Positions 1-38,413 of a DNA stretch of 38,413 nucleotides are shown one piece after another (position 1 is the first letter of the stretch; each line of letters begins with the position of its first letter). Source of the DNA: a virus; the IMG/VR virus record IMGVR_UViG_3300029442_000013, positions 1 to 38,413 of that record. One strand, given 5' to 3'. A program made the translations under genes and the position numbers. The notes beneath the pieces were generated by a model that was given only the letters and a program-made list of their open reading frames with translations, did no database searches and was not told where the DNA came from.

Positions 1-154
1 GACCTCGCCCCATTCTTCCGGCTTCGCAACTCCGTACCTTTGGAATTTTTCATAAAAACCCTTTAACTCTTTGTGAAGGTCTTTCTTGAAAGCTTGCGCT
101 TCTTCCGCCATTATTATTTTTGGTCTTTGAGAAAATTCATCGATTACTTTTTGC
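1..154. repeat. Left copy of 154-bp terminal direct repeat
   Basis: Positions 1-154 match 38260-38413 base for base except position 78 (G) against 38337 (C). The repeat lies inside a coding region and its reading frame is continuous across the joined ends, so the molecule is circular or terminally redundant. The mismatch changes one codon (Leu on the left copy, Val on the right). It is either an assembly-end overlap with a sequencing error or polymorphism, or a true short direct terminal repeat. Confidence 0.95.
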
Positions 155-1071
155 ACTTCATCAACATATTCGCCCGGCAGTGCTTTTGTGTTCTGGTAAT
201 GTGCTTTTAAATCTTCAAGCTGTTTCATGATTTGATCTTGTGTTAAAAACTTGCCCTTACCACTAATAACGGTATCAATTTCTTTGTTAATATCCCCAAT
301 ACGCGCCTGTTCTTTATTAAGTCCACCTTGACTAACAGGTATCTTTTTCTGCAACATTGTTTCAGATATTTCGTCTTTTACTGATTGCTTCATTGTTGTT
401 GATGGTTTTAATGCCGATTGGATTAATTTGTTTTCTGTTTGTTTCGGTAAAATCTTTGTCTTTGCTACGGCAAAAGGCGCACCAAGTAACGCCGCAGTCC
501 CACCACCGGCCGCCATACCAGTAAGCGCGTTAGATGATCGGCTTTCTTCGCCTGTTGTTGGCTGCAAGGCTCCGATAACTCCTCCCTGCCCTGCCATTGT
601 AGTAACCTTATTTATAAAACCGCCGGTACCGCCGCCAAGAGGCAAAAACGGCAGGGTATTACCCACCATCTCGCCTAGCTTCCCTCTCAGACTGCCCTTA
701 TTTTCAGATTCAAAACCTTTCCTGTTTTCGGCTACAAAACCGCGCATAGAATCGACATTCTCCTGGTTGCTTTTCATGCCGGTCAATTCTCTAATCTTCT
801 GCCCGCCCTCAAGAACTGTTTGCAGTGCGCCTATGCCTACCGTATTAAGACCGTGTAAAATTCCTTTAGCAAGTGGGTGTTCCGGGTCAGTTTTTAAATA
901 ATCTTTTACTGCACCCCCTATTTTATCTAATAATCCGCTGCCTTGTTCAGGAGCCGCCGCAGGTGCAGACTTGCCGCCGTACTGCTTATCAAGAACAGCG
1001 TTTATTTCCTCTGTTTTCATAGTGTCAGGAAATTGAACTATTTTCCCGTCTGGCATTTGAACATTCGGCAT
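1..1071 (-). CDS. Ejection/internal virion protein, N-terminal 357 codons (continues at 38259)
   Basis: An open frame runs from ATG at 1071 to the window edge with no stop. It joins in frame to 38259-37897, giving a 477-aa protein. The N-terminus (VQMPDGKIVQFPDTMKTEEI) resembles the short 'PDG..v.FPd.m..eeI..vl.kqy' module found at the start of many podoviral internal virion or injection proteins (family knowledge). A glycine/alanine-rich stretch near residues 135-200 could insert in a membrane. It is followed by charged helices. The start overlaps the stop of the upstream gene as TAATG, indicating translational coupling. It is the last of four ejection-type genes in a row. A DNA-injection role is inferred from position and composition. 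Confidence 0.75.
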   Translation of the reverse strand, partial: MPNVQMPDGKIVQFPDTMKTEEINAVLDKQYGGKSAPAAAPEQGSGLLDKIGGAVKDYLKTDPEHPLAKGILHGLNTVGIGALQTVLEGGQKIRELTGMKSNQENVDSMRGFVAENRKGFESENKGSLRGKLGEMVGNTLPFLPLGGGTGGFINKVTTMAGQGGVIGALQPTTGEESRSSNALTGMAAGGGTAALLGAPFAVAKTKILPKQTENKLIQSALKPSTTMKQSVKDEISETMLQKKIPVSQGGLNKEQARIGDINKEIDTVISGKGKFLTQDQIMKQLEDLKAHYQNTKALPGEYVDEVQKVIDEFSQRPKIIMAEEAQAFKKDLHKELKGFYEKFQRYGVAKPEEWGEV

Positions 1072-2591
1072 TATTGTATCTCCACTATTCCTTTACCAGG
1101 GACGTATTTATGTGTCGCTTGCCCGCCGGCTGATTCAGGATTGCCATAGTTTTTCATTCTACCCTGCACTTCTAGCCTTTGCGCCTTTAATTTATCGCCG
1201 GATATTTTCATTTCTTGTTTCATTATCTGCATAGAATGTTTCAATGATTCAAAATTATCGGAGCTTTCGATTATCTCTTTCGCTCTCTGTTGCCCCATTA
1301 CGGAAAGCTCGGCGGCGGTCAAATCAGAACCGGCGTTAGTAACCTTCATGTATTCTGTTGCCGCTGTTGTAAGTGCGTTCTTGAGTCCTTTAACTTTCGT
1401 ATCGCCAGTGTGATATTGGAATAACTGGCTGACCGTATTTGCTTTAGGGTACTTTCCTAATCCAAAATCTTTAGCTACCGATTGCGCAAAATCTAATGAT
1501 TGAGACGCGCCTTTTTCAAATGCGCTGATTGAATCCATGCCTTTCGTAATCTTAACTAAGGATTGAGTATCGGATTTGACGGTTGGGTCTTGTAGGTCAA
1601 GATAACGATTGCCTGTGTCGTTATTTAAGACGTTACCTTTTACCTTAATTGCCGCCCCTATTTCTTTGTCGTACATAGAGTATAATTTTTCATTTGCAAA
1701 AGCCCTCCCTCTGGCTTCGGCTCCCGCGACCGCGACTGTTATTTTATTAACGTTTTTCTTTCCCTCTCTCTTTTCTAGTTCAGCGTCAATTTCTTTTGAC
1801 GTTGGCTCTCTGCCGAGGTCATCCTTTAATGCTCCGATCATTACTTTTAACGGAGAAGGAGTATCTTTCCCCGTTTCAAACCCAGCCTTTATCTTATTTG
1901 CCTGTTCATAGGTTGTGCCGTGAGGCAATCCCAACTGGTCTGCCAGCGTATCAGGGATAGCCATTTCCGCGCTTTTGCCTTGTTTTCCCCTGAGAGCATC
2001 CGCTTTTTGCTGTTTAATGGATAAATCGCTTGTCCGGTAATTCTTTAAATCAGTTTCTTTCTGGCTGGTCTGCAACATTGTCAAGAGTTTATTCGTTTCC
2101 GCGTCTTGATTCGCTGTGGCTTTCTCCATACCCTGTAATCCAGCTAATCCTCCCCTGCCCAATACTTCCATGTCGGAATAAGGAATGTTTCTTGGCGGTG
2201 TTGAAAGTATCCCTAATCCCATATGCAGTAACGCCTGATTTGCCGGACTATTTAAATTGGTCATAAACTTATCAAACGTGCCGCCCTGATTTTGCCCTGT
2301 TATCTTGGAAAGTAGCTGCTGTTGTATTAAGTCATTAGCCGAAGTCTGCGGCATGGATTGTGGAGTTGTCCCCATTGTTGGGCTTTGCATTTGCGGCATT
2401 GCCTGATTATCACCAGTATTTATCTGTGGCATAGAGGGCGTTTGATTGGGAGTTGAGAATTGCGAATTGGGTGTAATGGTTTGCATTTGATTCGGTTGGC
2501 TCCCGAAATTTATGCCCCGCTGTTTTATCCGTGTTTTCCAACCTTCAATAATATTATTGAAATTATCTATGTGCTCATAATTCTCTGGCAT
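1071..2591 (-). CDS. Ejection/internal virion protein, 506 aa
   Basis: It encodes 506 aa. The first 110 residues are rich in Gln, Asn, Met, Pro and Ser, looking disordered like many ejected virion proteins. A helical body with several coiled segments follows, for example residues 190-300 and 440-490. No enzymatic motif is visible. It starts 13 nt after the upstream ejection protein with an SD (AGGAGAAAAATC) and ends with TAATG coupling to the next gene. By position (after nozzle, GNAT-like and two paralogous ejection genes) it corresponds to the T7 gp15/gp16 or P22 gp16/gp20 slot. The role is inferred from synteny and composition, not from a recognised domain. Confidence 0.65.
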   Translation of the reverse strand: MPENYEHIDNFNNIIEGWKTRIKQRGINFGSQPNQMQTITPNSQFSTPNQTPSMPQINTGDNQAMPQMQSPTMGTTPQSMPQTSANDLIQQQLLSKITGQNQGGTFDKFMTNLNSPANQALLHMGLGILSTPPRNIPYSDMEVLGRGGLAGLQGMEKATANQDAETNKLLTMLQTSQKETDLKNYRTSDLSIKQQKADALRGKQGKSAEMAIPDTLADQLGLPHGTTYEQANKIKAGFETGKDTPSPLKVMIGALKDDLGREPTSKEIDAELEKREGKKNVNKITVAVAGAEARGRAFANEKLYSMYDKEIGAAIKVKGNVLNNDTGNRYLDLQDPTVKSDTQSLVKITKGMDSISAFEKGASQSLDFAQSVAKDFGLGKYPKANTVSQLFQYHTGDTKVKGLKNALTTAATEYMKVTNAGSDLTAAELSVMGQQRAKEIIESSDNFESLKHSMQIMKQEMKISGDKLKAQRLEVQGRMKNYGNPESAGGQATHKYVPGKGIVEIQ

Positions 2592-2604
2592 GATTTTTCT
2601 CCTG

Positions 2605-4287
2605 TTACTCTATTGCTAATACTGCTATCGCGCCGCCTGCTGCTTCTAGAAATGAACCTGCCGTTGCCGCCGATGAATAACTAACAACGGATGCTTCATA
2701 CGCCGCCTCTGCTACTCCTGCACCAGCTCCCGTCGAAGTTGTTCCTAGTGCCGTCGAAGTTGTTCCTAGTGCCGTGCTCATGGCATTGTAAAGCCCCAAT
2801 CCTGTAGATACAACGCCGACTGCTTGCATTAACGGACTCGCATTACTGTCTGTTGATGTTTGTGTCTGCTGACTTCCGGTTAAGGCTCTCAAGGCATTGC
2901 CGAATATTTCAACCCTGACAACATTCGCCTCTTCTGCTTCAATAAATAATCTATTCAAAGGTTCATATGTGGATTGTAAGTATTGCCTGATATACAGTCC
3001 AGATTTCCGCAATGTTTCTGCATCTGCTACTTCCTCTTTGGCAAATTCAGTCGCGTATCCAATATTAAAATCCTGTGATGCTCTTTCCCTGATATAATTG
3101 TCGGCGTTTAACTTCGCCACCAGACGGGCTGTATAAGTATCATAGGTGGTTTCAGTAAGTGTCTGAGCAATAGTCGTGCTATCGGGATCACCGACATACA
3201 TCGCTTTCTTGCCTATCAATGACCGGATTGTTGTGAATGAAGCCAGCGTTGCCGCCGATATTGTGCTTAATAATGCCGCAGGAACGGTTAAAGTGCCGCC
3301 GTTTATTATGTTCTGTGAATAAGCCTTGCCAGCACTGATTGTTGCGTTCCCCGATGCACCCCTTGTGGCAAGATTGGTGATGCCCAGTAATTCATGGGCA
3401 TTCTGGGACGCGGTTATATCGCCCGAATAGGCCGATATCGCATGTGCATTTGTTGTGTATCCTGAACCACCTGAAACCATAGTAACCGAAGTGACAACGC
3501 CACCCGATACATTGGCAGTCGCTGTAGCCCCCGAACCAGCACCGCCTACAATATAAACACTCGGAGTTATTGTATAGCCGCTTCCACCAGATAACATCAT
3601 GATACTGGTTATTACACCGGAATTGATAAAAGGTATTGCCGTTGCCCCGCCTCCGGCTGATTCAGCCCTTACGGAAGGAACGGCAGTATATCCATGACCG
3701 CCATCGGATAACTGGACAGCAACGATAAGTCCGGCTGAATTGGCAATTCCCCAGGCCTGTGCGCCGCTTCCGCCCGCGCCTGTTATGGTCATTTGAACCG
3801 GATTGACATAACCAGTGCCACCAGCTAAAACTTGAATTGAGGCGATTGTGCCAGTTCCTGCAGAAGAAACAAAAGCCGATGCCCCTGAGCCGCCGTACCA
3901 AGAATTGCCATCGAAAGAACCAGGGTCGTGAATAACCACAACGGGGGGATTTGTCAGAGTGTAGCCATGACCGCCGTTTAATATGTCTATTTTGGTTACT
4001 GCTCCGTCAACCACTGTAACGGATAGTGTGCAACCTGAACCCGTACCGCCTACAATCGATGCCGTTGTCGTAGTAGTATATCCGCTGCCCTGCGCGATCA
4101 TCATAATGCTCTGGATTGCGCCGGACGTACTGCCCATAATAACATTGAACTGTGCGCCAATGCCGTTAGCTATAATAATAGATGGAAGTCCCAATACTTC
4201 ATTCATTAACGTATAGGCTGTCGAAGCATATTGCTGAACCGCCGATTGCGCCCAATCAGGGACTGTTACCATTGTTGATGTTGACAT
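2605..4287 (-). CDS. Ejection-type virion protein with inserted Gly-Ser-Gly-Tyr repeats, 560 aa
   Basis: This is a 560-aa paralogue of the gene at 4287-5309. Both begin with about 40 related residues (AVQQYASTAYTLMNE against AVDYVNQSAAISLTN), and both carry a shared domain with 'QNA.EL.GI..L..RG.SG' and 'D.Y.RER..QD....YA'. Between these parts, about residues 50-290, this protein has at least five beta-repeats of the type 'I..I.vl.GG.GYT..P.v.i.GggGSGA.a.a.v..G.v', which the paralogue lacks. The C-terminus has a small tandem repeat (ALGTTST twice). The start overlaps the previous stop (TAATG). It is probably a virion/ejection component. The repeats resemble glycine-rich repeats seen in phage tail and adhesion proteins. 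Confidence 0.65.
   Translation of the reverse strand: MSTSTMVTVPDWAQSAVQQYASTAYTLMNEVLGLPSIIIANGIGAQFNVIMGSTSGAIQSIMMIAQGSGYTTTTTASIVGGTGSGCTLSVTVVDGAVTKIDILNGGHGYTLTNPPVVVIHDPGSFDGNSWYGGSGASAFVSSAGTGTIASIQVLAGGTGYVNPVQMTITGAGGSGAQAWGIANSAGLIVAVQLSDGGHGYTAVPSVRAESAGGGATAIPFINSGVITSIMMLSGGSGYTITPSVYIVGGAGSGATATANVSGGVVTSVTMVSGGSGYTTNAHAISAYSGDITASQNAHELLGITNLATRGASGNATISAGKAYSQNIINGGTLTVPAALLSTISAATLASFTTIRSLIGKKAMYVGDPDSTTIAQTLTETTYDTYTARLVAKLNADNYIRERASQDFNIGYATEFAKEEVADAETLRKSGLYIRQYLQSTYEPLNRLFIEAEEANVVRVEIFGNALRALTGSQQTQTSTDSNASPLMQAVGVVSTGLGLYNAMSTALGTTSTALGTTSTGAGAGVAEAAYEASVVSYSSAATAGSFLEAAGGAIAVLAIE
2731..2772. repeat. 21-bp tandem direct repeat, two copies
   Basis: The 21-bp unit starting CGTCGAAGTTGTTCC is present twice back to back (2731-2751, 2752-2772). 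Inside the 560-aa ejection-type gene it encodes a duplicated seven-residue ALGTTST segment near the C-terminus. The length keeps the frame, so copy number could vary without breaking the gene. Confidence 0.9.
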
Positions 4288-5309
4288 TAAGCGTTATCTC
4301 CTGCTTCTTGCTCTTTCGCGTTTGTGTTCACCGGGGTGAATGTCGGCTGTTCAATGCTTTGAATAACTTGTTTTGCCGCTTCGCTGATTGCTTTTCCGGC
4401 GTTGGTAAAACTATCGCCTATTTTATTGGATAAAACAGAGAAGACGTTGGGCTCTCTACTTGCCTTTTCTTTGTGCTCTTCTGTTGGACTAATCGGAGTC
4501 TTTTTAAATGCGGCATAAAGGGCTATGCCTGTCAATGCCGTTCCTGCAATCTCACTAAAAGCAGACGGCTTGTAATAAGGAACTGATGCCGTTCTGGTCG
4601 TTCCTAGAATTGTTCTGACTGCGTTGCCTAATATTTCGAGATTCCTTGTCGGGAGTATTTGCGCTTCATTCCATTTTTTCCAGTTGTCAGTATATTGCCC
4701 CTGCGTGTATTCCCTTTCAAATACCCCTGCCTGTCTTAATATTTCAGCGTCACGGTTTACCCTGTTACCATACTGAATAACGTCTGATAATCCCTTGTCC
4801 TGTAGGTTTCTTTCACGGACATAATCATTGTAGTAGAAATTAACCGCGAGGTCATTGATTGCGGCCATTGCCTTTTCAGATGCTTTTGCTTCTTCTGCCT
4901 GATGGTCCGAACCTCCCCACCCAAAAGCGAAAGCAGCGGTTATTGTGGGCATGGTGTCTTCCTTAAATGCCTGTATAAGTTCATCAGCTTGTTTCTGGTA
5001 GATTGCGGCAAGAAACGGATTGGTAGAAACATAACCACCAGCGATAAGAGTCGCTAGATAAGCTTCTCCATGGGCTTCTATCGAGCTTCCCGAAGTTCCC
5101 CTTACCACCAAAGCCGCAATTCCGGCCAGCTCGTTAGCATTCTGTGGCGCATATGTAGTTCCGGTATAAGGCTCGAAATTAGTAAGAGATATGGCCGCTG
5201 ATTGATTCACATAATCAACCGCCCATGTCTGCATTCCGGCTATATAGGTCGGGAGTAAATTTGTATATATCGTGGTGTTGCTGTCTGATGAACCGCCGCC
5301 GCCGCCCAC
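4287..5309 (-). CDS. Ejection/internal virion protein, 340 aa (paralogue of next gene)
   Basis: It encodes 340 aa. Shared features with the downstream 560-aa protein are 'QNANELAGIAALVVRGTSGS', 'NDYVRERNLQDKGLSDVIQYG', a conserved 'R.aeiLRqaGvf.ReYtQ' segment and a C-terminal 'EILGNAVRTILG' helix. The two genes are therefore tandem duplicates that diverged. The N-terminus is MGGGGGSSDSN, followed by an alternating amphipathic body. A weak hydrophobic segment (GTALTGIALYAAF) and a charged tail end the protein. It lies 1 nt from the GNAT-like gene and overlaps the next gene by TAATG. A T7 gp14-like role in the ejection machinery is inferred from gene order. Confidence 0.65.
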   Translation of the reverse strand: MGGGGGSSDSNTTIYTNLLPTYIAGMQTWAVDYVNQSAAISLTNFEPYTGTTYAPQNANELAGIAALVVRGTSGSSIEAHGEAYLATLIAGGYVSTNPFLAAIYQKQADELIQAFKEDTMPTITAAFAFGWGGSDHQAEEAKASEKAMAAINDLAVNFYYNDYVRERNLQDKGLSDVIQYGNRVNRDAEILRQAGVFEREYTQGQYTDNWKKWNEAQILPTRNLEILGNAVRTILGTTRTASVPYYKPSAFSEIAGTALTGIALYAAFKKTPISPTEEHKEKASREPNVFSVLSNKIGDSFTNAGKAISEAAKQVIQSIEQPTFTPVNTNAKEQEAGDNA

Positions 5310-5310
5310 T

Positions 5311-5793
5311 TTAAACCCCTAATTTAAGCTGATATTTTGTGTAACTTTCCGCAAATCCCATTCTCTGCATAATTTCTTTTTCTTTGGTGCAAGTTGTCAG
5401 ATATGGGGCTTTGACATTTTTCGCTTTAGCCAATACGTCCATAAAGCCTAAAGTAATCAATTCCCCTGTCCTGTATTCAGGTTTGACGTACACCTGATAA
5501 AGATGAAGTGCGTGCTCGGCCAGCTCAGTAATATAAAAACCCGAATAGTCCTGTGGTGACAATATCAGCTTTTGCATAACGCCGAATTGCTGTTTATCCG
5601 GCGGCGTGTCTGTATCCACAAATGACATGACAAGAGTGCGAGCACCCGACCTTAACGAAAGGTAAATTTGAAATGCGTTTGATTCAGCCGGAGTCAATGC
5701 GGCGATTTCCTCAAGGCCTGGCCGGACAAGTGCCATTGCCTTATCTAAAGCATAAACGTCATATCCTGGGATTATTCCAAAAATGAACTTCAT
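5311..5793 (-). CDS. GNAT-like protein in the ejection module, 160 aa
   Basis: The C-terminal half has the look of a GNAT acyltransferase fold: a beta strand 'ALHLYQVYVKPEYRTG' (strand 4 followed by the acetyl-CoA loop region), a helix 'LITLGFMDVLAKAKN', a strand 'APYLTTCT', and an ending 'MQRMGFAESYTKYQLKLGV', typical of GNAT C-termini (the 'l.k.GF' motif). The canonical Q/R-x-x-G-x-G/A pyrophosphate loop is degenerate (YRTGEL), so catalysis is doubtful. The gene overlaps the nozzle gene by ATGA. Podoviruses of the T7/P22 type often have a small GNAT-like protein in this slot. It may be structural. Confidence 0.55.
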   Translation of the reverse strand: MKFIFGIIPGYDVYALDKAMALVRPGLEEIAALTPAESNAFQIYLSLRSGARTLVMSFVDTDTPPDKQQFGVMQKLILSPQDYSGFYITELAEHALHLYQVYVKPEYRTGELITLGFMDVLAKAKNVKAPYLTTCTKEKEIMQRMGFAESYTKYQLKLGV

Positions 5794-7397
5794 TGTATTA
5801 ACCGTCCTTTCTTTATGCGAGTTGTAAATGATGCCAGCGTCCAGGGTGAATCTAGCGTATTAGAGTAAAATCTTATCCTGATATAAGCGGCGTTGCCCTG
5901 ATAATTCCTGAGATCAGCTAGAAAATCACTGCCTATCATAAATGGGCAAGGTGGTGACCATACCAAAGGAAGCGACAAATTATTCCTTGCGCCAATCTGG
6001 ATATAAATATCATTACCGGAATTCTGTTGTACGAAATCAGGGAATAACTGTTCAATAATTTTTTCAAATGCCCTGTTGCCCAAATCAATATCGCCTGTTT
6101 CAATGTACCCATTAATCGGTATTGCATTTAAAGAAGTATCCAGCGCATTATAGCCCATGTCCATTAAGAGAATATTACTATTGGAATCTCCGCAAATATC
6201 CTGCGGAATCGAACCGTACACCGTAATTTTGCCGATTAGATTGATTATTGAACCAGAATTGTTTTTAGCGGTCACTACGGCGCCGCTATTGTTATAAAGG
6301 GTGATATACGAAGATGCCTTCGGTGGTTGCCCGTAATAAAGCGAATGTGACAGAAAATCACAGTCCTGAATTGTCCACTGAGTCAGCTCCCAATTATAGA
6401 TATATGCCGTGTCCGGCGATGTGTTTGAATCAGTGGGCACACAAAACCATATTTCATTTGCGGAGTGCATCGGAAAACAAAAAGATGAAGTAATATTCCC
6501 GAAATTTACACTTGAAATATTGTTCTTTGTCTGCATCCCGATTGATTTTTTAACGTCATTATAATAACCCCATACATCGTCAACGGCCATTGCATAAATG
6601 GTGTTCTTGTCAATACAGGCTAACTTCGGAGACAAAATACGAATATCATTGTCTATGCAATAAAATTTCTTATTGGCTTCTGAAAAATCGCATACCCACA
6701 AATTATGATTCGTAAAGAAATAAGTCTTTGAACCGTTCGATATTTGCCGGATAATATTATGAACGGCATCCTTGCCGTCCTCATAGTTCATTAAATCAAA
6801 CTTCCCTGCCCTCTTTGTCGTGTCAATCGTCCAGTTCTCAGGATTACCCGGCTCTGACCACATTATCCGGCCAGCATAATAATAACCATTATTGTAAATA
6901 TTAGAGCACACCAGCATATGCATACAGCATGATATGTTCTGTGCTATCGGGGCATTTAAGAGGGGGGTGAGAATGGAAGTCAAGACAGGCCATTTCCAAA
7001 TCGCATCTTTTCCGTTGGTAACAATAGGCAATCCATCAACAAGGGTGAATTCCCAATTATTATCAACACCGCCTGTAGGTGGAACGGTAGGCGTTATATC
7101 TGTTATTTTTGTAAAGTCGCTATTTGCCGCAAATACTTTGGCATCAGTGCAAATTATTGTATGAGCCGCACCATCTATGCCGATAAATGTAAATGTGTCG
7201 CGTATGGGTAATCCTGATGTGTTTAATGATGCTAATGCCCGCTTGCCGGAAGTCTTAAAGACATATCCCGGTTTAAATCGGACATTCCTTCCGGTTGCCC
7301 ACGTTACTTGATTTGAGGGGGAATTAGTGTCAATCCCAACCGCAACATTGGACACTGTAAAAAAGGTCTCGTTTTTCAAAATTGATGCTTCCGGCAT
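5790..7397 (-). CDS. Tail nozzle / packaged-DNA stabilisation protein (P22 gp10-like, T7 gp12-like), 535 aa
   Basis: This 535-aa beta-rich protein has the N-terminus typical of podoviral tail tube/stabilisation proteins: 'GIDTNSPSNQVTWATGRNVRFKPGYVFKT..G'. Repeated beta-strand units follow ('THTIICTDAKVFAANSDF', 'DGLPIVTNGKDAIWKWP', 'RIMWSEPGNPENWTI'), resembling propeller blades. The 'WSEPGNPENW' and 'F.TNHNLWV' phrases are characteristic of this family in my recollection. It follows the head-tail adaptor by 2 nt and overlaps the GNAT-like gene by ATGA. The expected role is closing the head-tail channel after packaging. Confidence 0.75.
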   Translation of the reverse strand: MPEASILKNETFFTVSNVAVGIDTNSPSNQVTWATGRNVRFKPGYVFKTSGKRALASLNTSGLPIRDTFTFIGIDGAAHTIICTDAKVFAANSDFTKITDITPTVPPTGGVDNNWEFTLVDGLPIVTNGKDAIWKWPVLTSILTPLLNAPIAQNISCCMHMLVCSNIYNNGYYYAGRIMWSEPGNPENWTIDTTKRAGKFDLMNYEDGKDAVHNIIRQISNGSKTYFFTNHNLWVCDFSEANKKFYCIDNDIRILSPKLACIDKNTIYAMAVDDVWGYYNDVKKSIGMQTKNNISSVNFGNITSSFCFPMHSANEIWFCVPTDSNTSPDTAYIYNWELTQWTIQDCDFLSHSLYYGQPPKASSYITLYNNSGAVVTAKNNSGSIINLIGKITVYGSIPQDICGDSNSNILLMDMGYNALDTSLNAIPINGYIETGDIDLGNRAFEKIIEQLFPDFVQQNSGNDIYIQIGARNNLSLPLVWSPPCPFMIGSDFLADLRNYQGNAAYIRIRFYSNTLDSPWTLASFTTRIKKGRLIQ

Positions 7398-7399
7398 AA

Positions 7400-8530
7400 T
7401 TAATTACTAAACCCAAAAGAGTATATTCCCGATTTATTAGAGGATAGGCCGAGGCTTTCTTTACGTCCCAAAGGATTAGGGAAGTTGGTCCCGACCATTC
7501 TGCCGCTGTACTTTTCTTTGTTCTGCGCTGAATAAAGAGTCCATACCGCTTCATTCCATCTTAATTTCCACTCCGGTATTCTTTCGTCATTCGGGAAAAA
7601 AGAGGCCGCTTCCACAAGCGCACCGAAGAGCAAAATATCCGGCGCGTTATCAGTCAGCCAGTTATTAGGGTAAACAACACCGTCAAGATCAGGAGAAAAC
7701 TGATAAGCAATAAGGTCAAGCGTGTATGTGTTGTCACTCACGGGCCATATATCGAATTCCCGTGCGGGAAATCCGTCTTTAGTGAAAACTATTTCAACAG
7801 GCGGCATTCGGGAAATAATCCGGGGCCGTTCCTCAAACGGAGTACCCATGGGCATTGTGTCGCGTTTTTCAATAGGACAAACCGTGCCGTTGGTGTCGAT
7901 TATCGACAATCCATCGTCCCAAAAGTCTTTGTAATTTGCGAATGGCAAAGTTACGGTATCATCACCTTCGGCAATGGTTATATTGCATCTGACCAGCATA
8001 TGGTCAAAATCCATGATAAGAATTTGCCGATTGTTATTGATTATCGTTACTCCCCTTTCCAATCGTCTTTGAGCCTGATTAATCAGTGTTCCGGCAATTC
8101 CGGTGTCGATGTCGTAAAAATTCGATGTAATCCCGGTTGCCGTAAATGAGGTTGTTCCGGCGATAAAAGCAGTATATGGATCAGTGTTGATCAGAAAAGC
8201 CCCAATAGCCACACTACCGGAAGGCAAGGAAGGCAGGGCATAAGTATTATCCACGCCCTTTGTGGTCGTTATCTTACCCGCCGCATTTATCGAAACGAGA
8301 TAATAACAAAATGACGGAGATGATTGTTGAGTACAAGCTGTCACAATGATATTGTCCGTTGCCGCATATTCAATGCCGGATAAATTATAAACATTGTAAT
8401 AAATCGTATTCGCGGTTTTCATTTTGGTTGCTGTAGTGCCATTAGATAAACCGCAGAGTTGTGAAACGTCCTGATCTGTTATTCTGTGGATATACCGACT
8501 GAAAAGAGATATTAATTGAGAATAATTCAT
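7400..8530 (-). CDS. Head-tail adaptor (connector) protein, 376 aa
   Basis: It encodes 376 aa. The part from about residue 145 resembles podoviral adaptor proteins: a helix 'LINQAQRRLERG', a long beta region with 'VTLPFANYKDFWDDGLSI', then 'TYTLDLIAYQFSPDLD' and a C-terminal helical bundle 'NWLTDNAPDILLFGALVEAA...W...W'. The usual N-terminal helix (MNYSQLISLFSRYIHRITDQD) is separated from the rest by about 100 residues of serine/threonine-rich beta sequence (residues 30-140). That is longer than in typical adaptors and may be an insertion. It sits between the glycosyltransferase-like and nozzle genes with 1-2 nt gaps. Confidence 0.7.
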   Translation of the reverse strand: MNYSQLISLFSRYIHRITDQDVSQLCGLSNGTTATKMKTANTIYYNVYNLSGIEYAATDNIIVTACTQQSSPSFCYYLVSINAAGKITTTKGVDNTYALPSLPSGSVAIGAFLINTDPYTAFIAGTTSFTATGITSNFYDIDTGIAGTLINQAQRRLERGVTIINNNRQILIMDFDHMLVRCNITIAEGDDTVTLPFANYKDFWDDGLSIIDTNGTVCPIEKRDTMPMGTPFEERPRIISRMPPVEIVFTKDGFPAREFDIWPVSDNTYTLDLIAYQFSPDLDGVVYPNNWLTDNAPDILLFGALVEAASFFPNDERIPEWKLRWNEAVWTLYSAQNKEKYSGRMVGTNFPNPLGRKESLGLSSNKSGIYSFGFSN

Positions 8531-8531
8531 A

Positions 8532-9263
8532 TTATACCCTGTATTTGAGCACCGATTCGTTATGCTTTCTTGATGTTTCGTAAAACATCTTTGTTATTGG
8601 ATACTTTTTGTGGTGAACAATGGGGATTGTCGGGTCAGCCCAAAGCTCAAGGTCTAATTCGCGCAACCTCCAACAAAAAGCCAAATCCTCTCTTAGCCTG
8701 ATATTCAAACCATCATAAATAAGCGAAAAGGGATTGCCTATTTCTTCAATGACTGCCGGAGTAAAAGCGTCCAATACCTTCTTGCTGATTAATTGGAATC
8801 CGTTTCCGGCAGAATCCACCTTAAATAATTCCTCTGGTATTTCATCTTCCCAAGGAATAACCTTGCCGTTTGGTTGTGTCTTGAATATGTTTGGCCTGTG
8901 GGGATAGTTTGATAGATAGGTAATCCCCATTACAACGTCTTTTTTGTGGTCGATCATCTTGCCGATGACATTACCGATCTCCTTGCATTCCGTATCCGAA
9001 TCAAGGAAAAACAAGTAATCAACCTTTTTATCCTGTGCCATTTTAAAGATGATGTTCCTGTTTTCATCTACTGCCGCACCCTCGATATTAAAAACAGAAA
9101 AGTTATAGCCTTGTCTTCCCAAGTGCCATGCCATCATTTCGGCAGTGCCGCAACATTCTGACTTTATATCGTCCCTGTTGGGAATCCCTATTGCAACATG
9201 AATACCCTTCTGCCATATATAACCCGCTTCTTGAGCCTTATGAATATCATCAACTAAACTCAT
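8532..9263 (-). CDS. Glycosyltransferase family 2-like protein, 243 aa
   Basis: The start is placed at 9263 (MSLVDDIHKA) because AAAGGATTAAA precedes it. The longer in-frame extension reads through the upstream hairpin and is unlikely. The protein has 'HVAIGIPNRDD' at the first strand, 'KKVDYLFFLDSDTECKEIG' with a DSD (DXD-type, metal and nucleotide-sugar binding), 'VMGITYLSNYPHRPNIF', and 'REDLAFCWRLRELDLELWAD' near the end, the (E)D..fc.R position seen in GT-A glycosyltransferases. Its place in the head/tail operon suggests modification of a virion protein or of another phage product. The sugar and acceptor are unknown. Confidence 0.75.
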   Translation of the reverse strand: MSLVDDIHKAQEAGYIWQKGIHVAIGIPNRDDIKSECCGTAEMMAWHLGRQGYNFSVFNIEGAAVDENRNIIFKMAQDKKVDYLFFLDSDTECKEIGNVIGKMIDHKKDVVMGITYLSNYPHRPNIFKTQPNGKVIPWEDEIPEELFKVDSAGNGFQLISKKVLDAFTPAVIEEIGNPFSLIYDGLNIRLREDLAFCWRLRELDLELWADPTIPIVHHKKYPITKMFYETSRKHNESVLKYRV

Positions 9264-9282
9264 TTTAATCCTTTCTGTGTGA

Positions 9283-9305
9283 GGGGAAGGGACCCAGCCT
9301 TCCCC
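9283..9305 (-). terminator. Strong hairpin after the coat/decoration genes
   Basis: GGGGAAGG (9283-9290) pairs perfectly with CCTTCCCC (9298-9305) across a 7-nt loop. It lies in the 56-bp gap between the decoration-like gene and the glycosyltransferase-like gene. On the minus strand the stem is not followed by a U-run (TCACACAG), so it is more likely a partial terminator, RNA-processing or 3'-stabilising element than a full intrinsic terminator. Confidence 0.5.
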
Positions 9306-9319
9306 CCGCAGATTAAAAG

Positions 9320-10021
9320 TTAATTGGTAAAAGTGACATACGACTGCGTAGAACCGATAATCACAACCGTACAATCCACTGCACCATCAGAAGCAACGGT
9401 CATTACTGCCCCCTTTGCCACGTTCTGATAGCCCGCCGGCTTCATGCCCATAGTGACATATGCAGTCGTGCTCTTTGCAATCGTCACCAGAGTATTGGTA
9501 GCGTTCAATACGGTAATGTTAGCCGTAGAAGTCACGGTTCCGGCAGTTGCCAACACCAGATCGACATAAATATTATCTGGCGCACCGTTAGCATCGAATA
9601 CATTAACTGCCGTAGTTCCATTAGTATTAACTGCCTTGCAGAAGTAATTCCTGCCGAGGTTCGGAAGCGTCTGAGGTGAAGACACCAACCAATCAAGCAG
9701 AGCACCATATCCCGTGATAACGATTGTCTCATTCGGTTTCAGGGTATAAGTTGCCTTGCTATTAATGGTATCGGCCACGTTAGTGTTCGCATTCGTACCG
9801 GGCTGAATGGTAATGTCGTATGTAGTGCCATTGTTATAGACGGCATACATCTTCTTCTGCATCATCGTTCCCTGTAAAGTCAGCAATGACGGCAGGGTTA
9901 AGGTTACGCCGCTGCCAGAAATGTTGATCTGGTCATCAGTCGTAAGCGCGGTATAATTCGCAGTCTTAACCACAATGTTTGTCGGGGAAAACCCTAATTT
10001 TTCAAAAAATGCTAAAGACAT
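9320..10021 (-). CDS. Head decoration/stabilisation-like protein, 233 aa
   Basis: A 233-aa, nearly all-beta, Thr/Asn/Val-rich protein without enzymatic motifs, preceded by an AAAGGAGATAAATT ribosome site like that of the coat gene. It sits directly after the coat gene, the usual place of a decoration or head-fibre protein. Strands such as 'GVTLTLPSLLTLQGTMM' followed by 'KKMYAVYNNGTTYDITIQPG' resemble beta-domains found in head-fibre or tail-accessory proteins. The C-terminal half carries a second beta-domain (residues 120-233). The role is inferred from position and composition. Confidence 0.5.
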   Translation of the reverse strand: MSLAFFEKLGFSPTNIVVKTANYTALTTDDQINISGSGVTLTLPSLLTLQGTMMQKKMYAVYNNGTTYDITIQPGTNANTNVADTINSKATYTLKPNETIVITGYGALLDWLVSSPQTLPNLGRNYFCKAVNTNGTTAVNVFDANGAPDNIYVDLVLATAGTVTSTANITVLNATNTLVTIAKSTTAYVTMGMKPAGYQNVAKGAVMTVASDGAVDCTVVIIGSTQSYVTFTN

Positions 10022-10040
10022 AATTTATCTCCTTTATTGT

Positions 10041-11324
10041 TTAATTGGGGAATACGCAGCACTGATCGGGATAAATCAAGCCCGTGCCACAAACGATGTC
10101 AACCCGGTCAATGGACACAAAATCTTTGATGTCCGAACCCATCGTTATACAGAAACCAATTCCCTCTTCTTCAATCATTCTGGACTTCAATCCCGCAGGA
10201 GCTTTGATCGGGACGGTAGCCAGGGCTATTGCATCTTTCCACATGGCAATGTTCTGAATGTAAGGAACACCACCAGCCTGAGCCAGTTTACTAGTAGGAG
10301 TGATAACACAAGTCGATACGGTAGGCGCAACATTCACATTCTGGAAAGCTCCGCTTGTGATGATGGCAGGGTAAATCTGCAATGTTCCGGTCGTGGTCGT
10401 GGTCGAACTGGAAAGAACAACGAAGTCCTGCAAAAGACCAGTGCTGACTTTGGTAACCGGATCAACTGAATAAACCGCACCCGCACCCGGAGCGGCGTAA
10501 GTTCCGCTTGTTCCGGTAAGACAGAAATGCTCACCCACCGCCATTGTCCGGGTGGTGGTGATTGTGGTCGTAAGAGTCGAGCCAGTAGTCGCAGAACTGG
10601 CCGCCACAACTTCTCCTGTCATTCCATATGTACCCGGTGTTAATACAGGTAGTCTGTTTGAAGTGAATACCTTGAAATTGGCATTCTCAAAAATCTTTGC
10701 CCTGCGGATACTTTCACTGATTTCGCCCTGAGGGTTATAACCAGCAGAGACAGCTTGCGCCCAAGTGCTCGCCATTGTCGGATCAACAAAAGCAATGCAA
10801 TCATTCATTGGGGTATTGCTGACCTTTGTTAGTTTGGCTCTTGCATCGGCAAGCACCTTGACCGCCGTAGCAGGCGTAGTCCCAAAGCCCGTGCCGGGAG
10901 TCCCCACTAAATTAGCAACCTTTAGGACGTTTGAGAACAGATCAGATTCAATCTGACTGATAATGGGGTCGAGTGCCGGTTTGAGGTTTTCCTTGCCCCA
11001 TACATCAAAATTGCTGGCCGTGAAGGTGTTTTCCCAACCGGCCATTGAGAACTCAACCGTGTACCAGTTGTTGATGGTCAACGGAATAGTGCCGATGTTG
11101 ATCGGCTGGGGATTCTGTACACTCGGCCCTTTCTGCAACGTATAACGAGGCGGGCTTTTAATATTAATGGTCTGTCCATAACCATCCTGTCTAAAACTTC
11201 TTGCGTCTGCCGTCCATTCAGTATTGTACTGCTTGTTGCAATACTGTAGAATAGGCGAATATGCAGTGAAGTATTCCCGCATTTTCTTGGCAATGCGTAC
11301 TTCAACGGGTAATTGATTAGCCAT
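10041..11324 (-). CDS. Major capsid protein (P22 gp5-like coat), 427 aa
   Basis: It encodes 427 aa. The N-terminal helix (MANQLPVEVRIAKKMREYFTAYSPI) is followed by a region with 'KSPPRYTLQKGPSVQNP', matching the P22 coat pattern of 'I..P.R......' before the long spine helix. At the C-terminus 'IQNIAMWKDAIALATVPIKAPAG' and 'DIKDFVSIDRVDIVCGTGLIYPD' match the conserved coat end, where 'RiDvlyG...vYPe' is usual. An inserted Thr/Ser-rich domain at about residues 225-330 corresponds to the P22 insertion domain. It is preceded by AAAGGAGATAATTT. Order scaffold then coat is standard. Confidence 0.88.
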   Translation of the reverse strand: MANQLPVEVRIAKKMREYFTAYSPILQYCNKQYNTEWTADARSFRQDGYGQTINIKSPPRYTLQKGPSVQNPQPINIGTIPLTINNWYTVEFSMAGWENTFTASNFDVWGKENLKPALDPIISQIESDLFSNVLKVANLVGTPGTGFGTTPATAVKVLADARAKLTKVSNTPMNDCIAFVDPTMASTWAQAVSAGYNPQGEISESIRRAKIFENANFKVFTSNRLPVLTPGTYGMTGEVVAASSATTGSTLTTTITTTRTMAVGEHFCLTGTSGTYAAPGAGAVYSVDPVTKVSTGLLQDFVVLSSSTTTTTGTLQIYPAIITSGAFQNVNVAPTVSTCVITPTSKLAQAGGVPYIQNIAMWKDAIALATVPIKAPAGLKSRMIEEEGIGFCITMGSDIKDFVSIDRVDIVCGTGLIYPDQCCVFPN

Positions 11325-11344
11325 AAATTATCTCCTTTGAATTG

Positions 11345-12139
11345 TTATATAAATCCGCTGCGCTTTTCTGATGCCCTTATTCTTTCAGCAACAGATAGAT
11401 TAAGTTCAGCGTCTAGGTCTGATTCGTGTTCTCCACCACCACCACCACCAGCTTCGCCTGACGGTTTGGTAGGTTTGTGAGGCAGCGTTTTAACTTCTTT
11501 CCCTTTGCCCGGATGTGCGGCGGCGTACATTGTCTTGAGTGCCGTCCTTAATTCCGGCTTAGTTCTTAAATCCTTTACAGTGAGGCCGATTGTTTGTGCG
11601 TAGTCCTTGATGTCCTGTGTATTTTCGCCTAGCTCTGCATTGAGTTGCGAATCAGCCATCTCGGTGCGCTTATGCGACTCGGCCACCTCCATGCGTTTTG
11701 CCGTAAATTCGTCCTTAATCGCGTTCCAGTTTGCTATTCTGAGTCTTGCCGCTCGGTACTCGTCTGCACCATCATCAGGAATTACCGACTCGTCTTTGGC
11801 AATTTCCCTGTTAATGTCGCTAATGACTTTTAGCGGTGATTCGAGATAAGTTTTAAAAACCTCATCCTTCTTCGAGTCCTCAAAATAGGTTTCCAGTTCC
11901 GGCTTTCTTTTTAGCTCGGCCAGCTCCTGCGCTTTCCTTGTATGGTCGGCCTGTAAATTCTTGTAGTCCCTAATCGTGTTTTCAACGATTGGACGATAAG
12001 AAGGATCGACTCTTTCAAGGTCAATGTCTGTTGGCGTTAAAGACTTCAACTCCTCCGGCGTGTAAACAACCTTTGCTTCTACTTCGACTTCCGGCATTGA
12101 TTGACTGACCACTTCTGTGGTTTCAACCTTTTGTTCCAT
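11345..12139 (-). CDS. Capsid scaffolding protein, 264 aa
   Basis: It encodes 264 aa, acidic and charged and almost wholly helical, with a coiled-coil stretch (residues 55-85 and 135-170), a Gly6 run in a hinge (residues 232-238) and a short basic C-terminal helix (SVAERIRASEKRSGFI), as expected for the coat-binding end of a P22-like scaffold. It lies directly upstream of the coat gene with an excellent SD (AGAAGGAGTTAAACA). No protease is visible, so assembly probably uses scaffold release rather than cleavage. Confidence 0.75.
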   Translation of the reverse strand: MEQKVETTEVVSQSMPEVEVEAKVVYTPEELKSLTPTDIDLERVDPSYRPIVENTIRDYKNLQADHTRKAQELAELKRKPELETYFEDSKKDEVFKTYLESPLKVISDINREIAKDESVIPDDGADEYRAARLRIANWNAIKDEFTAKRMEVAESHKRTEMADSQLNAELGENTQDIKDYAQTIGLTVKDLRTKPELRTALKTMYAAAHPGKGKEVKTLPHKPTKPSGEAGGGGGGEHESDLDAELNLSVAERIRASEKRSGFI

Positions 12140-12163
12140 TGTTTAACTCCTTCTGCGTTCTCC

Positions 12164-12247
12164 CTAGGGCTGACGCTGTTTATTTTTAAAACAAAAAAAC
12201 CAACGCCGGATTTCTCCGACGATTTCCTTCTTGTCTTCTTCCGTCAT
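12164..12247 (-). CDS. 27-aa micro-ORF before the scaffold
   Basis: ATG at 12247 overlaps the stop of the preceding 111-aa gene as ATGA, and an AAGAAGAAGG purine stretch lies just upstream. It encodes a charged 27-residue peptide with a central RRWFFCF patch. It ends 24 nt before the scaffold ATG. Translational coupling supports it, but the size makes it uncertain. Confidence 0.35.
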   Translation of the reverse strand: MTEEDKKEIVGEIRRWFFCFKNKQRQP

Positions 12248-12579
12248 GCGGCCTTCTTCTTATTCTTTGATTCTTTCACCTTCGCTTCATATTCCGCATT
12301 GGCTATCATTCCGAGTAGTGCGGCTTTGATGTGCGCCAGGCCTTCCATACGGTAATAAAGATGTTCCCTTAAAACACTATCTTTCGGTGCAGATGTTTTA
12401 AATGCCCTGATAAGATCGGTTTCAATCGCCGTAAATACAATGTCGAAGGCCGGATTGTTTAATAACGATGACGCATAACTCCCCTTCACAATAGCCGTCT
12501 CACTGCCCGATGCCTTTCTGTACTTCACGGAGTTAAGCCAGTATAAAAGCCTTTGAAGTGTTGAGATTATTGTTTTCAT
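12244..12579 (-). CDS. Small helical protein between portal and scaffold, 111 aa
   Basis: It encodes 111 aa, mostly helical, ending in a lysine-rich tail (KVKESKNKKKAA). The central portion 'FDIVFTAIETDLIRAFKTSAPKDSVLREHLYYRMEGL' has the look of a small protein often found between portal and scaffold in podoviruses, whose function is not established. It starts 2 nt after a 50-aa gene and ends in an ATGA overlap with a micro-ORF, so it belongs to the head operon. It is probably a minor head or assembly factor. Confidence 0.65.
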   Translation of the reverse strand: MKTIISTLQRLLYWLNSVKYRKASGSETAIVKGSYASSLLNNPAFDIVFTAIETDLIRAFKTSAPKDSVLREHLYYRMEGLAHIKAALLGMIANAEYEAKVKESKNKKKAA

Positions 12580-12581
12580 TT

Positions 12582-12734
12582 CTACTCCGTCAAATTAACA
12601 ATTCGATTCTTGAAGTGTTCTTCACTCATTCTTTCAAATGCCTTCTCGACTGCACCACCAATATCAACCGTTGGCTTTTGCTCTCTGCTCGAACCGACTA
12701 TATAAGATTCATTACCTAAAAATATCGTTGCCAT
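12582..12734 (-). CDS. Small conserved-context protein, 50 aa
   Basis: ATG at 12734 lies 1 nt after the portal stop, and its own stop lies 2 nt before the next start. The spacing fits the compact head operon, although its SD is poor and translation probably depends on coupling from portal. The 50 residues are MATIFLGNES..., with a short beta start and an amphipathic helix 'GGAVEKAFERMSEEHFKNRI'. I do not recognise the family. Confidence 0.55.
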   Translation of the reverse strand: MATIFLGNESYIVGSSREQKPTVDIGGAVEKAFERMSEEHFKNRIVNLTE

Positions 12735-12735
12735 A

Positions 12736-14772
12736 TTATGCTACAAATCCATTTCCGCTGATTGTCTGTTGAGGATTAAAGGGATTGCCTGGATTCATCG
12801 GAAGCGCGGCTGGTTTTTCCCCTACCTGTGTTCCCCTTGTATTCTGACCGCCCTTCTGCGGCTCCTGCTTGACACCTAACGCTTGCATGACCTGCTGAAT
12901 CATGCCCTGCATTGCCTGCATTGCCTGCAACATCTCAGGGTCTTGTATGTGTAATTCAGACATATGCGTCATAAACATTGCAATCATCTGGATTAACTTC
13001 ATGACCGTTTCTTTTAACTTCGGGTCAGTAACAAAATCCATCGTGTTTAAGAATCCCATTGCCTTGACCAGTTCCGAAGTCATGTAATAGAGATTTTGTG
13101 GAGTGACTATGCCTGTTTCCGTTTCCTGCATCGCCAATCCAATCAACTGTTGAAGCTTTACAACCAAATCCTGCTTGTCGTGTGAACCCAACCCGACATT
13201 GACAATCAAGGCATATTTACAGACAATATCTTCCGGCGAAATGTCATAATCCTCATTCAAATACCGGACTACTGTCTTTTTCTTCATGAACTTGGCAATG
13301 CAATCAAGAGTGTCCTGAAACAACGGGCCGAATACTTCCTCCATATAAGCACGCATCATCATCAGAAGCTTCTTGGCCGCCTGATTTACTTTTAGTTGCT
13401 GTCCTCGGTATGTCTTTTCATTAGCGCCGCCCTGCAACCCGCCATAGGTCCTTGGGGTGGGAATATGCCCGTCCTTCTCGACATTGCATAATTCCCAATA
13501 TCTCAAACTGTCCTGCCCAAGTTCAATTTTCTGCTCTGGCCGGATATTGTCGTTCCCGACTGAACCCGTACACCGGATAAGGGCATTCATGGCTGTGTTG
13601 TTCTCGTAATCCTCAATGTTCATTCCGCAGGCTTCTATGTTGATAAAAAACCTTCGGTAATTATTCTGAATAATAATATCTGCGAACTGCCGTTTCAAAA
13701 ACGTCCGCTCTTCCATTATGCTTTTAATCAGGTCGTAATATCCCTTGCCGATAAGTGAATGGGCAATCAGGAACGGAGACCCGCCGCGATACGGCGGCTT
13801 TCCGTATTTGTTTTTTTCGTCCAGCATCACAACATCCAATGCGGCATAAGTCATTACCCAGGGAATATCTTCGTTCCAGAAGTAGCATTCATAGGCCTTG
13901 TATTTACCGGACTTCTCGTCAAAAACGTGCTGAATGCCGCCAACGTGCTTAAATCTATTCTCAAAGTCCTTATCCGGCTTCTCAAGCTGTTCCTTAGCGT
14001 TCTTGACTTTTTTAAAATTTTCCTTGCCGTATGCCTTAATAAAGGCGTGTTCATAAAGCCGGATTTCTTCAACAACTATCGGCGTGTCGGCAAAATCCTT
14101 TGTATCCAGGGTGAAGCGGATTCTTTCAGAAGGAACGACATCGTAGCGGACATATTCATCAGTAGTTAATTTTTTAAGGATTGTTTTTCTTCCACGGGTA
14201 AATGGTTCTGTACCCAATCGTGATGTTGGGATTACTTCGTCTGGTTCATTAGCTGCTTTATCTTCTACTAATTCCCACCCATCCGCAATAAATGCCTGTA
14301 TTTCTACATCCTCAAGCCCTTCATATTCCTTCTCTGTGGTCTTCTCTTCCGAAATCCACTGATATTTAATGCAGCCAAACTGAAACACCATCGAATCATC
14401 AAGAAAATCGGAGCAAATGCGGAACCATTTATTTTTCTTTTTGACCATATCATTACCAAGCGCCTGTAGTTTCTTAACAGACTCAACATACATGGCCTCG
14501 GACGGGTCTAGCTTTAATGGTTCGTCAATTCCGGCGATGGTCTCCAATATGTCCGGTTTAGCCATATCGATAGCATCTTGCATATCGGTAGTGGTCAGCT
14601 TGGAACGGTTCTCCAGCACCGCAACTATTGCGGGGTCGGAATCCCGATATTTCAACGCCTCAACCCTTTTATCAATCAGCGGGCGATAATCTTTCTCTAA
14701 CCTCTTCTGCCACTTCTTAATTTTCTCAAGCCGTGCTTTCTGACCCGTTATGTTTTTTTCTTCTTCTTCCAT
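12736..14772 (-). CDS. Portal protein, 678 aa (P22 gp1-like)
   Basis: It encodes 678 aa, the length range of P22-type portals. Features are an N-terminal coiled coil (residues 5-45), a helical-beta core with 'ILETIAGIDEPLKLDP', 'DDSMVFQFGCIKYQW', 'YVRYDVVPSERIRF' and 'WVMTYAALDVVML', and the 'YGKPPYRGGSPFLIAHSLI' segment common to this portal type. A long central helix 'ERTFLKRQFADIIIQNNYRRFF' and a C-terminal helical barrel (residues 560-640) that is methionine and glutamine rich follow. It is located directly after the large terminase (9-nt gap). It forms the dodecameric DNA-entry channel. Confidence 0.82.
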   Translation of the reverse strand: MEEEEKNITGQKARLEKIKKWQKRLEKDYRPLIDKRVEALKYRDSDPAIVAVLENRSKLTTTDMQDAIDMAKPDILETIAGIDEPLKLDPSEAMYVESVKKLQALGNDMVKKKNKWFRICSDFLDDSMVFQFGCIKYQWISEEKTTEKEYEGLEDVEIQAFIADGWELVEDKAANEPDEVIPTSRLGTEPFTRGRKTILKKLTTDEYVRYDVVPSERIRFTLDTKDFADTPIVVEEIRLYEHAFIKAYGKENFKKVKNAKEQLEKPDKDFENRFKHVGGIQHVFDEKSGKYKAYECYFWNEDIPWVMTYAALDVVMLDEKNKYGKPPYRGGSPFLIAHSLIGKGYYDLIKSIMEERTFLKRQFADIIIQNNYRRFFINIEACGMNIEDYENNTAMNALIRCTGSVGNDNIRPEQKIELGQDSLRYWELCNVEKDGHIPTPRTYGGLQGGANEKTYRGQQLKVNQAAKKLLMMMRAYMEEVFGPLFQDTLDCIAKFMKKKTVVRYLNEDYDISPEDIVCKYALIVNVGLGSHDKQDLVVKLQQLIGLAMQETETGIVTPQNLYYMTSELVKAMGFLNTMDFVTDPKLKETVMKLIQMIAMFMTHMSELHIQDPEMLQAMQAMQGMIQQVMQALGVKQEPQKGGQNTRGTQVGEKPAALPMNPGNPFNPQQTISGNGFVA

Positions 14773-14781
14773 TGAGATTCC

Positions 14782-16386
14782 TTAAATGGGACACGAAGCT
14801 AATTTTAATGTTCTGCCCATTGATCTGTCATCACGGGCGGGAAAACGAAACTCCTTAAACATATCGTAGGCGTATGCCAGCATATCCAGTATATCCACAT
14901 GATAAAATGGGAACTTCTGCATTTCCTCTTTTATCGCATCAATATATTTCTGCGGAATCGCCGTTGAATAAAATATCTTCCCGTTATTTAAGGGCCACTG
15001 CAAAGCCGCTTCAATCCTGCCAACCTTAGAGCGGCCGGCTGGTTTCAGTAAAACCAGATTGCCGGAATCCAAAGACAATCTCCGGCCTTTCATGCGTAAG
15101 GCGTTGGTAATGTGAATTTCGGTTGTTGACAGTCCAACCTTCTCAACGCCCATCTGCTGGATTATCCCGTTCCGCAAATACATCGTAACAATGCCGTTAA
15201 TGCCTTCCGAATGCGACATTTGATCAGCTTCGACATCCATCAAATAAATATTGGATTGTCCTATGTCATCGGAAATCGGCTCAATGCCGACAATGCCAAA
15301 CGACCATAAATCCCTGCTCTGTTTATTTGTCTCATCTCCTCCGGCCTGATCAAGCACCAGGAATTTATAAATGGTCTTCGGAATAAACTGTGGCTCAATG
15401 GGATTTAAAAAGTCCCTGTTCAACCTGACCTCACTCGATGGTGTCGGATCGCAAAGCTGCTGTGAATTAAAATGCGGCCCCTGTTTCTCTTTAGCAAATG
15501 GCTTTAACTCCATATAAACCGGGATGCCCTCTCTTGTTCCATCATGTGTGGCCGGAATAAGCCGTAAATTATAAATATTCTCACCGGATTCATATTTCAT
15601 GTCCCTGATCTTCACGTTAGGACCGAAATGAGAATAGTAAGTGCCGATAACCCTGACAATATCCGTATCCTTGCCCATACCCAAATTGCCATGCGCCATC
15701 AAAAAATTGTTATAAACCTTGTTGAGCATATCCGGTGATTCACGGATGTCCTCTGTTTCAAGATCATCAAAGACTAGCCGTTCATAATGTGAACCCGTGG
15801 GCATACCTTCCGTCAATCCCCAGGCCTCGATTGTCGATTGCGGCCTTGACGCGCTTTTCCGCTTAAACAGCAACCCGTCATCCTCACTCCACTTTGGAGA
15901 TTCGACCTCTGGCTTCTGCCACAAAACATCAGGGAAACACCATTTCAGCAAATCAGATGACTCGCAAATGCGCTTGATAGACCTCAAAGGCTTCTTCGCC
16001 GCCGGACGGTTATAACAAAGTATGCCCGTGCAATGATCAGGTTTGTTAAGATGATATTGAAGTGTCTCACCAATAGTAATAATGGTACTCTTCCAATGAT
16101 ACCTCGCCCATATATCCAATGTGTCGGTCGGCGCACCCTTCTGAACAAGATCGCATTGCCGAACAACAAACGGATGATTCGCCTTCTCGATCTCCATGCC
16201 AAAACAAACCATGAAAAATAAGTCGTTCAATAATAAATACTTATAGACACCTCGCTTATCCAACTTCCCGTCTGCCATTAATCCAAATAACATGGCGTAA
16301 TCAAAAGCGTAAACAGCCTTGTGAATCGCCGGATTATAAGATTCATAATTCATCGCAATCTCAGGATGTGGCATAAACTTAATCAT
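14782..16386 (-). CDS. terL: Terminase large subunit, 534 aa
   Basis: ATPase motifs visible are a deviant Walker A 'ARYHWKST' (about 94-101), Walker B 'RLVFDDLETED' (204-214) and a motif III-like 'VIGTYYSHFGP' (247-257). The RNase H-type nuclease domain shows its acidic residues in 'FLVLDQAGG' (Asp347), 'YLMDVEADQ' (about 382-390) and 'HVDILDMLAYAYD' near residue 510. Length is normal. The start overlaps the stop of an upstream 57-aa ORF as ATGA. It packages DNA through the portal encoded immediately downstream. Confidence 0.9.
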   Translation of the reverse strand: MIKFMPHPEIAMNYESYNPAIHKAVYAFDYAMLFGLMADGKLDKRGVYKYLLLNDLFFMVCFGMEIEKANHPFVVRQCDLVQKGAPTDTLDIWARYHWKSTIITIGETLQYHLNKPDHCTGILCYNRPAAKKPLRSIKRICESSDLLKWCFPDVLWQKPEVESPKWSEDDGLLFKRKSASRPQSTIEAWGLTEGMPTGSHYERLVFDDLETEDIRESPDMLNKVYNNFLMAHGNLGMGKDTDIVRVIGTYYSHFGPNVKIRDMKYESGENIYNLRLIPATHDGTREGIPVYMELKPFAKEKQGPHFNSQQLCDPTPSSEVRLNRDFLNPIEPQFIPKTIYKFLVLDQAGGDETNKQSRDLWSFGIVGIEPISDDIGQSNIYLMDVEADQMSHSEGINGIVTMYLRNGIIQQMGVEKVGLSTTEIHITNALRMKGRRLSLDSGNLVLLKPAGRSKVGRIEAALQWPLNNGKIFYSTAIPQKYIDAIKEEMQKFPFYHVDILDMLAYAYDMFKEFRFPARDDRSMGRTLKLASCPI

Positions 16387-16556
16387 TTAAAATCCGTTTT
16401 CAAAAATTTGTCAGAACTACAAAGAGGGTGTCTAGCTACTAGCCAGCGGCACGGAATCTCCCCTCCCCTCCCCCCGCGAAAGGCCAGACCATCAAACATT
16501 GGAGCAATCCGACCATTGAAACACTGGACACCTAGCTTATTCCCTTGTGGATTCAT
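16383..16556 (-). CDS. 57-aa ORF coupled to the large terminase
   Basis: A 57-codon ORF (MNPQGNKLGV...) begins at 16556 after GAAGGTAAGTAT and ends with an ATGA overlap on terL. It contains a glycine/arginine patch (FRGGRGGEIP) encoded by a G-rich tract (plus-strand 16458-16475, C runs) and two Cys residues. Coupling to terL argues for translation. The G-tract and odd composition argue that the DNA could instead be a packaging or regulatory site. I do not recognise the peptide. Confidence 0.4.
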   Translation of the reverse strand: MNPQGNKLGVQCFNGRIAPMFDGLAFRGGRGGEIPCRWLVARHPLCSSDKFLKTDFK

Positions 16557-16620
16557 ATACTTACCTTCATGGTGCAGTGCAATAGAGACATAACTGTTCT
16601 TATAGGACGTAGTAATAATA

Positions 16621-17244
16621 TCAGGTACTTACGGGCATGATGTTTCGGAACGTGCTTAAATCGACCACATCGACCGCCATGTTAAGGCTGGCTTGCATCT
16701 TGACTGCCGGCTCGTATCGATCGTAGACCATGCCCGCCGCTGCTATAATATTGGTATCAGTAGGGTAAATATTATCAGTATATACAACAACTTCTCCATT
16801 TCCCATAACCTTGGTGTGATCCTCACGCTTGGCTTTTGCCCGGAGTATGCGCTTGAGTTGGGACTCAGCTAGTTTTACCGTACTGGGCGCGGTTAGGGTG
16901 TGATCCCTGTGTTTTGCCTGCAGGCTATATATTGTTGCTTTGGCCGGCCGCGGCGTGTTATTAACAACTTGCAATGCTGTTTTTGCATCCATACCTGAGT
17001 CCATCATTGCGATGGCCGCGGCTGTTTTTTTGTATACTTTATGTCGTTTGACCGTTTCTTTTTTGGGTTGTTCGGGTGGTGTTGATGCGTTGAGTACTTT
17101 GTTGAGTACTTTGCGGCGTTTTTTGCGCATCGCCAATACTTTTGTGTGGTATTTTTTAGTTGTCTTTCGTTTTGCTGAGACAGCCAGTTTTTCGGCTTTG
17201 GTGAGTAGTTTCGGTTTTTTTGTTGACCCTTTTGGAAGTTTCAT
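16621..17244 (-). CDS. Basic protein, terminase small subunit-like, 207 aa
   Basis: It encodes 207 aa, the first gene of the late operon. The N-terminal 75 residues are extremely Lys/Arg rich (MRKKRRKVLNKVLN and similar). A helix-turn-helix-like stretch (AAIAMMDSGMDAKTALQVVN), a helix region around residues 120-140, and a C-terminal 'NIYPTDTNIIAAAGMVYDRYEP' that resembles the oligomerisation end of small terminases follow. It lies upstream of terL as expected. The start at 17244 has little SD, and the promoter -10 is only 7 nt upstream, so the mRNA may be nearly leaderless or translation may start at Met39. Confidence 0.5.
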   Translation of the reverse strand: MKLPKGSTKKPKLLTKAEKLAVSAKRKTTKKYHTKVLAMRKKRRKVLNKVLNASTPPEQPKKETVKRHKVYKKTAAAIAMMDSGMDAKTALQVVNNTPRPAKATIYSLQAKHRDHTLTAPSTVKLAESQLKRILRAKAKREDHTKVMGNGEVVVYTDNIYPTDTNIIAAAGMVYDRYEPAVKMQASLNMAVDVVDLSTFRNIMPVST

Positions 17245-17251
17245 GGGCTCT

Positions 17252-17279
17252 ATTATACACCCGCAAAAGCTAATTGCAA
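17252..17279 (-). promoter_or_regulatory. Sigma70-like promoter of the late operon
   Basis: On the minus strand TATAAT (17252-17257) lies 16 bp downstream of TTGCAA (17274-17279). The perfect -10 is only 7 nt from the annotated ATG at 17244, leaving almost no 5' leader. The -35 lies inside the GCTTGCAATTA motif that recurs in the opposite direction at 17481. Confidence 0.5.
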
Positions 17280-17287
17280 GCTTTTTA

Positions 17288-17317
17288 TGGTTATTTTGCT
17301 CAAATACTGGTTATTTT
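17288..17317. repeat. Two TGGTTATTTT direct repeats, 20 bp apart
   Basis: TGGTTATTTT is found at 17288-17297 and 17308-17317. The spacing of two helical turns suits a protein binding side by side on one face of DNA just upstream of the late promoter. Candidate operator. Confidence 0.5.
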
Positions 17318-17450
17318 CACCACTTGCTTTAATATCATATAGTTAGGCGCGGCTTTGCGGCCTGTAAGCGTGATTATTTAGTTTTTGTGCTTGTGATTAT
17401 CACGGATATTTATGCTTTGCGATGTTTTCCAGCGATGGGCGTTTGCTATT

Positions 17451-17530
17451 ATGTTATATATTTCACGTGTAATATTACCAGCTTGCAATTATTTTAAATT
17501 AATTAACTAATATGTTATATATGGCACATG
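17451..17530 (+). promoter_or_regulatory. Paired ATGTTATATATnnCACRTG sites and early -10
   Basis: Two 19-bp near-copies start at 17451 and 17512. The second overlaps the -35 position for a perfect TATAAT at 17540-17545, which has no good -35 hexamer of its own. An activator bound at the repeats is a simple explanation. This would be the promoter for the first early gene at 17633. Confidence 0.45.
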
Positions 17531-17597
17531 CTTTGCTCTTATAATACTGTAAATAAAACATTAGAATTGATAAGAGAATAAATTATTAAACTCCGGG

Positions 17598-17617
17598 CTG
17601 CGCATGGTATAACGCAG
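17598..17617 (+). promoter_or_regulatory. Leader hairpin before first early gene
   Basis: CTGCG and CGCAG pair across CATGGTATAA, followed by an AGAGGATAAA SD and the ATG at 17633. It is the first of a series of hairpin-plus-SD modules in the early region. Confidence 0.4.
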
Positions 17618-17632
17618 AGAAAAGAGGATAAA

Positions 17633-17947
17633 ATGAAATACAAAACTACAAGCAAAGATTTAAAAGCGGGTTATTATAATATTATCAGTGTCGGTGATTG
17701 CAAACTCCAGAGATTACTTAGCTATAAATCTCCAGTGGCATATAACGCCGGTTATTACGGCTGGAACTATGACGTTTATGATATAAAAGGCATTGCTATA
17801 GTCACTGGATACCGTTCTACGCCTTCTAAAAACTCAAAAGCAAGTTATGATTTGGTTAGAGAATATGAATTAAAAGCGCAGGATTGCAAAACGGAAGAAG
17901 GAAAAGATGAATTGATCGCGGAATTTATTGAAAAAGCAATCAAATAA
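17633..17947 (+). CDS. Small early protein, 104 aa
   Basis: It encodes 104 aa, with 'CKLQRLLSYKSPVAYNAGYYGWNYDVYDI..IAIVTGYRS'. I recall similar small proteins, with a 'yc.LQ.LL.y..P.aYn.G.YGWN.D.Y' pattern, in phages and prophages of diverse bacteria. They have no established function. A basic and acidic C-terminal helix follows. It is the first gene after the early promoter, a usual place for host take-over factors. The SD is GAGGATAAA. Confidence 0.7.
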   Translation: MKYKTTSKDLKAGYYNIISVGDCKLQRLLSYKSPVAYNAGYYGWNYDVYDIKGIAIVTGYRSTPSKNSKASYDLVREYELKAQDCKTEEGKDELIAEFIEKAIK

Positions 17948-17959
17948 ACTTTAATCCGA

Positions 17960-17981
17960 GCCGGTACGGATATATACCGGC
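17960..17981 (+). promoter_or_regulatory. Leader hairpin before the clamp-like gene
   Basis: GCCGGTA (17960-17966) pairs perfectly with TACCGGC (17975-17981), loop CGGATATA. The SD AAAGGAG starts at the very next base. The stem ends directly against the ribosome site. Confidence 0.5.
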
Positions 17982-17995
17982 AAAGGAGTTTTAAA

Positions 17996-18514
17996 ATGAA
18001 TACAATTATTATCGAAAATCACGGAAAAAACGACAGCGAATTTGAAAGTATTAAATGGGCTTTAAAGGCGCGTTCCACTGATAAAACAAGGCCGGCAATA
18101 AATTGCATTAAGATTGACGGAGGATTGCTTATTGCTACCGACGGAGAACGCCTACATTTAACAATGACTGAGCGAGAATTATCCGACGGAGTTTATGAAG
18201 TTAAAAGCTGTACAGGAAAAACTATTGTTCTGCAAAGTACTGAAGAGTTTATATACCCAGCGTATGAGCGCGTTTTTCCGAGGGTAAAAATGGAATATGC
18301 GGGAGTATTGAACGGGAAAGCATGGCCGTTATTACATCGAGTCTATAAGTATATTGCTAATGATAAAATCAGCTTCAATGAGCAATTTCTACTTGACGCT
18401 TGTATGTCTAATTCAAAATTTTACATTGGCGAGCATGATGGTGAAATTAAACCCTTAATACTTTACAATGGTAATGATCGCGCTGCTTTAATTATGCCTA
18501 TTAAAAACCAGTAG
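17996..18514 (+). CDS. Mini sliding-clamp-like (DnaN-domain) protein, 172 aa
   Basis: It encodes 172 aa with signatures of bacterial beta clamps: 'RPAINCIKIDGGLLIATDGERLHLT' pattern at residues 32-56 (compare 'rp.L.gi.l....l.atDg.RL'), 'YPAYERVFP' at 87-95 (compare the FPDYRRVLP segment preceding domain III), 'SFNEQFLLDA' at 126-135 and a final 'AALIMPIK' at 163-170 (compare VVMPMR). It is under half the length of DnaN (three domains), so it would be a one-and-a-half to two-domain version needing a higher oligomer, or an inhibitor/adaptor of the host clamp. Strong SD (AAAGGAG) preceded by a hairpin. Confidence 0.6.
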   Translation: MNTIIIENHGKNDSEFESIKWALKARSTDKTRPAINCIKIDGGLLIATDGERLHLTMTERELSDGVYEVKSCTGKTIVLQSTEEFIYPAYERVFPRVKMEYAGVLNGKAWPLLHRVYKYIANDKISFNEQFLLDACMSNSKFYIGEHDGEIKPLILYNGNDRAALIMPIKNQ

Positions 18515-18523
18515 TTAAATTGC

Positions 18524-18542
18524 CCGGAGGCATTGTATCCGG
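18524..18542 (+). promoter_or_regulatory. Leader hairpin before 58-aa gene
   Basis: CCGGA (18524-18528) pairs with TCCGG (18538-18542), loop GGCATTGTA, followed at once by CAAAGGGG and the ATG at 18556. The stem-to-SD junction (CCGGCAAAGG) is the same as in the previous gene's leader. Confidence 0.4.
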
Positions 18543-18555
18543 CAAAGGGGAAAAA

Positions 18556-18732
18556 ATGAAACAGTTAAAATCAACAAAAAAATACCAGCTTATTAGAGAT
18601 GGTGAGCTATTCAATCGAGTCTATGATTATAAATGGGAAGCGGCCTTCGCCGGAATAGAATTGCAAAAAATGGGATTAATTAAGGATTGGAAAATATATC
18701 ATGCCGTAGCTAATTGGCTGCGAGTTAAATAA
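18556..18732 (+). CDS. Small early protein, 58 aa
   Basis: It starts at 18556 (MKQLKSTKKYQLIRDG) because AAAGGGGAAAAA precedes it. An in-frame upstream ATG at 18520 lies inside the leader hairpin and has no SD. It is a basic protein with an alpha-helical middle (YKWEAAFAGIELQKMGLI) and 'WKIYHAVANWLRVK' at the end. I do not recognise the family. Confidence 0.6.
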   Translation: MKQLKSTKKYQLIRDGELFNRVYDYKWEAAFAGIELQKMGLIKDWKIYHAVANWLRVK

Positions 18733-18746
18733 ATGGAGGTGCATAA

Positions 18747-18932
18747 ATGGATATTAAAAAAGATGACCAGCCTATGGAAGATATAGGCCGATCGGTTTTT
18801 GAGACTCTAAAGGCCAATATTAGGGGAAAACAAGGAATAATCGACATGCACACAGATATCGAAGTTGACCTGCGAGCAGAAATTAGCAGACTGAATAAAA
18901 TAATAAAAGAAATGGGAGGGAAACAATGCTAA
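18747..18932 (+). CDS. Small coiled-coil protein, 61 aa
   Basis: It encodes 61 aa, acidic at the start and helical throughout, with a probable coiled coil in 'EVDLRAEISRLNKIIKEM'. Strong SD (GGAGGTGCATAA). The stop overlaps the start of the next membrane micro-protein. Function unknown. Confidence 0.6.
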   Translation: MDIKKDDQPMEDIGRSVFETLKANIRGKQGIIDMHTDIEVDLRAEISRLNKIIKEMGGKQC

Positions 18933-19069
18933 AAAAAATTAATGGTTATTGGTTTGAATTATCTAAAGAGAAAAAGAAAAAGTCATGGCAGGATATAATT
19001 GACCTGATTATCGTAATAATGGGACTACCGGCGTACTTTGCGATAATTTACATACTATTTTTGAGGTGA
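18926..19069 (+). CDS. Membrane micro-protein, 47 aa
   Basis: It encodes 47 aa: a lysine-rich amphipathic N-half (SKEKKKKSWQDI) and one hydrophobic segment (IIDLIIVIMGLPAYFAIIYI) ending in a single Arg. It is preceded by GGGAGGGAAACA, and it overlaps the stop of the 61-aa gene by 7 nt. Probably a single-pass inner-membrane protein with a cytoplasmic N-terminus. Function unknown. Confidence 0.6.
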   Translation: MLKKINGYWFELSKEKKKKSWQDIIDLIIVIMGLPAYFAIIYILFLR

Positions 19070-19073
19070 TAAA

Positions 19074-19241
19074 ATGATAACAAAAATAAATAAACCTTGT
19101 GTTAATTGCGGAGCAGACAAACCATCTGATTTTAAAGAATATGATGGAATGTTAGGATATGAAGCGATAATCTGTAAAAAATGCGGCTGGTTATATGATG
19201 AAAGTGGAGCATATCCCCCGGAAGAGGTGAACAATGGATAA
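19074..19241 (+). CDS. Zinc-ribbon micro-protein, 55 aa
   Basis: It encodes 55 aa with two CxxC knuckles (CVNCG at 9-13 and CKKCG at 34-38), so one structural zinc site, followed by an acidic 'LYDESGAYPPEE' tail. SD GAGGTGATAAA. Its stop overlaps the next start. Probably a nucleic-acid or protein-binding adaptor. Family not recognised. Confidence 0.6.
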   Translation: MITKINKPCVNCGADKPSDFKEYDGMLGYEAIICKKCGWLYDESGAYPPEEVNNG

Positions 19242-19293
19242 ACTCATAATACTAATAATAATTATTGCCGTGGTGGTATTGTTCAAGAGATAA
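19234..19293 (+). CDS. 19-aa transmembrane peptide
   Basis: It has 19 codons: MDK followed by 13 consecutive hydrophobic residues (LIILIIIIAVVVL) and FKR. The SD GAGGTGAACA is at ideal distance, and the ORF overlaps the zinc-ribbon gene by 8 nt. The charge layout (acidic start, basic end) and perfect membrane-length core favour a real translated peptide. Confidence 0.45.
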   Translation: MDKLIILIIIIAVVVLFKR

Positions 19294-19306
19294 TATAACA
19301 TAAAAA

Positions 19307-19320
19307 GCCCAACGTTGGGC
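19307..19320 (+). promoter_or_regulatory. GCCCAACGTTGGGC palindrome (site 1)
   Basis: A perfect 14-bp palindrome. In RNA it would form a 5-bp stem with an ACGT tetraloop. It lies just before a run of nine G (19323-19331) that serves as SD for the ATG at 19334. The CCCAACGTTGG core recurs at 24019 and 30927. Confidence 0.6.
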
Positions 19321-19333
19321 AAGGGGGGGGGAC

Positions 19334-19486
19334 ATGAATAAAGCTCGTAATTTACGGGAGTCGCTGGAAGAAAAACAGGCAGAGTTAGAAAGACTAAAAG
19401 ACGAAAGAGAAGGCATCGAAGAAAGAATTGACGATCTGCAAGATGTTATTTCCCGGCTTGAGGCGGAGTTGGAACTTTATCAATAA
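19334..19486 (+). CDS. Coiled-coil micro-protein, 50 aa
   Basis: It encodes 50 aa, a continuous charged heptad-like helix (LRESLEEKQAELERLKDERE and LQDVISRLEAELELYQ), almost certainly a two-helix or long coiled coil. The SD is a nine-G homopolymer ending 2 nt before ATG. It is the last gene before the next promoter. Function unknown. Confidence 0.6.
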   Translation: MNKARNLRESLEEKQAELERLKDEREGIEERIDDLQDVISRLEAELELYQ

Positions 19487-19501
19487 AAAGTAAAATAAAA
19501 G

Positions 19502-19529
19502 TTGCATTTAATTTTAATTAGTGTATGAT
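19502..19529 (+). promoter_or_regulatory. Sigma70-like promoter of the replication operon
   Basis: TTGCAT (19502-19507) and TATGAT (19524-19529) with a 16-bp AT-rich spacer. Transcription would start near 19536, directly ahead of the structured leader and the replication genes. Confidence 0.55.
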
Positions 19530-19541
19530 GTTTTTAACGGA

Positions 19542-19653
19542 GTGAGACCCGATGGGAAAAAACCAAAATCAATTTAATAAAGTCACGTATTTAAGCCCCT
19601 TGTTGCCGTATCTCCCGATATGGGTCTCACCTTCAAGGGGCTTTTTACGTGGC
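19542..19653 (+). ncRNA. Structured leader RNA with interlocking inverted repeats
   Basis: Four elements are visible. Arm a GTGAGACCC (19542-19550) complements a' GGGTCTCAC (19622-19630). Arm b AAGCCCCTTG (19593-19602) complements b' CAAGGGGCTT (19634-19643), followed by TTT. Flanking b, GTCACGTA (19582-19589) pairs with TACGTGGC (19646-19653) with one GU. Inside the b loop, CCGTATC/GATATGG (19606-19612, 19617-19623) forms a small hairpin that overlaps a'. The order a-b-a'-b' means a/a' and b/b' form a pseudoknot or are mutually exclusive. The b stem with U-run resembles an intrinsic terminator. Candidate attenuator or stable small RNA. Confidence 0.55.
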
Positions 19654-19659
19654 GAATGA
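19552..19659 (+). CDS. Putative 35-aa leader peptide
   Basis: ATG at 19552 has GGAG 9 nt upstream. The 35-codon ORF (MGKNQNQFNKVTYLS...) runs through all inverted repeats and stops 6 nt before the ATG of the initiator gene. Arm a covers the space between its SD and start, so RNA folding could block it. Ribosomes on this ORF would melt the b/b' stem. Leader-peptide attenuation is an inference. The ORF may also be fortuitous. Confidence 0.35.
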   Translation: MGKNQNQFNKVTYLSPLLPYLPIWVSPSRGFLRGE

Positions 19660-19665
19660 GATAAG

Positions 19666-20355
19666 ATGCACCGTGGTTATATAAAAGTATGGCGTAAAAT
19701 TGCCGATGCAGATTGGTTAAAGAACCATAAACTATGTGCATTTTGGTTGTGGTGTCTTATAAAAGCAAGCCACAAAGAATATGATTTAATAGTGGGATCA
19801 CAACAAGTTCATTTGCTTCCGGGAGAATTTGTGTTTGGATTAAAATCCGCATCTAAGGAATTAAAGATGTCAATTCAGTCAATACGTACTTTGCTCAACT
19901 TTTTAAAAACAAGTTCAAATTTAACACTCAAAACAACAAACAAATTTTCTATTATTTCAATAGTAAATTGGAACACTTACCAGATACAAGAAAATGAAAT
20001 CAACACACAGATCAACAAACAACTAACAAACAAACAACAAACAACTAACAACAAACAAGAATGTAAAGAATTAAAGAATGTAAAGAATAATACATACACG
20101 AGTGAATTTTTATTATTTTATAATTCCTATCCGAAGAAAAAAGCAAAAGATGATGCTTATAAAGCATGGAAACAACAAAATGGAAACAGACCGTCTATTG
20201 ATATTTTGTTATCGGCTATTGAAAAACAGAAATATTCAGATGATTGGTTGAAAGAAAATGGAAGGTTTATCCCATATCCGGGAACTTGGTTGAGGTCTGG
20301 AAGGTGGGATGATGAAATAGAAAACGAAGAAAAACTATCTTGCGAGGTTAATTAA
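19666..20355 (+). CDS. Replication initiator / helicase-loader-like protein, 229 aa
   Basis: The N-terminal 'GYIKVWRKIADADWL...CAFWLWCLIKASHKE' followed by 'LLPGEFVFGLKSASKELKMSIQSIRTLLNFLKTSSNLTLKTTNKFSIISIVNW' is the winged-helix pattern of phage replication proteins of the O/DnaD-like type. A low-complexity Asn/Gln linker (residues 118-140, codons rich in AAC and CAA) leads to a C-terminal domain 'FYNSYPKKKAKDDAYKAWKQ' and 'YPGTWLRSGRWDDE', found at the end of many phage initiators. It is coupled by an 1-nt overlap to the primase-helicase. SD is weak, so output may depend on the upstream leader. Confidence 0.75.
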   Translation: MHRGYIKVWRKIADADWLKNHKLCAFWLWCLIKASHKEYDLIVGSQQVHLLPGEFVFGLKSASKELKMSIQSIRTLLNFLKTSSNLTLKTTNKFSIISIVNWNTYQIQENEINTQINKQLTNKQQTTNNKQECKELKNVKNNTYTSEFLLFYNSYPKKKAKDDAYKAWKQQNGNRPSIDILLSAIEKQKYSDDWLKENGRFIPYPGTWLRSGRWDDEIENEEKLSCEVN

Positions 20356-22013
20356 TGCAGATCATAAACTACCTTAATAAAAAGAATATTAAATATCGGC
20401 GAAGAGGTGAAGAGCTTATTTATAATTGCCCTTTTTGCGGTGATAAAGAGTGGAAAGGAAGCATTAACTCAATAACTGGTGCGTTTAATTGTCTTCATCT
20501 GAATAATTGCGGCGTAAAGGGAAGTTTTTACGACTTTCAGAAAAGGCTGGGTGATGAACCAGATAAATTAAATAAGAATAGAGTATTTGCTAATAAAGTA
20601 AAAAAAGACTTTGTACGCCCACAAAAAGATTGCCCACCCATGAAAGATATTCAAGTTCCTGTTTATAAATACTTAAAAGGAAGAGGCTTTTCAGATGAAA
20701 CAATAAAGTTTTTTCGTATCGGCGCAGAAGAAAACACTATTAAATTTCCTTACTTTAAAAATGGCGTTCTAACAAACATTAAATACCGTGATATTGTTAA
20801 TAAAAAAACAATGCGACAAGAAAAGGATGCTGAACCGTTACTATTTAACCGGGATAATGTCTTTGATGATATTCTCGTTATTTGCGAAGGTGAATATGAC
20901 TGCATGGCATTACACGAATTTGGAATTGAATCGGTATCAGTTCCTAACGGTGCTGGTGGTTTAACATGGGTTGAGCAAGAATGGGAATATCTGGAAACAT
21001 TCAAACATATAAAAATATGCTTTGATAACGATAACGCAGGAAAAGAAGGTGCAGCAGAATTAGCGGCAAGACTTGGATTGTGGCGTTGCAGCCTTGTTGA
21101 GTTACCATTTAAAGACGCAAATGAATGTTTAAAACAAGGTTTGTTTGCTGAAGATATGAAGAAATACTTTGATAATTCTATTGATTTAACACCTGAAACA
21201 ATAGTTTCACCTGATTATTTTACTCCTAAAGTTATTAGATTGTTTGAAATGGGTGCAAAGTTATTTGGTATGCCAACAGCATGGGAATCACTAGATAATG
21301 TTCTCAAAGGTTGGCGCATGGGTGAATTAACTATCTGGTCTGGAAGGAATAGTTCGGGTAAGTCAACAATTTTAAATCAAGTTGTTTTGGACATTGCAAA
21401 AAAGGGTGCAAAGACATTAATTTATTCAGGTGAAATGCCTCCTGATAGATATTTGAGATGGGCAGTTATTCAGCATAAAGAAAAAGAACATCCTGAAGAG
21501 TATGAAATAGAAAATTCTTTAAATTGGATGACCGGAAAACTTTATTTATTAAACGTCACTAATACCATAACACCAGATAAACTTCTTGCCGATTGCGAAT
21601 ATGCTTCCAGAAGATATAATTGCACTCACTTCGTTGTTGATAGTTTAATGAAGATAAGTCTTAATGAAAATGACGAATATAATCAACAGAAACAATTTGT
21701 TACCAGACTTTTTGACTTTGCCATGAAGATGAATGTCCATGTTCATTTAGTAGCTCATCCGAGAAAAACAGCATCAGACAATGACGAACCAGGAAAGGTT
21801 GATATAAAAGGAAGTTCTCATATTACAGACTTGGCTTCTAATGTTATTGTTTTGTATCGGTCGAGTGATGAGCAAAAAGAAAAGATAAGAAAAAAAGGGA
21901 AGATTGCTTCTGATATGCAGTTATATGTTAAGAAAAATCGTGAGTTTGGAATAGAAGGCATGGTTCATATGTGGTTCAATGGAGATACTAAAAAATTCAG
22001 ATCGGAGGTGTAA
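20355..22013 (+). CDS. Primase-helicase (T7 gp4-like), 552 aa
   Basis: It encodes 552 aa in the order zinc-binding, TOPRIM, DnaB-type helicase. Zinc site: Cys25, Cys28, Cys46, Cys52 in 'CPFCG...GAFNCLHLNNCG'. TOPRIM: 'ICEGEYDCMAL' (Glu178) and 'ICFDNDNAGK' (DND 224-226). Helicase: Walker A 'GRNSSGKST' (330-338), Walker B 'FVVDSLMKI' (426-434), a sensor-like 'HVHLVAHPRKT', and an arginine-finger region 'VLYRSSDEQKE'. It unwinds DNA and lays primers at the fork. The genome has no polymerase, so it must act with the host replisome. Confidence 0.9.
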   Translation: MQIINYLNKKNIKYRRRGEELIYNCPFCGDKEWKGSINSITGAFNCLHLNNCGVKGSFYDFQKRLGDEPDKLNKNRVFANKVKKDFVRPQKDCPPMKDIQVPVYKYLKGRGFSDETIKFFRIGAEENTIKFPYFKNGVLTNIKYRDIVNKKTMRQEKDAEPLLFNRDNVFDDILVICEGEYDCMALHEFGIESVSVPNGAGGLTWVEQEWEYLETFKHIKICFDNDNAGKEGAAELAARLGLWRCSLVELPFKDANECLKQGLFAEDMKKYFDNSIDLTPETIVSPDYFTPKVIRLFEMGAKLFGMPTAWESLDNVLKGWRMGELTIWSGRNSSGKSTILNQVVLDIAKKGAKTLIYSGEMPPDRYLRWAVIQHKEKEHPEEYEIENSLNWMTGKLYLLNVTNTITPDKLLADCEYASRRYNCTHFVVDSLMKISLNENDEYNQQKQFVTRLFDFAMKMNVHVHLVAHPRKTASDNDEPGKVDIKGSSHITDLASNVIVLYRSSDEQKEKIRKKGKIASDMQLYVKKNREFGIEGMVHMWFNGDTKKFRSEV

Positions 22014-22014
22014 A

Positions 22015-22308
22015 ATGGGAAAAGCTCATATTGATTGGAAAAATAAAACAATAGAATTAGATAAAGGTTGGGGTGCTGACTATGATGTCTCTTTATTAAG
22101 AGCGCAAACAGCAGAAGATATTATTGACTGGATTTTGCATATTAAAGCCAAAAATTGGGGAACACCAGAAGTTATTTATGATTTTATTAACGAGTTAGAA
22201 AGAGCATATAAATCTTCTTTCGGTCACGATATGAGATATTGGTTGTGCCAATCACCAGATAGAAAAGTTGATTGGTCTAAAGCCAAAAGAGGTGATTTAA
22301 ATGAATAA
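22015..22308 (+). CDS. Early hypothetical protein, 97 aa
   Basis: The start is placed at 22015 (MGKAHIDWKN), preceded by GGAGGTGTAAA. The reading frame extends upstream, but that portion overlaps the primase gene. It encodes 97 aa, mixed alpha/beta, Trp-rich and charged (IDWILHIKAKNWGTPEVIYDFI). The stop overlaps the next gene by 8 nt. No family recognised. Confidence 0.6.
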   Translation: MGKAHIDWKNKTIELDKGWGADYDVSLLRAQTAEDIIDWILHIKAKNWGTPEVIYDFINELERAYKSSFGHDMRYWLCQSPDRKVDWSKAKRGDLNE

Positions 22309-22510
22309 TTACGCTTGCACATTCAATTATCACGGTGAAGTTACTGTATTAAAAACAGAAGCTGATACGCATTATCAAGCAATAACAAAATGCTTGAATG
22401 TTATGGCAAAAAGATACGGTGTATCAAAAAGAACTATGATTACACACTTCACGGATGACAAACTAAACCATGAAGTGAAAGAAATAACAGACGAACAAAT
22501 ACCTTTTTAG
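22301..22510 (+). CDS. Early hypothetical protein, 69 aa
   Basis: It encodes 69 aa beginning MNNYACTFNYHGEVTVLKTEAD, a short beta-hairpin followed by a helix with Lys/Arg (NVMAKRYGVSKRTMITHF). Small alpha/beta proteins of this form are common in phage replication modules, but no function is known. SD AGAGGTGATTTAA. Confidence 0.6.
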   Translation: MNNYACTFNYHGEVTVLKTEADTHYQAITKCLNVMAKRYGVSKRTMITHFTDDKLNHEVKEITDEQIPF

Positions 22511-22519
22511 GAGGACTAC

Positions 22520-22792
22520 ATGAAACCTATTTGTGTTACTCAACCACAACCCCAAAAAAAGTCTTTGCAGTCCTGGCGGGAATTTTACACCAAAAAAGGA
22601 ATAGAAACAGAAGTTGAAAAAGGAATCGACAGTAAAGACCGGACTTACTATAACCTGTGGCGTGATTTAAGCATGGTAGAGCAAATAGAATTAAGATCAG
22701 GACTTACAGAAATAACCAAAGCACATACTTTGTGCTATAAAATAAGCGAGAAATCCAAAAAACCTATTATGAAGGAGAGAAGAAAATGCTAA
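22520..22792 (+). CDS. Early hypothetical protein, 90 aa
   Basis: It encodes 90 aa with a proline/glutamine start (VTQPQPQKKSLQSW), a basic-acidic helical middle and a basic end (KKPIMKERRKC). SD GGAGGACTAC. The last codons overlap the start of a 36-aa ORF. No family recognised. Confidence 0.55.
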   Translation: MKPICVTQPQPQKKSLQSWREFYTKKGIETEVEKGIDSKDRTYYNLWRDLSMVEQIELRSGLTEITKAHTLCYKISEKSKKPIMKERRKC

Positions 22793-22896
22793 AAGTAGAT
22801 CAATATTCATCAGTTCAGTTGGAAGAATACAAAGGTAAGTGGAGCTTAATACTTGGATACGAGGACAGAAGCGGCGCATTTAAGCCTAAAAAATAA
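22786..22896 (+). pseudogene. 36-aa ORF, truncated paralogue of the 76-aa gene at 23788
   Basis: The 36 residues 'VDQYSSVQLEEYKGKWSLILGYEDRSGAFKPKK' line up with the first half of the 76-aa protein at 23788 ('WDAVDIETYNGKYSLVLGWEGRDGKFNAKW'). They share the spacing of Y-x-GK-x-SL-x-LG-x-E-x-R-x-G-x-F. It stops just where the longer paralogue continues, and immediately before a promoter-zinc ribbon-HNH cassette. It has an excellent SD (GAAGGAGAGAAGAAA) and may still be translated. Either a gene remnant cut by the cassette or a short paralogue. Confidence 0.6.
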
Positions 22897-22900
22897 ACTC

Positions 22901-22929
22901 TTGACAAACTTACTTATGGGGTATATAGA
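22901..22929 (+). promoter_or_regulatory. Sigma70-like promoter of cassette 1
   Basis: A perfect TTGACA (22901-22906), a 17-bp spacer and TATAGA (22924-22929). The bases around it (TTGACAAAC ... GGTATATA) closely match the promoter of cassette 2 at 25832, so the promoters are related copies. Confidence 0.65.
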
Positions 22930-22935
22930 TAAGAC

Positions 22936-23088
22936 ATGAAAATTAAAATATCTAAAATCAAATGCAAGAGGTGTTTTCATGAGTGGGTTGCCAGAAGTGC
23001 AGATGTCCGCCGATGTCCAAAGTGCAAGTCCTTCTATTTTGATAGAGAAAAGATGTACAAAGTGCGGGAAGATAACAAACATATTTAG
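22936..23088 (+). CDS. Zinc-ribbon protein of cassette 1, 50 aa
   Basis: A 50-aa ORF with 'CKRCFHEWVARSADVRRCPKCKSFYFD' spacing: CxxC at 10-13 and CxxC at 27-30. This 'C.rC.heW..r....rvCPkCkSpYwD' ribbon is widespread in phage and archaeal proteins as a DNA-binding module. The HNH gene begins inside it in the +1 frame. The second cassette at 25881 has a clear homologue (both share CKRC.HEW and CPKCKS.Y.DR). It starts right after the promoter with a weak SD. Confidence 0.65.
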   Translation: MKIKISKIKCKRCFHEWVARSADVRRCPKCKSFYFDREKMYKVREDNKHI

Positions 23089-23776
23089 ACAGCACAAATG
23101 CGGTAAAGATGGGTTGAGTAGTTGGTGTAAGGAATGTGAGCATGAAGAATATAAAAAGTGGATTAAAAACAATCCAAATAAAAAAAAGGAATATGCTCAA
23201 AAATGGTATAAAAAATATTCAGAGGCAGTAAAAGAACGGAGTAGAAAACAACGGGTTAATAATCCTGAAAAAGTAAAAATATATAAAAAAGAATGGGAAT
23301 TGAAAAATAAGGAATATGTAAAAAACTATGGACGATTACGTAGAGAAAAAAATAAGGAAAAAATAAATGAATATAGGAAAAACTGGTATAGAGAAAATCG
23401 TATCTCCATTACGGAACATAGAAACAATAACCCACAAGCTAAACTTTCAAAAGCTATGTCAACAGCTATATGTTTTTCATTAAAAGGGAACAAGAGTGGA
23501 AGAAAGTGGGAAACATTAATAGGATTCACCATGAAACAACTTCAAAACCATCTTGAAAAAAAGTTTAAGGAAGGAATGACTTGGGAAAATTATGGAAGAA
23601 ACGGTTGGCACGTTGACCATATAATTCCACTTGTGGTTCATAATTACACAACTCCAGATGATATTGATTTTAAGAAATGTTGGAGTTTAAAAAACTTACA
23701 ACCATTATGGGAAAAAGAAAACATAGCTAAACATGATAAGTTATTTAAACCATTTCAACCGTCACTAACTATTTAA
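22979..23776 (+). CDS. HNH homing endonuclease-like protein 1, 265 aa
   Basis: It begins at ATG 22979, with SD AGAGG 7 nt upstream supplied by the CKRC codons of the overlapping zinc-ribbon ORF. The first 25 residues read the zinc-ribbon gene out of frame. Then come a zinc ribbon 'CTKCGKITNIF...SWCKEC', a very basic Tyr/Asn/Lys-rich repeat region (KKWYKKYSEAVKERSRKQRV and similar) and a C-terminal HNH: 'WHVDHIIPLV' with 'NLQPLWEKENIAKHDK'. Typical of free-standing homing endonucleases. Base composition is strikingly AT-rich compared with the late genes, a sign of transfer. Confidence 0.8.
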   Translation: MSGLPEVQMSADVQSASPSILIEKRCTKCGKITNIFRQHKCGKDGLSSWCKECEHEEYKKWIKNNPNKKKEYAQKWYKKYSEAVKERSRKQRVNNPEKVKIYKKEWELKNKEYVKNYGRLRREKNKEKINEYRKNWYRENRISITEHRNNNPQAKLSKAMSTAICFSLKGNKSGRKWETLIGFTMKQLQNHLEKKFKEGMTWENYGRNGWHVDHIIPLVVHNYTTPDDIDFKKCWSLKNLQPLWEKENIAKHDKLFKPFQPSLTI

Positions 23777-23787
23777 AGGAGATTAAA

Positions 23788-24018
23788 ATGATTAAAACAA
23801 CAAAATGGGACGCAGTGGACATTGAAACTTACAACGGCAAATATTCACTTGTATTAGGATGGGAAGGCCGGGACGGAAAATTTAACGCAAAGTGGGCGGA
23901 GTTCGAGATGGGTAAAGACAAGATAAAAAAGAAAATGCCAGTAAAGATTCCTCTCGGTGATTCTAAAGAAGAAGCGGCGGCAGTGCTAAAGACTTTATTT
24001 CTTGAGATGAGTGAATAG
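23788..24018 (+). CDS. Small early protein, 76 aa
   Basis: It encodes 76 aa: an N-terminal beta domain 'DIETYNGKYSLVLGWEGRDGKF' and a positively charged middle with 'KMPVKIPLGDSKEEAAAVLKTLFLEM'. SD AAAGGAGATTAAA. Its N-terminal half is duplicated in the 36-aa ORF at 22786, on the other side of the HNH cassette. Similar small proteins occur in phage replication-recombination regions, but no function is known to me. Confidence 0.65.
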   Translation: MIKTTKWDAVDIETYNGKYSLVLGWEGRDGKFNAKWAEFEMGKDKIKKKMPVKIPLGDSKEEAAAVLKTLFLEMSE

Positions 24019-24029
24019 CCCAACGTTGG
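24018..24029 (+). promoter_or_regulatory. GCCCAACGTTGG palindrome core (site 2)
   Basis: It shares 12 bases with the perfect palindrome at 19307 but lacks the final GGC. It is followed directly by AAAGGAG, the SD of the gene at 24046. As at site 1, it sits between a stop and an SD. Confidence 0.5.
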
Positions 24030-24045
24030 AAAGGAGAAGTATGCA

Positions 24046-24570
24046 ATGGAAAAATTCAATATTGGCGATAATGTTTATAATGCCAGATGCCAATGGGCAA
24101 GCAAAAGAGAATTATGCCCTATATGTTTTGGGAAGTTGCAAGTAACTTTAGTGCTTGGAAACAACGATAGTGTTATACTTCCTTGTAATTATTGCGCTCC
24201 GGGGTTTGAATACCCCACTGGGTGTATTAGTATTTATGATTACATTATTGAAGCTGAATTAGTTACAATTACTGATATTAAGGTTGAAATTTCGTCATCT
24301 GGTGAAATATATAAATATCATTCCGGTTGTTATAGTTATGACACGGAAAATCTATTTACAAATAAAGAAGATGCTTTAAAACGTGCCGTAGAGTTAAAAG
24401 AAGTATTAGACAGAGATCAAGAGAAAAGAATTGATTGGATAAAAAAAGATAAGAAGAAAAGTTTTTCTTGGGACGCTGGCTATCATCTGCGCCACATAAA
24501 AGACCTTAAAAAAGAGATTGAACGGCACGAGCAAAAAGCAGTTCTTTGTAAACAACGAGCAAAGGAGTAA
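24046..24570 (+). CDS. Zinc-binding early protein, 174 aa
   Basis: It encodes 174 aa. The N-terminal half carries 'ELCPICFGKLQVTLVLGN' and 'ILPCNYCAPG', i.e. two CxxC knuckles typical of a DnaJ-type or zinc-ribbon fold, followed by a beta domain with 'VTITDIKVEISSSGEIYKY'. The C-terminal half is a long charged helix with coiled-coil character (EDALKRAVELKEVLDRDQEK; KDLKKEIERHEQKAVLC). Small proteins of this layout are found in phages and are of unknown function. SD AAAGGAG. Confidence 0.6.
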   Translation: MEKFNIGDNVYNARCQWASKRELCPICFGKLQVTLVLGNNDSVILPCNYCAPGFEYPTGCISIYDYIIEAELVTITDIKVEISSSGEIYKYHSGCYSYDTENLFTNKEDALKRAVELKEVLDRDQEKRIDWIKKDKKKSFSWDAGYHLRHIKDLKKEIERHEQKAVLCKQRAKE

Positions 24571-24572
24571 GT

Positions 24573-25109
24573 ATGCAAGACTTTATAAAAGTAATAGACG
24601 AAAGAATGGACTGGCGCAAGCGCAAGATGCTAATTCCAAAGATGGTTGAATTAGGAAGCATGGCATACCTTGCCGCCGGGAAGCTCCTAACAGATGCTAA
24701 AATGTGTGAAGATTGGAAGTTTGATGACTCTGGTGCGACTGACTTCTATTCATGGGCAGATTTCACGCTAGGATACCGCAGGACGAACATTCAGCGCATG
24801 GTTGATATATGGCTAGCCTTTGAAAATTCCTATCATACAGACAAGAACCTGATAATGTCGTGTGACTTTTCAAAATTGGCACTCATCGCCCCTATCTGTA
24901 AAGATATGGCAGAAGAAGAAAAGCTGGACTGGATACATAAAGCTCAAGTAAATTCTTGCCGACATCTGGAGCTTTCGGTAAAGGAGCATAAAGGCTTACC
25001 AATACCACAAGAGATGTGCCTTCATAATAAGCAAATTATCTTGATCGAAAAATGTGGTTTATGCTCCAAAATTCTCTCAGTTTCTAAATCAGACGAGGAC
25101 ATAAAATGA
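24573..25109 (+). CDS. Early helical protein, 178 aa
   Basis: It encodes 178 aa, helical, with 'FYSWADFTLGYRRTNIQRMVDIWLAFE', which resembles a helix-turn-helix arrangement where 'l..sr.....m..iw' is a recognition helix. 'LIAPICKDMAEEEKLDWIHKAQVNSC' is the following helical pair. The C-terminus carries four Cys in CxH and CxxC-like spacing ('MCLHNKQ', 'KCGLCSK'), possibly another zinc site. It starts after AAAGGAG and overlaps NinG by 4 nt. DNA-binding role inferred. Confidence 0.5.
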   Translation: MQDFIKVIDERMDWRKRKMLIPKMVELGSMAYLAAGKLLTDAKMCEDWKFDDSGATDFYSWADFTLGYRRTNIQRMVDIWLAFENSYHTDKNLIMSCDFSKLALIAPICKDMAEEEKLDWIHKAQVNSCRHLELSVKEHKGLPIPQEMCLHNKQIILIEKCGLCSKILSVSKSDEDIK

Positions 25110-25660
25110 TTAATTCTTTTATAAAACCAGTCAAGAAAACCAAAGAAGAAAAACTGCAACTGAAATTCGCCAAAATGAAGTTGAAGCAGGAAGAACGCAT
25201 TGCCAAGCTGAAAGACCGGATAAAAAAGAAACCAAAGAAGCAAACTCAAATTCCACTTATTACCTTGCGGAAAAATGCTTGGAAGTTATTTTCAAAGATT
25301 GTCCGTGAAGAAGAAAAATATGTCTGCTACACCTGCGGCAAGGATATGAGCAACGCCAAGACAACGGCTGATGCCGGTCACTACATACCCCAAAGCAAAG
25401 GCAATATACTCCGGTTTGACAGAAGGAACGTACACTGCCAATGCACAGCTTGTAACCGATACCTGCACGGAAATTTAAGCACATACGCTTTGAAGCTCGA
25501 AGCTCAATACGGACATGGGATATTACAGAAATTTGAAGATATAAAAAACCAGCAGAAAAAATTCACAAGAGAAGAACTTGAAGCAATGATTGTTGATTAT
25601 AAGCAAAGACTACAATCTATATTAGAGGAAATGAAATGCCTAAAACCTATTACACAGTAG
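25106..25660 (+). CDS. ninG: NinG-like (Rap) recombination nuclease, 184 aa
   Basis: It encodes 184 aa with the NinG signature: a basic N-terminal helix (residues 10-50), 'LRKNAWKLFSKIVR', 'YVCYTCGKDM' and 'DAGHYIPQSKGNILRFDRRNVHCQCTACNRYLHGN', then 'YALKLEAQYGHGIL' and a helical C-terminus. The four Cys and the AGH..P pattern match the zinc-bound HNH-like core of lambda NinG/Rap, a Holliday-junction/branched-DNA nuclease. It overlaps the previous stop, and its end overlaps a 61-aa gene by 25 nt. Confidence 0.85.
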   Translation: MINSFIKPVKKTKEEKLQLKFAKMKLKQEERIAKLKDRIKKKPKKQTQIPLITLRKNAWKLFSKIVREEEKYVCYTCGKDMSNAKTTADAGHYIPQSKGNILRFDRRNVHCQCTACNRYLHGNLSTYALKLEAQYGHGILQKFEDIKNQQKKFTREELEAMIVDYKQRLQSILEEMKCLKPITQ

Positions 25661-25821
25661 AGATATTCTTGATTAACGAGGATATGCCAAATGGAAATTG
25701 GTGTGTTTCCAGCCGCCACAAGAACGAAGAAAATGCTCGCATAAACCTTGATATTATTACTAAAAGCCGCAAATGCGAAGGTAGAATAATATTTGGTGGG
25801 CAGATAATTGAAAAAAAATAA
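25636..25821 (+). CDS. Small early protein, 61 aa
   Basis: It encodes 61 aa with a beta-alpha-beta layout: 'TYYTVEIFLINEDMPNGNW' followed by 'ENARINLDIITKSRKCEGRIIFGG'. SD TAGAGGAAATG with the ATG inside the NinG 3' end, so it is coupled. Function unknown. It is followed directly by the second zinc-ribbon/HNH cassette. Confidence 0.6.
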   Translation: MPKTYYTVEIFLINEDMPNGNWCVSSRHKNEENARINLDIITKSRKCEGRIIFGGQIIEKK

Positions 25822-25831
25822 AAGAATTTAC

Positions 25832-25861
25832 TTGACAAACATATACTGCTAGGTATATACT
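25832..25861 (+). promoter_or_regulatory. Sigma70-like promoter of cassette 2
   Basis: TTGACA (25832-25837) with TATACT at 25856-25861 (18-bp spacer) or TATATA at 25854-25859 (16-bp spacer). It has clear base similarity to the promoter at 22901 (TTGACAAAC ... GGTATATA), and the same distance relation to a zinc-ribbon ORF. Confidence 0.6.
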
Positions 25862-25880
25862 AACACTAAAGGAGCAATAA

Positions 25881-26027
25881 ATGACTTTAAAAATTCTTAA
25901 ATGCAAGAGGTGTGAACATGAATGGGCAAGCAAAGATGCAAGAAGTGTTAGAGTGTGTCCCAAGTGTAAAAGTCCCTACTGGGACAGAAGTAAAACCACT
26001 TCACAAAAACTCACTAAAGGGGCTTAA
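25881..26027 (+). CDS. Zinc-ribbon protein of cassette 2, 48 aa
   Basis: It encodes 48 aa with 'CKRCEHEWASKDARSVRVCPKCKSPYWDR' spacing (CxxC at 8-11 and 26-29), a paralogue of the ORF at 22936 and a closer match to the common 'CPKCKSPYWD' form. It has a good SD (AAAGGAGCAATAA). The HNH gene starts inside it at 25918 in the +1 frame, exactly as in cassette 1. It ends GGG GCT TAA. Confidence 0.7.
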   Translation: MTLKILKCKRCEHEWASKDARSVRVCPKCKSPYWDRSKTTSQKLTKGA

Positions 26028-26631
26028 AATTGGATGGGAAAGAAGTTCTGCTCAAAAACTACCACCAAAACCATGCCTTCTATGCGGTAAAGATGTTTTT
26101 TATAAAAGAGCAAATGCCGATACGAGAAAATTTTGCTCACGGCAATGTAAAAACATATTTCAAACAGGGAAAAACTTAATCAGAAAAATACCAAGAACTG
26201 GTAAAACAATAATTTGTACGGTTTGTGGTAAAGAATTTTATAAATATACAAGTGAAATTGAACAGAGAAAAAGAAGGGGATGTGAAATATTATACTGCTC
26301 TATTGAATGCAGAATAAAAGGTGGATATACACGAGCAAGAGGCGAAGAATGTTCATGGTGGAAAGGTGGTATTCAAAAAGATAGAAAGGGATATTTACGG
26401 GAGAGAGTATATACCGACCATCCATATAAACAAGTAGGGGGTCATGTAATGCAACATCGGCTAGTTATGGAAAAACATATAGGTAGATTCCTTTTGCCAA
26501 CCGAATCTGTTCATCACAAAAATGGAATAAAAGATGACAATAGAATAGAAAATTTAGAGCTAATAGCAACATCACCGCACATTGGTAAGGTTCATTGTCC
26601 ACATTGTAACAAAGAATTTACAATAAGATAA
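25918..26631 (+). CDS. HNH homing endonuclease-like protein 2, 237 aa
   Basis: The start is placed at ATG 25918. AGAGG lies 7 nt upstream, at the CKRC codons of the zinc-ribbon ORF. The first 45 residues are the out-of-frame reading of that gene. Then two treble-clef-like zinc motifs ('CLLCGKDVFYKRANADTRKFC', with 'CSRQC', and 'CTVCGKEFYKYTS...YCSIEC'), an HNH_3-type core with 'GGHVMQHRLVMEKHIGRFL' and 'SVHHKNGIKDDNRIENLEL', and a final 'CPHCNKEF'. Domain architecture differs from HNH 1, so the two nucleases are not recent duplicates. Confidence 0.8.
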   Translation: MNGQAKMQEVLECVPSVKVPTGTEVKPLHKNSLKGLKIGWERSSAQKLPPKPCLLCGKDVFYKRANADTRKFCSRQCKNIFQTGKNLIRKIPRTGKTIICTVCGKEFYKYTSEIEQRKRRGCEILYCSIECRIKGGYTRARGEECSWWKGGIQKDRKGYLRERVYTDHPYKQVGGHVMQHRLVMEKHIGRFLLPTESVHHKNGIKDDNRIENLELIATSPHIGKVHCPHCNKEFTIR

Positions 26632-26641
26632 GGAGAAAATT

Positions 26642-27394
26642 ATGACAGAAGAACACGCAAAGGAAAGTGGTCATTTTTACACGAAGGATGGAAAAGCGGC
26701 ATATACCTACTTGAACAAAAAAGGTGAAACAAAGAACACAACATTGCGACAAGCTAGAACCATGAATTTAGTTCCAAGCGTAACTCATATCATTGCTTGT
26801 GCGGCTCGACCTGGTCTCCAGAGATGGCTCCAAGAGCAAGTCCTATTATCTGCTTTAACCAGCACCCGCAAAGATGATGAAAGTGAACAAGACTACATCA
26901 ACCGGATAATTCTGGAAGCTGGTGAGCAAAGCAAGAAAGCCCGTGAAACCGGAACTGCTATTCATAGCTGGGTACAGGGTGGGTTTGAACGTGAGCAAAT
27001 TCACAGTGACGGTGTAAGATACTTTGAGTCTGCCAGAGATACTATCTTGAAAGAATGTGGTGAGCAAAAGTGGGTCTGTGAGGAGTCTTTCGCATGGTAC
27101 GGATACGGCGGGAAAGTTGACATTCATTGTGATGATTTCTTGTTGGATTTTAAAACTACTTCAAAGCCACTTGACGGAATTAAGATGTGGGACGAACACT
27201 ACCAGCAACTCGCAGCTTACAAGGCTGGTATCGGACTTGATGACGGAACTAGGTGCGGAATCTGTTGGATAAATACGGATACCGCAGAAAGCAAAATAAC
27301 GTGGGCAGAACCAAAAGACTTGGATAAAGGCTGGAATTGCTTTAAGCACCTGAAAGCTTATTGGTATAGCAAAACTCAATTAGGGGAGGAATAA
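26642..27394 (+). CDS. PD-(D/E)XK exonuclease (RecB-like), 250 aa
   Basis: It encodes 250 aa. Motifs are 'GTAIHSWVQGGF' (104-115), Glu148 in 'VCEESFAWYGYGGKVDIHCDDFLLDFKTT', Asp160 and DFK (169-171), giving the E...GxxD...DxK arrangement of RecB/Cas4-type nucleases. 'HYQQLAAYKAGIG' follows as motif QxxxY (QLAAY). It probably resects dsDNA ends to create the single strand for the Rad52-like annealing protein encoded next (3-nt gap). SD AAGGAGAAAATT. Confidence 0.85.
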   Translation: MTEEHAKESGHFYTKDGKAAYTYLNKKGETKNTTLRQARTMNLVPSVTHIIACAARPGLQRWLQEQVLLSALTSTRKDDESEQDYINRIILEAGEQSKKARETGTAIHSWVQGGFEREQIHSDGVRYFESARDTILKECGEQKWVCEESFAWYGYGGKVDIHCDDFLLDFKTTSKPLDGIKMWDEHYQQLAAYKAGIGLDDGTRCGICWINTDTAESKITWAEPKDLDKGWNCFKHLKAYWYSKTQLGEE

Positions 27395-27397
27395 ATT

Positions 27398-28090
27398 ATG
27401 ACAGACAAGAAAACGGGATTAGAATTATTACGAGAGCCGTTTCCGTTAAACCAGATAAGCAAACTACCAAAAGGAACAAAAGCACAGAATGACTGCCCGC
27501 CTAATGAAAAGAAGAAATGCGCCATTTGCGGTGGCTACCATCACCCGCAGGTTATTCACCTTGACTATGTTGGTCACGCCGCTTTAACAGACAGACTTCT
27601 TGATGCTGACCCTTTATGGACATGGGATCCGCTTGCACTTAAAGACGGACTTCCCGCTTTTGACCAGACTGGTGGCCTGTGGATTAAATTAACTGTTTGT
27701 GGACATACAAGAATTGGATATGGACACGCTGCCGCTTCAAACTTCAAAGATATTGGAAGCCGTGAAAAAGAAGTTATCGGCGATGCTTTGAGGAACGCTG
27801 CAATGAGATTCGGGGCTGCTTTAGATTTGTGGCATAAGGGTGAGCTTCATATAAACGAAGAAGAAAAAACGCCTGTAGCACCAATTAAACACGAAATAAA
27901 GCCAAAAGAAGCTAATGTCCCAATACACGAACCCACAACGACTAAACTGGTTGAAACTATAAAAGAGCAAGTACCTAGTGCTAAAGTATTTGAAGCTATT
28001 GCGGCGGCAACTAAGCCAACTGAAAGCGAATTTATCACAGTTCCGCAACAGAAACGTCTTTTTGCACTTGCGGCTCTTTCAAAGATATAA
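27398..28090 (+). CDS. Rad52-like single-strand annealing protein, ends at an in-frame TAA (230 aa)
   Basis: The core reads 'HLDYVGHAALTDRLLDADPLWTWDPL', 'GLWIKLTVCGHTRIGYGHA', then 'REKEVIGDALRNAAMRFGAALDLW' (122-145), a signature of phage Rad52/22-type annealing proteins. A CxxC...H..H zinc-like motif precedes it (CAICGGYHH). After a linker the protein enters a 'PQQKRLFALAALSKI' domain, which normally continues 'S..EVKEYL...yg...s..i...dY.eI...I'. Here a TAA ends translation after SKI, but the same frame continues to 28228 with the missing half. Annealing core is intact. Confidence 0.8.
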   Translation: MTDKKTGLELLREPFPLNQISKLPKGTKAQNDCPPNEKKKCAICGGYHHPQVIHLDYVGHAALTDRLLDADPLWTWDPLALKDGLPAFDQTGGLWIKLTVCGHTRIGYGHAAASNFKDIGSREKEVIGDALRNAAMRFGAALDLWHKGELHINEEEKTPVAPIKHEIKPKEANVPIHEPTTTKLVETIKEQVPSAKVFEAIAAATKPTESEFITVPQQKRLFALAALSKI

Positions 28091-28228
28091 CCTTTACAAG
28101 TTAAAGAATATCTTATGAAGTATTATAAGACAGAACATTCGGCACAGATTAAAAAATCCGATTATAAGGAAATAAGTAGTATAATAGAAAGTGCTGAGAA
28201 GTTTTCACACATGATGAATCAGGAGTAA
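28091..28228 (+). pseudogene. Detached C-terminal end of the Rad52-like gene
   Basis: In frame with the gene at 27398 (831 nt = 277 codons from 27398 to 28228), the codons after the TAA read PLQVKEYLMKYYKTEH, then AQIKKSDYKEISSIIESAEK and end at TAA 28226-28228. This completes the accessory domain that begins with PQQKRLFALAALSKI. An internal ATG at 28115 could start a short peptide but has no good SD. Best explained as a nonsense change, sequencing error or low-level readthrough of one gene. Confidence 0.7.
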
Positions 28229-28232
28229 TATC

Positions 28233-28421
28233 ATGGATATAAAAAAACGTGATAAAGGAGAAACAGTAAAATGTTTTATTTGCGGTGAGTTTTTTGTAAC
28301 ATCAAACTGTTGGAAACAAGATTATTGTGAAAAGCATGACGACAATAATGGTTACCATTGTACTTCCCGTAAAGATTGGGGAAATATTATGGAATTAAAA
28401 GAAAGGGGATATATAGAATGA
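28233..28421 (+). CDS. Zinc-binding micro-protein, 62 aa
   Basis: It encodes 62 aa with 'CFICGEFFVTSNCWKQDYCEKH' (CxxC, C, and CxxH) suggesting a single zinc finger or treble clef, followed by 'YHCTSRKDWGNIMELKERGYIE'. SD AGGAGTAATATC. The stop overlaps the next start as ATGA. Function unknown. Confidence 0.6.
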   Translation: MDIKKRDKGETVKCFICGEFFVTSNCWKQDYCEKHDDNNGYHCTSRKDWGNIMELKERGYIE

Positions 28422-28564
28422 AGAAACCTGGTACAGGTAGCACAGTATTCTCAATTTCTATGACGAATTGCCTTCTCAAGAAGGTACAGGCAGCGGCAGA
28501 TAAGCTGAAAATCACAAGAAATAAGTTCATCGTAAACCTCATAAAGAAGGAGGTAATCAAGTGA
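28418..28564 (+). CDS. Ribbon-helix-helix (Arc/CopG-like) regulator, 48 aa
   Basis: The start is at 28418, coupled (ATGA) to the zinc-binding gene. The 48 aa form the RHH pattern: strand 'STVFSISM', helix A 'NCLLKKVQAAADKLKI' and helix B 'TRNKFIVNLIKKEVI', with 'T.N.F...l' the usual N-cap of helix B. Such dimers bind operators in the major groove. It is the only clear transcription regulator in the genome and is a candidate binder of the repeated motifs of the control region. Confidence 0.65.
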   Translation: MKKPGTGSTVFSISMTNCLLKKVQAAADKLKITRNKFIVNLIKKEVIK

Positions 28565-28689
28565 AGAAATTGATGATCTGGTTATTACGAAGAATGAGTT
28601 GGGAAGATATAAGGTTTGTAATAGATGAAGTGCTTGACGGTACTGGTTGTCACATCCACCGCAATCCACCTAAAGGGAGGGCAAAATGA
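28561..28689 (+). CDS. Small basic protein with GTG start, 42 aa
   Basis: GTG at 28561 overlaps the RHH stop (GTGA) and has an almost perfect SD (AAGGAGG, spacing 7). It encodes 42 aa: MKKLMIWLLRRMSWEDIRFVIDEVLDG followed by a His/Pro/Lys end with 'GCHIHRNPPKGRAK'. Its stop overlaps the next ATG as ATGA. Function unknown. Confidence 0.55.
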   Translation: MKKLMIWLLRRMSWEDIRFVIDEVLDGTGCHIHRNPPKGRAK

Positions 28690-29102
28690 GCAGACCATTT
28701 GGGCAGACGTATAGACTAAGTTTCCTTCATCCCGGCAAGGTGAAGTGTTGCCATTGCCGCGAGTTTAAAGATAAATCAGAGTTCTATCCCGACAAGCATA
28801 CAACTCTTGGCATCGGTGGTTACTGCCGGAAATGCTCGTATCTGGTTCAGAAAGTCGAACCTTCTGTTTGCGAGAGGCCGAAGAAGTTAGAGACAATAGA
28901 CCGAAATACACTAAAGGGGTTTATTCGTTACTTCTCACAACGTCCTTATATTTTCTACACGACATTTCACCGGCCATATAGTATTGAGGTAGCCAAAGAA
29001 GAATTTACCAAACGCAAGAAACTAAAACTTGACGTATCTAATTATAACTTTGGTTACGCCCCAGGGTGCAGTCAGCGATCTGCATATGCACCACATGCTT
29101 AA
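28686..29102 (+). CDS. Zinc-ribbon protein, 138 aa
   Basis: The N-terminus has 'CCHCREFKDKSEFYPDKHTTLGIGGYCRKCSYL', the 'C..C....k..F........gl...Ck.C' ribbon often found in phage HNH and related proteins. No HNH is present here. The remainder is a helical region (NTLKGFIRYFSQRPYIFYTTFHRPYS). The last 17 residues (GYAPGCSQRSAYAPHA) look unlike the rest, and a different frame stays open to 29232, so the gene may have suffered a frameshift near 29050. Confidence 0.55.
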   Translation: MSRPFGQTYRLSFLHPGKVKCCHCREFKDKSEFYPDKHTTLGIGGYCRKCSYLVQKVEPSVCERPKKLETIDRNTLKGFIRYFSQRPYIFYTTFHRPYSIEVAKEEFTKRKKLKLDVSNYNFGYAPGCSQRSAYAPHA

Positions 29103-29276
29103 TTCCCTGTTAGAGCCACAGGACAACAACAGGCTCGGTCGTAAGAGGGTAGCCAAGAGTGGTCGGGATACTGATCTTGGCGCAGACAATAATAGCAGGT
29201 GGGGTTGTACCCTGACAATGTTCTCCATGTGAGTAGTTGTTGCAGACAAACTGCCCTGCTTTAAAAGGAGAGAGGA
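29103..29276. other. Gap without a supported gene
   Basis: 174 bp between the zinc-ribbon gene and the 54-aa gene. The frame offset by one from the upstream gene stays open until 29232, possibly the lost end of that gene. I see no clear promoter or hairpin here. The SD for the next gene begins at 29265. Confidence 0.4.
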
Positions 29277-29441
29277 ATGAAACTAAAAATAGGTAGATAT
29301 ATTTATACAATCAGTAGAAACGGTACGCCAGATAATACCTTATGGGACGCTGGCTATACAGTTTGTTTATATGCGAAAATCTTTTGTTTTTATATTCTCA
29401 GATATTGGAAACTGGAGGCTGACAATGGACAAAATAACTAA
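29277..29441 (+). CDS. Small protein, 54 aa
   Basis: It starts at 29277 after AAAAGGAGAGAGGA and ends inside the start of the coiled-coil gene (17-nt overlap). It encodes 54 aa: a basic N-half and an aromatic, weakly hydrophobic 'AGYTVCLYAKIFCFYILRYW' stretch that could associate with the membrane. No family recognised. Confidence 0.5.
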   Translation: MKLKIGRYIYTISRNGTPDNTLWDAGYTVCLYAKIFCFYILRYWKLEADNGQNN

Positions 29442-30024
29442 TGAGGAATTGGTTGATGAATTTATTCAAGGTGTAACTTATAGTAATCCGGATTGTATGG
29501 AAATGAAACATGAACTCCTTTCCCGCCTCGCAAGAGTGCAGGAGTTGGAAGCCGAAGTGGAGAGCTGGAAAGACACAGCAGTACTTGAAGCAGACGGGCT
29601 TGAAAGCTGGAAGAAAGCTTATGAGAAGTTAGAGCAGCAGCTCGACCGCTTGAAGAAGGAGAACGAGGAATTTCTCGGTGTGTTAGATATAAATAACGAC
29701 TTGCGAATAGATATAGCTACTCTTCAACAAGAGAACGCCGCACTAAAAGACTCCACGCACCACCAGTTTAAGAACTGCGGCGATGCCCATGTTAAGATTG
29801 TGGAGTTAATTGCTGAGGTTGAACGGTTAAAAGAACAAGTAGATTATGAACGCAACAAAGCCGGACACCTTGAATGGGTAAAAGGCCAACGAGCCGTTGA
29901 GAAGCTGGAGAGGATAAGGGTATTAGTTTTATGGCTAACAGAAGATACCGAACCACCTTATAGAGTAATGCCAAATGAGTTGATAATTGATAAAATTAGG
30001 AATATTCTCGCAGAGGAGGGATAG
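29425..30024 (+). CDS. Coiled-coil protein, 199 aa
   Basis: The start is at 29425 (MDKITNEELVDEF), because GGAGG lies 6 nt upstream. The longer frame starting at 29371 overlaps the previous gene and has no SD. It encodes 199 aa, nearly all heptad-like helix (EEFLGVLDINNDLRIDIATL, EVERLKEQVDYERNKAG). Similar variable coiled-coil proteins occur in many phage early regions without a known role. Confidence 0.6.
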   Translation: MDKITNEELVDEFIQGVTYSNPDCMEMKHELLSRLARVQELEAEVESWKDTAVLEADGLESWKKAYEKLEQQLDRLKKENEEFLGVLDINNDLRIDIATLQQENAALKDSTHHQFKNCGDAHVKIVELIAEVERLKEQVDYERNKAGHLEWVKGQRAVEKLERIRVLVLWLTEDTEPPYRVMPNELIIDKIRNILAEEG

Positions 30025-30027
30025 GGG

Positions 30028-30183
30028 ATGAGTGATAATTATGTGGCTTACTGTCGGTATAAAAAATCAGTATTTGATAGTCTTATTATAGAAACTTGTA
30101 ACCAAGACGATTACGGTGCGTTCAAGGTATACAGAGAAGCAGATGAACTACTCAAGGCAGCGGTAGAATTTATGAGAGGCTAA
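30028..30183 (+). CDS. Small early protein, 51 aa
   Basis: 51 codons starting at 30028 after GAGGAGGGATAGGGG. 'MSDNYVAYCRYKKSVFDSLI' and a helical end 'YREADELLKAAVEFMRG'. The stop lies directly before the next ATG (TAAATG). No family recognised. Confidence 0.55.
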   Translation: MSDNYVAYCRYKKSVFDSLIIETCNQDDYGAFKVYREADELLKAAVEFMRG

Positions 30184-30303
30184 ATGAGACAAATACTTGA
30201 TTGGTTTATCTTGATTATGTCAGCAGGGGTAGTAGCTTATATCTTGATACTACTGTCTGATCCCTTTATGGGGTGGGTGGTAAATACTTTTGTTCGGAGG
30301 TAA
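30184..30303 (+). CDS. Membrane micro-protein, 39 aa
   Basis: 39 codons, with one long hydrophobic stretch (FILIMSAGVVAYILILL) followed by a short end 'DPFMGWVVNTFVRR'. Translation is coupled to the preceding gene (TAAATG). Probably a single-pass membrane peptide. Function unknown. Confidence 0.55.
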   Translation: MRQILDWFILIMSAGVVAYILILLSDPFMGWVVNTFVRR

Positions 30304-30305
30304 AA

Positions 30306-30422
30306 ATGAGGCGCAAAACTAAATCTTTAATTAACTTATTTTTAATGCTTGGAGTATTGGTAGGAGCTACTTTCTTTGGATTATTCGTGGCTAATCGTCT
30401 GTTGTGGTTGATAACTAAATAG
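30306..30422 (+). CDS. Membrane micro-protein, 38 aa
   Basis: 38 codons starting at 30306 after CGGAGGTAAAA. The sequence is MRRKTKSLINLF followed by 'LMLGVLVGATFFGLFVANRLLW', a clear transmembrane helix with a positive N-terminus. It is the last gene of the early operon and lies next to another membrane micro-protein. A paired or lysis-timing role is possible but not shown. Confidence 0.55.
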   Translation: MRRKTKSLINLFLMLGVLVGATFFGLFVANRLLWLITK

Positions 30423-30527
30423 ACATAATGCGGCATTTTCCCCTGATTGGCTCCGAGATCGCTTTAAGAAGTCAATCATAACTAGGCTAGGTTCATCTTG
30501 CGAGATGGGTACTTATAATCCGAGCTG
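30423..30527. other. Convergent junction between the two operons
   Basis: A 105-bp gap between the last early gene and the end of the minus-strand membrane gene. It contains short inverted repeats CATCT/AGATG (30503-30516) and, at its edge, GAGCTG/CAGCTC (30522-30539). None has a U-run, so no classical terminator is certain. Confidence 0.4.
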
Positions 30528-30854
30528 TTAAGCCAGCTCAAGCGGTGTATAGGTGGTTGGACAGAACCATCTTGGGGAGTCGCCTAAACTCCCCAACCGC
30601 TTCCTTTCACTTTGTAACATCAGGTCTGGGTTGTCAGCCGCAAGACAGCGCCCACATTTTATGTCCGGTGTACTTTCTTCTTCTTCCCGAAGGCGATTAA
30701 GCAGAAGTAGGTTAAGGCTCAATCCTTTAGAAACGACAAAAGCCACACTCAAGTTAATGAATGTGGCTATTGTTGTGAAAAGCAAGTAAGATAGGTTGGT
30801 TAGACCCATCGGGAGAACAATATTCTGTTGTGTTAGTGAGGTAACCAGCCTCAT
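30528..30854 (-). CDS. Membrane protein with its own promoter, 108 aa
   Basis: It encodes 108 aa, with a perfect SD (AGGAGGATTT) and a TTGACA promoter of its own (30883-30911), unlike the late genes. A hydrophobic segment 'NLSYLLFTTIATFINLSVAFVV' at residues 19-40 is followed by a charged linker (NRLREEEES) and a cysteine pair 'CGRC'. The C-terminal part is encoded across a strong inverted repeat. A single-pass membrane protein expressed from an early-type promoter at the end of the genome fits a superinfection-exclusion or other accessory role, but this is inference. Confidence 0.55.
   Translation of the reverse strand: MRLVTSLTQQNIVLPMGLTNLSYLLFTTIATFINLSVAFVVSKGLSLNLLLLNRLREEEESTPDIKCGRCLAADNPDLMLQSERKRLGSLGDSPRWFCPTTYTPLELA
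30572..30596. terminator. 9-bp perfect hairpin near the convergent end
   Basis: TTGGGGAGT (30572-30580) pairs with ACTCCCCAA (30588-30596), loop CGCCTAA. It is inside the 3' part of the minus-strand membrane gene. Without a U-run on either strand it is a weak terminator candidate, but it would slow read-through from the rightward operon. Confidence 0.35.
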
Positions 30855-30882
30855 AAATCCTCCTAATTACTTGCTTGTCTTT

Positions 30883-30911
30883 AAAATAAATCTTATTTAT
30901 ATTTTTGTCAA
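30883..30911 (-). promoter_or_regulatory. Sigma70-like promoter for the 108-aa membrane gene
   Basis: On the minus strand a perfect TTGACA (30911-30906) is followed by a 17-bp AT-rich spacer and TATTTT (30888-30883). The CCCAACGTTGGG palindrome lies 15 bp upstream of the -35. Placed between the holin stop and the membrane gene. Confidence 0.55.
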
Positions 30912-30926
30912 GATGTTTTTATTCTT

Positions 30927-30939
30927 CCCAACGTTGGGC
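30927..30939. promoter_or_regulatory. CCCAACGTTGGGC palindrome (site 3)
   Basis: Third copy of the 12-bp palindrome CCCAACGTTGGG, here upstream of a promoter rather than of an SD. It follows the holin stop. Suits a DNA operator, or an RNA hairpin at the end of the late transcript. Confidence 0.5.
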
Positions 30940-30951
30940 TAAAGCTAACAG

Positions 30952-31485
30952 CTATTTATGCGCTCCCCCAAACCAGAAGTCGAAAACCGTGCTGTATTTA
31001 GCAAGGAATATTCCTGTCATGTTGCCGATTAAGGTTGCGGAAACTGCATCAAGTAACTTGGCTATTGCCAGATAGGTAGTAATACAGAAAACCCCAACGG
31101 CTACAATAATCCCCAGCCACGACATCACTGTTAAATTGATATTCCGCTTGCCTGTTGCTTGGGTTTCTTTAACCATTGCATCTCTGGCGCTTTGGACATC
31201 GGCAAGTTGTGCCTGTAATTCCTTTATGTCTTGTTCTCTGGAAGCTAGCTGAAAGGCTTGTTCTGCCTGAACCAACTTAATAGGGTCAGCCGCTTGTGCC
31301 GCCGCTAAAATAGTTTCATGCGTGGCTTCTTCTGGTAATCCAAAGGTCTTTGCCAAAGCTCCTAGAGCTGCTACTGCCGCTGCCGCTGGTGCGCCCACAC
31401 CTGTTGCCGCAAGTATCCCTGCTATCCCTGGGGCATACGAACCCACATAACCTGCTATCTTCTGAAAAATATTTTCTTCACTCAT
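30952..31485 (-). CDS. Holin, 177 aa (GTA-type three-TM family likely)
   Basis: It encodes 177 aa. An Ala/Gly-rich hydrophobic N-part (APGIAGILAATGVGAPAAAA, residues 18-45), a coiled-coil middle with 'DIKELQAQLADVQSARDAM', and two further hydrophobic segments 'MSWLGIIVAVGVFCITTYLAI' and 'ATLIGNMTGIFLAKYS'. This arrangement (hydrophobic, Q/A-rich helix with 'aD..sAR', then two TMs) matches holins of the gene-transfer-agent type (family knowledge). It is coupled to a 45-aa peptide (ATGA) and follows the endolysin. It would permeabilise the inner membrane. Confidence 0.75.
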   Translation of the reverse strand: MSEENIFQKIAGYVGSYAPGIAGILAATGVGAPAAAAVAALGALAKTFGLPEEATHETILAAAQAADPIKLVQAEQAFQLASREQDIKELQAQLADVQSARDAMVKETQATGKRNINLTVMSWLGIIVAVGVFCITTYLAIAKLLDAVSATLIGNMTGIFLAKYSTVFDFWFGGAHK

Positions 31486-31619
31486 ACATAACCTCCATAT
31501 ATTATCTTTTCCAGTTTGTCTATTTTATCCCTGTTTACGTTGTGCAGATTCCGCAAGGACTTTATTTCAAAGATTGTCTCCATCCAGTATTTGTACCAAG
31601 CGTAATACAAGTCAAACAT
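31482..31619 (-). CDS. 45-aa peptide of the lysis cassette
   Basis: A 45-codon ORF starts 2 nt after the endolysin stop (AAGG SD), and ends in an ATGA overlap with the holin. It encodes an aromatic amphipathic start (MFDLYYAWYKYWMETIFEI) and a basic helix (RDKIDKLEKIIYG). Double coupling shows that it is a real member of the cassette. A spanin-like or regulatory (antiholin) role is possible, but it has no lipobox or long membrane segment. Confidence 0.55.
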   Translation of the reverse strand: MFDLYYAWYKYWMETIFEIKSLRNLHNVNRDKIDKLEKIIYGGYV

Positions 31620-31621
31620 AA

Positions 31622-32035
31622 TTATACCTTAAAAACATGGATTCTATCAGGAACTTGGAGTAGGTCCCAATGCACCCAATTAACATTCCCTTCAAGCCGC
31701 ATTATCCGCTTTAGTTTAGGATTATCCTTATTCTTTAAAATGAATTGTCGGGCATCCTCGGCAGAATATCCCTTAATGTCGCAGTCAAAAGCATTGCCCT
31801 TGGCGTGTTGGGAGTTGGGGGATCCGAGTTCCTTTGCTTTTTCGGGTGTGCGATAACCTCTCCATTGAAACTCCCCACCGGAGTGCCAAGTGTTTATAAC
31901 GATAGAGACCCCGAAGAAGTCCCTCAAGTCATCGAGGGCTTGGAGTGCTTCTGGATTAAACAACGATAGTGCTGTTTCGCCTTTCTCTTTAAAGGTTTTC
32001 TCGTCAACGAGTTCATATGCCTTGAAGTATTTCAC
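31622..32035 (-). CDS. Endolysin, peptidase M15 type, 137 aa
   Basis: It encodes 137 aa with the M15 zinc peptidase pattern: 'SQHAKGNAFDCD' (His77, Asp84) and 'WVHWDLL' (His122, Asp124), with 'VIN...RSGGEF.WRGYR' before. In M15 enzymes the SxHxxGxAxD and HxD motifs bind zinc, and the enzyme cleaves peptide cross-links in peptidoglycan. Length is typical of a single-domain endolysin without binding domain. It is adjacent to holin and coiled-coil membrane protein. Confidence 0.85.
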   Translation of the reverse strand: MKYFKAYELVDEKTFKEKGETALSLFNPEALQALDDLRDFFGVSIVINTWHSGGEFQWRGYRTPEKAKELGSPNSQHAKGNAFDCDIKGYSAEDARQFILKNKDNPKLKRIMRLEGNVNWVHWDLLQVPDRIHVFKV

Positions 32036-32502
32036 TATTTCCCCCTAAAAAATCTGGTTAAGTCAAGTTGGTGTATCAATACCATCGCCCCAAATACAGA
32101 TAGAATAAGCCAGAAGATTGCCTTCGGAAGATTGTTCCTTGCGGAGTTCATCCAATCTCTAAACCATTGAAAATCTTTTAGTTCCTTTACTTGCTCTTCC
32201 ATTTTTACCATACTAGCCCTAACATCTGCCACTACTGTGTCGTAATATTTAATAGTCGCGTCTCTTTGTTCGTTCATCTTTTTAATGTCACAGGCAAGGT
32301 CTTTTATGTCTCTATCGGCCTTGTTAAAGCCGCTTTCCATCTTGACAGCCATAGTGGCAATGGCAATTTTTATTTCAGTGAGGATATCCTTTGCTTCGTT
32401 GTGCTTGTCGTAGAGGTCTGTTATTGACCCCCCATGCTCTTTTAGTTTTTCACAGTTTCCTTCGTGAGCGCCGCAGTGATTGTTTCCCATTGTTTCTCCC
32501 AT
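32035..32502 (-). CDS. Coiled-coil, C-terminal membrane protein of the lysis region, 155 aa
   Basis: It encodes 155 aa. The N-terminus has Cys/His (GNNHCGAHEGNCEKL), then a long charged helix (residues 20-115), then one C-terminal transmembrane segment 'LPKAIFWLILSVFGAMVLIHQL' and a basic end. Two starts are possible: 32502 (MGETM, GAGG 9 nt upstream) or 32490 (MGNNH, GGAG at 6 nt). The tail-anchored coiled coil just before the endolysin is similar in form to XhlA-type or holin-accessory proteins. Function inferred from context. Confidence 0.55.
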   Translation of the reverse strand: MGETMGNNHCGAHEGNCEKLKEHGGSITDLYDKHNEAKDILTEIKIAIATMAVKMESGFNKADRDIKDLACDIKKMNEQRDATIKYYDTVVADVRASMVKMEEQVKELKDFQWFRDWMNSARNNLPKAIFWLILSVFGAMVLIHQLDLTRFFRGK

Positions 32503-32517
32503 GACCGTATCCTCAAG

Positions 32518-32859
32518 TTATTTTAACTTCGCTCGTTCTATTTTTGCTTCTTCTTCGCATCTCTTTATATACTGCGTATCCCCTGCCCTTATAGCTCGGA
32601 TGGACTTCTTGTCTATCTCATCTAGTTTGGCAAGGATAGGTCTGTTCCATTCAACAATAGGGTCTTTCTGTGCTTCCTGTATAGCCACCCATTCCTCGTC
32701 AGTTACCCACTTGACTTCAATATCTTCTTCTTTATATCCAGCACTAAGGGCGTTCTGTTTGAGGGTGTTGAGGCGCATTTCCATGAGATTTGGATTATCG
32801 TCTCCACCACTCTGCATCTCTATTAACTTGCCGTCTTTTGTTAAGCATACTCGATTCAT
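32518..32859 (-). CDS. Small protein after the tail fibres, 113 aa
   Basis: It encodes 113 aa, acidic and helical, with a short beta start 'MNRVCLTKDGKLIEMQSGGDDN' and 'LNTLKQNALSAGYKEEDIEVKWVTDEEWVAIQEA', then a helix to the end. Proteins with this layout often sit immediately after tail fibre genes and may assist fibre assembly. No known family identified. Confidence 0.5.
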   Translation of the reverse strand: MNRVCLTKDGKLIEMQSGGDDNPNLMEMRLNTLKQNALSAGYKEEDIEVKWVTDEEWVAIQEAQKDPIVEWNRPILAKLDEIDKKSIRAIRAGDTQYIKRCEEEAKIERAKLK

Positions 32860-32868
32860 ATGTTTCTC

Positions 32869-33822
32869 CTATCTAACTGCTATGTATTGTATTGTCGCCG
32901 TTCCTGTTGGACTACCACTCTTTGTCCAACCTATAGTAAATCCGTCTGCATCATCAGAGTTAATAACTGCCGCCTGGGAATCTCCAGAAGTCGGGCTATA
33001 AATTACAAAAACATTTATATCATTATGATAGTAATATCCTGTTGTTCCCGCAGCAGCAATTCCAGATCCAGTTGTTCCTATAGCAAAGCCCCATGCAGCA
33101 GCATAAGTTCCGCTTATCGCCGCTATAAAAATAATCATTCTTGGCTTAAACCCAACCCCCGTAATGGCTTGCGTTGTGGAAGAGTCGGTCATTGTTTTTG
33201 TAAATGTTCCAATTTTGTATCCGTCAGCCCACTCCGGCGCAGTTCCCGCAGCGTTCATAAACATTTTGAGATTGGCTGCACCTTTGGCAAGCCTGGTCAA
33301 AACTCCCAATGCCCTATAATACATATCGCCATCAGCGTCCGACCCTATGGCAAGGTTTGACCCTGTTTTTAACATCTGAAGTTGCATCTGGTCATACACA
33401 GCGTTCTGACTAGGAGCCACACTTGTAACTCCATCCCATCCAGAACCATACGCCCCATCGCTTACACTAGCCCCTGATACACTTGGGTTAAGTAATTCCC
33501 ATCTCGTATGTGCTGAATTATATTCAATAATACAAACCGCATTGGCAGCAGGAATATCGCCAGCGGCTAAAGCAGAACCGCCTTTTTTGGTTATGGTATG
33601 CGCCGTTAATGAATTTGGCGAGAATGTCGGGGTTGTCGTGGTATTTGCCCCTGCCGCAACAAAAAAAAGAATCATCTGATCAGGAGTCGTGGTAATAACA
33701 GGTGTGTAAATAGCCGTTATTGTGTCTGTACCAGAGGCCGTGGCGCAATTAGGCACTATATACGGATTAGACAAGCTGTCAGCCACTAATGCACTGCCTG
33801 TAGGTGAAGCAAATACTTGCAT
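32869..33822 (-). CDS. Tail fibre/receptor-binding protein 2, 317 aa
   Basis: It encodes 317 aa, beta-rich. The central motif 'WDGVTSVAPSQNAVYDQMQ' is a frequent phage tail-fibre phrase ('...apSqnAvyd.i'), and 'NSAHTRWELLNP' is another. The C-terminal domain 'GFKPRMIIFIAA...' with 'TGYYYHNDINVF' and 'DGFTIGWTKSGSPTGTATIQYIAVR' resembles the beta-sandwich ends that bind receptors ('F.Pr.vif......w....g......w.a.g'). It follows the 816-aa fibre with no gap. The C-terminal end is a candidate host-range determinant. Confidence 0.65.
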   Translation of the reverse strand: MQVFASPTGSALVADSLSNPYIVPNCATASGTDTITAIYTPVITTTPDQMILFFVAAGANTTTTPTFSPNSLTAHTITKKGGSALAAGDIPAANAVCIIEYNSAHTRWELLNPSVSGASVSDGAYGSGWDGVTSVAPSQNAVYDQMQLQMLKTGSNLAIGSDADGDMYYRALGVLTRLAKGAANLKMFMNAAGTAPEWADGYKIGTFTKTMTDSSTTQAITGVGFKPRMIIFIAAISGTYAAAWGFAIGTTGSGIAAAGTTGYYYHNDINVFVIYSPTSGDSQAAVINSDDADGFTIGWTKSGSPTGTATIQYIAVR

Positions 33823-36273
33823 TTATTTTGCCTTTAATTTCTTGCAAATTATGTATGTCGGTTTCGGAATAATCATTTTAATCGGATTAACCGCTTCTCC
33901 CATTTGCCAATCATGACCTTCCGGCAATCCCACAGTGACCTCCTCCGATGGCCATAAACCAATAGATGTCTCGTCAATCTCATAGTCTTCATTAATAACC
34001 TGCAATAATGACTTGCCGGATATTACTCTTGCTTTCATTTCGGCTAATTCAGTGTCAGAAGGCGTTATACAGACAATTTCTTTTGTGTTGTCATATTGTG
34101 GGAACGGGTGAGCAATATTAACCGGATCGCCTCCATTGCCGAAGCACGGGTGGTCAGATGACGAGAATGTTGCTAATACCTTTTTGGTCGATTTGTCCCT
34201 GAGAATAAAAATCCAGTAAACCTCGCCGGAAGACGTTACATAGCGTTGTTTCGCATAAAAATATGTTCCTTCCATTGGTGCACTCAGATAGATATTAGTT
34301 GTATAAGATGTGGGTATCAGCGATACCATACCAGCAATTCGAGCATCAACTAATTGAGGATAAGAAGTTTTAATTTGTGGGTAGAAGCCATACTCACCGC
34401 CGGGCAATGTTAATTCTGCATCACTGATGGTAGATACCTCTCCATAACTTGTTTTTAAAACTGATTGTGAAACGGAACTAGCCGGGGGATTTGTGCTGAT
34501 TCCGGTTAAAAGACTGCCATTAACGGCAGGAAGTTGCGCCGAACCGTTAAGCTGAACAACATTGCCTGAAGATGAACCAGCTATTAAATAAGCCGCTGAC
34601 CCTAATGTTCCACCGGCTCCGATGGCAAGAGTGCTTCCCTCCGTTGCCGTCAAGGTCATGCTGTTAGAAACGGATAATGTCTTTCCGGCAGTTACCGAAA
34701 GCCCTGTTACTGTAGCGGAATTCCCGCTAATATTCGTCTGGTCTCCGGTGTTTGTGCCGCTTACACTGACTGCCCCTGCTCCGATTGTCAAAGCAGAAGT
34801 ATTTGCAACATTCCCTTTTAACGTAACTGCGCCTGTATTAACGGTTAATGCTGTGGTCAATGTGGCATTTGTTACTGTTCCGGCATTACCTGTTACGCTT
34901 GTCTGGTCACCGGAGTTAGTTCCTGTTAATCCCAAATCAGCCTTTAGTGTTGCCAATGAGTTGACTTCCGGCACACCAGCACTTGCGGTTTTTCTGTAGA
35001 TAAGGCTTGCCGTTGCCATATCGTCCATTTTAGCTAATGTAACGGCTTTATTCGCTATTGTTAGCGAAGTCGCGCCCGTGACATCACCAGTATGTGTTGC
35101 GTTGGTTACAAGCCCGCTGTATTGAGAATTAGTAGCATTATCTCCGGTATTCGTGCCGGAAACAGAAGCATCGAGGGGGACGGTCAAGGTTTTGCTGGTA
35201 GTACCTCCTGCAATCGTAAAACCGACAGATTGCGCGGTTTCGGTCAATCCATTAATGGTCGTAAAAGCACCCGTTGACGGTGTGTTTCCACCTATCGGTC
35301 CCGGTGAAGCAAGATTTACGGAGTTAGCAAAGATATTCCAGTATGCCCCTACGGTTGCCTGATCGCCTGCTGGTGTGTTATTGGTGTTACACACTATCTG
35401 GTCACCGACTGAAACGGAAGTACCGGAAGCGCCGCCGACCTTACCAGCCGAACTGCACTTATAAACGTCTCCCGAATTACCAGCCGGATAATTAGGATTG
35501 CCAACGCAAGCGATTGCGCCTTTGTATGTAATTGCGTCAATAGAGGGTTTATTGGAGATTGAAGTCGGACCTGTAGTTGCTGACCAATCAATATACTGGC
35601 TTGCTAATGCATTGGCGATTGTTGCCGTAGTTGCCGTAGTTGCCGATTGTGCTGTGGTTGCCGTTGCCGCATTTCCTGTTATATTGGAATCAGTATAAGC
35701 AATGGTTTTCCGGTTTGAGCCTGTTGTGCGTGTAAAATACAGGGAATCGCCGTTAAATTCCATTGCGCCCGTCTCGGGAATTGCAAGTAAGGTTCCCGAG
35801 GCGAGTTTTATGGGTGCAGTTCCAGCCGTTGCAGTTCCGGCAGCGCAAGAAATGGTCTTGTTGGTCAATGTCTGTGTATCTGTTGTCCCAACAATAGTGC
35901 CGGAAGGTTTGGTGAGTGACGAATCCCACGATGCACCATTGGATACGGGAATCCCACCCGCAGGGTAAACCTGATGGGCTAAGTTTGTAAGGTTAGAACC
36001 GTCAACAGCTGGTAATTTTGCACTTCCGTCAAGCTGGACAAGATTATATGCGGAAGTTCCGGTTGCAATAAAAGCCGAATTTTGCAGTGTACCACCAGCA
36101 CCGATGTTAAGTGTTGAGCTGTCAGTTCCCGCAAGTGTGATAGTGTTATCAACCGAAAGAACTTTCCCCGATGTAATCACTATCTCGGCTGTTGTCGGGA
36201 CATTATTGAAGTTATCGTCCAGCCACGATAATGGAAAACTGCCGGATGCCGTGCCGAAAACATGCTGTGTCAT
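33823..36273 (-). CDS. Tail fibre protein 1, 816 aa
   Basis: It encodes 816 aa built of repeated beta units: 'SGTNTGDQT', 'TGNAGTVTNATLTTALT', 'LVQLDGSAKLPAVDGSNLT' (which recurs with variations at residues about 80 and 560), 'TLSVSNSMTLTATEGSTLAIGAGG' type repeats and 'GIPVSNG.SWDSS'. This is the common repeat set of phage side fibres. The final part (residues 640-816) is a distinct, more charged domain with 'YFYAKQRYVTSSGEVYWIFILR'. The N-terminus (FPLSWLDDNFNNV) is typical of the virion-attachment start. Confidence 0.75.
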   Translation of the reverse strand: MTQHVFGTASGSFPLSWLDDNFNNVPTTAEIVITSGKVLSVDNTITLAGTDSSTLNIGAGGTLQNSAFIATGTSAYNLVQLDGSAKLPAVDGSNLTNLAHQVYPAGGIPVSNGASWDSSLTKPSGTIVGTTDTQTLTNKTISCAAGTATAGTAPIKLASGTLLAIPETGAMEFNGDSLYFTRTTGSNRKTIAYTDSNITGNAATATTAQSATTATTATIANALASQYIDWSATTGPTSISNKPSIDAITYKGAIACVGNPNYPAGNSGDVYKCSSAGKVGGASGTSVSVGDQIVCNTNNTPAGDQATVGAYWNIFANSVNLASPGPIGGNTPSTGAFTTINGLTETAQSVGFTIAGGTTSKTLTVPLDASVSGTNTGDNATNSQYSGLVTNATHTGDVTGATSLTIANKAVTLAKMDDMATASLIYRKTASAGVPEVNSLATLKADLGLTGTNSGDQTSVTGNAGTVTNATLTTALTVNTGAVTLKGNVANTSALTIGAGAVSVSGTNTGDQTNISGNSATVTGLSVTAGKTLSVSNSMTLTATEGSTLAIGAGGTLGSAAYLIAGSSSGNVVQLNGSAQLPAVNGSLLTGISTNPPASSVSQSVLKTSYGEVSTISDAELTLPGGEYGFYPQIKTSYPQLVDARIAGMVSLIPTSYTTNIYLSAPMEGTYFYAKQRYVTSSGEVYWIFILRDKSTKKVLATFSSSDHPCFGNGGDPVNIAHPFPQYDNTKEIVCITPSDTELAEMKARVISGKSLLQVINEDYEIDETSIGLWPSEEVTVGLPEGHDWQMGEAVNPIKMIIPKPTYIICKKLKAK

Positions 36274-36275
36274 TA

Positions 36276-36650
36276 TTATTCTCCTAAACTATTAATATGG
36301 TTTTCGTAATCTTCCCATCTAACACCAAGTTTTTCCGCAAATATCATTTCAAAGACCGTAGCTATCTGATGTTGTTTATAATAGGGTGCGTCTTTCTGAT
36401 CTCCCGGCTCTCCGTCTTTTCCCGACTCCTCAAAAGCCTTATCGAAAGCAGCAATATCTTCTTCCTTGATACCTTCTTTCCAGCAAATATAGGCTTCGAT
36501 AAACTCATGTAAAAACACCAGTGCTTGGTAGTCGCTGGGCATTTCGGCAATGATGAATCTGAACAGGTCAACGCCGGGATGATAAATATAGTCCCCAACA
36601 TAATTATTCCGCATTTTATTGTATGGTTTACTTGTCTGGTAAATTTCCAT
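36276..36650 (-). CDS. Small HEFIEA-motif protein, 124 aa
   Basis: It encodes 124 aa. The motif 'ALVFLHEFIEAYICWKEGI' at about residues 46-64 with a following '...DIAAFDKAFE' and 'APYYKQHQIATVFEMIFAEKLGV' is reminiscent of a widespread hypothetical protein with 'HE.iEa.lc...Gi.e..i..fD..fe'. The HExxE and YxxHQ residues could bind a metal. It is coupled with the ATP-grasp gene (TAATG). It may be a structural minor protein or act with the ATP-grasp enzyme. Function unknown. Confidence 0.55.
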   Translation of the reverse strand: MEIYQTSKPYNKMRNNYVGDYIYHPGVDLFRFIIAEMPSDYQALVFLHEFIEAYICWKEGIKEEDIAAFDKAFEESGKDGEPGDQKDAPYYKQHQIATVFEMIFAEKLGVRWEDYENHINSLGE

Positions 36651-37897
36651 TACATCTCCAATCCGAATTGATGACCGTCTTTAACCATTTCTTCGGCTTC
36701 TTCTAGCCTTATATGGTGATACTCTAAATCAAGGCAGATGACCTGTTCAGCGCATTCATTAACCCTTGCAACGGCTTCTTTTAAAGTATTGCCCTGTGCC
36801 GCCACAGCCCCGAAAAAGCCGGACGATTCGTTAGGGACACAATAGTAATTGCCTTTGTGCTTATAAGAGTGCCTCAACTTAATATTGTTTTTAATCTCTT
36901 TGGGAAAATCTACACAAACTTCCTGTTCTTCATTCCACGATGAAGTCAGTATAAGCATTGCTCCGTATTCGTCTTTGTATTCCATCTTCGGCATATCGCC
37001 ATTAGCAACATCAAAAACATCCTGGGCAAATGATGTATAGCTTTCGCAAATACCCTCACCAGGCGGAGAACCGAAACGTGCGGTTAAGTCGGTGAACCGA
37101 ACTGCACCGGATTCGTTAATTCTTGCCTCTGTGGAATAAGCCCCTCTGTACCCTCTCTTTTTAAATTCAGGTGACATCTTGTCATTGATATTTTTCAAAA
37201 CATCGGGGCAATCTTCGACTATCCGGTAAATGTACCACTGATCTTTTTTCTCGTATCCGATAGTTCCTGTTTTACTGAATCTCCCGTCTATGTTGTAGCC
37301 GTCCCACCCGCTTTCAACGAGTGCCTTAAATGAGTTTTGAATTAATAATTCGACTGTATCAGCGCCTTTTTGCCCCAATTTATTCCGCATGAAAGTGAGC
37401 CACGGCATAAAGGTCTTCATGTTGTGATAATGCTTTGTGTCGAAATCTCCCCTATTGTAAGATGCTTTAATCCATTTGTCTGTTTTGCCAGTGAGATATT
37501 CAATAGCATCATCCAGACCCTCGCTGATGTAAGTCTTGATTATCGGCAATTCTACCCTCTGCAATGTATCAAGGAACAGTTTGCGATTAATCTCTATCTC
37601 AGTGGATAAGCCGGACCCGAAAGCCCGTCTGTTTTCTTCCCACATTCTATTGCATATCTCGCCGTCATACTCGCCGGGGAATATAATTAAATCAGCTTTA
37701 TCTTTGTACTGTTCAAAGTCATCCACCTTTTCAACGCCGTCTAAACCTGAACCGATTTGATCGTCTCTGTTTTTTGGTTGCCGTCCTAAAATGGGCGTGT
37801 AATGCCAGACCTTAGCCGCCTTTTCAGCCATTGCCTCAGCGATATAGGCGTGATCTCCACGGTCAACTAGCAATACTTTTTGATGGTCAATTCCCAT
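36650..37897 (-). CDS. ATP-grasp (PurD-like) enzyme in the virion operon, 415 aa
   Basis: It encodes 415 aa. The N-terminal domain 'KVLLVDRGDHAYIAEAMAEKA' and 'ADLIIFPGEYDGEI' resembles a Rossmann-like biotin carboxylase N-domain. The ATP-grasp portion shows 'KWIKASYNRGDFDT' (141-154, nucleotide-binding Lys), 'ESGWDGYNIDGRF' (195-207) and 'YRGAYSTEARINESGAVRFT' through 'LTARFGSPPGEG' (250-282), matching PurD 'G.l..t..g..viEfN.RfGdPe'. The metal-binding Glu and Asn are replaced by Asp270 and Thr272, so activity or substrate may differ. It is coupled at both sides (TAATG). Confidence 0.7.
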   Translation of the reverse strand: MGIDHQKVLLVDRGDHAYIAEAMAEKAAKVWHYTPILGRQPKNRDDQIGSGLDGVEKVDDFEQYKDKADLIIFPGEYDGEICNRMWEENRRAFGSGLSTEIEINRKLFLDTLQRVELPIIKTYISEGLDDAIEYLTGKTDKWIKASYNRGDFDTKHYHNMKTFMPWLTFMRNKLGQKGADTVELLIQNSFKALVESGWDGYNIDGRFSKTGTIGYEKKDQWYIYRIVEDCPDVLKNINDKMSPEFKKRGYRGAYSTEARINESGAVRFTDLTARFGSPPGEGICESYTSFAQDVFDVANGDMPKMEYKDEYGAMLILTSSWNEEQEVCVDFPKEIKNNIKLRHSYKHKGNYYCVPNESSGFFGAVAAQGNTLKEAVARVNECAEQVICLDLEYHHIRLEEAEEMVKDGHQFGLEM

Positions 37898-38412
37898 TAT
37901 TCCTCACCGTATATCTTTTGCTTGTCCGACTGCGTAGCTTCAACTGCGGCGGCTTTGGAAACTTGAGGGATAACACCTCCGATTGACGGTTTTTGTCTTG
38001 CGTCCCTAATTGCCATTGCCAACTTGGATTTTATATAAGGATGATCTATAAGCAACGTCCCCACATATTTTTTAAGAGAGACACCACCACTTAATACAGC
38101 GGGAATTAATTTTATGAGATTTGTGTTTTTAATCCTGCCAACTGCTCTCTCCAAAACCTTGTTGACCTCTAACAATGCTCCTTCTTCTTTATTCAATGCC
38201 GATAATTCAGGGAATTGGTCAACCAAACCCTCTCTAAAGGCCGATGCCATTTTCGCCCTGACCTCGCCCCATTCTTCCGGCTTCGCAACTCCGTACCTTT
38301 GGAATTTTTCATAAAAACCCTTTAACTCTTTGTGAACGTCTTTCTTGAAAGCTTGCGCTTCTTCCGCCATTATTATTTTTGGTCTTTGAGAAAATTCATC
38401 GATTACTTTTTG
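37897..38412 (-). CDS. Ejection/internal virion protein, C-terminal part (5' end lies at 1071)
   Basis: This is the C-terminal part of the 477-aa protein that begins at 1071. The ATG at 38370 (MAEEAQAFKK) is only Met321 of that protein: the same codon occurs at 111 in the left repeat, and 1071 minus 111 is exactly 320 codons. The segment is a charged helical region (KELKGFYEKFQRYGVAKPEE) followed by a hydrophobic patch (LIKLIPAVLSGG) and a basic tail. Its stop overlaps the next start as TAATG. Read alone it would be mis-annotated as a 157-aa protein. Confidence 0.8.
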   Translation of the reverse strand, partial: QKVIDEFSQRPKIIMAEEAQAFKKDVHKELKGFYEKFQRYGVAKPEEWGEVRAKMASAFREGLVDQFPELSALNKEEGALLEVNKVLERAVGRIKNTNLIKLIPAVLSGGVSLKKYVGTLLIDHPYIKSKLAMAIRDARQKPSIGGVIPQVSKAAAVEATQSDKQKIYGEE

Positions 38413-38413
38413 C
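38260..38413. repeat. Right copy of 154-bp terminal direct repeat
   Basis: Duplicate of positions 1-154 with one substitution (38337). Joining 38259 to 1 restores a single open gene on the minus strand. Unit genome length would be about 38,259 bp. Confidence 0.95.

Follow-up and report, generated by a model that had tools for sequence, protein, structure and literature searches.

A PurD-fold ATP-grasp gene and a small putative metal protein among the late genes of uncultured tailed phages

Why would a tailed phage keep a relative of the GAR synthetase PurD among its virion genes? The question is raised by the window, by which I mean the whole 38,413-nucleotide stretch of DNA analysed here (positions 1 to 38,413 of IMG/VR virus record IMGVR_UViG_3300029442_000013), where a sequence-only reading had picked out a PurD-like ATP-grasp gene lying between a putative ejection protein and a small protein named here after its HEFIEA motif.

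The locus and its late operon

Both open reading frames lie where that reading had placed them, and the features that matter for the argument are as follows:

36650..37897, minus strand: PurD-fold ATP-grasp protein P0001, family A, 415 residues, assigned by profile match and AlphaFold model
36276..36650, minus strand: HEFIEA protein P0002, 124 residues, with an HExxE helix and invariant D70, H94 and E101; a possible degenerate zincin
37897..38413, minus strand: 3' part of the upstream protein gene (477 residues), ejection-type by position, with a TAATG overlap with the ligase gene
1..1071, minus strand: 5' part of the same gene, which spans the record ends
33823..36273, minus strand: putative tail fibre, the next gene downstream, 816 residues, with a role suggested by composition
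4287..5309, minus strand: DNA ejection protein by a weak match (phrog_4287, E=4.9e-4), 340 residues, earlier in the late operon

Bases 1-154 of the record repeat bases 38260-38413 with one mismatch, and from this 154-bp direct end overlap it follows that the genome is probably complete and circularly permuted, at about 38.26 kb, and that the upstream gene encodes 477 residues, extending from 1071 across the overlap as far as 37897. The proposed virion-operon setting holds, since terminase, portal, capsid and the weak DNA-ejection match are all encoded on the strand of the ligase and a Pfam scan detects an SU10-type portal and adaptor; the proposed translational coupling fits as well, because one-base TAATG overlaps join the ligase gene both to the upstream gene and to HEFIEA. 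The flanking roles fared less evenly: the neighbour described as the last ejection protein is upstream and coupled, but its gene is split by the record ends and its role is positional, and an 816-residue gene does follow where tail fibres had been expected, but its fibre role comes from position and composition, neither protein having a match in Pfam or PHROGs. A glycosyltransferase-like protein is also encoded within the virion operon (8532-9374, minus strand; phrog_34859, E=4.2e-6). The absence of purine-synthesis genes is confirmed for the window, with no purine family among the 43 proteins scanned (Pfam, E<=0.001) and neither PurM nor PurC domains in its record.

A PurD fold with an altered active site

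As a single sequence the 415-residue protein retrieves no ATP-grasp family from Pfam, PHROGs, NCBIfam or the PDB; its family profile does, reaching PurD entry 2yw2 at E=4.2e-8 with nine sequences and at E=2.1e-20 with 51. The AlphaFold model (mean pLDDT 94.9) aligns with 2yw2 from end to end (Z 31.2, rmsd 3.0, 372 residues, 17% identity, within the 12-18% identity to PurD entries seen in fold alignments), and Foldseek matches it to PurD at 4.2e-22. Profile, Foldseek and fold alignment thus agree on a PurD-type ATP-grasp fold spanning the entire protein, so that the earlier assignment stands and the window protein is, on its predicted structure, a full-length PurD fold. In BFVD no viral fold came close, the best match having E 4.6e-9 and TM 0.48.

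Active-site positions were compared among proteins of 340-480 residues only, 51 from family A and 47 from a second PurD-like phage family, B (69 loci in all), against six PurD sequences (L085, L086, L087, L090, L091 and L092), two of which are annotated purD (L086, L087), while for L085, L090 and L092 a purine operon is suggested by ORF sizes alone, by eye, and L091 is ambiguous. Within family A (n=51), E102, E195, E216, K218, G252, R274 and P278 are found in 100%, with E216 replacing a PurD Asp, and R105, in 98%, replaces a PurD Lys; D270 stands for the PurD Glu in 96%, E257 occurs in 96% where PurD has Gly, and K144, E195, D270 and R274 are present in 96-100%. The position of PurD's Asn is Cys in 78% and Thr in 21% of family A and Thr in 47/47 of family B, and for the window protein the exchange of the PurD metal pair Glu/Asn for Asp/Thr had been read correctly (D270, T272). 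These family-A positions presumably have the ATP-binding, Mg-binding and catalytic roles that I assign to them from general ATP-grasp knowledge.

Family A therefore shares with PurD the full-length fold and most ATP-site positions and differs from it in the metal pair, now Asp with Cys or Thr, in the extra E257, and, in the alignment against the six PurD sequences, in lacking the GGREHA substrate loop, the DHKR/GPNTGGMGA segment and the RFGDPE signature. Judged from these motifs, the old PurD substrate has seemingly been lost and the ATP machinery kept. The ligase family is under strong purifying selection: dN/dS could be computed for 11 of 14 pairs and ranges from 0.023 to 0.267, 10 of these 11 lying at or below 0.13, although several pairs have saturated dS and some very few changes. 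In one member (L079:7959-10310) the D-x-C-x-R motif of the ligase is interrupted by an insert, roughly 340 residues long, whose ends are intein-like and whose matches in the PDB are inteins (E about 1e-3).

Relatives, gene neighbours and the HEFIEA protein

Relatives were gathered from IMG/VR, beginning with one at 68% and continuing with 24 loci found through HEFIEA and 58 through the ligase, and they establish that many uncultured tailed phages carry a PurD relative beside large late-gene proteins, usually together with a small putative metal protein. In the tree, the 49 core proteins of family A and the 47 of family B form separate clades (supports 1.0 and 0.967), and a support of 0.743 sets the phage families together apart from PurD. 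Scores had assigned L010 and L014 to A, but their place in the tree is with B. Searches of 50,697 annotated phage records by tblastn gave no match for P0001, for the HEFIEA proteins or for the family-A protein of L025, four matches for L014 and 30 records for L017; two matches of P0003 at E values of 6-7 were taken as chance. Among the 7 of the 30 L017-matched records that were examined, MW202796 (Caudoviricetes sp. ct2os315) is the only clear phage relative, and its PurD-like gene, at a place with no annotated feature, directly follows genes of 491 and 505 residues in the late region. Unlike the window family, this gene and family B retain the metal Glu and the GxTGExG segment and belong to the separate clade, and no HEFIEA was found in the stretches of MW202796 that were read. 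A single, narrow scan of a genome collection with A8 returned 86 candidate stretches and confirmed none of them; cellular or prophage relatives may exist.

Where neighbourhoods are counted by distinct protein, each set of identical proteins enters once, leaving 55 from family A and 50 from family B; for the overlap counts, gene pairs were restricted to genes of at least 100 residues and gaps of at most 300 bp, with genes called as the longest ORF and some starts wrong as a result. Of the 58 loci retrieved with the ligase as sole query, 47 have HEFIEA adjoining it, and four of the 11 others have genes cut by a contig end. The reverse scan finds a ligase nearby in 13 of 24 HEFIEA loci, one of them on the opposite strand, and none in 11, two of these being cut by a contig end. 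Counted by distinct proteins, HEFIEA lies within 1.5 kb on the same strand for 44/55 family-A ligases vs 2/50 in family B. Genes of at least 400 residues occur within two genes upstream in 37/53 cases for family A and 44/50 for family B. Overlaps of 4 or 1 bases with the gene upstream are found for 31 of 43 family-B pairs vs 133 of 716 other pairs; the family-A figure, 9 of 36, is near the base rate.

What these upstream proteins are is hinted at in a few loci: a DNA transfer protein match for L017 (E 0.004), in L093 a DNA ejection match (E 0.001) for the protein encoded two genes upstream of the last large one, a tail-lysin or tape-measure match in L084 (E 3e-4), and a PBECR5 nuclease domain in the giant upstream protein of L047. 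Most of the others have no ejection-family match, and no common motif is conserved in their C-terminal tails when compared by eye; the label of ejection proteins is therefore mainly positional, since so few match a known family. Neither of the outcomes that would have spoken against the sequence-only reading was seen: the family profile does reach ATP-grasp, and the relatives do not sit among metabolic genes. Two viral contigs carry two ligase-HEFIEA modules each (L037/L043, 94 kb; L038/L041, 66 kb). HNH-type ORFs lie between ligase and HEFIEA in L056, L059, L060 and L075 (by eye; L060 by cluster) and one is in frame with HEFIEA (L039:6965-7975), all of them possible homing endonucleases.

Ten positions of HEFIEA are invariant in 45 sequences (G19, H48, E49, E52, D70, E81, P89, Y90, H94 and E101), including an HExxE motif rather than the HExxH of zincins. 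Its AlphaFold model (pLDDT 95.9) has no Foldseek match at E<=0.001, and the fold comparison is led by zincin metallopeptidases at Z scores of 5.0-5.5 that may be at chance level (IrrE 5.5, CapP 5.3, abylysin 5.2); HEFIEA is possibly a degenerate zincin. Seven of 21 members match Fe_dep_repr_C (best E 4e-4), which was treated as chance or as a shared metal helix. Four of 21 members are fused to an Erv1/ALR sulfhydryl oxidase (Evr1_Alr) domain, fusions being found in L019, L020, L024, L025 (L025:7869-8570) and others, and across the Erv1/ALR part the HEFIEA profile hits a sulfhydryl oxidase of known structure at E=1e-12; this domain exceeds the Pfam cut-off in 14/47 phage records and 0/14 control prokaryotes, and the window has none. 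Where HEFIEA genes stand without a ligase, inspection by eye shows terminase, portal or chaperonin-like genes next to them, with GroEL-like and GroES-like ORFs nearby at L005:2521-3984 and L021:3250-3594.

What the ligase may do

That the gene still supplies nucleotides as a GAR synthetase is hardly credible, for although its closest solved relatives are PurD, the PurD signature and substrate loops are lost and PurM and PurC turn up in 0/47 phage records, with 14/14 controls positive. Improbable, too, is the inactive structural relative that the sequence-only reading had offered as one of its options, a catalytically dead PurD relative serving as a structural or assembly protein: it would account for the missing Mg-binding Asn and substrate motifs, but it is disfavoured by the invariant catalytic positions across divergent members, the acid at 257 in place of Gly, the low dN/dS and the intein-like insert within a catalytic motif. 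The other option, an unusual ligase and not an enzyme of purine metabolism, has good support in the PurD fold, the ATP-site positions kept, the substrate motifs lost, the late context and the absence of purine genes.

Such a ligase need not concern the virion. It could act late in metabolism, making a small molecule or altering an envelope precursor, its place being a habitual insertion point, and PurD is itself a small-molecule ligase; LUZ24-like phage UFV-P2 likewise encodes an ATP-grasp protein (ORF28, 291 residues), which PMC3890496 places near amidoligase and glutamine amidotransferase genes. I consider this unlikely, because ORF28 is an early gene on the strand opposite the late genes, according to the same paper, whereas the window ligase belongs to a late operon, and both PurD-like families have their place among late genes, behind large proteins, with PurM and PurC absent. 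Somewhat less unlikely is a ligase that enters the particle along with the internal proteins, leaves it together with the DNA and acts early on a host protein or metabolite in counter-defence or takeover; its gene ends runs of large late proteins, one of which carries the PBECR5 nuclease domain, but chance can also place the opening gene of a later module there, and the gene downstream in the window resembles a fibre, not a takeover gene.

I tentatively favour, with something short of even confidence, an active PurD-descended ATP-grasp ligase that has taken on a new substrate and acts on internal virion proteins or alongside them. Such an enzyme would use ATP to phosphorylate a carboxylate, which it would then couple to a nucleophile such as an amine. 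Its synthesis would be late and would keep pace with that of the last internal or ejection protein; its most likely target would be that protein, or a different protein of the particle, while the virion is assembled, and HEFIEA would be a metal-dependent partner acting on the same substrate. The fold, the ATP-site positions kept, the loss of the PurD substrate motifs, the selection, the late-gene position and the partner gene are computed results, and the overlaps in family B and the TAATG junctions of the window also speak for this reading; the activity, substrate, packaging and time of action of the ligase, like the chemistry of HEFIEA, are what I infer here. Against the reading count the lost Mg-binding Asn, the near-base-rate coupling in family A, the few ejection matches upstream and the lack of a conserved C-terminal tail in the upstream proteins, together with the 11 of 24 HEFIEA loci without a ligase and the presence of HEFIEA near only 2 of 50 family-B ligases. 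More speculatively, the PurD-derived ligase and the HExxE metal protein, joined in some cases by a sulfhydryl oxidase, might form an undescribed phage module that covalently matures or travels with ejection proteins, possibly entering the host with the DNA.

The literature searched contained no report of a PurD-like virion-operon gene and, with Iyer 2009 outside that comparison, the chemistry belongs to a known class while the family and its setting are new relative to that literature. R2K ATP-grasp peptide ligases of jumbo phages are predicted to modify proteins, according to PMC7824862, and are set apart here as another ATP-grasp family by name alone. Two related families with a common gene position now span more than 100 viral loci, including a window protein absent from Pfam, PHROGs and NCBIfam, and the gene pair, small and readily expressed, makes the question directly testable. 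If the favoured reading or the packaged one is true, the phage would be ligating a virion protein at the expense of ATP or sending in a ligase along with its DNA, and either would be unusual among late functions.
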